Assembly: GCA_903945375.1 (NCBI GenBank)
Contig: CAJAVP010000132.1
Location: forward strand, 1 to 50,804
Direction of reading: 5' to 3'
DNA length: 50,804 bases
From: an uncultured Methylococcaceae bacterium
GTDB lineage: Bacteria; Pseudomonadota; Gammaproteobacteria; Methylococcales; Methylomonadaceae
The translations under genes were made by a program, and so were the position numbers. Under the pieces are notes generated by a model. It saw only the letters and a program-made list of their open reading frames with translations. It ran no database searches and was not told the origin of the DNA. Positions 1 through 50,804 of this stretch are shown here, in pieces (within the stretch, counting starts at the first letter, position 1; every line of letters starts with the position of its first letter).

Positions 1-1
1 A

Positions 2-94
2 AAAACCCTTGAAAAACTCAAAGCCGACCTGTTACTCACCGACACCCCAGAAGCCAGCCCCGCAACAGAGTCAAGTAAAGCGGCTAAAAAATAA
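2..94 (+). CDS. C-terminal end of a truncated unknown protein
   Basis: An open frame enters from the left edge and stops with TAA at 92-94. It gives 30 residues: a charged, helix-prone stretch (KTLEKLKADLLL), then an Ala/Ser/Pro/Thr-rich tail ending in KAAKK. Such a low-complexity charged tail is common at protein C-termini. A strong terminator lies 160 bp downstream, which fits this being the end of a transcription unit. The family cannot be recognised from this fragment. Confidence 0.5.
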   Translation, partial: KTLEKLKADLLLTDTPEASPATESSKAAKK

Positions 95-212
95 ACCAAT
101 AACAACCCGATAATCGGATCAAAACAAAAGCTAGCAACACCGAAGTCATGGTTGCTGATGCTCCTAGTGACGAAAAAGCTACTCACACAGTATGCCCGAT
201 ATGGGTAGCGGG

Positions 213-237
213 GACGGCATGATGTAATCCTGCCGTC
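213..237. repeat. 7-bp inverted repeat upstream of terminator
   Basis: GACGGCA (213-219) and TGCCGTC (231-237) form a perfect 7-bp stem with an 11-nt loop. No T-run follows, so it is not a canonical terminator by itself. It sits just upstream of the strong terminator hairpin and may be part of the same 3' UTR. Confidence 0.4.
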
Positions 238-254
238 TTAAAGAAAACACAAAG

Positions 255-287
255 CCCCGATTGCAAGTTGTGCAGTCGGGGTTTTTT
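255..287 (+). terminator. Rho-independent terminator
   Basis: CCCCGATTGCA (255-265) pairs with TGCAGTCGGGG (271-281) across a 5-nt loop. The 11-bp stem has a single G-U pair and is followed at once by six T residues (282-287). This is a canonical intrinsic terminator on the plus strand, probably ending the transcript of the gene that enters at the left edge. Confidence 0.85.
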
Positions 288-349
288 AATTGCAAAATTG
301 ATCGTTTATGCCTATTTTTTAAATATCTGCATAGATAACGGCGGTCATA

Positions 350-735
350 TATCGCTTAGCCCAATACGAAACACCGGATGGCAGCTACGTGTCAGGTCAA
401 CTCACTGAGGGGCTTAACGGTTGCCTCTTTGGCGACGAGCTGATTTGTTTCTCTTCGATCAATATCATTATCAACGTGTCACCCAGCCGCTGCTATTGAA
501 ACAATTGCTGGATTTGGATGTTCATATCTCCACTGGTCGGTTAAGTCAGTTGATTACTGATAAATTGGATGTATTTCCATGATGAAAAAGATCAGTTATC
601 CCAAACCTTGATTGTCCGCATCGTCGTACGCGCATACCGATGATACTGGAGTGCGTCACGATGTGGTTATTCAACGATTGATAGCAAGGACAGCGGCGTC
701 TGGGGCAAAATAGCATTGATTCAATATTAAGTTTT
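350..735 (+). pseudogene. Decayed transposase fragment (IS remnant)
   Basis: Conceptual translation across frames gives consecutive pieces of a known style of transposase. From 350 it reads ETPDGSYVSGQL. After a frameshift near 440-450 it reads VTQPLLLKQLLDLDVHIS and LITDKLDV. After more shifts it reads TDDTGVRHD near 636-660 and STIDSKDSGVWGKIALIQY near 673-728. No single frame is open through the region, both termini are missing and no terminal inverted repeats were seen. The pieces match, from memory, transposases with a DDTGARH motif often grouped with IS66-like elements; the family assignment is tentative. It is a dead remnant and should not be annotated as a coding gene. Confidence 0.75.
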
Positions 736-843
736 GGGTAGGGGTAAAGTTCATGCCATAAAATACTGCAAAGTTTGGCGCTACACCATGTCAAAATCGC
801 GTTTGTAGGGATTACCCGTTTTATTGTTGGTTTGACTTGTTTA

Positions 844-3567
844 CTACCGCTGTATGGAAATGCAGGGTGCCGACATAGGAAACCACAACGTTACAGTAGA
901 ACCAACACCATATTGACTGACAAAATCTATTTTTCCACCATGCATCTCGACAATTTCTTTGACGATACTCATACCGAGCCCTGTTCCAGGAATTTTTCCT
1001 GTGCTATCTGCTCGGAAAAAACGCTCAAAGACGCGCTCAAGTTGCTCCGTGGTCATCCCTATCCCTCGGTCACTAATGCAAATACCCACCATACCATTTT
1101 TGTCAGGCTTTAGTGCACTATCGACTAAGCCGATTCGTACGTCTCCTCCGTTTGGCGAGTACTTATAGGCATTGGAAAGTACATTCATTAGCGCTTGAAA
1201 TATTTTTTTTCGATCACCGAGTATCGAATCTGTCAAGGAAATCGATAAGAGAGGGCTATCACGCCCCTCTGGCGGCTTAAAATGCTTTGTCACGTCTTTT
1301 AGTAGTTCGCTGATTTCAACAGATTCTAAATTAAAATCTTTGCCGCGTCGGCTTTCAATTCGGACTAAATCTAGCAACTCATTGATAATGTCAACTAACC
1401 ATTTCGTTTGTTGGTAGATCGTTTGTAACATTTCTAGGCGCGTCGGCTCGTCAAAATCCATTTTTAGTAGTAGCTCACTAAAACCGAAGATGCTGGTCAT
1501 GGGGGTACGCAACTCGTGTGCAGCATGGGCTAAAAATTCGCTTTTCATCCGGTCAACTTCAGATTCTCTTGTAATATCACGTAGATAGAGAATGCGTGCG
1601 ATGCTTGAAGATTGACTATGAATGCCAACAATCTGCAATACACAATAGCGCGGCCTGATTAGAATCATAGGATGCCTTGTTTTATTTTCGCCTTCATCAG
1701 CAAAATAAGGAGCGATCCCTCTAAAATTTTCCGGATGTTCACATCTCTTGTATAATTCCGCCTCCAAGTTTTCTTCTGATTTGCCAATAATTTCCTCCGT
1801 TGCAATATCTGTCATCATTCGAAATGCCGGATTGACAAATTTGATACGACCATCTGGTGAAAAAGCGACAAAGGCATCGGGACTCAGTAAAAACATGGCA
1901 TTTAACTGTGCATTGCGGTCTTCTAATATGTCGCTTTTCGATTGTAATTCAGCAGTTTGAGTCAAAACCTTGCGTTGAACAATCGCCGTACTTCCGGTCG
2001 TGACCAATAATAAAATTTGCAGTAATGCCGCTAAAGCCAGCCCCCCCGCGCCCACGGATAGACCAATCCAGTGATGCTGTTGAGACAAATAATCAGTGGT
2101 CGGTCGTAGCGTTAGTGTCCATACACGATCTGCCATTGTTAATGTGGTCGTCCATTGGTAATCATTTTCTGTTGATGTCTGCACAGAATCAGATATATAA
2201 ATCAAAGGCTTGTCATCAGGTGCATACGTATCGTCAATTTGAAAAACAAGGCCAGGAATGCTAGCCGCTTGAGTGGCTATTTGTATCATTTCGTCGGCTT
2301 TGATGACTCCTACGGCAAAGCCGATTAAGGCATTACGATTAGGTTTGGCATTGACTTGCTTTTGAAAAGCAGGATGCAGTACAAGTATGCCTACACGTTT
2401 TTTATGTTCTTGCACTAAATGAATTGGCGACGTCACAGTGGGTTGCATGGTTCGCATTGCGCGCTGAATGGCATCATGACGAATCGGCTCTGAGTTAATA
2501 TCGTAGCCCAATGCCTGACGGTTACCCTCCAACGGGGCAATATAGCCAACTGTGATGTAGTCCGCCCGCTCTTTGGCACGAATTAAAGCACCTTGTGAAT
2601 CTTTTTCCTTGATTTGAAAAGCGGTTATTTCCATGCGTTCAGTCATCGTACGCTCAAATGCCGTACGTTGGATTTGTGTGACATAAGGATTAATGCTCAG
2701 GGCAAAAATATCTGGATTGTCTTGAAGGGTAACTCGCGTGTAGTATTCAAACTGTTGAAAACTAATATCCGGTGTCACTTCGATGACCCGACGCAATGCG
2801 GCAATGGCTTCTTGATGGGCAATAAATCGTTGTTTAAGTAATTCTGCTAAGGTTTCCCCGTGTTTTTGAATCACTTGTTGCTGCTGGGCACGTTCCCATT
2901 GTGACACGGTAAAAAATGCCGATGCGACCAAAACCAGCGTAATGACCATAGGAAAAACGACTGTCGTTAATCTTGCTCGCCAAGATGCTTGCTCGCGATA
3001 GAAAAAACGGAGGCTTAGTGGCAGCATCACTAACACGCCTAGTGCGTCACCCAACCACCAACTCCACCATGAATAAAGATAGGCCTGTGCAGAAACAATA
3101 TTCGCCAAATAAAGCGTCGTGATACCCACACTGGTGGAAATTAAACAGGCTAAGGGACCTGCCAACACCAGACACAGGAAAATATCTCGCAGCGTTTCTA
3201 GCGTTTGCCAGCCCTCTTTGACAAAACGATTCACCAGCCAACACGCTACCAAGGCTTGTAACGTTGAGCCTAAAGCAATGCTGATAGATACCCAGATGTT
3301 GACGCTATGTAAATTGCCGTGTAACCACGTTGCAATTAAATTCATGGTCATTGAGCCTAGAAAAATACCCGCCCAAGCGCCTTGCTTTGACCATAAAAGA
3401 GCTGCAACAGCAAAACCCGCAGCGGGAAAAATAGGACTCGCATAGCCCGGTGCAATCGCAAAACTCAGACCCAATGCACCTAAAACTAAATAGATAACGG
3501 CGGTCATGCCCATAGCAAACCATTTATTTTTTTTATTTGGCTCTATATTTTCGCTTGATGACATCAT
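844..3567 (-). CDS. MASE1-CHASE-PAS sensor histidine kinase
   Basis: A 907-residue membrane sensor kinase. Residues about 17-210 are a multi-pass hydrophobic block of MASE1 type (PIFPAAGFAVAALLWSKQGA, then several transmembrane helices). A CHASE-type extracytoplasmic ligand domain follows at about 225-470 (VTLQDNPDIFALSINP, LGYDINSEPIR), closed by a membrane helix near 500-520. A PAS domain lies at about 555-660. The HisKA phosphoacceptor is H683 or close to it in AHELRTPMTSIFGFSELLL. The ATPase domain has its N-box (NVLSNAYKYSPNGG), G1 (DRGIGM), F-box (FERFFRAD) and G2 (GTGLGMSIVKEI). There is no receiver domain and no response regulator beside it, so it is an orphan kinase of unknown ligand. 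Two adjacent ATG codons open the frame. TAG and TAA stops lie in tandem. Confidence 0.93.
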   Translation of the reverse strand: MMSSSENIEPNKKNKWFAMGMTAVIYLVLGALGLSFAIAPGYASPIFPAAGFAVAALLWSKQGAWAGIFLGSMTMNLIATWLHGNLHSVNIWVSISIALGSTLQALVACWLVNRFVKEGWQTLETLRDIFLCLVLAGPLACLISTSVGITTLYLANIVSAQAYLYSWWSWWLGDALGVLVMLPLSLRFFYREQASWRARLTTVVFPMVITLVLVASAFFTVSQWERAQQQQVIQKHGETLAELLKQRFIAHQEAIAALRRVIEVTPDISFQQFEYYTRVTLQDNPDIFALSINPYVTQIQRTAFERTMTERMEITAFQIKEKDSQGALIRAKERADYITVGYIAPLEGNRQALGYDINSEPIRHDAIQRAMRTMQPTVTSPIHLVQEHKKRVGILVLHPAFQKQVNAKPNRNALIGFAVGVIKADEMIQIATQAASIPGLVFQIDDTYAPDDKPLIYISDSVQTSTENDYQWTTTLTMADRVWTLTLRPTTDYLSQQHHWIGLSVGAGGLALAALLQILLLVTTGSTAIVQRKVLTQTAELQSKSDILEDRNAQLNAMFLLSPDAFVAFSPDGRIKFVNPAFRMMTDIATEEIIGKSEENLEAELYKRCEHPENFRGIAPYFADEGENKTRHPMILIRPRYCVLQIVGIHSQSSSIARILYLRDITRESEVDRMKSEFLAHAAHELRTPMTSIFGFSELLLKMDFDEPTRLEMLQTIYQQTKWLVDIINELLDLVRIESRRGKDFNLESVEISELLKDVTKHFKPPEGRDSPLLSISLTDSILGDRKKIFQALMNVLSNAYKYSPNGGDVRIGLVDSALKPDKNGMVGICISDRGIGMTTEQLERVFERFFRADSTGKIPGTGLGMSIVKEIVEMHGGKIDFVSQYGVGSTVTLWFPMSAPCISIQR

Positions 3568-3798
3568 AGTTTTTTATCGAGCTGTTAACCTAAAGACAAC
3601 CACAAAACGGTTACAACGTGTTCAGATAGGGGTAACAATAAGTTAAAATTCATTCGTACTGATACGGCAAATAGGTCTTAATGCCGCCAAAATAGTTGAA
3701 AGAAGAATTCAATTTTTATAACAACCACCTGAAATTGATGCTGATTACTGTAAAATAGCTGCCAGGTTACAATTTCAATACGATGATTTATCACTATT

Positions 3799-4302
3799 AT
3801 GAAAAAATTCAAATACTTAGTTGGTTACTCACCAACCGTAACAGAGCAAGTACAAAATTTAATTGATAAAGATAAATTGACCGCATTTTTGTTAAAGAAA
3901 TATCCCTGTACTCATGATATTAGAACAGATAAAGCCCTCTATTCCTATACGATAGAATTGAAGAACCAATTTCTCCGGCAATCTCATCCACTTAGTAAGG
4001 TGGTTTACGATGACAAAATTGACGTGCTTTATCAAGCATTCGGCTTGCATACGTTTGTATCTCGCATTCAGGGTAGTCATTTAAAAGCCAAAAATGAAAT
4101 CCGTATTAGCTCTGTGTTTAAATCTGTTTCACCTGAGTTTTTAAAAATGATAGTTGTGCACGAGCTAGCTCATTTACGAGAAAAACAGCACGACAAGGCG
4201 TTCTATAGATTATGTGAACACATGGAATCGGAATACCATCAGTTAGAATTTGATTTTCGGCTTTACCTGACACACCTCGACCTTGTTGGGCAGCTTTATT
4301 AA
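3799..4302 (+). CDS. YgjP-like zinc metallopeptidase domain protein
   Basis: A 167-residue soluble protein. The C-terminal half carries VVHELAHLREKQHDKAFY, an HExxH zinc motif (HELAH) followed by a conserved downstream His in the HDKAFY context. That is the signature of the YgjP/WLM-like M48-related metallopeptidase family (formerly DUF45). The N-terminal part lacks a recognisable domain, and no signal peptide or membrane segment is seen, so it probably acts in the cytoplasm. It stands alone between the divergent kinase gene and recN, with its own upstream region of about 230 bp. The zinc-binding call is secure; the physiological substrate of this family is unknown. Confidence 0.85.
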   Translation: MKKFKYLVGYSPTVTEQVQNLIDKDKLTAFLLKKYPCTHDIRTDKALYSYTIELKNQFLRQSHPLSKVVYDDKIDVLYQAFGLHTFVSRIQGSHLKAKNEIRISSVFKSVSPEFLKMIVVHELAHLREKQHDKAFYRLCEHMESEYHQLEFDFRLYLTHLDLVGQLY

Positions 4303-4582
4303 CAGATATGTAATGTTCCTGTACACGAAAAAGAAAGGCTTACGTTCGATCAGCACAAGCCGCTGATTTCGCCTATAATGTTGAGCGTGTTATCAAGCTA
4401 GAATTAAGCTATTTAAGCATCACTCATGGACAAAAGCAGGTTGGCGCATATGTTTAATTACCGTGTTTTAGCTCAGCTAACTGACAGTCGATTTAGATGA
4501 TTGATGTCTAATGTGCTACAAGATGTTTAAATACTTGCCATTTTTAATCAATAATTGGAGTCGTGGTTAATCCATCCCCCTC

Positions 4583-6295
4583 ATGTTAGTCAATCTTAAT
4601 ATTATTGATCTTGCCGTTGTTAAGGCACTTGACCTTGATCTTGCCCAAGGCATGTCGGTACTCACCGGCGAAACGGGTGCAGGAAAATCTATACTGTTAA
4701 CCGCTTTAGGATTGGCTCTTGGCGATCGTGCGGATGCTGGGTTTGTTCGACCCAATTGCAAACGCGCCGAAATCAATCTTGAGTTTGATTTAAGCGACGC
4801 GCCGCCCGCACGGCAATGGCTGATCGAGCATGAGCTGGATGAAGGGCTTGTTTGTTTAATACGGCGCGTGGTCAATCAAGATGGTCGCTCTAAGGCTTAT
4901 ATCAATAACCGACCCGTTAATTTACAAACGCTGCAACAACTGAGTGAAATGCTGGTTGAGATTCACGGACAACATGCCCATTTAACACTATTAAATCCCG
5001 ATGAACAACGTCGATTATTAGATGGTTTTGCTAAAAACCACGCCTTGTTGGAACAATTAAATGCGTGTTACCGGCAATGGCACAAAAACCATAAAGAGCT
5101 AGACCATTTAATTAAAGCCAGTACTGATCAAACGGCTCGTGAAGAATTGCTGCGCTATCAAATTGAAGAATTGCAACAATTGGAATTAACTCAATTTAGT
5201 TATCAGGCGCTATCCGATGAACACAGTAAATTGGCAAACCTGGGGCAAATTTTAACAACCGGTCAAGCTGTAGTTGATCGCTTGTATGAAGACCCCCAAT
5301 CGGTTAGTAGCCTACTCAATCACAGTCTCAGCGAGTTAAATCAAGCGACTCGTTTTGCCCCCGAGTTGGCCAGCATTTCAACCTTGTTAATCGAAGCACA
5401 AATACAAACCGAGGAAGCCGCTCAGGAATTACGCCGTTTTTTAGAAACGCAAGAAGCCGATCCTTTGCGCCTAGATACCTTAGAAAACCAACTCGGCATT
5501 ATCCATTCATTGAGTCGTAAGCATCATATTTCCCCTGATGATTTACCCAAACAATTGCTTAAACTGGAACAAGAACTCGATGGTCTAACGCATAGCAGTG
5601 ATCGAATCAGTGAATTACAACAGAACACCGAAAAATTCATGATCTATTATCATAAACTTGCCGATGAACTGTCCGCTCAGCGACAACGCGGTGCAGTTGC
5701 GTTACAGCAGCAAATTTCTACCATCATCAAAGAATTAGGAATGCCCCAAGGGGAGTTTTTAGTATCTATCACTGAACTTGTAGGCGATAGTCCCAAACTT
5801 AACGGTAAAGATAATATCCAGTTTTTAGTCAGTGCCAATCCGGGTTTGCCGCCCAAACCTTTGGTTAAAGTGGCGTCCGGTGGTGAGCTTTCCCGTATTA
5901 GCTTAGCGATTCAAGTGACAACTAGCAGCGATAAAAGTACGCCAACCATGATTTTTGACGAAGTCGATTCCGGTATTGGCGGTGGGATTGCTGAAATTGT
6001 TGGGCAAAAACTGCGTCGTTTAAGTGAAAACCGGCAAGTGATGTGTGTAACCCATTTGCCTCAAGTCGCGAGTCAAGCGCATCATCATTTGTATGTACAA
6101 AAAAATCATGACACGGATATTACGTCCTCGAATGTTCGCTTATTGAACGATGAGGAGCGTGTCGAAGAAACGGCTCGTATGCTGGGCGGTGTTAATATTA
6201 CTGCGAACACTTTAGCACATGCTCGAGAGATGCTTTATCAAACCACTCATCAACCCGCTGTTGTCAGCACAACCACAGGAAATCAAAACCAATGA
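4583..6295 (+). CDS. recN: DNA repair protein RecN
   Basis: A 570-residue SMC-like ATPase that acts early in recombinational repair of double-strand breaks. The N-terminus has Walker A GETGAGKSILL at about residues 29-39 and the typical RecN sequence (LVNLNIIDLAVV). Two coiled-coil arms surround a short hinge at about residues 155-370. The C-terminal lobe has the signature KVASGGELSRISLAIQ and Walker B TMIFDEVDSGIGG, followed by the CVTHLPQVA switch. Length is normal for the family. Its stop codon overlaps the start of the agmatine deiminase gene by 4 bp (ATGA), so the two are probably cotranscribed and coupled. No LexA box was recognised in the upstream 280 bp by eye. Confidence 0.97.
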   Translation: MLVNLNIIDLAVVKALDLDLAQGMSVLTGETGAGKSILLTALGLALGDRADAGFVRPNCKRAEINLEFDLSDAPPARQWLIEHELDEGLVCLIRRVVNQDGRSKAYINNRPVNLQTLQQLSEMLVEIHGQHAHLTLLNPDEQRRLLDGFAKNHALLEQLNACYRQWHKNHKELDHLIKASTDQTAREELLRYQIEELQQLELTQFSYQALSDEHSKLANLGQILTTGQAVVDRLYEDPQSVSSLLNHSLSELNQATRFAPELASISTLLIEAQIQTEEAAQELRRFLETQEADPLRLDTLENQLGIIHSLSRKHHISPDDLPKQLLKLEQELDGLTHSSDRISELQQNTEKFMIYYHKLADELSAQRQRGAVALQQQISTIIKELGMPQGEFLVSITELVGDSPKLNGKDNIQFLVSANPGLPPKPLVKVASGGELSRISLAIQVTTSSDKSTPTMIFDEVDSGIGGGIAEIVGQKLRRLSENRQVMCVTHLPQVASQAHHHLYVQKNHDTDITSSNVRLLNDEERVEETARMLGGVNITANTLAHAREMLYQTTHQPAVVSTTTGNQNQ

Positions 6296-7311
6296 TCCGC
6301 TTTCCAGCCGAATGGGAAAAACAATCCGCTGTATTAATTGCATGGCCACATCACACCGGCGATTTTAGCAACTGGCTTGCTTCAGTCGAGCAATCTTATC
6401 GATTTATTGCCGAAACGATTAGCCGTCGCCAACAACTGTTTATTGTGTGCAAACATTTTGAACATCAGCAGCATATTGAGTCCATTATTGGCGAAATGCC
6501 TGCAACCCGCTTTATCCACGCTGATGTCAACGACATCTGGGTACGCGACACGGTCTTTTTAACCGTTGAAGAGAATAACCACGTTAAGTTGTGTAACTTT
6601 CGTTTTAATGGCTGGGGGGATAAATATCCTCATGATAAAGATAATGCCTTGAATCATAACTTATTATCTGTACCGCCTTTTAATAAGCAGGCGCATACGG
6701 ATATCGACTTTATCCTAGAAGGCGGTAGTATCGAAAGCGATGGTTTGGGGACGCTGATGACAACTCGTCAATGCTTATTAAACCCTAACCGTAATCAGGG
6801 CCTGAGTCAGCAAGAGATCGAACAACACTTACAACAGTTTTTGGGTGCTAAACACGTCTTATGGTTGGATCAAGACAATCTCTCCGGTGATGATACTGAT
6901 GCCCACATCGACACTTTGGCTCGTTTTTGTTCAGCCAACACCATTGCCTATACCAGTTGTGAGGATGCTCAAGATCCCCATTATGACGGTCTTAAAAAGA
7001 TGGAAGCACAATTGCAAGCGTTTCGTACCCTCAACAACGAAGCCTATCATTTGGTCGCTTTACCCATGCCCAAGCCTATTTTTGATGAAGAGGGTATTCA
7101 GCTGCCGGCTAATTATGCCAACTTTTTGATTATCAACGAGGCGGTGATGGTACCGGTTTATGACGACCCTAATGATGCAATCGCCTTACAACGCTTAACG
7201 GCTTGTTTCCCCAATCATCAAATCATTGCTACGCCCTGTCGTCCATTAGTCCATCAATATGGCAGTTTGCACTGCATGACCATGCAATTTCCTTGGGCTG
7301 TTTTACCTTAA
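6292..7311 (+). CDS. aguA: Agmatine deiminase (peptidyl-arginine deiminase family)
   Basis: A 339-residue enzyme of the guanidino-group-modifying superfamily. It is expected to convert agmatine to N-carbamoylputrescine and ammonia in the agmatine route to putrescine. Family landmarks are visible: WPHHTGDF near the start, NDIWVRDTVF, the acidic ILEGGSIESDG substrate loop, the catalytic DDTDAHIDTLARF segment (Asp/His), and the active-site Cys near residue 328 in GSLHCMTMQFP. It starts inside the recN stop codon (ATGA overlap), so its expression is likely tied to recN. A downstream N-carbamoylputrescine amidase, the usual partner, is not in the window. Peptidyl-arginine deiminase annotations of this family generally mean agmatine deiminase in proteobacteria. 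Confidence 0.92.
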   Translation: MIRFPAEWEKQSAVLIAWPHHTGDFSNWLASVEQSYRFIAETISRRQQLFIVCKHFEHQQHIESIIGEMPATRFIHADVNDIWVRDTVFLTVEENNHVKLCNFRFNGWGDKYPHDKDNALNHNLLSVPPFNKQAHTDIDFILEGGSIESDGLGTLMTTRQCLLNPNRNQGLSQQEIEQHLQQFLGAKHVLWLDQDNLSGDDTDAHIDTLARFCSANTIAYTSCEDAQDPHYDGLKKMEAQLQAFRTLNNEAYHLVALPMPKPIFDEEGIQLPANYANFLIINEAVMVPVYDDPNDAIALQRLTACFPNHQIIATPCRPLVHQYGSLHCMTMQFPWAVLP

Positions 7312-7411
7312 GAAAAGTATGTTAAGCCTAAGCGTGTTAGTCCATCCCAATCCTCCTTTTCACACCTGCGCTGATAACGCGGGATTTATTGTTTAACATA
7401 GGAAAATTTAA

Positions 7412-8299
7412 ATGAGCAAAATAATTACAAAAGCAGTTTTCCCCGTTGCTGGTTTAGGCACACGATTTTTACCTGCAACTAAAGCTAGTCCAAAAGAGAT
7501 GCTGCCTATCGTCGATAAGCCATTAATCCAATATGCCGTTGAAGAAGCGGTTGCGGCCGGTATAGATACGATGATTTTTATTACAGGTCGTAGTAAAAAT
7601 GCCATTACCGACCATTTTGATAAAGCTTACGAACTAGAAAAAGAGCTGGAAGCTAAAAATAAAGTAGAAACACTTAATATTATCCGCGATATTTTGCCGC
7701 CTCATGTGTCTTGTATCTTTATCCGTCAAGCGGAAGCGCTCGGTTTAGGTCATGCGGTCTATTGTGCGCGTCCCGTCGTAGGCGATGAGCCGTTTGCCGT
7801 CATTCTTGCCGATGATTTGATTGAAGATGTCGGGCGTGGCTGTATGGCGCAAATGGTTAAATTATATGAGCAAACGCACAGCTCTATTTTGGGTGTAGAA
7901 AGAATTAATCCGGCTGATTCCGGTAGTTACGGTATCGTTAAAACAGAAGAATTTACCGGTGCATACGGTCAAGTTCAAATGATTGTCGAAAAACCAAAAC
8001 CTGAAGATGCACCGTCAAATCTCGCGGTAGTTGGTAGATATATTTTAAGCCCTGCTATTTTCGACAAAATCAAAAAGACCGGACGCGGTGCAGGCGGTGA
8101 AATACAACTGACTGACGCGATTGCGGAATTAATGCAAGATGAAGCGGTATTAGCTTACGAGTTTGAGGGAAGACGTTATGATTGTGGCTCAAAACTTGGA
8201 TTCTTGATTGCCACGGTTGAACACGGTCTATTACACAATGAATTAAAAGATGATTTTTTAGCCTATATGCGTAAATTGGTTAAATCGCATAAAATTTAG
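7412..8299 (+). CDS. galU: UTP-glucose-1-phosphate uridylyltransferase GalU
   Basis: A 295-residue cytoplasmic nucleotidyltransferase making UDP-glucose from UTP and glucose 1-phosphate, for polysaccharide, LPS and glycolipid synthesis. The N-terminal nucleotide-binding motif GLGTRFLPATKASPKEMLPI is complete, and the family residues VDKPLIQYAVEEA, FAVILADDLIED and VGRYILSPAIF follow in order. Length matches bacterial GalU. The ATG is preceded by AGGAAA at a usable distance (about 7400). The gene stands alone, with about 100 bp upstream and a symmetric hairpin just after its stop codon, where it converges with the flagellar operon. Confidence 0.97.
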   Translation: MSKIITKAVFPVAGLGTRFLPATKASPKEMLPIVDKPLIQYAVEEAVAAGIDTMIFITGRSKNAITDHFDKAYELEKELEAKNKVETLNIIRDILPPHVSCIFIRQAEALGLGHAVYCARPVVGDEPFAVILADDLIEDVGRGCMAQMVKLYEQTHSSILGVERINPADSGSYGIVKTEEFTGAYGQVQMIVEKPKPEDAPSNLAVVGRYILSPAIFDKIKKTGRGAGGEIQLTDAIAELMQDEAVLAYEFEGRRYDCGSKLGFLIATVEHGLLHNELKDDFLAYMRKLVKSHKI

Positions 8300-8306
8300 A
8301 GCAGGT

Positions 8307-8330
8307 GTCCCCTTTTCAAAAAAAGGGGAC
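8307..8330. terminator. Hairpin between convergent galU and flhB
   Basis: GTCCCCTTTT (8307-8316) and AAAAGGGGAC (8321-8330) make a perfect 10-bp stem with a 4-nt loop, placed 8 bp after the galU stop and about 30 bp after the flhB stop on the other strand. The T and A runs lie inside the stem, so it may work in both directions. No separate U-tract follows, so efficiency is uncertain. Confidence 0.6.
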
Positions 8331-8361
8331 GATATAACTTTATGGTAAATTTTGACTCCCA

Positions 8362-9495
8362 CTAAAGCCCTTGCTTAAATTCTTCCGGCACGGGAATATC
8401 CTTAGGAGGAATAGGTTCTGCCCAGCGATTTTGTCTAGCGGTTTTAAGTTGATAAACATATGCCAAAACCTGTGCAACGGCTAGATAAAGACCTTTGGGA
8501 ATTTCTCGATTCAAGTCAGTAGAATAATACAATGCCCGTGCTAGCGGTGGTGAGGCCATCAAGGGCACATTGGCTGCAATGGCTAAATTACGAATTTGTG
8601 CGGCGATTAAATCAACGCCTTTAGCAACCAGCATCGGTGCGCCACCGATTTCTGGATCATATCTTAACGCAACGGCGTAATGGCTGGGGTTGGTCACAAT
8701 GACATCGGCTTTAGGAACTTCTTCCATCATGCGCCGTTGCGACATTTCCATTTGCAATCGGCGGATGCGTCCTTTAACTTCAGGACTGCCTTCTGATTCC
8801 TTCATTTCATCTTTAATTTCTTGCAAGGTCATTTTTAGTTTTTTGCTGTGTTCCCATAACTGAAATGGCACATCAAACAACACTACGGCACTTAACGAGG
8901 CACTAAGAATTAAAAAGCAGTCGGCAATAATTTTTACGGCATGTTTAATCGCGTGCTCAAGCGGTTCTGCACTTAAGCCGAATAACTCATGTTGAAATCG
9001 TCGGTATAAAATTAGGGCGACAAAGAATATTAATAAAAATTTAAGCAGGGCTTTACCGAGTTCGATTAGGCCATGAATGGCAAATAAGCGAGCCAGCCCT
9101 TTTATCGGATCCATTTTATCAAATTTGGGGGTAATGGCTTCTAGGCTATATACCCAGCCGCCTAATGCCAACGGTGCTAATATGGCGACAACTAATAAGG
9201 CTGCTAAAAATGGCGCGACTAAGATTAAGCCATCCATCATTACTTGTTTGAAATGGATAATTACACTGGCATCGTCAAAAATAGTCGCACGGCTGATTTG
9301 AAATTGTTCGCGCATGAGTTTAATCAATGCTTCACCCATTGCCCCACCTAACATGAGAAACAGTGCAGCACTGGTGATTAACATGGCAAAGGTGTTCAGT
9401 TCTCTGGAGCGGGCGATTTGTCCTTTCTGTTGTGCGTCTTCAAGACGCTTACTGGTCGGCTCTTCGGTCTTTTCTTGATCTGAATCTTCAGCCAT
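8362..9495 (-). CDS. flhB: Flagellar type III export protein FlhB
   Basis: A 377-residue inner-membrane component of the flagellar export gate and the substrate-specificity switch. The N-terminus (EKTEEPTSKRLEDAQQKGQI) is the classic FlhB opening. Four membrane helices lie between about residues 33 and 215, followed by the cytoplasmic domain. The autocleavage site is N269-P270-S271-H272, with Ser where NPTH is canonical; N and P, the residues needed for cleavage, are intact. It is the last gene of fliLMNOPQR-flhB, 3 bp after fliR. A flhA gene, which often follows flhB, is absent; transcription instead meets galU head-on. Confidence 0.96.
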   Translation of the reverse strand: MAEDSDQEKTEEPTSKRLEDAQQKGQIARSRELNTFAMLITSAALFLMLGGAMGEALIKLMREQFQISRATIFDDASVIIHFKQVMMDGLILVAPFLAALLVVAILAPLALGGWVYSLEAITPKFDKMDPIKGLARLFAIHGLIELGKALLKFLLIFFVALILYRRFQHELFGLSAEPLEHAIKHAVKIIADCFLILSASLSAVVLFDVPFQLWEHSKKLKMTLQEIKDEMKESEGSPEVKGRIRRLQMEMSQRRMMEEVPKADVIVTNPSHYAVALRYDPEIGGAPMLVAKGVDLIAAQIRNLAIAANVPLMASPPLARALYYSTDLNREIPKGLYLAVAQVLAYVYQLKTARQNRWAEPIPPKDIPVPEEFKQGL

Positions 9496-9498
9496 AAG

Positions 9499-10284
9499 CT
9501 ATAAGTGTAGTAATTTTTCAATGAAATCGTAGGCGTCTGTTAATGTCCCTGAGAATTGTTCCAACATGGCGGGTAAAGTTAACCAGATCAATAAAATGCC
9601 TAGTAATAAGGTGGCAGGAAAACCAACAGAGAAGATGTTAAGTTGCGGCGCGGCTCTAGCCGCAACCCCTAAACAAATATTAACCAGCAATAGGCTAACA
9701 ATAATTGGCATGGATAATAATAAACCGCTGGCAAAAACGCGACTACCCCACGCAGCAATCAGCCAGAGATCCTCTCTATCAATACCGTCAAGATTAATTG
9801 GGAGTGTGGTAAAACTGTCAAGTAACATTTTGATGACCAGTAAATGCCCATCTAAACTTAAAAAAACTAAGGTCATCGTAATTACATAAAACTGTGCAAC
9901 GACTGGTACTTGTTGGCCATTTTGCGGATCAACCATTGACGCAAAGCCCAAGCCCATGCCTAAGGCAACGCCTTGACCGGCAAAAACAACCGCTCCGAAT
10001 ACCATTTGTAAGATAAAGCCAATCGTAAGTCCGATAGCAATCTGTTGTATGGCAATAGAAAATCCCGTCGCGCTAAATAAATCAACCGTTGTCATAGGCG
10101 GCAGTAAGGGCATGATAAACAAGGTCATCGCCAAGGTCAGAATAACTCGCACCGTTGCCGGAACAGCTCGAATACTGAATAAGGGCATCGCGACAAATAA
10201 GGCACTGATGCGAAGTAATGGCCAGATAAAGGCAGCGATCCAGTTTAATATTTCGGCTTCAGTGATATTCAAAGCGTTAGCCAA
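9499..10284 (-). CDS. fliR: Flagellar export protein FliR
   Basis: A 261-residue polytopic membrane protein of the export gate (FliPQR core). Hydrophobic helices run through most of the chain. Recognisable FliR segments include RISALFVAMPLFSIRAVPA near residues 26-44, VFAGQGVALGMGLGFASMVD near the middle and NIFSVGFPATLLLGILLIWL near the C-terminus. It overlaps the end of fliQ by 8 bp and is followed 3 bp later by flhB, so translation is probably coupled. Length is typical. Confidence 0.96.
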   Translation of the reverse strand: MANALNITEAEILNWIAAFIWPLLRISALFVAMPLFSIRAVPATVRVILTLAMTLFIMPLLPPMTTVDLFSATGFSIAIQQIAIGLTIGFILQMVFGAVVFAGQGVALGMGLGFASMVDPQNGQQVPVVAQFYVITMTLVFLSLDGHLLVIKMLLDSFTTLPINLDGIDREDLWLIAAWGSRVFASGLLLSMPIIVSLLLVNICLGVAARAAPQLNIFSVGFPATLLLGILLIWLTLPAMLEQFSGTLTDAYDFIEKLLHL

Positions 10285-10546
10285 TCATTTGCGGAATATC
10301 TCTGATCAATCCCTGAAAATAATCGAGAAACATTTGTAACATAGCAGGTCCGATAATAAGTAGCACCAGTCCCATGATGATGAGTTTGGGTACAAAGGTG
10401 AGGGTGGATTCGTTGATTTGAGTAGCGGCTTGAAACATAGCGATGATCAAACCAACCGCTAGTGAGGGTAGCAGCATCGGCGCAGACATTTTAACCGCGA
10501 TGATCATGGCATCTTGACTGACTCGATAAATAATTTCCGGAGTCAT
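10277..10546 (-). CDS. fliQ: Flagellar export protein FliQ
   Basis: An 89-residue protein with two membrane helices (about residues 15-40 and 52-75), the standard FliQ size and topology. It begins MTPEIIYRVSQDAM and contains GLIIAMFQAATQINESTL, which is characteristic of FliQ/SctS proteins. It sits between fliP (14 bp) and fliR (8-bp overlap) in the usual order and forms part of the FliPQR export channel. Confidence 0.96.
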   Translation of the reverse strand: MTPEIIYRVSQDAMIIAVKMSAPMLLPSLAVGLIIAMFQAATQINESTLTFVPKLIIMGLVLLIIGPAMLQMFLDYFQGLIRDIPQMIG

Positions 10547-10560
10547 GTTAATCGCACCGT

Positions 10561-11310
10561 CTAGCTAACATAAAAGCTCGCGGCTAACATTTCCATAATC
10601 AATGACCAGCCATCGGCTAACACAAATAGCATGATTTTAAACGGCAAGGAGACCACCATTGGGGATAACATCATCATACCCATGGACATCAAGACACTGG
10701 AAATAACGAGGTCAATGATTAAAAACGGTAAAAAAATAATAAAGCCAATTTGAAACGCGGTTTTTAATTCGCTGGTGACATACGCTGGCAGCAATAGCGA
10801 TAGCGGAACATCGTCCGCAGATTGCAACTCTGCTTTGCCAGAAATTCGGATAAACATTTCTAAATCCGCTTCCCGCGTTTGTTTAAGCATGAATACGCGG
10901 AAAGGTTCGGTGGCTTTGTGTAACGCGGTAGGTGGATCAATTTTTTCTTCGAGATAAGGCTCAACCGCTTCGACATACACCTTATCAAACACAGGTGCCA
11001 TAACAAAAAAAGTTAAAAATAACGATAAGCCCAATAGTATTTGGTTACTGGGGGCTTGCCCCGTACCCAGTGCTTGTCTTAGTAAACTTAAGACAATCAT
11101 GATGCGGGTAAATGCCGTCATTGCCAACAATAAAGAAGGCAACAAGGTGAGTAACGTCATTAATACCAAGATTTGCAAGGTGACGCTGTAGGTTTGTCCG
11201 CCTTGTGGATTGGTATTCACTGTAACGGCATCAAGCCCTGGAATTGCCAAGACGGGTTCTGCAAACAGCAGCAAGACCATCAATAAAAATCTAAAGAATT
11301 GAGGAGTCAT
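10561..11310 (-). CDS. fliP: Flagellar export protein FliP
   Basis: A 249-residue export-gate protein. It opens with a signal peptide ([17 protein letters not shown]), as usual for FliP, followed by a short periplasmic strand and four membrane helices. Family motifs visible are [39 protein letters not shown] and [16 protein letters not shown], with [20 protein letters not shown] near the C-terminus. The start overlaps the 3' end of fliO by 20 bp, consistent with translational coupling. Confidence 0.97.
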
Positions 11311-11782
11311 TACGACGCGCCTTTATGGCCTGCATGAGTTTTTGACTGAAGCTATTGCTAGACATTAAATTATCAGGGTTATCCCGAACCAAACAATCAT
11401 CGCCTTCCAACACCAGTAAGGTTTCGATTCGTCCTGGCGTAATACCTAATACGAGCTGTTTTTTACCTACTTGTAATAACAGTATTTTTTCTCGCAGTCC
11501 AAGGCTTATCGCATCGGTAATCCGCATTTTATGTGCTTGATGGTTGCCGCCGGCTTGTAAGTGTTTAAATCCCCATGCACTTAATAAAAATAGCGCTAAC
11601 ACAGCGATTAATGCCAAACTCCACAGCGTCATATCGCTGCTGTCGAGGATTTTGACGCTAGGCGAGGTAGTGCCCACGTTGGCAAAGCTAGTTGGTGCAA
11701 AGGTCAATAGTAAAGTCGGGCAAAAAAGCCTTGTCCACTCTAGGTGACGCCTTACCTCTTTCATGTACCGAGTTGAGTGCAT
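11291..11782 (-). CDS. fliO: Flagellar biosynthetic protein FliO
   Basis: A 163-residue small membrane protein that assists FliP assembly. It has a hydrophobic N-terminal stretch ([16 protein letters not shown], signal-like), one clear membrane helix near residues 50-70 ([20 protein letters not shown]), then a soluble domain with the FliO pattern [20 protein letters not shown]. The chosen ATG shares its A with the TGA stop of fliN (TGATG), which supports this start; an alternative Met lies six codons in. FliO is poorly conserved and is called here from the domain pattern plus its position between fliN and fliP. Confidence 0.88.
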
Positions 11783-12159
11783 CAGGCTAATCGTCTGACC
11801 CGTTCGGATGGACTAATAACCTCAGTCAAACGAATGCCAAATTTATCATTCACTACGACCACTTCACCGTGGGCAATGAGCGTACCATTAACTAAAACGT
11901 CCAATGGTTCACCAGCAAAACGATCTAATTCAACGACCGACCCTTGATTAAGCTGTAAGAGGTTTCTGATATTGATTTGTGCGCGACCGATTTCCATCGC
12001 GATAGTGACAGGAACGTCCAGAATGACGTCCATGTTAATTTCTTCTGTCGGTGTTTGTTGCTGATAATCGTCTTCGTAAGGCGATTCAAACTCTTCAAAC
12101 GTTGCCGCTTCAATCTCGTCTTCGATATTTGCATCATCAAATTCATTGGTATCGCTCAT
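11782..12159 (-). CDS. fliN: Flagellar motor switch protein FliN
   Basis: A 125-residue C-ring protein. The N-terminal third is acidic and probably disordered. The C-terminal SpoA domain is clear from DVPVTIAMEIGRAQINIRNL onward through LNQGSVVELDRFAGEPLDVL and VVVNDKFGIRLTEVISPSER. It lies 21 bp downstream of fliM and overlaps the fliO start codon by one base. With FliM and FliG it sets rotor direction and docks export substrates. Confidence 0.97.
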   Translation of the reverse strand: MSDTNEFDDANIEDEIEAATFEEFESPYEDDYQQQTPTEEINMDVILDVPVTIAMEIGRAQINIRNLLQLNQGSVVELDRFAGEPLDVLVNGTLIAHGEVVVVNDKFGIRLTEVISPSERVRRLA

Positions 12160-12180
12160 GACTTCCTCTTTGCTGCTTTG

Positions 12181-13146
12181 TTAATGCTTAATTTTATCAA
12201 TTACTTGAACGGCATAATTGCCATCAGATATCCCCACTTTTCCTGAAAAAACAGGAATACCTTCAACACTTAATTCTACCGTTTTGGGCATTTCTACCGG
12301 AATGACATCACCTTTTTTAAAGTGCATGACTTCTCGTAGAGTCATGGTTTTCTCAACGAGAATACTCTTTACACTCATTTCTGCGCGTAAAATCTCATTA
12401 CGTAAGGCTAATTGCCAGCCGCCATCGGTGTCACCGGCATCACTACTAATTGCAACCAACAATTCCCGTATAGGTTCAAGCATAGAATAGGGCATAGTGA
12501 TATTGATATCACCACCGCCTCCTTCTAATTCGACATGGACGGAGGAGATAACAACGATTTCAGCGGGACTTACGATGTTGGCAAATTGTGGATTAATTTC
12601 TGAGCCAACATATTCAAAATCCAGATCTATAACTGGCTTCCACGCTTCTTTTAAATCTTTGAAAATAATATCAATCGCCAAACGAATCACCCGCAGCTCT
12701 GTGGGTGAATATTCACGTCCGTCGGCTTTTGGATGAAATTGTCCACCTCCACCAAAGAAATTGTCTACCAGAGTAAAGACCAGTGGCGACTCCATGACAA
12801 TCAGTGCGCGTCCTCTTAAGGGTAATACGCGGATAATATTCAGGTTGGTCGGGACGTGCAAGCCGAGTACATATTCTGAAAATTTTTTAACCTGAATACC
12901 CGTGATAAAAACTTCAGATGAGCGGCGCAGGAATAAAAACAAAGAAATTCGCAATAAACGGGTAAAACGTTCATTGACCATTTCCATGGTCGGCATACGA
13001 CCACGAATAATCCGTTCTTGACTACCAAAATTGTATTCCCTAACAACGCTTTTATCGTGATAGTCCTCATTTTCGGTTGGGATATTGCCTTCATCTACAC
13101 CATATAAGAGGGCATCAATTTCTTCTTGTGAAAGTAAGTCGCTCAT
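12181..13146 (-). CDS. fliM: Flagellar motor switch protein FliM
   Basis: A 321-residue C-ring protein. The N-terminal CheY-P binding segment LSQEEIDALLYG is intact. The middle CheC-like domain follows (RLLRISLFLFLRRSSEVFIT, YVLGLHVPTNLNIIRV, FTLVDNFFGGGGQ). The C-terminal SpoA domain that interacts with FliN contains MTLREVMHFKKGDVIPVEMP. It is 4 bp downstream of fliL and 21 bp upstream of fliN. Confidence 0.97.
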   Translation of the reverse strand: MSDLLSQEEIDALLYGVDEGNIPTENEDYHDKSVVREYNFGSQERIIRGRMPTMEMVNERFTRLLRISLFLFLRRSSEVFITGIQVKKFSEYVLGLHVPTNLNIIRVLPLRGRALIVMESPLVFTLVDNFFGGGGQFHPKADGREYSPTELRVIRLAIDIIFKDLKEAWKPVIDLDFEYVGSEINPQFANIVSPAEIVVISSVHVELEGGGGDINITMPYSMLEPIRELLVAISSDAGDTDGGWQLALRNEILRAEMSVKSILVEKTMTLREVMHFKKGDVIPVEMPKTVELSVEGIPVFSGKVGISDGNYAVQVIDKIKH

Positions 13147-13150
13147 TGGT

Positions 13151-13666
13151 TTACTGCATAATAAAAGAGGTAAATAATACTTCTAGCACTTCGCCGTGAA
13201 TTTTTAATTTATATAACGTAGCCGTCACATCGTCGAGCATCGCTTTGCGTAAGAGTTCTTTACCTGCGGTGGTTGCTAAACTGTCAGCGGATTGTGAGCC
13301 AATAATCAGTAACAGATTATTACGCAAAATGGGTTCGATTTTTTTGAGAGCATCGGCTGTTTCTTGATCAGCAACAACAAACGACGTAGCAATTTGGACA
13401 ATTTCCATCGGCGAGCCCTTAGGGAAGTCCACAATCAACGCCTTGCTCATATCGAAATATAGAGTCATATTGGCGGCTTTCTTATGCGCTTTGGGTTCAT
13501 CACTAGACTCTTCGTGCGATTCGTTTGAACTCCCTTTCATGAAAAAGTAAACACCTGCACCGCCGGCGCTTAACAACAATAATCCCGCGACAATGATGAT
13601 AATGAGTTTTTTGGTTGCTAGCTTTCCGCCGCCACCGCCATCTTGATCTAAATCTAATTCCGCCAT
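13151..13666 (-). CDS. fliL: Flagellar basal body-associated protein FliL
   Basis: A 171-residue single-pass protein and first gene of the fliLMNOPQR-flhB operon. A short cytoplasmic N-terminus is followed by one membrane helix (about residues 21-42, KLIIIIVAGLLLLSAGGAGV), an acidic linker and the periplasmic FliL domain, ending VLFTSFIMQ as FliL proteins usually do. FliL surrounds the stator units and supports torque and surface motility. A second FliL-like gene lies at 42949-43335. No sigma-54 promoter with correct spacing was found by eye in the 188 bp upstream. Confidence 0.93.
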   Translation of the reverse strand: MAELDLDQDGGGGGKLATKKLIIIIVAGLLLLSAGGAGVYFFMKGSSNESHEESSDEPKAHKKAANMTLYFDMSKALIVDFPKGSPMEIVQIATSFVVADQETADALKKIEPILRNNLLLIIGSQSADSLATTAGKELLRKAMLDDVTATLYKLKIHGEVLEVLFTSFIMQ

Positions 13667-13854
13667 TGAAGAAATCCTTTATTATTTAGTGAGCTGTGAA
13701 TAGCTCTATTCTGCATTACCCACGCAATAATTTCCAGTGACGAATTTAATCCCTCATCTTTAGCTAAATTGTTATCCAGCATTTCGACAAAAAGCGACTA
13801 GCCATTTAAAGGTCACCGGCTAATAGTTTGCAAAATCTAAGTGCAAACGATCCC

Positions 13855-14712
13855 TTATAGAAAGACGCCCATTTTTTCACCCAACTTAACGGACTTCTCT
13901 GCACAAAATCCGCTATCCCAACGCATTTTATCTTTGCCAAATAACACAATAATCGTAGAGCCCATATTAAATCGACCCATTTCATCGCCCATTGATAAAT
14001 GCGGTGCGGTGTCTTGATAAGACCAACTTCGGATGGTTGTTCGGCTCGGTGGCGTAATAACTCCCTGCCAAACGGTCTCGATACTGGAAACAAAAATAGC
14101 CCCGACTAAGATCAACGCCATAGGGCCTGCGGGCGTGTCAAACAAGCAACAGACACGCTCATTTCTGGCAAATAATCGGGGAACGTTTTGGCTGGTGGTG
14201 GTATTGACGCTAAATAATCGTCCGGGGATATGCACCATTTCTTTCAAGATTCCCGTCAGCGGCATGTGTAGGCGATGATAATCTTTAGGAGACAGATAAA
14301 TGGTTGCAAACGCACCCTGCTGGAAAGGTGCAGCGCGTTCAACACTGCCACCTAATAACTCGACGGCGGTAAACGTTTTGCCTTTTGCTTGCATGATATG
14401 GCCATCATGCAAATAACCGACTTGACTAACGGCGCCATCCGCTGGACAGGCAATCGCATTTGGCGCATCGGTAAACGGTCTTAATCCGGGTTTAAGTTCA
14501 CGAGTAAAAAACGCATTGAAACTTTTGAAGGCGTGAATATCTTGCTCTAGGGCGTCGTTCATGTCCACGCCATAGTGCTGAACAATCTGGCGGATTAGCC
14601 CGTTTTTTAATACGGCGTTTTCACTATGAGTCATCCGGCTCATTAATTGCGATAAGGCATGATGTGGCAGGATATATTGAGGAAGAACTTTTAACGCGGT
14701 GCTAATATTCAT
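13855..14712 (-). CDS. psd: Phosphatidylserine decarboxylase proenzyme
   Basis: A 285-residue proenzyme that forms phosphatidylethanolamine from phosphatidylserine at the inner membrane. The family sequence is clear: FNAFFTRELKPGLRP near residue 65, ACPADGAVSQ, the DYHRLHMPLTG segment with the conserved histidines, and the C-terminal self-cleavage site MGST. Cleavage between about G251 and S252 should generate the pyruvoyl group; Met replaces the Leu of the common LGST motif. It lies 6 bp after queF and is the last gene of a minus-strand cluster that starts with nagZ. Confidence 0.96.
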   Translation of the reverse strand: MNISTALKVLPQYILPHHALSQLMSRMTHSENAVLKNGLIRQIVQHYGVDMNDALEQDIHAFKSFNAFFTRELKPGLRPFTDAPNAIACPADGAVSQVGYLHDGHIMQAKGKTFTAVELLGGSVERAAPFQQGAFATIYLSPKDYHRLHMPLTGILKEMVHIPGRLFSVNTTTSQNVPRLFARNERVCCLFDTPAGPMALILVGAIFVSSIETVWQGVITPPSRTTIRSWSYQDTAPHLSMGDEMGRFNMGSTIIVLFGKDKMRWDSGFCAEKSVKLGEKMGVFL

Positions 14713-14718
14713 AAGCGA

Positions 14719-15108
14719 CTACGGTAATTGAACCAACTCAGGTGCTTGCCATGCGGGATTTCTATGCTCGACAACGACGGTTGTATAAATGCCGCCGCGA
14801 ACATTGAACTCTGCTTGAATACGCATAAAGTTTGGTGAAACAGCGGCGACCAAATCATTTAACATGGCATTTGTTACCGCCTCATGAAATGCGCCTTGGT
14901 CACGAAAAGACCACATATACAGTTTTAAAGATTTTAGCTCTACACACAATGCCGCCGGCACGTATTCAATTTGAATCGTCGCAAAATCAGGTTGTCCTGT
15001 TTTTGGACAGAGACAGGTAAATTCTGGAACATCAATGCGGATAGTGTAATCACGCGCAGGTTGGGGATTAACAAAGGTTTCTAGGTCTTTACTGGCTTGA
15101 GTCGTCAT
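14719..15108 (-). CDS. queF: NADPH-dependent preQ0 reductase QueF (short type)
   Basis: A 129-residue tunnelling-fold enzyme that reduces 7-cyano-7-deazaguanine to preQ1 for queuosine tRNA modification. The nucleophilic Cys is expected at C34 in [13 protein letters not shown]. The QueF motif E(x)K(x)xKxY is seen as ELKSLKLY at about 57-64, followed by [13 protein letters not shown]. The size identifies the unimodular Bacillus-type rather than the double-length E. coli type. It is 6 bp upstream of psd. No other queuosine gene is in the window. Confidence 0.95.
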
Positions 15109-15149
15109 GTCGGAATTTGAAGTTAAGTGATAAAAAGATTAAAAGACTG

Positions 15150-15905
15150 TTAAGCCATTCTGAGCAAGGTCTGTAGTAATTTCATGGCATTTGCCATGCC
15201 CACATGCAGATTTTGCTCAATCTCTGTCATGGTAATTTCACCGTCTGTTTTTCCTGCCGCCCAGTTAGCAATAACCGATATGGAGGCATAATGAATGCCT
15301 AATTCTTTGGCAAGTGCGGCTTCTGGCATTCCTGTCATACCGACTAAATCACAACCGTCTTGTTCCATCCGTGCAATTTCAGCAATAGTTTCAAGACGTG
15401 GGCCTTGTGTGCAGCCGTAAGTGCCTTTTGGGGTTATTGCCAATTGTGCTTGTTCAGCCGCAGCGCACAGCACGGCTCGCAGAGGCGGATGGTATGGGAA
15501 GGTAAAATCGATATGCGTCACCGGATAATCATCCGTTTCAAAAAACGTCTGGGTGCGACCATAGCTATAATCAATCAGTTGATCAGGGATAGCAATATGT
15601 GCCGGTATCATCGCGCTGCTGATGCCACCCACTGCCGCAACTGCAACGATATTTTCCACGCCTAATTGTTTGAGCCCCCAAATATTCGCCCGATAATTAA
15701 TTTTATGCGGAGGAATCGTATGCGGATTACCGTGCCTTGCTAGAAAAATAACCTCTTTTCCAGCCAGTTCGCCGGTGATAAATTCAGCCGAGGGCGCACC
15801 ATAAGGCGTTGTTAAGGTTTCACGCTTAATCAGCTTCAGCTCTTTGAGCTGGGTCAGGCCTGTGCCACCAATGATGGCAAGTTTAGCAGGACAAGCATCT
15901 ATCAT
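15150..15905 (-). CDS. mtnP: S-methyl-5'-thioinosine phosphorylase (MTA phosphorylase family)
   Basis: A 251-residue purine nucleoside phosphorylase family member. Visible motifs are IIGGTGLTQL at the N-terminus, the phosphate-site FLARHGNPHTIPPHKINYRA, and the substrate-site CTQGPRLETIAEIARMEQDG followed by MTGMPEAALAKELG. The last two resemble the Pseudomonas methylthioinosine phosphorylase type, which phosphorolyses MTI to hypoxanthine and methylthioribose 1-phosphate. A classical methylthioadenosine phosphorylase remains possible. The gene directly downstream of a hypoxanthine phosphoribosyltransferase gene (11 bp) favours a hypoxanthine product. Methionine-salvage isomerase mtnA is also in the window, in another operon. 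Confidence 0.88.
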   Translation of the reverse strand: MIDACPAKLAIIGGTGLTQLKELKLIKRETLTTPYGAPSAEFITGELAGKEVIFLARHGNPHTIPPHKINYRANIWGLKQLGVENIVAVAAVGGISSAMIPAHIAIPDQLIDYSYGRTQTFFETDDYPVTHIDFTFPYHPPLRAVLCAAAEQAQLAITPKGTYGCTQGPRLETIAEIARMEQDGCDLVGMTGMPEAALAKELGIHYASISVIANWAAGKTDGEITMTEIEQNLHVGMANAMKLLQTLLRMA

Positions 15906-15916
15906 ATGAGTATCTC

Positions 15917-16459
15917 CTAGACCGTTTGGCAGGCAAAAATGCCTGGCGCATTTCGTAAATAACCTTTGTAGTCCATGCCATAACCAAATAGATACAAGTT
16001 GGGTACGGTTAGACCAATAAAATCAGCTTGTGTGGGTTTTTCATGCCCCAAATCTTTTTCAATTAAAACCGCGCTGTAAACCGCTGTCGCGCCTTGGTCA
16101 ACACAATACTGCTTGATAGCCGCTAAGGTGATGCCCTCATCGAGGACATCATCAACAATCAAAACCGTTCTATCTTGTAGCGACGTAACCGGCTTAAGCA
16201 CCCATTCAATCGTGCCACCGGCGGTTTTATTTTGGTAACGACTGGCATTAATCGCATCGACCGTTAGTGGCATCTCCAAACGTGTCAATAATTTGCCGGC
16301 GGCAACCACACCGCCGTTCATGACACACAACACCAACGGATTGCTATCCAGCAAGCGCTGATTGATTTGCTCGGCCATTTTGTCTAAAGCTAATTCAACT
16401 TCTTGTGCGCTGTGCAATAATTTTGCATTCGCTTGGATTTGTTTGATTTCGTTAATCAT
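15917..16459 (-). CDS. hpt: Hypoxanthine-guanine phosphoribosyltransferase
   Basis: A 180-residue PRTase. The PRPP-binding loop is VLIVDDVLDEGITL at about residues 99-112, with the hypothetical flexible loop and the PLVLCVMNGGVVAAGKLL segment before it and FIGLTVPNLYLFGYGMDY after it. It converts hypoxanthine or guanine plus PRPP to IMP or GMP. It lies 6 bp downstream of nagZ and 11 bp upstream of the methylthioinosine phosphorylase, whose hypoxanthine product it would recycle. Purine specificity is inferred from the type I PRTase pattern and the neighbour. Confidence 0.93.
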   Translation of the reverse strand: MINEIKQIQANAKLLHSAQEVELALDKMAEQINQRLLDSNPLVLCVMNGGVVAAGKLLTRLEMPLTVDAINASRYQNKTAGGTIEWVLKPVTSLQDRTVLIVDDVLDEGITLAAIKQYCVDQGATAVYSAVLIEKDLGHEKPTQADFIGLTVPNLYLFGYGMDYKGYLRNAPGIFACQTV

Positions 16460-16465
16460 GAGAGC

Positions 16466-17479
16466 TTAAGCGTGGGTTAATTGACTGATAAGGGTGGAAA
16501 TGTGTTGCCATTGTTGCGTTTGCTTTAATTGTTCAAGCGGTTGTGTAAAACGCCCTTGCATTCTGAGCAAACGCTGTTCTCTAAGTACATCGTAGGTCAC
16601 AGGTAGCGTGTCTAACACTCGCTCGGCTGCAGTCGGATTATTGCAAACCAAGAGCATATCGCAACCTGCTAACTGAGCGCGTCGTGCCCGCTCAGGAAAG
16701 TCACCCACCCCCGCTGCGCCTTCCATGCTCAAATCATCGCTAAAGACCGTGCCCTCGAAATGTAATTCTTGGCGCAAAATGTGTTGTATCCAGAAGGCTG
16801 AAAAGCCAGCCGGTTGGCTATCAATCAGCGGATAAATGACATGCGCGGGCATAATGCCTTCTAAGCCTTCGGCGATCAGTTGTTTAAACGGCAGTAAATC
16901 CTGCGTTCGCAAGCTGTCCAGTTGGCGGTCATCTATCGGCAAGGTGAGATGGGAGTCTAAGGCAACGCCGCCATGCCCTGGAAAATGCTTGCCAATGGCG
17001 GCCATACCCGCGTTTTTCATACCCGCTCGAAAGGCACTTGCAAGTTGACACACGTGCTCAGGCACGCGGGCAAAGGCACGGTCGCCAATAATCTGACTTA
17101 GACCACAATCAACATCTAAAACCGGCGCAAAGCTAAAATCAACCCCAACGGCTAATAATTCAGCCGCCATCAACCAACCGGCAGACTCGGCTAACTCGGG
17201 TTGTGCCGCATAAGAGGCAGCAGGTGGTAAGCGTGTAAAACCGTGCTGAAAACGTTGCACTCGACCGCCTTCTTGATCCACCGCAATCAACAAAGGCCCA
17301 TTTCTAGCCAAACGAATGCTACGGATGAGCGCTGTGATTTGCTCGGGGCTTTGAAAATTACGGGAAAATAAAATCACCGCACCGGTGTTAGGATGCTTGA
17401 GGATGTCCCGTTCGTGGGCTAATAACTCAATGCCCGACACATCGAGCATAATAGAACCAATAGGCTGTTGCTTAGTCAT
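16466..17479 (-). CDS. nagZ: Beta-N-acetylhexosaminidase NagZ
   Basis: A 337-residue cytoplasmic glycoside hydrolase family 3 enzyme. It removes N-acetylglucosamine from anhydromuropeptides during peptidoglycan recycling. The hallmark GKHFPGHGGVALDSHLTLP, with the catalytic His/Asp loop, is present near residues 170-190. The nucleophile region FEGTVFSDDLSMEGA lies near residue 250, and LIAVDQEGGRVQRF near residue 65. It is the first gene of a tightly packed minus-strand cluster (nagZ-hpt-MTIP-queF-psd) with internal gaps of 6-41 bp. Confidence 0.96.
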   Translation of the reverse strand: MTKQQPIGSIMLDVSGIELLAHERDILKHPNTGAVILFSRNFQSPEQITALIRSIRLARNGPLLIAVDQEGGRVQRFQHGFTRLPPAASYAAQPELAESAGWLMAAELLAVGVDFSFAPVLDVDCGLSQIIGDRAFARVPEHVCQLASAFRAGMKNAGMAAIGKHFPGHGGVALDSHLTLPIDDRQLDSLRTQDLLPFKQLIAEGLEGIMPAHVIYPLIDSQPAGFSAFWIQHILRQELHFEGTVFSDDLSMEGAAGVGDFPERARRAQLAGCDMLLVCNNPTAAERVLDTLPVTYDVLREQRLLRMQGRFTQPLEQLKQTQQWQHISTLISQLTHA

Positions 17480-17558
17480 GTTGATGGCTTGTCAATGACA
17501 CGTTAAGTGTGTACCAGTAAGCGTTATAAGGATAGAACAGGTCTACATCATAACAGGA

Positions 17559-17580
17559 AAAAAGTAGGCTGTATTGCCTG
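17559..17580 (-). terminator. Weak terminator after fis
   Basis: On the minus strand, downstream of the fis stop codon, AGGC and GCCT form a short stem around AATACA, then AC and a run of six T follow. The stem is only 4-5 bp, so this is a weak candidate. Confidence 0.35.
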
Positions 17581-17596
17581 CCCATCACGCGGAGAG

Positions 17597-17857
17597 CTAT
17601 GAAATCCCATAGTGTTCCAGTTTTTTGCGTAAGGTGCTGCGACTTAAACCCAACACTTTAGCTGTTTTGGTTTGATTATATCCAGAATGTGCCAATGCGA
17701 CTTCTAATAACGGTTTCTCAACTTCACTGATAACGAGTGCATGTAAGTCAACGGCATCATTATCACTTAGCTGTGAAAAATAAACTTCAATACTTTGTTT
17801 GACATACGCAGATAACGGTATTCGGACATTTTGATTAGTTACTTCCATAGTAGGCAC
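17597..17857 (-). CDS. fis: DNA-binding protein Fis
   Basis: An 86-residue nucleoid-associated DNA-bending protein. The C-terminal helix-turn-helix reads HSGYNQTKTAKVLGLSRSTL followed by RKKLEHYGI, nearly canonical for Fis. The N-terminal beta-hairpin region (about residues 10-28) is shorter than in E. coli (98 residues). The start overlaps the end of dusB by 23 bp and an alternative Met lies three codons in. The dusB-fis operon is the standard gammaproteobacterial arrangement. Confidence 0.95.
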   Translation of the reverse strand: MPTMEVTNQNVRIPLSAYVKQSIEVYFSQLSDNDAVDLHALVISEVEKPLLEVALAHSGYNQTKTAKVLGLSRSTLRKKLEHYGIS

Positions 17858-18833
17858 AATGCGGGTTGATTAAAAATTCAAACGCTAAATTGACCAATCG
17901 CCGCTGCTCGCTCGGATTAGATGATTGGTTGATCGTTTTTTTAGCGATTATTGGGATTTCATCGATCAGGTTAAAATACCAGCCGATGTGCTTACGGGCG
18001 ATTCTAACACCGCAAGTATCACCATAAAAACAATAGAGTTTATCCAAGTGGTCTAACAAAATCTGCTGTACTGTCACAACATCTGGTTTTTCTAGCCGCT
18101 CACCGGTATTTAAAAAATGATTAATCTGACTAAAAAGCCAAGGATTACCTTGCGCGGCACGACCAATCATCACGCCATCGACTCCGGTACTATCGAGAAC
18201 GTGTTTAGCTGACTCTGGCGAATCAATATCACCATTAGCAATCACCGGAATTGAAACGGACTGCTTCACTTGTTTAACCGTCTCATGTTCTGCTGATCCG
18301 TTAAATAAACACGCCCGTGTTCGCCCGTGTACCGTCAATGCCGCGATACCGGCTTGCTCCGCTAGGCGAGCGATACTAAGTGCATTACGATGGTCGCGAT
18401 CCCAGCCGGTACGAATTTTCAAAGTGACCGGCACAGCCACCGCATCAACGACGCTTTCTAATATTTCTTTGACCAAGGATTCGTTTTTTAAAAGTGCCGA
18501 GCCCGCCGCTACAGCGCACACTTTTTTGGCAGGACAGCCCATATTGATATCAATAATTTGAGCACCCCGCTGTACGTTTAATTTGGCTGCCGCTGCCATT
18601 TGCAACGCATTTGTGCCCAATATTTGCACGGAGCGAACCCCGGTATCTCCGCTATGATCGGCTTTCTGTAGCGTACGCTTGTGACTTTGCAACGCAGGAT
18701 TTGAAGACACCATTTCTGACACGGCTAAGCCTGCACCCAATTGCTTACATAGTTCACGAAAGGGCCGATCACTAATGCCCGCCATCGGTGCAAGAATCAA
18801 GTTATTGCTCAGTTGATAAGATCCTATCTGCAT
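17835..18833 (-). CDS. dusB: tRNA-dihydrouridine synthase DusB
   Basis: A 332-residue FMN enzyme that reduces specific uridines in tRNA to dihydrouridine. It has the Dus signature APMAGISDRPFRELCKQLGA near the N-terminus, the catalytic-Cys segment IDINMGCPAKKVCAVAAGSA at about residues 97-116, and the FMN-site VTLKIRTGWD, LTVHGRTR, VIANGDI and GVMIGRAAQGNPW motifs in order. It is cotranscribed with fis, which it overlaps by 23 bp. Confidence 0.96.
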   Translation of the reverse strand: MQIGSYQLSNNLILAPMAGISDRPFRELCKQLGAGLAVSEMVSSNPALQSHKRTLQKADHSGDTGVRSVQILGTNALQMAAAAKLNVQRGAQIIDINMGCPAKKVCAVAAGSALLKNESLVKEILESVVDAVAVPVTLKIRTGWDRDHRNALSIARLAEQAGIAALTVHGRTRACLFNGSAEHETVKQVKQSVSIPVIANGDIDSPESAKHVLDSTGVDGVMIGRAAQGNPWLFSQINHFLNTGERLEKPDVVTVQQILLDHLDKLYCFYGDTCGVRIARKHIGWYFNLIDEIPIIAKKTINQSSNPSEQRRLVNLAFEFLINPHCAYYGSN

Positions 18834-19061
18834 GACAACGCCGTGGGGACTTAGAAAAGGCTGGCTATCATACCGTATAATTTAACGCTGTCCAGTAACT
18901 ATCACGGACTTTTACACTGACTGACCGCCTTAAATTTAGCGTTAGATTAAAGCAAGCGCTTTCGCCTTGTCAGGCCGTAATGGATGCTTTCCTTGCACTT
19001 TCAGTAGCTTAAAAACGCGGCGATTATCAGGCGCTAAATATACCTCATAATGTGATTGTTA

Positions 19062-19077
19062 ATACTATATATCGTGG
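19062..19077 (+). promoter_or_regulatory. NrdR box 1
   Basis: ATACTATATATCGTGG matches the NrdR consensus ACACWATATATWGTGT at 13 of 16 positions. It begins exactly 31 bp upstream of the start of box 2, about three helical turns, which is the usual spacing of paired NrdR boxes. A plausible promoter overlaps it (TTGTTA at 19056-19061, TAACAT at 19078-19083). Confidence 0.8.
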
Positions 19078-19092
19078 TAACATATGAAAAAA

Positions 19093-19108
19093 AAACTATA
19101 TATAGTGT
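19093..19108 (+). promoter_or_regulatory. NrdR box 2
   Basis: AAACTATATATAGTGT matches the NrdR consensus at 15 of 16 positions and is nearly palindromic. It lies about 97 bp upstream of the nrdJa start codon. Together with box 1 it predicts repression of the operon by NrdR when dATP/ATP is high. Confidence 0.88.
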
Positions 19109-19204
19109 TTTTTAAAATGTCACATAAATAAGCTAACGCCCTGAATTTGTAGTTTATTTTGTACCTCACTCGCTAAATTTACTCACCCAACGCTAGGATC
19201 TTTC

Positions 19205-21355
19205 ATGTCCGTAAAACACCCAATGCCTGCAATTGCCATTACCGAAATTCCTTTCCAAGATGCCTCTATGGATATTTGGGATACCAAATACCGTTTGAAA
19301 ACCAAAGAAGGCAGTGCGATTGATATTAGCATTGATGAAACCTATCAACGGGTAGCCAAAGCCTTGTCCGAGGTGGAAAAAGGCAAGCACAAACAAGATC
19401 AACACTACGAGGCATTTTTGTGGGCGCTGCGCCAAGGCGTGATTCCAGCGGGACGTATTATCTCGAATGCGGGGGCTTTAGAGCATAAGCCCGCCACCTC
19501 AACCATCAATTGCACGGTTTCAGGTATGATTGCCGATTCAATGGATGATATCTTGCACAAAGTTCATGAGGCCGGTTTAACCTTAAAAGCGGGCTGTGGC
19601 ATTGGCTATGAGTTTTCAACCTTGCGGCCTAAAGATGCTTATGTTTCAGGCGCGGGGGCTTATACCTCAGGGCCGATGTCGTTTATGGATATTTACGACA
19701 AAATGTGTTTCACCGTTTCTTCGGCAGGTGGTCGTCGCGGTGCACAAATGGGTACGTTTGATGTATCACATCCGGATGTACTGGAGTTTATCCGTGCTAA
19801 ACGAGAAAACGGACGTTTGCGTCAGTTTAATTTATCATTATTGATTACCTCCGAATTTATGCAAGCGGTGGCTAATGACCAAATTTGGCCTTTATCCTTT
19901 CCCGTGACGGAAAAAGAAGCACGACTCGATCATCTGGATTTAAATGACCCAAGTCAAGTTATTTGGCGCGATTTTGCCAATAAAGAAACCTACCTAAGCA
20001 ATGACGAAGGCTTGGTCGCTTGCCGAATTACTAAAACCATACCGGCACGCCGCTTATGGGACATCATCATGAGCTCGACTTACGATTACGCTGAGCCGGG
20101 TTTTATTCTGATCGATAAAGTCAATGAAATGAATAATAACTGGTTTTGCGAGAAAATCCGCGCCACTAATCCTTGTGGTGAGCAACCCTTGCCGCCTTAT
20201 GGCAGTTGTTTGTTAGGCTCAATCAACCTGACTCGTTTTGTACAAAATCCATTTACAGACGCCGCCGTTTTTGACTGGGAGACGTACCGGAAAACCATCA
20301 AAATCTTTACGCGAATGCTGGATAATGTGGTTGAGCTAAATGGTTTACCTCTTGCCAAACAACGCGAAGAGATTATGAGTAAACGCCGTCATGGTATGGG
20401 GTATCTGGGCTTAGGTTCGACGATTACCCTACTAGGCATGAAATACGGCGATGCGCAGTCACTGGAATTTACCGAAGAAGTCACTAAAGTATTGGCGGTA
20501 GAAGGTTGGAAAGCCGGCCTGGAATTAGCTAAAGAAAAAGGCTCTGCACCGATTATGGAACAAGTCTTTACCGTCACGGGGGAGATGCTGCGTTTGCGTC
20601 CAGAAATGCTTGCGGATGGTTATAAAATTGGTAATGAAGTGACCGGTAAAGTATTACACACTAAATACAGTCGTTATATGCAGCAATTAGCCAACATTGA
20701 GCCGGAGTTAATCGCCCAATTGGCGGAAGTCGGGGCACGTTTTACCCATCATAGTTCTATTGCTCCCACCGGCACGATTTCCTTATCGCTTGCTAATAAT
20801 GCCAGTAATGGTATTGAGCCGAGTTTTGCCCACCATTATTCACGCAATATCATTCGTGCTGGAAAGAAATCCAAAGAAAAAGTCGATGTGTTCTCATTTG
20901 AATTATTAGCTTACCGACATTTCGTCAATGCCAATGCGATGCCTTATAGCGATGATCCCATACAGCAATTACCCGATTATTTTATTGCCGCCGATGATGT
21001 CACGCCAAAACAGCATGTAGATATTCAGGCAGCCGCTCAAAAATGGATTGATTCCTCTATTTCAAAAACCGCTAACGTTCCAACCGATTACCCTTATGAA
21101 GATTTTAAATTCATATACCAATATGCTTATGAGCAAGGCTTAAAGGGATGTACCACATTTCGATTTAATCCTGAAGTATTCCAAGGCGTTTTGGTTAAGG
21201 AATCTGATCTTGAAAATACTATTTATCAATTTACTTTAGAAGATGGCTCTGAGATTGAATTAAAAGGCAATGATGAGGTGGAATATGACGGTGAAATTCA
21301 TACCGCTGCCAATTTATTTGATGCGTTAAAAGAAGGTTATTACGGTAAGTTTTGA
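19205..21355 (+). CDS. nrdJ: Adenosylcobalamin-dependent ribonucleotide reductase, catalytic subunit NrdJa
   Basis: A 716-residue class II RNR catalytic chain that reduces ribonucleotides using a B12-derived thiyl radical, independent of oxygen. Motifs in order: VIPAGRIISNAGA, the reducing Cys in STINCTVSG, KAGCGIGYEFS, SSAGGRRGAQMG, the thiyl-radical N-x-C-x-E motif as NPCGEQPLPPYGSC near residue 323 with the second reducing Cys, and APTGTISLSLANNASNGIEP. It ends without the usual Cys-rich C-terminal tail. That tail is encoded by the next gene, so the enzyme is split as in Pseudomonas NrdJa/NrdJb. Two NrdR boxes precede it; no cobalamin riboswitch was recognised. Confidence 0.95.
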   Translation: MSVKHPMPAIAITEIPFQDASMDIWDTKYRLKTKEGSAIDISIDETYQRVAKALSEVEKGKHKQDQHYEAFLWALRQGVIPAGRIISNAGALEHKPATSTINCTVSGMIADSMDDILHKVHEAGLTLKAGCGIGYEFSTLRPKDAYVSGAGAYTSGPMSFMDIYDKMCFTVSSAGGRRGAQMGTFDVSHPDVLEFIRAKRENGRLRQFNLSLLITSEFMQAVANDQIWPLSFPVTEKEARLDHLDLNDPSQVIWRDFANKETYLSNDEGLVACRITKTIPARRLWDIIMSSTYDYAEPGFILIDKVNEMNNNWFCEKIRATNPCGEQPLPPYGSCLLGSINLTRFVQNPFTDAAVFDWETYRKTIKIFTRMLDNVVELNGLPLAKQREEIMSKRRHGMGYLGLGSTITLLGMKYGDAQSLEFTEEVTKVLAVEGWKAGLELAKEKGSAPIMEQVFTVTGEMLRLRPEMLADGYKIGNEVTGKVLHTKYSRYMQQLANIEPELIAQLAEVGARFTHHSSIAPTGTISLSLANNASNGIEPSFAHHYSRNIIRAGKKSKEKVDVFSFELLAYRHFVNANAMPYSDDPIQQLPDYFIAADDVTPKQHVDIQAAAQKWIDSSISKTANVPTDYPYEDFKFIYQYAYEQGLKGCTTFRFNPEVFQGVLVKESDLENTIYQFTLEDGSEIELKGNDEVEYDGEIHTAANLFDALKEGYYGKF

Positions 21356-21412
21356 TTAGCAACTAAGTACCTGATAAATTAGCTAATAACTTTTCTTTTC
21401 ATCCATTATGTC

Positions 21413-22126
21413 ATGACCCACACTATGAATTATAAAATAACAAAAAAAATTACCGGTTACAAAGTATTGACCGCTGAAGACAAATCCGTACCCGAAGAAA
21501 AGGCGAATGAGGTTAAAGTCGTTGATGTCGAAAGTATGCATGAAAATGTGGCAAGACCAGAAATTCTATTTGGCTCAACCTATAAAATAAAAACGCCACA
21601 ATCGGAACATGCCTTGTACATTACTATTAATGACATGATTTTGAATGAAGGTACAGAGCATGAAGAACGTCGCCCTTACGAGGTCTTTATTAATTCAAAA
21701 AACATGGAACATTTTCAATGGGTTCTCGCATTGACTCGGGTAATATCCGCCGTGTTTCGTAAAGGTGGTGATGCGTGTTTTTTAGTTGATGAGCTGAAAG
21801 CGGTATTTGATCCTAAAGGGGGGTATTTTAAAAAAGGCGGCGTATTTATGCCCTCTTTGGTCGCGGAAATTGGCTGCGCGATTGAATCACACTTAAAACA
21901 AATTGGCATGTTGCATGATAAGGAATTTGACGACCATCAAAAACAATTCTTACAAGCCAAACGCCGAGAATTTGAAGCGCTACATAGCCATAAACAAACC
22001 GGCTTAGATGAAAACAACGGCTTTCCTGCACAAGCCTTGTTATGTGCAAAATGCCAAACTAAAGCGGTCGTGTTAATGGATAGTTGCATGACTTGCTTAA
22101 ATTGCGGCGAGAGCAAATGCGGTTAA
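21413..22126 (+). CDS. Split class II RNR accessory chain NrdJb (TSCPD domain, Cys tail)
   Basis: A 237-residue protein 57 bp after nrdJa. The central region (TEHEERRPYEVFINSKN, GGDACFLVDELKAVFDPKGG) is the TSCPD-type domain found near the C-terminus of long NrdJ proteins. The C-terminus LCAKCQTKA...CMTCLNCGESKCG has the paired CxxC zinc-ribbon and terminal SKCG found at the end of unsplit NrdJ, which supplies the redox cysteines that re-reduce the active site. It is therefore the missing C-terminal part of the RNR. An alternative Met lies four codons downstream. No clear Shine-Dalgarno was seen. Confidence 0.9.
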   Translation: MTHTMNYKITKKITGYKVLTAEDKSVPEEKANEVKVVDVESMHENVARPEILFGSTYKIKTPQSEHALYITINDMILNEGTEHEERRPYEVFINSKNMEHFQWVLALTRVISAVFRKGGDACFLVDELKAVFDPKGGYFKKGGVFMPSLVAEIGCAIESHLKQIGMLHDKEFDDHQKQFLQAKRREFEALHSHKQTGLDENNGFPAQALLCAKCQTKAVVLMDSCMTCLNCGESKCG

Positions 22127-22132
22127 TGCCCT

Positions 22133-23026
22133 GTGCATAAAACAATGAATTGGCAGCCAATCCTTGAGCAAATCCATTTAATTACCGGACAAACCGTTAC
22201 GCAAGTAACGGCTTCGCGTTTGATGGGTGGCGATATTAGCGCCGCGTATCGATTACAAACGGAGCAATTCGTTTATTTCATTAAATTAAATCGTCCTGAG
22301 CAGTTCGCCATGTTTCAGGCCGAAGCCGCAGGATTACAACAGCTAGCCGCAACCCACACGGTGCGTGTACCTCAGCCGATGCTCTGCGCTAAAACAGATG
22401 ACTACGCTTTTTTGGTTTTAGAATTCATTGAATTGCACTCGCTAACCCCTCTTGCAGAACGGCTTTTTGGTGAACAATTAGCCTCTTTACATCAAATCGA
22501 ACACGCTTATTTTGGCTGGCATCAAGACAATACTATCGGCAGCACCGCACAAAACAATCCTGTCAGCCACGATTGGCCTCATTTTTGGCGAGATTGCCGG
22601 CTTGTCAGTCAATTAGCCTTAGCGGCAAAAAATGGTTATCGCGGTCATTTACAGGCGTTGGGGGAGCGCTTATGTGTTAAATTGCCTCTGCTCTTTGACG
22701 GGTATCAGCCTAAACCTTCATTACTGCACGGGGATTTGTGGTCAGGCAATGTGGCGATGGATTTGCAAGGTAATCCGGTACTCTTTGATCCCGCCTGTTA
22801 TTATGGTGATCGCGTTGTTGATATCGCAATGACGACATTGTTTAACCGTTTTGGCAACGGATTTTATGAAGCCTACCAAGCCACTTATCCTTTAGATGAA
22901 AATTCAAGCTTAAGAACAACACTTTATAATCTTTATCACATCTTAAATCACCTTAACCTATTTGGATCCGGCTATTTAAAACAAGCCGAGCGAATGATTG
23001 AGTCATTATTGGCTGATTTGGGTTGA
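22133..23026 (+). CDS. Fructosamine kinase family protein
   Basis: A 297-residue aminoglycoside-phosphotransferase-fold kinase of the fructosamine/ketosamine-3-kinase family. Visible features are the catalytic loop LLHGDLWSGNVAMD near residue 200, the metal-binding LFDPACYYGDRVVDIAM and the N-terminal GGDISAAYRL nucleotide segment. The family phosphorylates ketoamines on glycated proteins or free sugars as a deglycation repair step. The frame opens with GTG 6 bp after nrdJb. The internal ATG at 22145 gives MNWQPILEQI, which resembles family N-termini and may be the true start. It is probably cotranscribed with the RNR genes. Confidence 0.88.
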   Translation: MHKTMNWQPILEQIHLITGQTVTQVTASRLMGGDISAAYRLQTEQFVYFIKLNRPEQFAMFQAEAAGLQQLAATHTVRVPQPMLCAKTDDYAFLVLEFIELHSLTPLAERLFGEQLASLHQIEHAYFGWHQDNTIGSTAQNNPVSHDWPHFWRDCRLVSQLALAAKNGYRGHLQALGERLCVKLPLLFDGYQPKPSLLHGDLWSGNVAMDLQGNPVLFDPACYYGDRVVDIAMTTLFNRFGNGFYEAYQATYPLDENSSLRTTLYNLYHILNHLNLFGSGYLKQAERMIESLLADLG

Positions 23027-23142
23027 GTCGTTTTAATCTCTACGAAATGTTATGTGTTTATACTAGCCAGTAGGCACTAAATGACCTTAGCGTGACTGGC
23101 ATCCATGCCTTAACTATCGATTTTTCATCAAACACATAAGCT

Positions 23143-24162
23143 ATGAGAACCTATAAGTTTCCTGAACTTGAGCAATTGGAGCGCATCATTGATCAATTTG
23201 GTGATCTCGCGCAAACCGAAGTTATCGAACACATTCACTATAAACAACTGACATTTCCCATTCACTGCATCAGTATTGGCTCAACTAAACCCGATGCTCC
23301 CGTACTGGCTTTTTTTGGCGGGGTACATGGATTGGAAAAAATCGGCTCAGAAGTCATTATGACGTATATGCAAACTATTCGTCATTTGCTCGATTGGGAT
23401 GAAGAATTTTTGGCGCGTTTGGAGAAATCGCGATTGATTTTTGTACCTATTGTCAATCCCGTAGGCGTTTATCTCAGTAGACGCTCGAACGGCAATTGTG
23501 TCGACTTAATGCGTAACGCCCCCATCGAAGGCGAGGGAAATACGCGCCTATACAGTGGTCAGCGAATATCTCATTTTCTACCGTGGTTTCGAGGAAATAC
23601 AGAGATTATGGAAAAAGAGTCACAAGCCTTGTGTCAAGTCGTTGAGCAGCGGCTTTTCCCTGCTCCGTTATCCATCGCGTTGGATTTACATTCTGGATTT
23701 GGTCTTAAAGACCGCTTGTGGTTTCCCTACGCCTCACGCAAAACACCGTTTGCCGCTATCGCTGAAACTTTGGCATTAAAAGAACTGTTTGATCGGTGTT
23801 ATCAGCACCATGTTTATCGTATCGAACCGATGTCAGAAGAATATGTGATTAATGGTGATTTATGGGATTATTTGTTTAATCGCTATCTCGATCAAACACA
23901 ACGCCAAAGTTTATTTTTGCCCCTGACCTTAGAAATGGGCTCTTGGCTTTGGCTGCGTAAAAGTCCCGTGCATATGTTTTATCGGCATGGTTTTTTTCAT
24001 CCGATGTTACCGCATCGGCAACAGCGGGTTTTTCGCCGTCATCTGATGCTGTTTGATTTTTTACACCGCTCGTTACTCTCGCCGGATCAATGGGCATTAC
24101 TCGAACCCGAACAAAAAATCGCTAAACACGCAAAAGCAAGCGGATTATGGTATGGTAACTGA
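23143..24162 (+). CDS. M14 family zinc carboxypeptidase
   Basis: A 339-residue protein with the M14 metallopeptidase pattern. The zinc ligands HxxE appear as H62 and E65 in GGVHGLEKIGS, the third ligand His is in SIALDLHSGFG (about residue 183), and the catalytic Glu is in LTLEMGSW (about residue 263). Other features are IFVPIVNPVGVYLSRRSNGN and DLMRNAP, typical of the subgroup related to AstE/DUF2817 enzymes. No signal peptide is visible, so a cytoplasmic location is likely. The downstream alpha/beta hydrolase starts inside its last codons. The substrate is unknown. Confidence 0.86.
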   Translation: MRTYKFPELEQLERIIDQFGDLAQTEVIEHIHYKQLTFPIHCISIGSTKPDAPVLAFFGGVHGLEKIGSEVIMTYMQTIRHLLDWDEEFLARLEKSRLIFVPIVNPVGVYLSRRSNGNCVDLMRNAPIEGEGNTRLYSGQRISHFLPWFRGNTEIMEKESQALCQVVEQRLFPAPLSIALDLHSGFGLKDRLWFPYASRKTPFAAIAETLALKELFDRCYQHHVYRIEPMSEEYVINGDLWDYLFNRYLDQTQRQSLFLPLTLEMGSWLWLRKSPVHMFYRHGFFHPMLPHRQQRVFRRHLMLFDFLHRSLLSPDQWALLEPEQKIAKHAKASGLWYGN

Positions 24163-24931
24163 ACAGCCTACAAACTGGATTTTACTGCGAGGTTTAGCGC
24201 GAGAATCTGCTCATTGGGGAGAATTTCTACCCGCACTGCAACACGCTTTTCCAAACAGTACACTTCATCCATTGGATTTACCCGGGACGGGACAATACTA
24301 TCAAGCCACCAGTCCATCTAGCGTGGCAGCAATCACCGATAACTTACGGGCTCGCGTACTTGCTCAGGGCTTACTGGATCAATCGGTGGGAATTATTGCG
24401 GTTTCACTTGGTGCAATGGTCGCCTGGGATTGGCGGCAACGCTTTCCTGATGATAGCAGCGCTACGGTACTGATGAATACCAGTTTTGCTGGAGTGAGTC
24501 CGTTTTATCAACGGATGCGCTGGCAAAGTATTGCGAAATTTTTGAGCTTAATGGCACAACAGGATATTGCACGCCGCGAGACGGATATTGTTAGCTTGGT
24601 TAGCAATAATCCGGCAAACTATTCAAGGATTGCTGAACAATGGACGGCGATTCAAACACGGCGACCAATCAGCTTAACGAATAGCGTGCGTCAGATTATC
24701 GCGGCGGCACGTTTTCGACCTAGCCTGACGACCTCGCAACCGAATGTACTGCTGCTAAATAGCCAAGGTGATCGTTTAGTTGCCCCTATGTGTTCTGAAG
24801 CGATCAGCCAGCAATGGGAGCTCGAACTACACACCCATCCGTGGGCAGGACATGATCTAACGCTCGATGCCAGCGATTGGGTCATCGAGCAAATACAGCA
24901 ATGGCTATCGATGACACCATCCATTGCGTAG
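24152..24931 (+). CDS. Alpha/beta hydrolase
   Basis: About 259 residues starting at the ATG at 24152 (MVTEQPTNWILLRGL). An open frame extends further upstream to 24053, but that part lies within the M14 gene and is unrelated to the fold, so the internal start is preferred; it overlaps the M14 gene by 11 bp. The fold is seen in WILLRGLARESAHWGEFLPA, the oxyanion-side LDLPGTGQY, the nucleophile elbow AVSLGAM (Ser), NVLLLNSQGDRLVAP with the acid, and the terminal His in HPWAGHDLTLD. Substrate is unknown. It converges with the lipoprotein gene. Confidence 0.85.
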   Translation: MVTEQPTNWILLRGLARESAHWGEFLPALQHAFPNSTLHPLDLPGTGQYYQATSPSSVAAITDNLRARVLAQGLLDQSVGIIAVSLGAMVAWDWRQRFPDDSSATVLMNTSFAGVSPFYQRMRWQSIAKFLSLMAQQDIARRETDIVSLVSNNPANYSRIAEQWTAIQTRRPISLTNSVRQIIAAARFRPSLTTSQPNVLLLNSQGDRLVAPMCSEAISQQWELELHTHPWAGHDLTLDASDWVIEQIQQWLSMTPSIA

Positions 24932-24950
24932 TCACCCATGGCGTGAGCAA

Positions 24951-24972
24951 CAGTTTTGTAGCAATACAACTG
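24951..24972. terminator. Hairpin between convergent genes
   Basis: CAG plus TTGTA (24951-24960) pairs with TACAA plus CTG (24965-24972), with a small bulge and a GCAA tetraloop. It sits in the short gap between the convergent hydrolase and lipoprotein genes. The stem is weak and has no clean T-run. Confidence 0.3.
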
Positions 24973-24978
24973 CGTAAG

Positions 24979-25320
24979 TTATTTTGAACGCTTGGTAGAA
25001 TTGTAATTGAAAGAACTCACCACTCCGCGTTTGTCGAATTTGATAACCAAATCTTCCGTTTCACTGTCAGTAAATGCGTTATATCGATAATTGCCGTAAG
25101 TCCATGTTTTCAAGCCATTATCAATGCCAGTACGCCACGGATTACCAAAGGTTCTAAAAATATCATTTTCAGTGGTTTCTCCGATGCGGATGGTTTGAAC
25201 TTGACCGGCGGGGAACTCATGCCCCATTGACGCACAGCCAGAACCTAATAAACACGCCGACAACACCATGCTTTTAATGATATGTCGCGTGGATTTAACA
25301 GTAAAAAGGTTTAATTTCAT
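24979..25320 (-). CDS. SmpA/OmlA-like outer membrane lipoprotein
   Basis: A 113-residue lipoprotein. A positively charged N-terminus and hydrophobic stretch lead to the lipobox LLGSGC, so the mature protein should start at Cys 29. The rest matches the BamE/SmpA-type fold: IRIGETTENDIFRTFGNPW (the start-of-domain G-x-T-x-x-[ED] helix), then WTYGNYRY and LVIKFDKRGVVSSFNYN strands. It is not obviously BamE itself. It lies 25 bp downstream of cysZ and may belong to the mtnA-cysZ transcript. Its role in the envelope is unknown. Confidence 0.82.
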   Translation of the reverse strand: MKLNLFTVKSTRHIIKSMVLSACLLGSGCASMGHEFPAGQVQTIRIGETTENDIFRTFGNPWRTGIDNGLKTWTYGNYRYNAFTDSETEDLVIKFDKRGVVSSFNYNSTKRSK

Positions 25321-25345
25321 TTGGATTTTCCTTTAGTTAAAAACA

Positions 25346-26062
25346 TTATTCTTTATTTTCATGCACATAAATTGTAGCGCCGATAACAGCAGCAGGTGCT
25401 ACCACGATATTAAGCAGGGGTAAACTTAGCCCTAACATGGTCAAGCCGCCAAAACTCAATGCGCCTAAACGGATACTGCTGGCAATCTTTTTTTGTTCTT
25501 CAAATAACACCCCTTCATTTTCCAAAGGATAAGCAAAGTATTCCAACGCCATGCCCCACGCGCCAAATAATGCCCATAAAAAAGGCGCGGTCACATTGAC
25601 TCCTGGAATAATAAAGAGTATCAGCAAGGGCACTGCGCGACTGGCTAAATAAAAAAACCGTTTAAATTCTGCCGCCATCACTTTAGCAAGAGGTTGTTCT
25701 TCTGCAAGACTGTCGTGGCCAGCAATCAACAACCGCGTTTTGGCAGCCAATTTTCCATAAAAAGGCGCGGCAAGCAGGTTTGCCATCATCGTAAACGTAA
25801 AAAATCCGGCAATAAAAAAACAGATGAAAAATAATGGCCATAAAAGCCAGTCCAACCATTGTAACCAACTGGGTATAAATCGACTGATTAAGTCGTTCAT
25901 AAAATAATAACCCAGAGTCAAGGCGACACCGTATAACATCAGGTTGATAATAATTGGGATGATTAAAAAACGGCGTAAAGCAGGGCTAAGCAATAATCGT
26001 AGTCCTTGTATAAAATACCCCAAGGCCAGCACGGGGTTGTTGCTTTTTTTAGCCAAAATCAT
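25346..26062 (-). CDS. cysZ: CysZ/EI24 family membrane protein
   Basis: A 238-residue integral membrane protein of the EI24 (CysZ) family. The conserved N-terminal LGYFIQGLRLLLSPALRRFL and MANLLAAPFYGKLAAKT are present, with several hydrophobic helices (about residues 30-55, 68-95, 140-170 and 205-230). CysZ of E. coli is a sulfate channel. No sulfate-assimilation gene is in the window, so that role is inferred from family only. It overlaps mtnA by 4 bp and is probably cotranscribed with it. Confidence 0.87.
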   Translation of the reverse strand: MILAKKSNNPVLALGYFIQGLRLLLSPALRRFLIIPIIINLMLYGVALTLGYYFMNDLISRFIPSWLQWLDWLLWPLFFICFFIAGFFTFTMMANLLAAPFYGKLAAKTRLLIAGHDSLAEEQPLAKVMAAEFKRFFYLASRAVPLLILFIIPGVNVTAPFLWALFGAWGMALEYFAYPLENEGVLFEEQKKIASSIRLGALSFGGLTMLGLSLPLLNIVVAPAAVIGATIYVHENKE

Positions 26063-27081
26063 TGTAAACTCCTTACGCCATGCGCGGAGGGATTTAAGAC
26101 GACACCGCGTTCGGTCACAATAGCTGTAATTAACTCAGCGGGCGTGACATCAAAAACCGGATTCCAAGCACTCACTAACGAGTTATTGGTTAAATAACAC
26201 GCGGGGAGTAGCTCATTTTGATGACGTTGCTCAATAGCAATCGATGCTCCGGTGTCAATACTCCAATCAATAGTCGTAGTGGGGGCCACCACCATCAGTT
26301 TGACACCATGATGCTTTGCCAGCACGGCAAGTGAATAGGTGCCGATTTTATTCGCCGTATCGCCATTGACGGCAATCCGGTCTGCACCCACGATCACCCA
26401 ATCAATAGCGCCTGATTTCATCAACCACGCTGCTGCCGAATCGGCAATCAGTGTTGCCGGAATACCATCTTGTGCCAGCTCCCAAACTGTCAAACGCGCA
26501 CCTTGTAACCAAGGACGGGTTTCATCGGCATAAATCGGTAAGGCTTGGCGTTGATAAACACTACGAATAACACCCAAAGCGGTGCCATAACCACCGGTTG
26601 CCAAAGCGCCGGTGTTGCAATGTGTCAGAATACCTTTAGCACCTGCAACCAGATTAGCACCTAGCTCGCCCATTGCATAATTAGCGGCGATATCATCGGC
26701 ATGAAGCTTTTCAGCGCAAGCTAGCAATGTGGCGGGCGTTGCGTGTTCTTGGTGCAGCGCCATTTGCATAGCGTCTAACGCGGTAAATAAATTGACCGCT
26801 GTCGGTCTGGATTTTGCCAGTATTGCGATATCTGCTTGCACCGATTGCCGCCAATCGCCGAGTGATTCATCGGCGTGTTGCAGCGCAGATAACACCACGC
26901 CATAAGCGGCGGCAATACCAATTGCCGGTGCGCCGCGTACGCGCATTGAAAAAATCGCTTCAGCCACACCAGTGGCATCGGCATAGTCGTCATAACGGCA
27001 CGTATCCGGCAATTGCCGTTGATCCAAAACTTTTAGGGCGCTTCCTGTCCATTGCAACGCTTGTACAGATAATATATCCAT
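26059..27081 (-). CDS. mtnA: S-methyl-5-thioribose-1-phosphate isomerase MtnA
   Basis: A 340-residue isomerase of the eIF2B-like family. It converts methylthioribose 1-phosphate to methylthioribulose 1-phosphate in the methionine salvage pathway. Family motifs are MRVRGAPAIGIAAAYG, the catalytic-Cys segment ILTHCNTGALATGGYGTALG, ADETRPWLQGARLTVWEL and the catalytic-Asp segment GADRIAVNGDTANKIGTYSL. It should accept the sugar phosphate made by the phosphorylase at 15150-15905. Later pathway genes (mtnB, C, D) are not in the window. Confidence 0.96.
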   Translation of the reverse strand: MDILSVQALQWTGSALKVLDQRQLPDTCRYDDYADATGVAEAIFSMRVRGAPAIGIAAAYGVVLSALQHADESLGDWRQSVQADIAILAKSRPTAVNLFTALDAMQMALHQEHATPATLLACAEKLHADDIAANYAMGELGANLVAGAKGILTHCNTGALATGGYGTALGVIRSVYQRQALPIYADETRPWLQGARLTVWELAQDGIPATLIADSAAAWLMKSGAIDWVIVGADRIAVNGDTANKIGTYSLAVLAKHHGVKLMVVAPTTTIDWSIDTGASIAIEQRHQNELLPACYLTNNSLVSAWNPVFDVTPAELITAIVTERGVVLNPSAHGVRSLQ

Positions 27082-27295
27082 GATTTTTTACTCAAAGTGA
27101 AAATTAGCGGGTTAGAGAATACGATTAAATTGGGTTGAGTTTTTAACTGGGGTAGGCAGAGCTAAATAGTCGTGCAAACGTTTTTTAACATAAAGCCGCT
27201 CCCACAGATTTTCGTAATGTTACAAACTTATGTTCTCCTACTTAACACCAGTCTAAATTGTCCTCGATTATACCGAATGTATTTGCTCTGCAACC

Positions 27296-30200
27296 TTAGA
27301 ATCCTGTCTGGGGTTTGTTAGTCTGCAGCAATTTTTCTAAAAATAAGTGAATCGGTAGCGGTTTACCGAATAAATAACCTTGAAAGTGAAGACAACCATT
27401 GTCAATTAAAAAATGCCGTTGTTGCTCTGTTTCAACCCCTTCGGCAATCACATCAAGGTTTAAACTAATCGTCATAGCAATAATCGTTCGGACAATCGCT
27501 TGATCATTCGCGTCCGTGGCAAGATCACGCGTAAACGATTGGTCAATTTTAAGCTGATCTAAGGGTAAACGTTTGAGATATTGTAAGGATGAATAACCCG
27601 TACCAAAATCATCCAGAGAAAACCGAATACCCATTTCTCGTAAAGCGTTCATGGTATAAATAGTTTCTTCGATGTTTTCCAATAAGGTACTTTCAGTCAA
27701 TTCCAATTTGAGTCGATGTGGATTTATAGCGTGATTATGAATAGACAATTGGACTTGCTGTACGAAATCGATTTGAAAAAATTGTTTAGGACTCACATTG
27801 ACCGATAGTACCAAGTTTTGTGTACTGGATGCTTTTTCCCATAACTTAAGTTGAGCGCAAGCTGTTTCTAGTACCCAATGTCCAATAGCGACAATCAAGC
27901 CGGTTTCTTCCGCTAGAGGAATAAATTCTGCTGGCGAAATAGCGCCTCGCTCCGGGTGTTGCCAACGAATCAAGGCTTCTGCACCGATGATCTGATTGTC
28001 ACTTTGCACTTGAATTTGATAAAAAAGCTCAAATTGCTGGCGATAAATGGCCTTACGTAATTCTTCTTCAAGAGCAACCCGTTCATTAATGGCATGTTGC
28101 ATATGCGGATCAAAGAAACACAAGGCATTACGCCCTAAATTTTTGGCTTGATACATCGCAATATCCGCGCATTTTAAGAGCTCTTCCGCAGGTTGCTCTT
28201 GACCGGTAAACAAAGTAGCGCCGATGCTGGGTGTGCTGAGATAATTCAGTGAACCTAACTGAAAAGGTAAGTTCATTAATTCTAAGATTTTATTGCCAAC
28301 TGCTTTTGCAGATTTTGCAGCATTTAAGTTATCTAGGCTTAAATCTTCCAGCATCACAACAAACTCATCTCCGCCTAAACGTGCAACCGTGTCTCCTTCA
28401 CGAATACAGCCTAGTAAGCGTTCTGCCACTTTTTTCAATAGGAGATCACCGCGATCATGACCATAGGTATCATTCAGGATTTTGAAATTATCCAGATCAA
28501 TAAACAATAATGCCCCTTTAAAACCGCTACGGTGACTCGATGCCAAGGCTAACTTTAAACGATCATACAGTAAACGCCGGTTGGGTAATTCCGTTAGGGG
28601 ATCATAAAAGGCCAAGCGCTCAATTTCTCTGTCAGAGGCCTTTCGTTGGGTGATATCAATGAGCGTACTGACATAGTTAGTCACCACACCCTGCGGATTT
28701 TTAACCGAGCTAATCGTCACAAAATGTGGACAAATCTGCCCTAGTTTACAGCGATTCCAGATTTCGCCTTCCCATTTGCCCGTGCTGTTGATGCTCTTCC
28801 ACATCGCATTAAAAAAGGCTTGATCATGACCACCGGATTTTAATAGATTGGGATTCTTGCCAACCGCATCAGCGGCGTTATAACCCGTAATATCGGTAAA
28901 TGCCTTATTGATGCGTAAAATAATATTGTTAGCATCCGTCACCATCATACCTTGCTGTGATTCAAACACGCTTGCGGCGATACACAATTGTTGTTCATGT
29001 TGTTTCCGCTCGGTGATATCCCGAGACACGGCCAGAATAACCGTTTGACCATCTGCTTCGATCATCGGCACGGCATGGGTGTCAATCCAACGGCGTGTTC
29101 CTTTAAAGCCGACCATTTCAAATTCCAATTGCACACTGTTCCCCGCCAATACTTGCTCAAACATTTGTTGATGGGCTTCACGGTATTCAGAAGCTATGGC
29201 ATTTAAAGCGGGCATACCGAGGACTTGAGAGATACTGTCCGCTTCAATCATCTGCAAACCGGCTGGATTCATTTCTAAGACATGACCGTTGGCGTCCAAA
29301 ATCTTGATACATTCTGGCTCGGTCTCAATGATGGTACGCAGGCGTGACTCAATTTGTTTGCGCTCAGTAATGTCGCGGGTCGTCGCAACAATGTCGATAA
29401 GTTGTCCGTGATTATCGCGGGTACTGCGTAACACGGATTCCACCCAAACCAAGCTACCATCTTTGCGTTGCAAGCGATAGCTCACGCTGCTGGCATCGGG
29501 TTGTTCAATAGCCCGTGCATGGGCTATTTTTACTTGTGCTTGATCCTCTGAATAAATGAACTCATAACAAGAGCGACCGAGCATTTCTTCGGGTGTGTAA
29601 ATTAATAGGTCTTGGCTAGCTGCTGACACAAATAAGCAATGACCTTCAAGGTCATGACGAGAAATGACATCACTTATATGCGTGGTCAGAAAATGTAACT
29701 GCGCTTCGGTTTTACGTATGGCCGTTACATCATAAAACCACGCTAAAACGGCCACGTCATTTTCATAAGCAATCTGTAAATACGTCGCCATCGTCCAGAC
29801 TGTTCCACCGCCTTGGACAAGCAGCTCGATCAAACGATCGGTTACCGTCTGGCCTTGATTTAGTTGCTCAAGAATTCGATCATAGTCTTGCGGGCGAACG
29901 TAATACATCCCAGGATCGGAGCCAATTAATTGATCTGCATCGATGTTGATTAATTGGTTATAGCGATTATTTGTAAAACTTATTTTTCGACCGGCAGAAA
30001 TGGCAATACGAACTGAAATAGGACTCTGTCTAAGCAGAGAAAACATGAGCTCTTGGTTTTTTCGTAATTCTTTTTCAATTTTTTGGCGTCTCTCAGTATT
30101 CTGTTTTAACTGTAAGGCATTCACGGAAAGCTTTTCAAAAATGACCAAAATAATATCGATCAGTACTTGTGTTAAATGCCCCATTTGCTCACTAGCCGTT

Positions 30201-30682
30201 TGTTTGGCATCGTCTAACGTCATGCCGGACTGGAGAGCAAGCACTGACAGCGCAAGATATCTATCGCTGTCTATGATGTGAGAAAACAACCAGTGTGCTA
30301 AAAAAGCCAGGGTATCTTTGGTGATTTGTTCTTCTGAATGGTTATTCTGCGCCGCTTTAAGCTTATCTAAGGTTTCTAAAAAAAATAGATGACTGCCTTT
30401 GTGCTGTTGTACTATCTCGTCATCGCTAAGATAGTGCTGCCAAATCGCCTCTTCGCTTTGAAAATGATAGTTGGCGTAATGGCTCAGTTCTTCAAATAAT
30501 TCCGGTAAGATAGCGGATTCTGATTGCAACGCAATGTGTTTGGCGAGCCGGTTTAACAGCCGGACTAAACATTGATGTTGGCTATCAATAGTGGCTAAGC
30601 CAGTATTAAAATGATCATTCCACGGAAATATATCAATTGAATTCATTGGTGTTTGTCCAGGCTCTCTCTTTTTATCTGCCAA
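27296..30682 (-). CDS. Hemerythrin-PAS-GGDEF-EAL signalling protein
   Basis: An 1128-residue cytoplasmic cyclic-di-GMP signalling protein with no clear membrane helix. The N-terminal domain (about 14-150) is a bacteriohemerythrin. All seven diiron ligands can be placed: H36, H73, E77, H94, H98, H135 and D140, with the spacing of bacterial O2-binding hemerythrins. About four PAS/PAC modules follow (about 205-680), separated by repeated DITERKQ-type linkers. The GGDEF domain is intact (RLGGDEFVVML, about 767-777). The EAL domain begins near 900 (GAEALIRWQHPERG) and retains DDFGTGYSSLQYLKRL. Both enzyme motifs look active, so net direction cannot be told. Oxygen or redox sensing is inferred from the diiron domain. 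A second possible start is Met13. Confidence 0.95.
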   Translation of the reverse strand: MADKKREPGQTPMNSIDIFPWNDHFNTGLATIDSQHQCLVRLLNRLAKHIALQSESAILPELFEELSHYANYHFQSEEAIWQHYLSDDEIVQQHKGSHLFFLETLDKLKAAQNNHSEEQITKDTLAFLAHWLFSHIIDSDRYLALSVLALQSGMTLDDAKQTASEQMGHLTQVLIDIILVIFEKLSVNALQLKQNTERRQKIEKELRKNQELMFSLLRQSPISVRIAISAGRKISFTNNRYNQLINIDADQLIGSDPGMYYVRPQDYDRILEQLNQGQTVTDRLIELLVQGGGTVWTMATYLQIAYENDVAVLAWFYDVTAIRKTEAQLHFLTTHISDVISRHDLEGHCLFVSAASQDLLIYTPEEMLGRSCYEFIYSEDQAQVKIAHARAIEQPDASSVSYRLQRKDGSLVWVESVLRSTRDNHGQLIDIVATTRDITERKQIESRLRTIIETEPECIKILDANGHVLEMNPAGLQMIEADSISQVLGMPALNAIASEYREAHQQMFEQVLAGNSVQLEFEMVGFKGTRRWIDTHAVPMIEADGQTVILAVSRDITERKQHEQQLCIAASVFESQQGMMVTDANNIILRINKAFTDITGYNAADAVGKNPNLLKSGGHDQAFFNAMWKSINSTGKWEGEIWNRCKLGQICPHFVTISSVKNPQGVVTNYVSTLIDITQRKASDREIERLAFYDPLTELPNRRLLYDRLKLALASSHRSGFKGALLFIDLDNFKILNDTYGHDRGDLLLKKVAERLLGCIREGDTVARLGGDEFVVMLEDLSLDNLNAAKSAKAVGNKILELMNLPFQLGSLNYLSTPSIGATLFTGQEQPAEELLKCADIAMYQAKNLGRNALCFFDPHMQHAINERVALEEELRKAIYRQQFELFYQIQVQSDNQIIGAEALIRWQHPERGAISPAEFIPLAEETGLIVAIGHWVLETACAQLKLWEKASSTQNLVLSVNVSPKQFFQIDFVQQVQLSIHNHAINPHRLKLELTESTLLENIEETIYTMNALREMGIRFSLDDFGTGYSSLQYLKRLPLDQLKIDQSFTRDLATDANDQAIVRTIIAMTISLNLDVIAEGVETEQQRHFLIDNGCLHFQGYLFGKPLPIHLFLEKLLQTNKPQTGF

Positions 30683-31243
30683 CCGGCTAAAGGTTTTAGG
30701 GTGTTCTGCACTGACGCGGTTTTTATCTATATCCGCGATTATCTATTTTGTAAATATTAGCTACCAACTTAATACGGGACGCTCAAACAAGGCTTAACCG
30801 TTCGTCCTGAGCTTGTCGGATGATCGAAGGATGAGCGGTTAAGCCGATCAGGGTTCGACAAGGCTCTCCTGAACTAGCCGAAGGATTCACCACGAACGGC
30901 TTAATCAGGACAAGCGCATAGATATTTTAAACAATCAATAAGTTACAAAATATAGCCTGAAAAGTTATGTGTTAAGCCGGAATAATCTGCGTGTTTGCTC
31001 ATGTCAGCGGCAACGATGTATGCTCAAGTTATCAGATTTACTATAAGAAAAATATAACTTATTGATAGTTAATTTAGTTTATATGCGCTTGCCCGGCGGT
31101 GTCGCTTCGAGTAGGGCGAGGTAAAGCTGTAATTGCAATAAATTATCAGCTTATAGTGATAATGTAAAAAAAATCAGATTATTAAGAAATCTATCACTTG
31201 TAAATCGCCCTGCAAATTTTATTTATTTCTGATAATCATGAAC
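30683..31243. other. Long non-coding spacer with dispersed repeat
   Basis: These 561 bp lie between the starts and ends of two minus-strand genes. They contain the palindromic dispersed repeat at 30791-30903, then an AT-rich stretch. Near 31087-31122 there is a GC-rich patch with an imperfect stem (CTTGCCC and GGGCGAG). No credible coding frame or RNA gene was seen. The right part probably belongs to the 3' side of the acyltransferase operon; the left part probably holds the promoter of the hemerythrin gene. Confidence 0.5.
30791..30903. repeat. Dispersed extragenic repeat (CGTTCGTCCTGAGC family), copy 1
   Basis: Contains CGTTCGTCCTGAGCTTGTCG, a sequence type scattered through intergenic DNA of many proteobacteria. 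GGCTTAACCGTTC (30791-30803) is inverted as GAGCGGTTAAGCC (30833-30845) with one mismatch, and a further related arm ends CCACGAACGGCTTAA (30890-30904). A second, shorter copy is at 44801-44837. The unit can fold into a long hairpin. No transposase is attached. Confidence 0.7.
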
Positions 31244-32161
31244 TCAGCTTCTAAACTCGTGCAACATATACCATTGTTCGGGGTGCTCGCGTACCCATGA
31301 CTCTACTTGTTTATCTAATGCACTGCGTATCTCATCGGCATTGTTATTAACAAACAAGGGCTCATAAAAGGTGACGACAAAATGTGACAAAGGCTTGCGT
31401 TCTGTCCGATAAGGGATTATGGCGGCATGATGACGTTGTGCGAGTCTTACGGCATAAGCAGCATTACTGCTGCGGGTGTCTAGGTCTCGACCTAGTAGTG
31501 GTCCCCACACGCGTCCCTTTTTATATTCATCAATCGCCAACCAAACGACATGACCTTGGGTTAAATGCTGACTCATTCGACGCAAGGCTTGACGACCCGC
31601 AGCAACCGTTCGAGTACCTAATTTTTTTCTCGACTTTTCAGCCAGTTGTGTGACAAACCGGTTGCGCTCGGGCTGGTAAAGGCTAAGCGAATCAAGGTTA
31701 TTATCAATACAATAGCCACTAATTACTTCCCAATTGCCTAGATGCGCGGTGACAAAAATAATCGGTCGTTTTTGTTCTCGACAACGCTTAATGACATCCG
31801 CATTCTCAGTAGTCACGCGCCCGTCTTTCCATAGCAAATCGGCAATAGAATATTCGCTCATGGTTCGCCCAATATTGCGCCACATCGCTAAAAGCAATTG
31901 CGCTCTATCGGCGTCGGATAGATCGGGCTTTAATAGCTTCAGACAGTGTTCTGCCCGTTGATTGGCTTTTTGAAATCGATATTTACCGGCTAATTCCCCT
32001 AAGAATGCGCCAATTTTTTGGGGAACACTCAGTGGCATAAGTCGAAATGAATAATGACACATCAAATCCAAGCCACCCCAAAAGGGATCAAGTAGCCAAT
32101 AACGGATAAACTGCTTGCGCCAGGCTTTATCTTGGCAAAATTTCAAGAGGCTAGTTTTCAT
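31244..32161 (-). CDS. LpxL/HtrB-like lysophospholipid acyltransferase
   Basis: A 305-residue acyltransferase of the lipid A acyltransferase (LpxL/HtrB/LABLAT) family. The catalytic HX4(D/E) motif is AHLGNWE at about residue 139. Other family features are the N-terminal WLLDPFWGGLDL hydrophobic segment, SLYQPERNRFV, and the C-terminal WVREHPEQWYMLHEF. It overlaps the upstream P450 gene by 4 bp, so the two are translationally coupled. The acceptor could be lipid A or another lipid; the unusual pairing with a P450 suggests a specialised membrane lipid rather than housekeeping lipid A. That last point is inference. Confidence 0.88.
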   Translation of the reverse strand: MKTSLLKFCQDKAWRKQFIRYWLLDPFWGGLDLMCHYSFRLMPLSVPQKIGAFLGELAGKYRFQKANQRAEHCLKLLKPDLSDADRAQLLLAMWRNIGRTMSEYSIADLLWKDGRVTTENADVIKRCREQKRPIIFVTAHLGNWEVISGYCIDNNLDSLSLYQPERNRFVTQLAEKSRKKLGTRTVAAGRQALRRMSQHLTQGHVVWLAIDEYKKGRVWGPLLGRDLDTRSSNAAYAVRLAQRHHAAIIPYRTERKPLSHFVVTFYEPLFVNNNADEIRSALDKQVESWVREHPEQWYMLHEFRS

Positions 32162-33522
32162 CGCGGCGTGATTTGCATAGGCAAATTATCTTTAGGTCGC
32201 AGTGTCAAACGGCACTCATGACTGACCGTTTGCCCTTCTGGAACACGCAAACGAAAATGTCGCGCCAAGATTGCCAAGCATAGCGTGGTTTCTACGAGCC
32301 CAAAATATTTGCCAATACATACGCGCGGGCCAATGCTAAACGGAATATAAGTAAAGCGATCCGGTTTAGTCGGTGCATCGGGTAAAAAACGCTCCGGTAT
32401 AAAATGATCAGGTTTGTCCCAAAATTGTTTGTGACGATGCAATAACCACGGCACAACCAACATAATAGAACCGGCGGGCACGAGGCGTTTACGAATAGTA
32501 TCATCTGCACTGGCTTCGCGTGACAAAATCGGCACGGGTGGGTATAAACGCATAGTTTCTTCGATAATGGCGCGGGTATAAGTGAGCTTGCTCACATCGG
32601 TGAAGGTGGCAGAACGATTGCCAAATACAGCATCCACTTCTTCATGTAAACGTTGCTCGACATCCGGACATTGGGAAATTAAATACCACGCCCAAGCCAG
32701 CGTGTTGGCGGTGGTTTCATGTCCTGCCATAAATAAGACAATCAGTTCGTTGCGGATTTGCTCGCGAGTTAAGGTGTTGGCAGTGACGGTATGACTTTGA
32801 TATTTCAAAAAATGGGCGAGCAGCGTGTCGCTGTTACCGCTTTTTTCACCTTCCTCAATCACTTTGTCGACGATGGCATGAATGGCTTTAGCCGCTTTCG
32901 TTGCTTTGCCGGCATTCAGTCCTGGAATCCAGCTGGGCAAGCCAAAAAAGGTGTTAATGTCCATTTGCTCAATAAGACTTTGATACTCAGCAAAACTTTT
33001 AACCACTTGAGCCGCTTGTTCAGCGCCTAATTGATTGCCAAATAAGGTTCGACAAATGATTTCTGCGGTTAGTTGACCCATTTGCGGTAATACGTGAATA
33101 AGGCTATCGGCGGGTATTTGCGACCATTGCTGTACGCGCTCTTCTGTGGTTTTAATCATCACTTCACTGTATTTAGCAACTTGCTCCGTGCTAAACATCG
33201 GAGTTTCCATTTCGCGATGTTTTTTCCAAATGTCCCCGTCGCTGATAAATAAACCCTCACCTAATAAAGGGGCTAAGGCTTTTCGCATTAACTGACTTTT
33301 CTTTTCGTAATTCGCATTATTAGTTAGAAAGACATGGCGAACGATATCGGGATGATTAGCGATAAAAATCATTTTATTAATGATTTTTATCGACATGAAT
33401 TGCCGGTCAAACGCATTTTCATCCCAAATAGATAATAAATCACGGCGGGCATACTTTAGGGTGTCAATCGGCCCTAAGGCTTTTAGATGGCGTTTTGGAT
33501 ACGGGGGGATAAAATCGTTCAT
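32158..33522 (-). CDS. Cytochrome P450
   Basis: A 454-residue soluble-type P450. The heme-binding loop FSIGPRVCIGK places the cysteine thiolate near residue 402. The I-helix oxygen-activation motif is AGHETTANTLAW, the K-helix ExxR is EETMRLYPPVP, and the meander/PERF region is HFIPERFLPD. It is not of the CYP51 sterol demethylase type used by some methanotrophs. It resembles class E monooxygenases related to fatty acid and terpenoid hydroxylases. No ferredoxin or reductase gene is adjacent, so electrons must come from elsewhere. It is 2 bp after the phosphoesterase gene and overlaps the acyltransferase gene by 4 bp. Confidence 0.94.
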   Translation of the reverse strand: MNDFIPPYPKRHLKALGPIDTLKYARRDLLSIWDENAFDRQFMSIKIINKMIFIANHPDIVRHVFLTNNANYEKKSQLMRKALAPLLGEGLFISDGDIWKKHREMETPMFSTEQVAKYSEVMIKTTEERVQQWSQIPADSLIHVLPQMGQLTAEIICRTLFGNQLGAEQAAQVVKSFAEYQSLIEQMDINTFFGLPSWIPGLNAGKATKAAKAIHAIVDKVIEEGEKSGNSDTLLAHFLKYQSHTVTANTLTREQIRNELIVLFMAGHETTANTLAWAWYLISQCPDVEQRLHEEVDAVFGNRSATFTDVSKLTYTRAIIEETMRLYPPVPILSREASADDTIRKRLVPAGSIMLVVPWLLHRHKQFWDKPDHFIPERFLPDAPTKPDRFTYIPFSIGPRVCIGKYFGLVETTLCLAILARHFRLRVPEGQTVSHECRLTLRPKDNLPMQITPR

Positions 33523-33524
33523 TA

Positions 33525-34229
33525 TTAAAATTTTAAATGGCTAGATGTTCTCATGTCGCTTAGTTTGTTGCCTGATAAATCAATGACTTCTTTGTCAGCA
33601 ACACCAAACACGTTAATGTTATTTTTTATTGTGCGCGTATAGTTTTCATGTAGATGTCCGTGATAAATGCGTTTTACTCCCATTGCGGCAGCAAGGTCGC
33701 CAATCACTGAAAAACCATGACGATGGGAGCCTGGCGCCTCATGACAGACTAATATGTCTGCTTGTAAGGCTTTTAACGCTTCAAATTCATCTACCCAGAT
33801 GGCAGATTGGTATTTTAAAGGGATGTCGGCGTTTTTAGTGGATACCGATTGATGATGAAGAAAATGTTGCTTATTTTGCCATTTAGCAGGACGCGGGGGA
33901 TACCACACTCGACCCAGAAAAATACCGCTGAGCCCCGCAATTTTTAAACCGGCAATTTCCGTTACCTTTAGATGCAAGCTATTGTTTGCCAAAGTGGATT
34001 GAAATAGATTGTTAAATCGGCCGGGCGTTTCAAAATCATGATTTCCGGCAATCCACCAAATTTCCGTTAAGTTAATAATGTCGCGAAGGTAAATGTCTAA
34101 TGGCTCATCGAGGTCATAGTCACCTAACAAGATCACCGCATCGGGTTGATACTTGTAGACAGCTGTGATGAGTGGCGTAAAGTTCCCATGAGGGTCGCCC
34201 GCAAATAGTATTCGGTCCTGTCGAATCAT
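33525..34229 (-). CDS. Calcineurin-like metallophosphoesterase
   Basis: A 234-residue metallophosphoesterase. Motifs in order: GDPHGN (D-x-H) near residue 11, GDYDLDE near residue 36, the AGNHDFE metal/catalytic motif near residue 61, the single His in VCHEAPGS near residue 160 and the closing HGHLHENY near residue 192. There is no signal peptide. It is the first gene of a three-gene operon with P450 and acyltransferase (gap 2 bp). The dimetal site is intact, so an active phosphoesterase is likely; the substrate (nucleotide, lipid phosphate or protein) cannot be deduced. Confidence 0.9.
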   Translation of the reverse strand: MIRQDRILFAGDPHGNFTPLITAVYKYQPDAVILLGDYDLDEPLDIYLRDIINLTEIWWIAGNHDFETPGRFNNLFQSTLANNSLHLKVTEIAGLKIAGLSGIFLGRVWYPPRPAKWQNKQHFLHHQSVSTKNADIPLKYQSAIWVDEFEALKALQADILVCHEAPGSHRHGFSVIGDLAAAMGVKRIYHGHLHENYTRTIKNNINVFGVADKEVIDLSGNKLSDMRTSSHLKF

Positions 34230-34310
34230 GTCGCTTAATCAGTTGTGCGGTGAGGGCGTAGCAGCTAGGGAGGCCACGTGGGTTTTCTATTAGTCTTGTG
34301 GTTTTTTAGA

Positions 34311-34350
34311 GGCGTTATCCTCAACCTTATGAAAAATTGAGGATAATGCT
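34311..34350. repeat. Inverted repeat downstream of mtdB
   Basis: TTATCCTCAA (34315-34324) and TTGAGGATAA (34337-34346) form a perfect 10-bp stem that extends by four further pairs including two G-T pairs. It lies just after the stop of the second mtdB gene. No U-tract follows on the minus strand, so it may protect the 3' end of the transcript or be an inefficient terminator. Confidence 0.55.
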
Positions 34351-34385
34351 TGTTCATTCCTAATTAGTTTATATAAGCCTAAAAA

Positions 34386-35291
34386 TTACACCAGTTCTTT
34401 TGCTTTGATAAAGGCTGCACGGAAGTCAAGATACAAGGGTTGTTCAGATTCCAGCATCCATCTTAGCATGGCTTGTTGAAGCTGATATTTGACATTGCCG
34501 ATTGCTAGTGCGCCAATCCCTACCGCAGAAGGAGCATTGATAGCGTAGCGTAAAGGTGTGCCTAAATCCTTATTTTTGATGCCTTCAATACCGGCGGGTG
34601 GCACGGCATTGACATCGCCGGCGACTTTAAGAGAGCGGGTATTTTTCAATACCGAGGCATTAATGACCTGAATACCGGCTTTAGCCGCGCAAAAGATAAT
34701 GTCGGCAGTTTCTAGTAGGTCTTGTTTTTCCGTATCAGATCGGGCGCAAGCACCGGATAGGGTTGCTGAAAAACGGCGATTATAGGCTTTGGCAACTTCT
34801 TCGGCAGTATCTAGGGATAAATGATCCACTAAAATAGTTTCAGCGCCGGCGAGTGACGCGATAATGCCGGTGGCAATACCAACAGGGCCTGTGCCACCAA
34901 AAACGACAGCTTTGCTCGCATTGATCGCCATACCATGCTGGTCTTTAAGTTGCTTTTCTACGCAGGCAACTAAAGCAGCAGCCGTTGTGAAAGCGCCACT
35001 AGGGTCTGCAAAAACAGAAACCTCAAAGGGTGGCACCATCGCTTGTCGACATGCCGTTAGCATATCCATCGCTAGACCTAAATCACGTCCGCCAATAAAA
35101 ATACCGGTGCGTTTAACACCGGTAGGTCCACGCGAAAATATAGCATCTTGGGTTAAGCCATGAATGCTATCTAATTTCACATTGCTATAAGGTATCAACA
35201 CATCAAACGAGGCATCCACGGCCATGTTGACATCAAATGGACTGTTATGGGGCATAGGGTCAAACATGTGTAGTATGCTACGTTTCTCCAT
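34386..35291 (-). CDS. mtdB: Methylene-tetrahydromethanopterin dehydrogenase (MtdB type), paralogue 1
   Basis: A 301-residue enzyme that oxidises methylene-H4MPT to methenyl-H4MPT in cytoplasmic formaldehyde/formate metabolism of methylotrophs. MtdB-type features are SILHMFDPMPHNSPFDVNMA, QDAIFSRGP, GIFIGGRDLGLAMDML, PPFEVSVFADPSGAFTTAA and VAGDVNAVPPAGIEG. The dinucleotide-binding glycine motif is GGTGPVG. The end of the second Rossmann strand reads ILVDHLS, with an Asp that would favour NAD. It lies downstream of a closely related paralogue (224-bp spacer) on the same strand. The neighbours are not C1 genes, so the pair is isolated from other H4MPT genes. Confidence 0.93.
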   Translation of the reverse strand: MEKRSILHMFDPMPHNSPFDVNMAVDASFDVLIPYSNVKLDSIHGLTQDAIFSRGPTGVKRTGIFIGGRDLGLAMDMLTACRQAMVPPFEVSVFADPSGAFTTAAALVACVEKQLKDQHGMAINASKAVVFGGTGPVGIATGIIASLAGAETILVDHLSLDTAEEVAKAYNRRFSATLSGACARSDTEKQDLLETADIIFCAAKAGIQVINASVLKNTRSLKVAGDVNAVPPAGIEGIKNKDLGTPLRYAINAPSAVGIGALAIGNVKYQLQQAMLRWMLESEQPLYLDFRAAFIKAKELV

Positions 35292-35447
35292 TGGGAACCT
35301 CGGTATTATTTAAATTTGGATGGGGCCAATCTCAATGTTTCGATAAGCCGTTTTATATTGGCGGTGCATGTTCCTGTTACTCAGGTACGATAGCACAAGC
35401 CATGATTACTTAGGCGCGAGCTGAAATAAAGTGAACAACGGTGTGCG

Positions 35448-35478
35448 GTTGGAGTGCAGGCAAAGCCTGCACTCCAAC
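35448..35478. repeat. Perfect 14-bp palindrome between mtdB paralogues
   Basis: GTTGGAGTGCAGGC (35448-35461) and its exact complement GCCTGCACTCCAAC (35465-35478) are separated by AAA. No T-run follows on either side. It looks like a dispersed extragenic palindrome rather than a normal terminator, though it could attenuate read-through between the two genes. Confidence 0.75.
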
Positions 35479-35515
35479 TATTGGCAACTTGCCTAAGTTA
35501 TTCCATGCTCATTCC

Positions 35516-36421
35516 TTAGCTAGCTTGCAACGTTTCTCTAGCAATCTCAAACGCATGTTCAAAATGTAAAAATAAGGATTTATCGCTATTTAACATTTTC
35601 TTTAACAGGCTATTTTGTGTTTGGTATTTAATGTTACCAATGGCTAATGCGCCAATTCCCACTGCTCCGCTGATTGAGCTGGCGATAGCTACACCACTAT
35701 GGAAAGCATTAATACCGGCAATACCGGCTGGTGGCACGGCATTGACATCGGCAGCGACTTTTAATTGGGGCGCCGCACTAAGTAACTCGGCACTCAGTAA
35801 TTCTATTCCCGCTGCACCGGTTGCAAAAACCACATCAGTGGTTTTTAAAAACTCGGCTTTGTCCGCATCTGAGCCGGCGCTAATATTGATTTTACCTTCG
35901 CCAAATTCAAGATTGCATAATTCTGCAATATTTTGGGCTTTTTCTAATTGTCTGCCAATAATCCGGACGTTTGCACCGGCTTGAGCTGCAATGACTGAGG
36001 CGACTTGTCCAACTGGCCCCGTGCCACCTAATGCCAAAACGTTGACGTCTTTAAGGTCGGTATTGAATTTTGTTTTTAATTCATATTCAACCGCAGCAAC
36101 CATACCCGCCGCTGTCGTAAATGCACCACTAGGATCGGCAAAAACAGATACCTCAAAAGGCGGAACCATAGATTGTCTAGCCGTTTTCAGCATATCCATT
36201 GCTTGTTTGGGGTCACGTCCGCCAATAAAAATGCCAGTGCGTTTTAAGTTTTTGGTACTACGTGAAAAAATAGCATCCTGAACCAATCCTTGTACTTCGC
36301 TAGGTTCAACATTGATATAAGGCAGTGCGGTTACCCAGCCTGCATCTAAGGCCATATTGACATCAAATGGGCTAAGATTTTTGGCCGTAGTGAGCATGTG
36401 TAAAATAAGTGGTTTTTCCAT
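35516..36421 (-). CDS. mtdB: Methylene-tetrahydromethanopterin dehydrogenase (MtdB type), paralogue 2
   Basis: A 301-residue paralogue of the gene at 34386-35291, with the same length and domain order: ILHMLTTAKNLSPFDVNMAL, QDAIFSRST, GIFIGGRDPKQAMDML, PPFEVSVFADPSGAFTTAA, the GGTGPVG nucleotide motif and AVGIGALAIGNIKYQ near the C-terminus. Here the end of the second Rossmann strand reads RIIGRQLEKAQ, with basic residues like the NADP-specific MtdA (GRKLDKAQ), whereas paralogue 1 has an Asp. This suggests different cofactor preferences. It is first of the pair and has its own 220-bp upstream region after the fliJ gene. Confidence 0.93.
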   Translation of the reverse strand: MEKPLILHMLTTAKNLSPFDVNMALDAGWVTALPYINVEPSEVQGLVQDAIFSRSTKNLKRTGIFIGGRDPKQAMDMLKTARQSMVPPFEVSVFADPSGAFTTAAGMVAAVEYELKTKFNTDLKDVNVLALGGTGPVGQVASVIAAQAGANVRIIGRQLEKAQNIAELCNLEFGEGKINISAGSDADKAEFLKTTDVVFATGAAGIELLSAELLSAAPQLKVAADVNAVPPAGIAGINAFHSGVAIASSISGAVGIGALAIGNIKYQTQNSLLKKMLNSDKSLFLHFEHAFEIARETLQAS

Positions 36422-36641
36422 AATAATATCCTTAAAAAATGTAATTGTACTGGGCGCTTAAGTATAAAATAAAAAAAGCAGAATAACATGGCTTCTTTGA
36501 AGATTATTGCTTGGGTGGGTTATAAATTGAGGCTCCCTTGAAATACCCATTCACTAAATGCAGTCAAAACGGACAATCGGCTTAACGTCAACATCGCTCA
36601 GTCATCGGATTAGATGAGGCTAAACGATTACCTTATTTTAA

Positions 36642-37088
36642 TCAATCACGCGGCGGTGAGCGATTTGTTCTTGCGGCACGCTCGTCTTGCTCGGATTGTT
36701 CGCGTTTATCTTGCCATTTTAACTCGGTTGCTTTGGCGGCATCACAGACTTTTTGTAAGCTGTTGGTTCGGTGATGCAAATTCTCCCATATTTTTCTTTT
36801 CAGATGGAGTTCGTTTTCTATCACACTTAAGGCGCGGTGTTGTTCTTGTACCGCCAAATCCAATTTCGCGATAAAAGAACGAAATTCCAATAGACGCGTC
36901 AAGCTAAGTCCTGCGTTACCAAGGCTGGCAAGTTTACCATCATATTCAGACTGATACTGTTGCAGTTGAGCCAATTGAGCTTGTGCGGCAAGATATTTTT
37001 TTTGGACGTCTGCAATGGCTTCGAGAGCATTTTTTTCTTGTGCGGCGTTAAGATCAACTAAGGATTTGATACGCTGAGATTTTTGCAC
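36642..37088 (-). CDS. fliJ: Flagellar export chaperone FliJ
   Basis: A 148-residue, almost wholly helical protein (long coiled coil across residues 5-130), fitting FliJ, which binds FliI and the export gate. It opens QKSQRIKSLVDLNAAQEKNA, a typical FliJ start, and has a charged, low-complexity C-terminal tail (ERAARTNRSPPRD). It is last in fliEFGHIJ, 58 bp after fliI. The fliK gene that often follows fliJ is absent. Sequence conservation in FliJ is low, so position contributes to the call. Confidence 0.85.
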   Translation of the reverse strand: MQKSQRIKSLVDLNAAQEKNALEAIADVQKKYLAAQAQLAQLQQYQSEYDGKLASLGNAGLSLTRLLEFRSFIAKLDLAVQEQHRALSVIENELHLKRKIWENLHHRTNSLQKVCDAAKATELKWQDKREQSEQDERAARTNRSPPRD

Positions 37089-37146
37089 GAGTCTTTTTCC
37101 TGTTCAGTGAGGGCGGGTACACAAACATGCCATGAGTCGCGTTGCA

Positions 37147-38496
37147 TTAGGGCAGTTCTAATAAAGCTTCTAGCTCGTGTAAGCTGCGGGGAACATCAAC
37201 CGCCTCATCCATACTTTGCTGTAAAAATTCCAAGATAGCAGGATTCTTTTGAATAGCCCGATCGATGCGTGGATCAGAACCGGGCTGATAAGCCCCTACA
37301 CTGATTAAATCACGGTTTTGCTGATACAGGGAGTAGAGCCGTCGAAATTCTCGGGCTAATTGTAAATGACGTGGCGTAATAATGTCCGTCATTACACGAC
37401 TGACAGACGCTTCAATATCGATAGCTGGATAATGACCGGATTCTGCAAGATTTCGAGATAATACGATATGTCCATCTAATACACCGCGAGCGGCATCGGC
37501 AATAGGATCATTATTATCATCTCCTTCAGCCAGCACCGTATAGAATGCGGTAATCGAGCCACCGCCGTGATCGCCATTGCCCGCACGTTCAACCAAATGC
37601 GGTAATTTGGCAAATACGGATGGAGGATAACCCTTAGTGGCAGGCGGCTCGTCAATAGCCAGGGCAATTTCTCGGTGTGCCTGTGCAAATCGGGTTAAAG
37701 AATCCATGAGCAGTAACACATCTTTACCTTGGTCACGAAAATATTCCGCAATACTGGTCGCCATTAATGCGCCATGCACACGCATAAGTGGTGGACTATC
37801 GGCGGGCGTGACGACCAGCACGGCGCGTTTAAGCCCCTCTTCACCTAAAATTTTCTGAACGAATTCATTAACTTCTCGTCCTCGTTCGCCAATGAGACCG
37901 ACAACAACAATTTCGGCACTGGTAAATTTAGTCATCATGCCCAATAAAATGCTTTTGCCGACCCCCGTACCGGCAAATAAGCCCATACGTTGTCCGCGTC
38001 CGACGCAAAGCATGGCATTAATCGCGCGAATGCCGACATCCAAAGGCTCGCGGATAGGTTTTCTGGTGAGTGGATTAATCGGTGAGCCATTAAGTGAAAT
38101 ATAAGCCTCTGTTTTTAATGGCCCTTTATTATCTAATGGATTGCCTGAACCATCTAAGACACGCCCTAATAAGCTGTAACCGACTCGGGCTTGGCTGGCG
38201 TTATTTAATGGGATAACTCGGCAATCGGCTTCTAGTCCATGTACTTCGGTGATTGGCATTAAAAATAATCGAGTACCGGCAAAACCGACCACTTCGGCTT
38301 CAATGAGATGACCTGATTTTGTTTCAATTTGGCAACGCGAACCCATCGCAGCACGACAGCCCACCGCCTCTAGCGTCAGTCCAACCATACGCGAAACCGT
38401 CCCTTCCACAATCAGCTCGTGGGGTTTAGATAAACGTTCGGTATAAGGTTTGAGCCGCTCTAGCCAAATAGCGGAACGATTAGCCGTAGGGCTCAC
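37147..38496 (-). CDS. fliI: Flagellum-specific ATPase FliI
   Basis: A 449-residue F1-beta-like ATPase of the flagellar export apparatus. Walker A is GLFAGTGVGKSILLG (about residues 169-183), Walker B is DVLLLMDSLTRFAQAHREIA, and the export-ATPase signature is PPATKGYPPSVFAKLP followed by LVERAGNGDHGGGSITAFYT. The N-terminal beta-barrel (VEGTVSRMVGLTLEAVGC) and C-terminal helical domain are complete. Its start overlaps the end of fliH by 4 bp. Confidence 0.97.
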   Translation of the reverse strand: MSPTANRSAIWLERLKPYTERLSKPHELIVEGTVSRMVGLTLEAVGCRAAMGSRCQIETKSGHLIEAEVVGFAGTRLFLMPITEVHGLEADCRVIPLNNASQARVGYSLLGRVLDGSGNPLDNKGPLKTEAYISLNGSPINPLTRKPIREPLDVGIRAINAMLCVGRGQRMGLFAGTGVGKSILLGMMTKFTSAEIVVVGLIGERGREVNEFVQKILGEEGLKRAVLVVTPADSPPLMRVHGALMATSIAEYFRDQGKDVLLLMDSLTRFAQAHREIALAIDEPPATKGYPPSVFAKLPHLVERAGNGDHGGGSITAFYTVLAEGDDNNDPIADAARGVLDGHIVLSRNLAESGHYPAIDIEASVSRVMTDIITPRHLQLAREFRRLYSLYQQNRDLISVGAYQPGSDPRIDRAIQKNPAILEFLQQSMDEAVDVPRSLHELEALLELP

Positions 38497-39272
38497 AAGG
38501 GTTTGTCCGGTTCTCGTTCGCTGCCTAAGACATTGGCGATAACCGCCGCGAGACGATGTTCAATAGTGGCATCCACATGAGAGACCTCCGTGTCTATCTT
38601 GCAACCGCCACGGGTTATCAGTGGATCTTCAAATACCGACCAGCTTGGCGAAACATCCTCCAGTGATAACACGGAGCGGACTAAGTCAGCATCTTCTGGA
38701 TGTAAATGAATCGTGATTTTTTGCGAGGCAAGCGGCAACACACTAATGGCTTCGCGAGCAGCGGCGACCACTTGACCAGGGTTCATTTTGATTTCACGGC
38801 GAATAATCTGCGTAGCGATACCGATGGCAAGTTTAACTAACTCTTGTTCAACTTCTTCATCTAGCTTTTTAAATGGCTCGCTTAATGCGTCCAGTAGTTC
38901 GCTAAAAGCTTGGGCTTGCGTTTGTAATACATGGATTTTTTCGTCGTAGCCTTGTTGTGTACCCTTAGCAAAGCCCTCCGCGTAGCCTTCTTCTAAACCT
39001 TGCTGTATCCCCTGCGGTATTCCCTGCTGCACCCCTTCCTCTTTACCGAGTGCAAAGGCTTCGTCATAGGCTAGTTTTTGCATGGCTTCGATGTCTTCTA
39101 CCGTTAAAACAGGCACCGCATCAGCCTCTGAGGCTTTATTTGTTTCTTCTGTATTATGGCGATGTAGAGGGGGTTCTTTTTCATGAAACACATCGGGTAC
39201 TCGCCATAAATCCAGCGCAGCTAACTCGGAGTCCGTGAAGGCAGTGATTTTAGATGTAGGCATCGCCGCCAT
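38493..39272 (-). CDS. fliH: Flagellar assembly protein FliH
   Basis: About 259 residues. FliH binds and regulates FliI. The middle carries the FliH Gly-repeat helix, with glycines spaced every four residues (GVQQGIPQGIQQGLEEG, then YAEGFAKGTQQGYDEK), followed by the conserved C-terminal ATPase-binding domain (ELVKLAIGIATQIIRREIKM). The frame is open to 39305. The ATG at 39272 is chosen because a GGAGGT ribosome site sits 4 nt upstream and it gives MAAMPTSKITAF; the ATG at 39263 is also possible. With this start it overlaps fliG by 23 bp. Confidence 0.93.
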   Translation of the reverse strand: MAAMPTSKITAFTDSELAALDLWRVPDVFHEKEPPLHRHNTEETNKASEADAVPVLTVEDIEAMQKLAYDEAFALGKEEGVQQGIPQGIQQGLEEGYAEGFAKGTQQGYDEKIHVLQTQAQAFSELLDALSEPFKKLDEEVEQELVKLAIGIATQIIRREIKMNPGQVVAAAREAISVLPLASQKITIHLHPEDADLVRSVLSLEDVSPSWSVFEDPLITRGGCKIDTEVSHVDATIEHRLAAVIANVLGSEREPDKPL

Positions 39273-40257
39273 CACCACCTCCAATATGGACATCGCCTGA
39301 GTCAATCAATCGTTTTACAACAGTAAGGATTTCTTTTTGTGCGCCTTCTACGTCGCTTAATCGTGCAGGTGGTGAGGCATCTAGGTCATCTCGTAAGATT
39401 TCGGCAGCGCGTCTGGACATATTGGTAAATACTTTTTCTTTAAGATCTTGACTCGCTCCACGCAAAGCGAGTAATAGCTGACCCGTTGCAATTTCACGAA
39501 GTAAAGTTTGCATATCGCTCGCGCTCATCGTACCTAAATCTTCAAAGACAAACATCTTATCTTGAATTTCTTGGGCGAGTTCTGCTCGGACTTCCGATAT
39601 TTCATTCATAACTAGATCACTGGCTGAACCTTCCATAAAGTTCAAGATATTAGCGGCTGCGTCCACCCCACCAAGTGAAGTGGCTTTAACATTTTCACTG
39701 CCGGTGAGTTGTTTTTCCATGATCTCATCTAATTCCCGCAAGGCGCTGGGTTGAACTCCTTTCATCGTGGCGATACGCATCACCAGATCGGGGCGCAAGT
39801 TCTCAGGCAGGAACATTAAAACCTCCGCCGCTTGATCACTATCCATTAACGAAAGAATCGTTGCCATGATTTGTGGATGTTCAAGGCGGATCATATCGGA
39901 AATTGAGCGTGAATCCATCCATTTCAACTGCTCGATACCTTTGGTGCTACCCCCTTGTAAGATGCGATCAAGGATGCTGTTGGCTTTATCTGGACCTAGG
40001 GCACTGATCAAGACGGTGCGTATGTAGGTATCCGTGTCCATGCCTAGCGAGGTTCGACTTTTGACATCGACAATGATTTCCTCAACCACTTGATCCATCA
40101 TTTCTGGCGTAATTTCGCCAATACCCGCCATCGTCGTGCCTAAAATCTGAACTTCCCGACGGTTCATATGTTTAAAAATTAGCGCGGCTCTATCCATACC
40201 GATTGCCAGCATGAGCACCGCTGCTCGTTCAGTTTTTGTCAGTTCCTTAGTCGCCAT
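39250..40257 (-). CDS. fliG: Flagellar motor switch protein FliG
   Basis: A 335-residue rotor protein that couples the MS ring to the C-ring and stator. It opens ELTKTERAAVLMLAIGMD, contains the EHPQ motif in IRLEHPQIMATIL near residue 127, the GGxxxAANILN linker region and the C-terminal torque helix (EIRAELAQEIQDKMFVFEDL-like segment with charged residues), then VFTNMSRRAAEILRDDL. The C-terminus is a Gly-rich tail (GGGDGGDAYI). It lies 1 bp after fliF. Confidence 0.97.
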   Translation of the reverse strand: MATKELTKTERAAVLMLAIGMDRAALIFKHMNRREVQILGTTMAGIGEITPEMMDQVVEEIIVDVKSRTSLGMDTDTYIRTVLISALGPDKANSILDRILQGGSTKGIEQLKWMDSRSISDMIRLEHPQIMATILSLMDSDQAAEVLMFLPENLRPDLVMRIATMKGVQPSALRELDEIMEKQLTGSENVKATSLGGVDAAANILNFMEGSASDLVMNEISEVRAELAQEIQDKMFVFEDLGTMSASDMQTLLREIATGQLLLALRGASQDLKEKVFTNMSRRAAEILRDDLDASPPARLSDVEGAQKEILTVVKRLIDSGDVHIGGGDGGDAYI

Positions 40258-40258
40258 T

Positions 40259-42070
40259 TTATTTAACCCACGATTTGATTACTTCCGAGACCAGCTTGGA
40301 ATCATTATCAACCAATTTTTTGACATATTCTAACCGGGTTTCGTAAGTTTGTGGTGTATCTAACAAGAGCATGTCCACTGCTTCTTGGTTAGGGTTAAGT
40401 TCACCCTCTTCACTACGGAAGGCTTCAGGAATTTCCCCGTCATCAAACGGTGAGTCTTGTCCCAATTTTTCTTTTTCTGCCATAAGTTCTGCCTCCTGAG
40501 CGGCCATAAGTTCTGCTTTAATTTCTTCTTCACTTCGTCCAGCCAGACGACGCATGGCGGGACGTAACACTGCAAAAATCAAGAATAAGATTGCTAATAC
40601 GGCAGCAACTTGTTTCATGAGATTAATAAACCAAATTTGTTCCCAAAGGGGTTGTTCTGGAATAACTTCTTGTGCCTCTGGGGCACGGAACGCGACATTG
40701 CTAACGGTGACCTGATCGCCTCTGGCGGCATCAAAACCGACGGCTTGCTTGACGAGTTCTGTGAGACGATCTAATGCCTCTTGATTATAAGGTTCATTTT
40801 TTACTTTTCCCTCTGGGTCTAAAGTATGGCGATCATCGACAACCACGGCAACCGTCAAACGTCGTAATTGACCGGTAGCAATACGAGTGTGGGTAATGGT
40901 TTTATCCATCTCAAAATTTTTGGTTGCTGATTTCGACGTTGAGCTAGGTGAATTGCTATTGCTGGACGTAGTGCTATTAGGTGTGGTCGGTGTCGCGCCA
41001 TTTTGAGCCGCAGGCTGATTGGCTTGGTTGACATTTTCAGGCGCATTGCCAGCTGGCGTGGGCTGGTTAGATAACGCACCTGGAATACCTTGCACACCGG
41101 GTAGTGAGTTTTGTTCTTCAGAGGATTGCTCACTTCTGAGGACACTGGATTTGGGGTCGAAGTTTTCTTGAGTACGATCAGTTTCAGTAAAATCCACATC
41201 GGCTGATAGCTGAGTACGCATACCGTCTCCCACTAAAGGCGTCAAAATATTACCGATGCGCTCCATTAGATGGTCTTCAAGGTCTTTTTTATAATCAAAT
41301 TGCTTGGCGGTTAGATAGCCGAGTGAGTTATCCTTACTGTTGAGCAAGCGACCTTTCTGGTCGACCACGGTGACTTGCTCGGCTTCTAGCTGCGGCACGC
41401 TCGACGCGACTAAATGGATAATGGATTCTATTTGACCTTTATCTAAACTACGCCCTTGATAGAGATTAACGATAACAGAAGCGCTGGGTTTTTTGCGCTC
41501 GCGGATGAATACTGATTGAACCGGTAAAGCCAATAACACACGAGCCGATTTAACACTTTGAATGGACATAATCGTTTGCGCGATTTCACCTTCCAGCGCA
41601 CGTTGGAAGCGCATCATCTCTGCGCTTTTACTGGCGCCTAAGCCTTGATCCTTGTCCAACAATTCGTAGCCGATGCTTTTGCTTCTAGGTAATCCTTGTC
41701 CTGCCAGTTTCAGTTTAATTTCGTTGACTTTATCGGGCGGCACCATGATTGCGCCAGTGCTAGGCTCAACTTTATATTTAATATCTTGGGTGGCTAGATA
41801 ATCGACAATATCAGACGTGTCTTGTGGACCAATCTCAGCAAAGAGGCGAGTGTAAGAGGGAGAGTCAGACCAAAGTATAACCGCTACACCGATGGCGACG
41901 CTGAGGGCTAAGATCAGCATTAACCCCAGTTGTCGAGCAACAGTTAAGCCAGCCAAGCCTTTCAAGGCAGGATGTAACTCCTGTTCAGCGACCAGTGCTT
42001 GCTGAACGCCTGCGATGATTGGATTATTGCTTTGTTCTTGTTCGCTCATGGTCTGCTGATTGTTAGCCAA
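40259..42070 (-). CDS. fliF: Flagellar MS-ring protein FliF
   Basis: A 603-residue inner-membrane ring protein. The first membrane helix is near residues 50-68 (LGLMLILALSVAIGVAVILW), the second near 485-505 (VAAVLAILFLIFAVLRPAMR). Ring-building domains carry the family sequences EPSTGAIMVPPDKVNEIKLK, RFQRALEGEIAQTIMSIQSV and ARVLLALP. A Ser/Thr/Asn/Pro-rich linker (about residues 310-390) is low complexity. The cytoplasmic C-terminal FliG-binding segment ends the protein. The start is directly adjacent to the fliE stop. Confidence 0.97.
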   Translation of the reverse strand: MANNQQTMSEQEQSNNPIIAGVQQALVAEQELHPALKGLAGLTVARQLGLMLILALSVAIGVAVILWSDSPSYTRLFAEIGPQDTSDIVDYLATQDIKYKVEPSTGAIMVPPDKVNEIKLKLAGQGLPRSKSIGYELLDKDQGLGASKSAEMMRFQRALEGEIAQTIMSIQSVKSARVLLALPVQSVFIRERKKPSASVIVNLYQGRSLDKGQIESIIHLVASSVPQLEAEQVTVVDQKGRLLNSKDNSLGYLTAKQFDYKKDLEDHLMERIGNILTPLVGDGMRTQLSADVDFTETDRTQENFDPKSSVLRSEQSSEEQNSLPGVQGIPGALSNQPTPAGNAPENVNQANQPAAQNGATPTTPNSTTSSNSNSPSSTSKSATKNFEMDKTITHTRIATGQLRRLTVAVVVDDRHTLDPEGKVKNEPYNQEALDRLTELVKQAVGFDAARGDQVTVSNVAFRAPEAQEVIPEQPLWEQIWFINLMKQVAAVLAILFLIFAVLRPAMRRLAGRSEEEIKAELMAAQEAELMAEKEKLGQDSPFDDGEIPEAFRSEEGELNPNQEAVDMLLLDTPQTYETRLEYVKKLVDNDSKLVSEVIKSWVK

Positions 42071-42388
42071 TTACATCGGCATATTCATAACGGCTTGGTA
42101 GGCATCAACTAATTTATTTCTGACTTGCAATGTCGCCTGAAAAGAGACATTGGCTTTTTGGCTTGAGACCATCACGTCGGCGATACTGACATTGGCAGCA
42201 CCAGTTTCAAAGGCAGTTGTCATTTTTCCGGCACTTTGCTGGAGATTGTTTACCGAGTCAATCGATTGTTTTAGCAATGTTCCAAACTCAGAGCCACTTG
42301 TCGACTCGCGAACCGGGCTGGGTGCACCGGCTGCGGCTGACATTGCCCGCATTTGGGCCAGCATCAGGTTTACGTTCATATCGCTCAT
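42071..42388 (-). CDS. fliE: Flagellar hook-basal body protein FliE
   Basis: A 105-residue rod-junction protein, first gene of the fliEFGHIJ operon. Family sequences include FGTLLKQSIDSVNNLQQSAG and the C-terminal VSFQATLQVRNKLVDAYQAV with MNMPM at the end. It is exported through the FliPQR gate. A candidate sigma-54 promoter lies about 35 bp upstream. Confidence 0.95.
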   Translation of the reverse strand: MSDMNVNLMLAQMRAMSAAAGAPSPVRESTSGSEFGTLLKQSIDSVNNLQQSAGKMTTAFETGAANVSIADVMVSSQKANVSFQATLQVRNKLVDAYQAVMNMPM

Positions 42389-42422
42389 GGGAATCTCTCA
42401 AAAGGCATTTTTTAAGGTTTAA

Positions 42423-42437
42423 GCAGAATTGATGCCA
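42423..42437 (-). promoter_or_regulatory. Candidate sigma-54 promoter for fliEFGHIJ
   Basis: On the minus strand this reads TGGCATCAATTCTGC. It has GG at the -24 element and GC at the -12 element with the exact spacing of the TGGCAC-N5-TTGC consensus. It differs in one base of each element. It would give a leader of roughly 20-25 nt before fliE. Sigma-54 (RpoN, with FleQ/FlrA-type activators) control of fliE operons is known in Gammaproteobacteria with polar flagella. Confidence 0.65.
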
Positions 42438-42948
42438 GTTGCTGTAATTTACTTAGTCCCATGTTGATTTTTTTCTAAAACCTATGCTTCTGTCACTCAT
42501 CTATCCGGTTCTATTTTAAAGGACTTTGGCGTTTAAAGGCGCAATTGTTTTTAAAATTTCTGTTTAAAAAAATATAGAAACTTCAAAATTGGCTGAGATA
42601 TTGACGCCGTACGCGTTTTATAAAGCCAATGGCGGTGTGCATGGAGACTATCGGTTTTAAATTTAACGTCAAAATCTCGACGGTCAATGGCAGGCAGCGT
42701 TTTAACAAAATCTGTCAGGAGACTACAAACTGACTTATACTAACTCGCAGATGACAGTGATGATTTGTAAAGCTTGTTTATCCAGTATTCACTCGTTCTC
42801 AGGTCGGAGTTTGGGAACGAGTTGCCCATTTTACAGGGGAGGGCGGAATAATTACCTCTAACTATTCCGCTGTCTAATCTTCTAGGGTATGTACTTTAAA
42901 AAGCCGTTGTATTTTTTATCAAAACTTTAACTTTAAACTGAGTTTGCT
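42438..42948. other. Intergenic region between fliE promoter and divergent FliL-like gene
   Basis: About 510 bp without a credible gene. It contains two small palindromes: CTCGTTC (42792-42798) inverted at 42815-42821, and GCGGAATA (42843-42850) inverted at 42863-42870. The first resembles extragenic GGAACGAG-type repeats. TGG-containing stretches were checked for sigma-54 spacing upstream of the plus-strand gene and none fitted. Confidence 0.5.
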
Positions 42949-43335
42949 ATGCGCCAATCCATTCTATTTGCCTGTCTTGTTGTTATATCGTTATCAGTTG
43001 CAGCCAATGAGGGAGAAAAAGCCGAAGGGCCTCAATATATTCCAATTGGCCCGAAGTTGATTGTTAATTTGCTTAACCCAAAGCAGTTAATGCAAATTAA
43101 TCCGCAAGTCATGGCAGAAGGTGAAGCGGTTGAAGAAATAAAAAAAAATATGCCGGCACTAAAAAATGCTCTAATCATGCTATTGAGTGGCAGAGATGCA
43201 CAAGAGCTAACCACTTCACAACAACGCGAAGCCTTACGCAAAGAGACCGCCGAGGTGATTTTAAAAACGCTGGAAAAATACGGATCTAGTGAAGGCGTGA
43301 AAGAAGTCTTGTTTACTGATTTTAGGGTTAATTGA
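42949..43335 (+). CDS. FliL-like protein with signal peptide
   Basis: A 128-residue protein. The N-terminus MRQSILFACLVVISLSVAAN is a cleavable signal peptide rather than the membrane anchor of ordinary FliL. The mature part has the FliL-domain pattern: YIPIGPKLIVNLLNP, then PALKNALIMLLSGRDAQEL and the helix REALRKETAEVILKTLEKYG, ending VLFTDFRVN, comparable to VLFTSFIMQ in the FliL at 13151. It is divergent from fliE and convergent with the HEPN gene. A periplasmic, possibly stator- or basal-body-associated role is inferred. Confidence 0.8.
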   Translation: MRQSILFACLVVISLSVAANEGEKAEGPQYIPIGPKLIVNLLNPKQLMQINPQVMAEGEAVEEIKKNMPALKNALIMLLSGRDAQELTTSQQREALRKETAEVILKTLEKYGSSEGVKEVLFTDFRVN

Positions 43336-43383
43336 TATTCGCTCGTTTATCAAGCCCAGTATAATCATATAGATGTCAAACGG

Positions 43384-43800
43384 TTATGCCTCGTTATTTT
43401 CAAAAGCCAACAATTCTTTCAACAATTGATTGGCGAGTTCTACGCTATCTTTATAGCCTTCGCAATCAATTAAAAAATTGTAACGGTATTCTTCCGCACA
43501 AACGGTAATGACTTGTAATGCCATGCGGTATTTAGTTTTGTCAGTTTTAAAAGCAGTACTTTCAATTAATTCTTCTAATAGTTTGCTTAATTTATGGCTA
43601 TGCGAATACGCGCCATACTTGCTCTTAGTTTCTAATAAAAATTTAAATAGCATTTCCAACATCTGTTGGTAATGAAAACAGTGCATAGCGCAATCTTTAA
43701 ACGCGATTTTCTCCAGTAAGTCTATGGCAACTGCGTGTTGCCAAGCTTTACCGCCTAAGCTTTCTACTTCAGTAAATTTTTTAAATAGTTCTGCGTACAT
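43384..43800 (-). CDS. HEPN-domain protein
   Basis: A 138-residue all-helical protein. The pattern ALDLLEKIAFKDCAMHCFHY-like followed by QQMLEMLFKFLLETKSKYG and HKLSKLLEELIEST matches HEPN domains (the Q-Q-x-x-E core and the H-x-L loop). The final helix has CAEEYRYNFLID but no Rx4-6H motif, so ribonuclease activity as in HEPN toxins is doubtful. HEPN genes often pair with a minimal nucleotidyltransferase antitoxin; none is adjacent. It converges with the FliL-like gene. Confidence 0.75.
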   Translation of the reverse strand: MYAELFKKFTEVESLGGKAWQHAVAIDLLEKIAFKDCAMHCFHYQQMLEMLFKFLLETKSKYGAYSHSHKLSKLLEELIESTAFKTDKTKYRMALQVITVCAEEYRYNFLIDCEGYKDSVELANQLLKELLAFENNEA

Positions 43801-44067
43801 GGCTTTTTCACGGTTAATTAGTAATAACTCGATACGTATTACCAGTTATTTTTAAGGTTATTTGTTTACGAGCATTGTTGTCGCCGCTATTTTTTAGCAT
43901 GCCCAGGCTAGTGAGGCATAAGACGGTCAGCCATTCTAAATATCCGTCATTCCAACAAACCATGCCGAAATGATGGATAAAAGACCTTAAAAAACATATG
44001 GAGATCAATTGCTTAACTTAATGAATTGACATCGGAGCTTGGGGATGAGTTGTATACTCACTCTAAT

Positions 44068-44502
44068 TCACCAAGACGTTCCATTCAGACAAGAACTTGG
44101 TATCCCACAGGATTTTGTCCCCATCTCGTTTAATTCTAAAAAACCATCGCCCTCTTGATTACCTGTGGGTATTGCTTGTAACGTAAACGTGTTGCGACTA
44201 ACCGCTGAAATAGTCAAATTGTAAGTAGTCGTCCCTCCAGAAATCGGGACAGTGCTTGGAAAAATTTTAGGCGGTCCCGTATCAGCATCACCAATTGCCG
44301 CGCCAAGATAACTAGAATTATTCTCCAAATACCACTGCGACATCGCATTAGCAAATGACGCAAGCGCCCCTTGTGCTTCAGCTCGCCGACTTTTCACGAT
44401 ACTGTTTCGATAAGAAGGATAGGTAATAGCGGCCAAAATACCAACGATAGTAACCGCTATCAATAATTCAATTAAGGTAAAACCGCGTTTATTAGTCTTC
44501 AT
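44068..44502 (-). CDS. Type IV pilin (PilE-like minor pilin)
   Basis: A 144-residue prepilin. The class III leader KTNKRG ends at the prepilin-peptidase site before FTLIELLIAVTIVGILAAIT, with the essential Glu at +5, followed by YPSYRNSIVKSRRAEAQGAL. A C-terminal disulfide loop is suggested by C-G-I-P-S-S-C. The size and PilE-like sequence suggest a minor pilin or ComP/PilE type rather than the major subunit. Other pilus genes are not adjacent. Its 5' end overlaps a TPR-like fragment by 11 bp. A second, fragmentary copy of the leader-helix region occurs at 50747-50776. Confidence 0.92.
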   Translation of the reverse strand: MKTNKRGFTLIELLIAVTIVGILAAITYPSYRNSIVKSRRAEAQGALASFANAMSQWYLENNSSYLGAAIGDADTGPPKIFPSTVPISGGTTTYNLTISAVSRNTFTLQAIPTGNQEGDGFLELNEMGTKSCGIPSSCLNGTSW

Positions 44503-44665
44503 TGTTAATCATGATTGCTTTCTTTTCATAATAGGCATCGCGATAATGCGACGAACCGGGTTCTAATTTATGCGCTTTACGATAAAACGGTAAAGCCTCG
44601 TGTTGACGATGGGTTTGCTCACAGGCTTTGGCTAGACGATAAGCTTCCGCACTGTAAAATTCCAT
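44492..44665 (-). pseudogene. TPR-like gene fragment upstream of pilin
   Basis: From the ATG at 44665 the frame gives 57 residues with a TPR-like pair of helices (AEAYRLAKACEQTHRQHEAL, then PFYRKAHKLEPGSSHY). An open frame extends to 44845, but its first part is translation of the dispersed repeat at 44801-44837 and is not protein-like, so this is probably the surviving 3' end of a larger gene. It overlaps the pilin start by 11 bp. Whether the short frame is translated is unknown. Confidence 0.45.
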
Positions 44666-44800
44666 TTTGCCATAATCACCCGCTTGTCGATAGCCGCCTG
44701 AACAAATTACAACGCATTCAGTGATTCGGATTAAAACCATTTTAACAGACAAAGCCCACCGGATGAGTAAAGATAGCACTTTCAATCCTGAGTAATACCC

Positions 44801-44837
44801 CGTTCGCCCTGAGCCTGTCGAAGGGATGACCACGAAC
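44801..44837. repeat. Dispersed extragenic repeat (CGTTCGCCCTGAGC family), copy 2
   Basis: CGTTCGCCCTGAGCCTGTCG followed by AAGGGATGACCACGAAC is a close relative of the repeat at 30791-30903 and ends with the same CCACGAAC. It lies between the TPR fragment and the giant RTX gene. Confidence 0.7.
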
Positions 44838-44964
44838 AAATTCACTCAAAAAACCGATTAATAAACTAAAACTAAAGTTTCCAAAGCAATAGTCGCTAAC
44901 CGGCTAACCGCTCAGTGAACCGAGCGGATGTTATTTTTCACCACACACTCTAGAAGGCATTCAA

Positions 44965-47900
44965 ATGGCTACGATAATTTATGCAGACCTAACACCAGAC
45001 GACATAGCTGCTCTCTCGACAGCGGTTATAGGCGCCATCACTAACACAGATCTTGCCGCTTTATCTATTGAGCAAGTACAAGCACTAACGGGAGATCAAA
45101 TAGCCGCCTTAAAAACCAAAGTCGGTGTTATGACAACCGATCAAATCGCTGGCTTAACCACTGACCAAATCGTGGCATTGACCAATACGCAAACTAAGGC
45201 GTTGACCATAGGCCAAATACAAGCACTCAGTGTTGATCAAATTGTCGCGCTTGAAACAGCTGATTTAATCGCACTGTCTACCTTACAAATGAAGGCATTA
45301 AGCAGTGACCAAGTTTCAGCGCTAACAACCAATCAATTTGGTGCGCTGACCTCTTTACAAATAGCCTCTTTATCACCCGATACCTTTGGCTTATTGAGCA
45401 GTGATCAAATTGCGGCAATGAACACGCTGCAAATAAAAGCGTTGAGTTCCGGACAAATGGCGGCCTTAACGCCAACGCAAATAGCAGGATTTGAACTTAA
45501 CGATATTTCGGCCTTGACCAGCTTACAAGTTGCCTCATTAACAACCGATGCCGTGTCCGGATTTAAAGCCGATCAAATTAGTGCATTGACAAAAACGAAT
45601 ATCTTAGGATTAAGTACACCTCAAATTTCCGTATTAACGAATACTCAGGTTGGTGCTATCGAAACGAGTGATCTTAGTGCAATGAGTACAGCGCAAATAA
45701 AAGGGCTGTCAGCGGCTCAAATAAAGGCACTCAGCTTAGATCAGATTAATGCACTCACTGTCACCCAAGTTTTAGCGATTGATCCGGCTGACATCTCTAC
45801 GATGACTACCACACAAATTGTTGAAATGAATTCTGCGCAAATCAGAGCCTTAAGTACCGCCCAAGTTCAAGCCTTAAGCACTGCCCAAGTGTTTGTTTTA
45901 GAGGCCGAAGACATCAACGCATTAAGTAGCGCTCAAGTCGCCGCGTTAGGTGCAGATGTCTCAAAAATGTCAACTGACCAAATCGCCGCATTAACCAAAA
46001 CCAATATTATTGGCTTAACGAATACCCAAGTTGCCGGATTAGTCGCGTCGACTCAAATTGCTGCAATTGAAACTAATGATTTAGTATCAATGACCACTGC
46101 ACAGATTAAAGCCTTAACCACTTCACAAGTTTCTAACTTGTCTGAAGCGCAAGTGGGTATCTTCAGTTCCGCTCAAGTCTTGGCATTGGACACGGGTGAT
46201 GTTGCTGTATTAAATGCTGCACAATTGCAAGCCATAACCACAGCCGGCATTAAAGGCTTAAGTACCGCCCAAATTAAAGCGTTAACTGTAACGCAAGTCC
46301 CCTCCTTACCCGGTGATAGCGTTGCGGCTTTAAACAGTCTGCAAGTTAGAGCATTTGATACCATTGATGTAGCCGCCTTAAGTGCAAGCCAAATAGCCGC
46401 TTTCACAACCGCCAATATCAAAGGCTTAAGCAATGCCCAGATACAAGCGTTTACAGCAAGTCAAATGGCCGTCATTGAACCACTCGATTTTGCGATGCTA
46501 AGTAGCGCACAAATCAAATCTATCGATACCGGTGATATATCAAGCCTAACCACCGATCAAATTACCGCATTAAGCAAAACGAATATTATAGGGTTGACTG
46601 GTTCTCAAGTCTTGATATTGAGCTCAGCACAATTACAAAGCATTGAAACGGCTGACTTAAAAGCCATGACAGCAATACAAATCAAAGCCTTAAGTAGCAC
46701 TCAAGTGCCCGACTTAACGGCCGATCAAATTGATGTTTTAAGCTCAGCACAAATTGCTTCATTAGATACCGTTGACATTTCGGTATTGGCCAATGCACAA
46801 ATCGCCGCCTTAACCACAGCGAACATCAAAGGCTTAAGTGCGGCTCAAATGACCGCGATGAGTTCAGGGCAAATTTCGCAAATACAAACCACTGATGTCG
46901 CCGCTCTAAGTTCCGCACAACTGCGTGCTATCGGTTCGGATGTAACGGTATTAAGTGCCGACCAAATCGCCGCATTGACAGCAACCAACATCAGAGGTCT
47001 CAGTACTGCGCAAATTGCCTCATTAAGTGTTAATCAAATTCAATCTTTGACAGCAGATAACATCACAGGCTTAACCACCGCACAAGTTAAAGCATTAACC
47101 TCCGGTCAAGTTGCCGCCATTGAAACATCAGATCTTAATGCTATGAGTGCAACCCAAATCAGCGCACTAGATCCAGAAGATGTTAACGCACTCAGTTCAA
47201 CCCAGTTAGCCGCATTGGGTAATCCCATAAAGGTTAATGTTACGGGTTATACCGCCACCCAGCTCAACACCTTAGCGGCTAACTCGGCAAATGTCAGCGC
47301 CATCATCGGTACCTTAAACCTGACTTCCGCTCAAAGTGCCAGCCAAATATCCAGTTTATTGAATTTATACAGCGGTAGCTTGGCAACAGCTGTCGCCACA
47401 AATATGAACACGGATGCGATAGATGCCTTAGCAAGTAATGCCAGCAAACTCGCCGCAAGTGGCGTTTCAGGTGCAGTCGCCATTTCCCAAACGCAATACG
47501 ACACACTGACCTCATCAAAACTAAGAAACACCGGAACAGATACCCTAGCCATCAGTGCCGTAGCCGATGGTGCCTCGGTCACCGTCAATAACTTTGCCGG
47601 TGCGACTTTTATCGGTACCTTATCAGGAACAACCGGCAAATTTAATGTGACCGTCGGAGCGGGCGATCACTCCATTACAGCCGCAGCAGGAAATGATGTC
47701 ATAACCGCAGGTTCAGGAACGGATAGCATCATTGCCGGTTCAGGCAGCGATTACATCAATTTTGTAGCCGGCTCTTTAACCTTATCCGATACCGTCGATG
47801 GCGGTACTGGCACGGATACACTGGCGTTATCCAGCAATATTGCTGTTGCTGCAACAGACTTCACTAACGTCAGCAACATTGAAGCGATTACGGTCGGCAA

Positions 47901-50499
47901 CACCACAACTAATATTGCATTAACCACACAGAATGCTCTTGTTGCGGCCTCAGCCACGATGACGCTCAATGCCAGCTCTTTAACCTCTGGCGTGTTAACC
48001 TTCAATGGTGGCGCAGAAGCTGATGGCGCGTTTGTCATTACTGGCGGCGGTGCGGCTGATTCTATTTATGGTAGTGCCAATGCAGATACTTTAACGGGTG
48101 GCGCAGGTGCCGACATCCTCAATGGCGGTACCGGTAGCGATTCAATCGTAGGTGGCTCAGGTGCTGATAGCATTACGGCTGGAACAGGCAGCGTATACAT
48201 TAGTGCAGGTACGGAAAATGACTCGATAAACTTCATCGCAGGTGCATTGACATCAGCGGATACCGTCGATGGTGGCACAGGTTCAGATACCGTTGCGTTG
48301 ACAGCAAATGTTGCAATCAACACAGGCGATTTCGATAGTGTCAGTAACATCGAAACGATTACCATCGCCAACACATCAGCCGCAGCCGCTATTACCACAA
48401 AAGATGCATTAGTTTCTTCAGGGGCAACTTTAACGTTAGATGCGAGTACAACACTAACGACCGGCACGTTTAATTTTAATGGTATCGCAGAAACAGATGG
48501 CGTATTCGTGATTACTGGCGGTGGCAGCTCCGGCGTGACGATTGCGGGTGGTGCAGGTGCCGACACCTTAACAGCAAGTCTAACAGGCTCTGTTGCAAAT
48601 AACATCAGTGGTGGTGCAGGCAATGATACCATCACCGGCGGGGCAGGTACTGCAACTGGCGGCGATAGCATTACGGGCGGTGCAGGTGATGACAAGTTCA
48701 TCTTTGTTGCGGGTACTTTAACCAGTGGAGACGTTGCTGTTGATGGGGGGGTCGGATATGATACGTTGGCATTAACAGGTTTGACTGCCATTGCCTCTAC
48801 AGATTTGAATACTGTTGCTAATATTGAAAAAATAACGATCGTTACGACAACGAGTGCTGTCGCGATTACAACCGTGGATGCGTTAGTTTCCGCAGGCTCT
48901 ACCTTAACATTGGATGCGAGAGCAACACTAACGACCGGCGCGTTTAATTTTAATGGTGCCGCAGAAGCGAATGGTGCATTTATCATTACCGGTGGCGGCA
49001 ATTCAGGTGTCACTATTACCGGTGGTAGCGGTGCAGATCTCTTGGAGGCAAGCACATCGGGATCTGTCATCAACATCATTACCGGTGGTACTGGTGATGA
49101 CACCATTACCGGCGGAGCAGGATCAGCGGATAATCTTGCGGGTGGCAACGACAATGATCTGATTAATTTAGTGTCAACTAACTTGGGCTCTGCAGATGTT
49201 ATTAATGGCGGTAGCGGTATCGATACACTTAATTTTACCGGCGGTGGTGCGATTGGCGGTGTATCAACCGACTTTACAAACGTTACCGCTTTAGAAGCCA
49301 TTACGTTTACAAATACGAGCAATAGCGTAGCAATTATTGCAGCATCAGGTCTAGTCGCGGCCGGAGCAACATTAACCTTAAATGCCAGTACCTTAACCAG
49401 TGGCACACTGAAATTTGATGGTTCTGCAAACGTAGGTACCGGCGCGTTTGTTATTACCGGTAGTGCCGGCGCGGGCGTTTCAACGATTATTGGTGGCTCA
49501 GGTGCCGATACCCTAACGGGTGGTACCGGTGCAGCCAATACCATTGACGGCGGGGCAGGTGCTGATGTGATCGTAGCCAGTACAGGTGCGGTTGGTGATT
49601 TAATTGTCGGTGGTGCAGCTAATGATACTATCACCTTTGTATCTGGGCTCTTGACGTCAGCAGATACGGTATTTGGTGGCACGATTGGCGGAGTTTATAG
49701 CGCAGTCGTGTTGGCTTCCGGCGGTGATTCAGGAACAGATATATTGGCACTAACAGGTAATAGTGCCATTAATGCCACGGACTTTAACAATGTTACTGAT
49801 ATTGATGTCATTACCGTTCAAAACACAACATCCAGTATTGCGATTACCAGCGCAGATACCTTGGTATCGGCTGGAACAACCTTGACATTAAATGCCAGTA
49901 GCTTAACGACCGGCACATTGACCTTTAATGGTGCGGCGGAACTTGATGGCTCGTTCAGCATTACTGGTGGCGCAGCGGCAGATACGATCACTGGTGGCGG
50001 CATAGCCGATACCCTGCTGGGCGGTGGGGGAGCCGATAGTCTTGTCGGTGGAGCAGGCGCAGATGCGCTAACCGGTGGCACAGGCTTAGACACCCTGACT
50101 GGCGCTGAGGGGGTTGACACCTTTACGCTCGCCTCTGCCTCAACAGATGCCGATACCATTACCGACTTCGCTAGCAGTACGGATATTATCGACACCAATG
50201 CGTACACCACAACCTTAAGTAAAACTTATGAAGAGGTTGCGACCGTTGCGGGTGATATCACCACCGATGCGAATGTCATTGTGTTTGGTGGCACGACCAC
50301 ACTCGCCGCTGCCGCCGCTGCAATTGCCTCAGACGCAACGGTCACCGGCAATACGGGTTTGATTATCTTCTCCAACGGCACGGATACCTTTGTTTATGGT
50401 ACAGATAATCTGGCGGCAGATGGCGTTGAAACCTTGTTGGTTACCCTAACCGGCATCAGTAACGCGCTATCACTGGGCACAGCAGACTTCACTGTTTAG
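44965..50499 (+). CDS. Giant RTX protein with N-terminal octapeptide array
   Basis: An 1844-residue protein with no signal peptide, expected to be exported by a type I secretion system and to fold outside the cell on binding calcium. Residues about 10-751 are 93 consecutive octapeptides of the form [ST]xx[QD][IV]xx[LM] (for example STAQIKAL, ETSDLSAM, TKTNIIGL). Residues about 752-895 are a linker. Five modules of about 156 residues follow, each with a beta-rich segment (TVDGGTG...NIEAIT...LTLNAS...FVITGGG) and a block of GGxGxDxxx nonapeptides; the final RTX block ends near 1720. The last 120 residues hold the uncleaved secretion signal, ending GTADFTV. A surface-layer or adhesin role is plausible but not shown. 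No T1SS genes are in the window. It starts at an ATG after AGAAGG. Confidence 0.93.
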   Translation: MATIIYADLTPDDIAALSTAVIGAITNTDLAALSIEQVQALTGDQIAALKTKVGVMTTDQIAGLTTDQIVALTNTQTKALTIGQIQALSVDQIVALETADLIALSTLQMKALSSDQVSALTTNQFGALTSLQIASLSPDTFGLLSSDQIAAMNTLQIKALSSGQMAALTPTQIAGFELNDISALTSLQVASLTTDAVSGFKADQISALTKTNILGLSTPQISVLTNTQVGAIETSDLSAMSTAQIKGLSAAQIKALSLDQINALTVTQVLAIDPADISTMTTTQIVEMNSAQIRALSTAQVQALSTAQVFVLEAEDINALSSAQVAALGADVSKMSTDQIAALTKTNIIGLTNTQVAGLVASTQIAAIETNDLVSMTTAQIKALTTSQVSNLSEAQVGIFSSAQVLALDTGDVAVLNAAQLQAITTAGIKGLSTAQIKALTVTQVPSLPGDSVAALNSLQVRAFDTIDVAALSASQIAAFTTANIKGLSNAQIQAFTASQMAVIEPLDFAMLSSAQIKSIDTGDISSLTTDQITALSKTNIIGLTGSQVLILSSAQLQSIETADLKAMTAIQIKALSSTQVPDLTADQIDVLSSAQIASLDTVDISVLANAQIAALTTANIKGLSAAQMTAMSSGQISQIQTTDVAALSSAQLRAIGSDVTVLSADQIAALTATNIRGLSTAQIASLSVNQIQSLTADNITGLTTAQVKALTSGQVAAIETSDLNAMSATQISALDPEDVNALSSTQLAALGNPIKVNVTGYTATQLNTLAANSANVSAIIGTLNLTSAQSASQISSLLNLYSGSLATAVATNMNTDAIDALASNASKLAASGVSGAVAISQTQYDTLTSSKLRNTGTDTLAISAVADGASVTVNNFAGATFIGTLSGTTGKFNVTVGAGDHSITAAAGNDVITAGSGTDSIIAGSGSDYINFVAGSLTLSDTVDGGTGTDTLALSSNIAVAATDFTNVSNIEAITVGNTTTNIALTTQNALVAASATMTLNASSLTSGVLTFNGGAEADGAFVITGGGAADSIYGSANADTLTGGAGADILNGGTGSDSIVGGSGADSITAGTGSVYISAGTENDSINFIAGALTSADTVDGGTGSDTVALTANVAINTGDFDSVSNIETITIANTSAAAAITTKDALVSSGATLTLDASTTLTTGTFNFNGIAETDGVFVITGGGSSGVTIAGGAGADTLTASLTGSVANNISGGAGNDTITGGAGTATGGDSITGGAGDDKFIFVAGTLTSGDVAVDGGVGYDTLALTGLTAIASTDLNTVANIEKITIVTTTSAVAITTVDALVSAGSTLTLDARATLTTGAFNFNGAAEANGAFIITGGGNSGVTITGGSGADLLEASTSGSVINIITGGTGDDTITGGAGSADNLAGGNDNDLINLVSTNLGSADVINGGSGIDTLNFTGGGAIGGVSTDFTNVTALEAITFTNTSNSVAIIAASGLVAAGATLTLNASTLTSGTLKFDGSANVGTGAFVITGSAGAGVSTIIGGSGADTLTGGTGAANTIDGGAGADVIVASTGAVGDLIVGGAANDTITFVSGLLTSADTVFGGTIGGVYSAVVLASGGDSGTDILALTGNSAINATDFNNVTDIDVITVQNTTSSIAITSADTLVSAGTTLTLNASSLTTGTLTFNGAAELDGSFSITGGAAADTITGGGIADTLLGGGGADSLVGGAGADALTGGTGLDTLTGAEGVDTFTLASASTDADTITDFASSTDIIDTNAYTTTLSKTYEEVATVAGDITTDANVIVFGGTTTLAAAAAAIASDATVTGNTGLIIFSNGTDTFVYGTDNLAADGVETLLVTLTGISNALSLGTADFTV

Positions 50500-50515
50500 C
50501 CAGATAGCCAGGTAG

Positions 50516-50542
50516 GGTGGGCACATGCTGTTCGTGCCCACC
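50516..50542. repeat. Inverted repeat after the RTX gene
   Basis: GGTGGGCAC (50516-50524) and GTGCCCACC (50534-50542) are exact complements with a 9-nt loop. It lies 17 bp after the RTX stop. It belongs with the GTAGGGTGG-type extragenic repeats seen just downstream. Confidence 0.65.
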
Positions 50543-50574
50543 GTTATAACCGTTTGTGATGTCATGCAAAACCA

Positions 50575-50616
50575 AAACCGCCCTTTTCGACATCAACCGA
50601 ATTGGGCGGTTTTTTT
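50575..50616 (+). terminator. Rho-independent terminator of the RTX gene
   Basis: AAACCGCCC (50575-50583) pairs with GGGCGGTTT (50604-50612) over a 20-nt loop, and the T-run continues to 50616. Stem strength and the U-tract make this a good intrinsic terminator about 75 bp after the RTX stop codon. Confidence 0.8.
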
Positions 50617-50642
50617 ATGCCCGATGCTTACGCTCATTCCCA

Positions 50643-50671
50643 AGCCCGCGTAGGGTGGATAAGCGAAAGCG
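50643..50671. repeat. GCGTAGGGTGGATAAGCG repeat, copy 1
   Basis: A 29-bp sequence containing GCGTAGGGTGGATAAGCG, repeated identically at 50776-50804. The extension CCATCCACC (50672-50680) can pair with GGGTGGAT, making it a hairpin-forming extragenic repeat of a kind widespread in proteobacteria. Confidence 0.8.
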
Positions 50672-50746
50672 CCATCCACCACAACCCTTATTAAGGTGCA
50701 TGACGCTAACGCTTATGCACCCTACGACGAACACCGAATGATAGAT

Positions 50747-50776
50747 TAGGTGATAGCGGCTAAAATACCAACGATA
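50747..50776 (-). pseudogene. Fragment of a type IV pilin gene
   Basis: These 30 bp match 44421-44450 inside the pilin gene at 28 of 30 positions, in the same orientation relative to the pilin frame. They encode IVGILAAIT of the conserved pilin helix, then a stop. The fragment ends exactly where the second GTAGGGTGG repeat begins, so an insertion or recombination appears to have cut a pilin gene here. Confidence 0.6.
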
Positions 50777-50804
50777 GCCCGCGTAGGGTGGATAAGCGAA
50801 AGCG
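50776..50804. repeat. GCGTAGGGTGGATAAGCG repeat, copy 2
   Basis: Identical over 29 bp to 50643-50671 and cut by the window end. The two direct copies bracket about 100 bp that includes the pilin fragment. Confidence 0.8.

Follow-up and report, generated by a model that had tools for sequence, protein, structure and literature searches.

The octapeptide repeat described here has its closest described counterpart in the Pfam family ALTTAQ (PF20080), which shares its octad, and a deposited chain of 120 residues, HeliScrew4 (PDB 9zem), is built from this octad as well. RTX proteins, which are exported by type I secretion, have C-terminal calcium-binding nonapeptide repeats in common with the gene studied here and differ from it at the N-terminal part, where this gene has an octad array; to our knowledge, no described RTX protein has such an array. 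In the HMW1/HMW1C system, the gene for a GT41-type enzyme lies beside the gene for a surface protein, and the protein is N-glucosylated at N-x-S/T sites. According to the paper on FlmG of Caulobacter, this protein is a cytoplasmic flagellin O-glycosyltransferase that has an N-terminal substrate-binding part and acts before export, and the term 'GT41' does not occur in the main text (PMC7591256). Here, these systems are compared with a gene in a window (the whole stretch of DNA that was analysed) of 50,804 nucleotides from an uncultured Methylococcaceae bacterium. The gene (44965..50499, + strand) encodes 1844 amino acids, in which the ORF, Pfam and NCBIfam analyses place an octad array first, followed by a linker and an RTX-type C-terminal part.

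The best explanation, which we hold to be rather probable, is that the product would form a screw-type, type-I-secreted, calcium-dependent and probably O-glycosylated surface rod. In the order of events that we infer, the array protein would be made first and a GT41 enzyme, mostly one with TPR repeats, would sugar-tag the octads in the cytoplasm, the acceptors probably being exposed Ser/Thr residues at octad positions 2-3; the RTX end would then lead type I export, and outside the cell calcium would fold the RTX end and the array would stand as a straight, charge-striped, glycosylated rod. The array-GT41 loci resemble HMW1/HMW1C adhesin glycosylation in that the GT41 gene lies beside the gene for a surface protein, whereas the latter is N-linked at N-x-S/T, unlike the O-glycosylation proposed for the window array; N-glycosylation of the HMW1C kind was rejected for this array, which has just 2 N-x-S/T sites. 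The proposed GT41 step also resembles FlmG in the modification of a protein before export, although the FlmG system differs from the array in its flagellin substrate and in flagellar export (PMC7591256). More generally, we tentatively suggest, as something a little short of probable, that ALTTAQ arrays may be dedicated GT41 substrates and that octad screw, glycosyltransferase and type I secretion may constitute a widespread undescribed module producing a sugar-coated, charge-striped rod, in which a pitch of 3.4 octads would sort acidic and basic residues onto different faces and repeat the acceptor Ser/Thr along the screw. The GT41 link, if true, would provide a concrete substrate class for bacterial GT41 enzymes and a testable candidate acceptor position.

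The array gene and the family of its repeat

Dynamic-programming segmentation of the ORF 44965-50499 cuts residues 10-751 (44992..47217, + strand) into 93 tandem units, which bears out the number given in an earlier note on this DNA, as well as the three 7-residue units and the single 9-residue unit reported there. The 7-mers are units 6 (45112..45132), 41 (45949..45969) and 82 (46933..46953), the 9-mer is unit 45 (46042..46068), all on the + strand, and units of odd length are found at matching places in six relatives. The other 89 units are octads, with Ser/Thr at position 1 in 67, Gln, Asp and Asn at position 4 in 60, 17 and 7, respectively, Ile/Val at position 5 in 71 and Leu at position 8 in 65; Trp, Cys, His and Tyr are absent from the array. 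The earlier note knew of no described fold with this repeat, and the idea that the repeat is undescribed has to be given up. By its profile match the octad repeat is one already known, Pfam PF20080 (ALTTAQ; 452.3 bits against a curated cut-off of 26.4, E 4.3e-139, 24 stretches), and the octad spacing of this family is kept in 89 of the 93 units. Moreover, HeliScrew4 (9zem) is a sequence relative of the array (E 8.8e-16, or 6.7e-27 with a profile), and the displayed matches align ungapped; Pro is frequent at position 2 in the displayed alignment, whereas most GT41-associated arrays have Ser/Thr there. The 38-position model of PF20080 spans fewer than five octads, so that the features reported below, namely a 17-octad order, a 3.4-octad rhythm, fixed faces and a GT41 partner, cannot be seen with it. 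Among the matches listed in literature searches, with subscription journals and preprints mostly outside their scope, no work on the ALTTAQ repeat, on HeliScrew or on an octad array together with GT41 was recognised. Leucine-rich repeats, represented by PF23952 (27.8 bits against a curated cut-off of 27.9) and solved structures, gave only weak sequence matches and were rejected for the score below the cut-off; the predicted structure of the window array is strand-free as well. A match to CAAP1 (PF15335, 41.2 bits against a cut-off of 25, with no single stretch passing) was discounted as composition.

The linker, residues 752-900 (47218..47664, + strand), is conserved in the six relatives (76-90 identities over 149-151 columns), and the C-terminal part (47665..50496, + strand) carries RTX calcium-binding nonapeptide repeats (PF00353, 100.3 bits against a cut-off of 23, nine stretches, the best at residues 1026-1061). 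The contig ends 305 bp downstream of the array gene, and a profile search of the contigs found the ALTTAQ matches of the window's genome confined to this gene. Elsewhere in the window, 27296-30682 (- strand) encodes one protein of 1128 amino acids combining hemerythrin, PAS domains, GGDEF and EAL, and an ORF for 138 amino acids at 43384-43800 (- strand), between the genes for FliL and a ComP-type pilin, has no Pfam family at E 0.001.

GT41 and secretion genes around the arrays

A gene for GT41 (PF13844), which we take to be OGT-type, lies within 2 kb of the array at L018, L019, L020, L023, L024, L027, L113, L114 and in genome G378. The gene is that close in six of the 16 loci taken without regard to GT41 (the window and L016-L030), while L113, L114 and G378 (by L112/L118) were fetched because a GT41 match lay near, at 0.1-1.9 kb. 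All scanned GT41 proteins except that of L114 have TPR repeats. In nine of the ten loci without a nearby GT41 gene, the array either runs off its contig or lies no more than 2 kb from the contig end. A whole-genome search that took in six genomes' loci among these nine (the window, L016, L017, L021/L022, L025 and L026), with the contig-edge loci L028 and L030 outside it, placed GT41 on contigs other than that of the array, except in G003, where it found none; at L029 no GT41 was found among the six neighbours scanned, three of them with Pfam and the other three with NCBIfam alone. In the window's genome, GT41 does not lie beside the array gene, the GT41 genes being on contigs C75 and C40 and the array on another contig. 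The protein on C75 has 586 amino acids (PF13844 E 4.8e-82), and the GT41 copy of this genome is 83% identical to the array-adjacent one of G010.

The alternative that survives best is that the array is an unglycosylated adhesin or spacer rod, which would hold binding domains off the cell, with GT41 found nearby through variable surface-gene regions. We regard this as doubtful. It fits the arrays without any GT41 in their genomes, that of G003 (19 units) and the long one of G398, and it fits the flanking genes for UDP-galactopyranose mutase at two loci and GalE at one of these, as in polysaccharide regions; a GT61-type gene flanks an array at one locus. Against it stands the position of the GT41 gene, which is separated from the array by only 61-272 bp on the same strand in L019, L020, L023, L024 and L114 and by about 0.1 kb in G378. 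Furthermore, GT41 is associated with arrays in two sets of genomes, in counts that are uncorrected for relatedness. Among relatives, it occurs in 10 of 11 ALTTAQ-bearing genomes versus 13 of 50 others (Fisher p 1e-4). In a draw across the phylum, 13 of the 14 genomes with at least 20 ALTTAQ matches have GT41 versus 113 of 373 others (p 3e-6), where 10 of the 14 long-array genomes are from one family and are thus not independent, and with any ALTTAQ match the count is 14 of 23 versus the same 113 of 373 (p 0.005); the frequency of GT41 in genomes without arrays is itself a point in favour of the unglycosylated rod. Within the genus, an orthologous GT41 is present in 5/5 genomes with the 93-unit array versus 1/15 without it, G012 having a putative fragment only. 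Among 14 control genomes, ALTTAQ was found in one (Caulobacter vibrioides), which is one of the two with GT41.

The composition of the octads also bears on the choice between the unglycosylated and the glycosylated rod, since Ser/Thr at positions 2-3 varies with GT41, while position 1 is rich in Ser/Thr with and without it. Position 1, the helix cap, is Ser/Thr in 0.62-1.00 of the units in 32 arrays, with medians of 0.79 with and 0.89 without GT41. At position 2, the median is 0.72 in 26 arrays with GT41 versus 0.20 in six without, of which five are short or weakly scored and three are from one genus; Pro is frequent there in four of these six. The window array has 0.56. In G357, position 2 is low in Ser/Thr (0.37 and 0.20) and position 3 is rich in them instead (0.79 and 0.55). 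A counter-example is the array of G003, with a value of 1.00 at position 2 despite the lack of GT41, which was left out of the median for arrays without GT41. Overall, the share of Ser/Thr is no higher inside the window array (0.233) than outside it in the protein (0.263). In the sequences compared, a high share of Ser/Thr at octad position 2 or 3 goes with the presence of GT41, though not in every case.

As for export in the glycosylated-rod model, type I secretion genes are located within 3 kb of the array in L020, L023, L025 and L112; in L023 and L025, the score of the ABC protein falls short of the curated HlyB cut-off. The window's genome has PrtD, HlyD and TolC over their cut-offs on contig C42, and on C31 an HlyD over the cut-off with an ABC protein under it.

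Several loci deserve separate mention. In G378 (L118, L112), the array frame has 5446 amino acids with at least 604 octads, and after the GT41 gene the genes for TolC, HlyD and PrtD follow on the opposite strand, which is the most complete array-GT41-secretion locus seen. At L019 (1546-3322 and 3453-8391), the GT41 gene and the end of the array gene are each in two overlapping frames, perhaps because of assembly errors. Three long ORFs (1018, 335 and 499 amino acids; L029:18548-24405) downstream of a 320-unit array match neither a Pfam nor an NCBIfam family at E 0.001. The family f62 (genomes G094, G101, G105, G125, G133, G141, G145, G153, G157, G165 and G169; loci L032-L034, L036-L038, L040, L041, L043, L045, L046 and L055-L058) has many giant ALTTAQ proteins, the first-look candidates reaching 779 and the GT41 matches 51 in a single genome, and several of its arrays combine a two-octad alternation with Ser/Thr near 0.9 at positions 2 and 3.

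Order of the octads and the charged faces

Within the window array, identity is highest at lag 17 (0.422), in agreement with the 17-octad period proposed earlier, followed by lags 24 (0.403), 41 (0.396), 34 (0.378), 7 (0.369) and 10 (0.354); the remaining lags from 1 to 46 give 0.250-0.349. A five-octad cassette had been described as starting at octads 8, 25, 42, 59 and 76. These starts are correct, but the full cassette is not present in every copy, as the copy at 8 is without the N-octad (octad 9 is TNTQTKAL) and the copy at 76 ends with QTTDVAAL instead of the E-octad. Of two additional copies placed at 66 and 83, the first is complete, and in the second the fifth place is taken by an N-octad (87) instead of an acidic octad.

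Octad similarity in the window peaks at lags 7, 10, 17, 24 and 34 and weakly at 27, which are rounded multiples of 3.40, so that 17 octads can be taken as five turns. Residues 10-751 would accordingly wind into a screw, of either hand, in which each octad is one helix and a turn takes about 3.40 octads (27 residues), 7 and 10 octads being about two and three turns. The turn number is taken from sequence lags and not from model coordinates; and as the array is sampled once per octad, f is equivalent to 1-f and 106 degrees has a mirror and aliases, 3.4 octads per turn being the simplest reading. The one-peak lag fit for the window gives r 0.84 versus a 95% limit of 0.56 for shuffled octad order. 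Lags 3, 14 and 20 also come near multiples of 3.4, missing them by 0.12 turn, yet they show no increase in the window (0.284, 0.301 and 0.316); lag 27 is strong in several unrelated arrays, and L030 additionally has 14, 20 and 31. Among the 35 arrays of at least 60 units that were taken into the lag fits, the best frequency is 0.2920-0.2965 per octad (3.37-3.43 octads per turn) in 22, a number that includes the window with its orthologues (seven arrays) and two pairs sharing one contig each, and 21 of these 22 exceed their own shuffled limit. They include arrays from Xanthobacter (r 0.97), Aquabacterium, Oxalobacteraceae and Hyphomicrobiales. The exceptions are eight arrays with a dominant two-octad period and five with other periods. 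In the 604-unit stretch of G378, 112 of the 117 intervals between acidic octads measure 5, 7, 2 or 10, values near whole or half turns, and the basic octads peak at 0.2945 per octad. If this reading is right, sequence alone could give the helical repeat of a solenoid with a precision of about 1%, and 3.4 octads per turn is a sharp prediction for the deposited structure 9zem.

The same order could be the record of block duplication only, an ancestral unit of 408 bp having been copied and then drifted, with no geometry involved. In its favour, no other single lag in the window is as strong as lag 17, and several other arrays have 17-octad blocks, for example L029, where most 17th units are 6-mers. 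We consider it quite unlikely, since identical residues at lag 17 share the same codon no more often than expected (0.439 versus 0.453), similarity is also high at lags 7, 10 and 24, the basic octads stay on a face of their own, and L030 and G378 have no constant block yet show the same 3.4-octad rhythm and intervals. In addition, unit number and odd units are kept in relatives. The same segmentation gives 93, 95, 94, 93, 93 and 93 units in L016-L019, L021 and L022, respectively, where L017 has gained two trailing units, one of odd length, and L018 a leading unit, which shifts its odd units by one. These six share 58-66% of the array residues with the window in register, and their synonymous differences are saturated (pS 0.76-0.80), which excludes a recent block duplication and not an ancient one. 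Tandem Repeats Finder detects no DNA-level repeat in the array, which fits old, diverged units. Growth by duplication of a roughly 408-bp unit, as the earlier note had it, is thus rejected as a recent process; an ancient block duplication may have happened as well, and would leave the choice of lengths unexplained. On these lags and codons, five turns of a 3.4-octad screw account better for the 17-octad period than a recent 408-bp duplication does. Two minor observations concern array plans: G034 has two array genes (L021 and L022) on separate contigs, both on the 93-unit plan, and L050 (G254) is a possible array with a nine-unit order and 5- and 9-residue units, which may be a false match.

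On a 3.4-octad screw, acidic octads (Glu/Asp at positions 1 and 4) and basic octads (Lys/Arg at position 6) would recur on fixed faces. In the window, eight octads with Glu at 1 and Asp at 4 have a phase of 0.47-0.59, six D..D octads together with the short units 41 and 82 have a phase of 0-0.12, and seven N-octads are at 0.59-0.71; acidic octads 1 and 3 are off the stripes. The acidic octads are taken as two stripes half a turn apart, one of the E-type and the other of the D-type. A 2.4-octad rhythm of these octads was set aside, being taken as the aliased second harmonic of 3.4. Lys/Arg at position 6 falls within phase 0.59-0.88 in 17 of 18 octads of the window, and in 23 of the 30 arrays tested, again of at least 60 units, it keeps phase with 5/17 (first or second harmonic). 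Even in arrays that alternate by two octads, position-6 Lys/Arg keeps the 3.4 rhythm in six of seven testable cases (p<0.05, the permutation p-values of array rhythm being too small because they ignore the shared descent of the units). In other families in which both faces are clear, the basic face comes roughly 0.1-0.45 turn after the acidic one.

Predicted fold of the array

The earlier note regarded each octad as a short helix and the whole as a solenoid, for which it called for structure prediction. AlphaFold2 agrees with both, predicting single-octad helices: for octads 7-40 (45133..45948, + strand), it places one helix of 4-6 residues in 34/34 octads, with pLDDT 96.6 and pTM 0.87. The input for this stretch was an alignment registered by hand, in which three relatives supplied 17 in-register rows and the window one further row. 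In single-sequence models of residues 300-900, the best of five scored 70.5 and the other four 40-52; in the best, the array has mostly pLDDT 70-90 and the linker mostly below 50. A disordered array, for which AlphaFold would have produced helices only because of the repeat input and the hand-registered alignment, would fit the moderate single-sequence confidence with one good model in five and the absence of Trp, Cys, His and Tyr; it is very improbable in view of the conserved hydrophobic spacing, the Ser/Thr at the cap position, the charges phase-locked across hundreds of units and the PDB entry of a sequence relative (9zem). Foldseek found no close solved fold for the octad model, and nothing better for the single-sequence model; the top match of the former is the mesothelin superhelix (PDB 7ued), at a TM-score of only 0.33 and an rmsd of 10.2, and 9zem is absent among the best 50 matches. 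Predicted helix length per octad has a period of about 3.46 octads (6.74 versus a shuffled limit of 6.18), a weak signal as the sequence drives both. In the best single-sequence model, the odd units do not interrupt the helical course of the chain, and helices are fused into longer ones close to unit 45 (model residues 54-62) and unit 82 (351-363).
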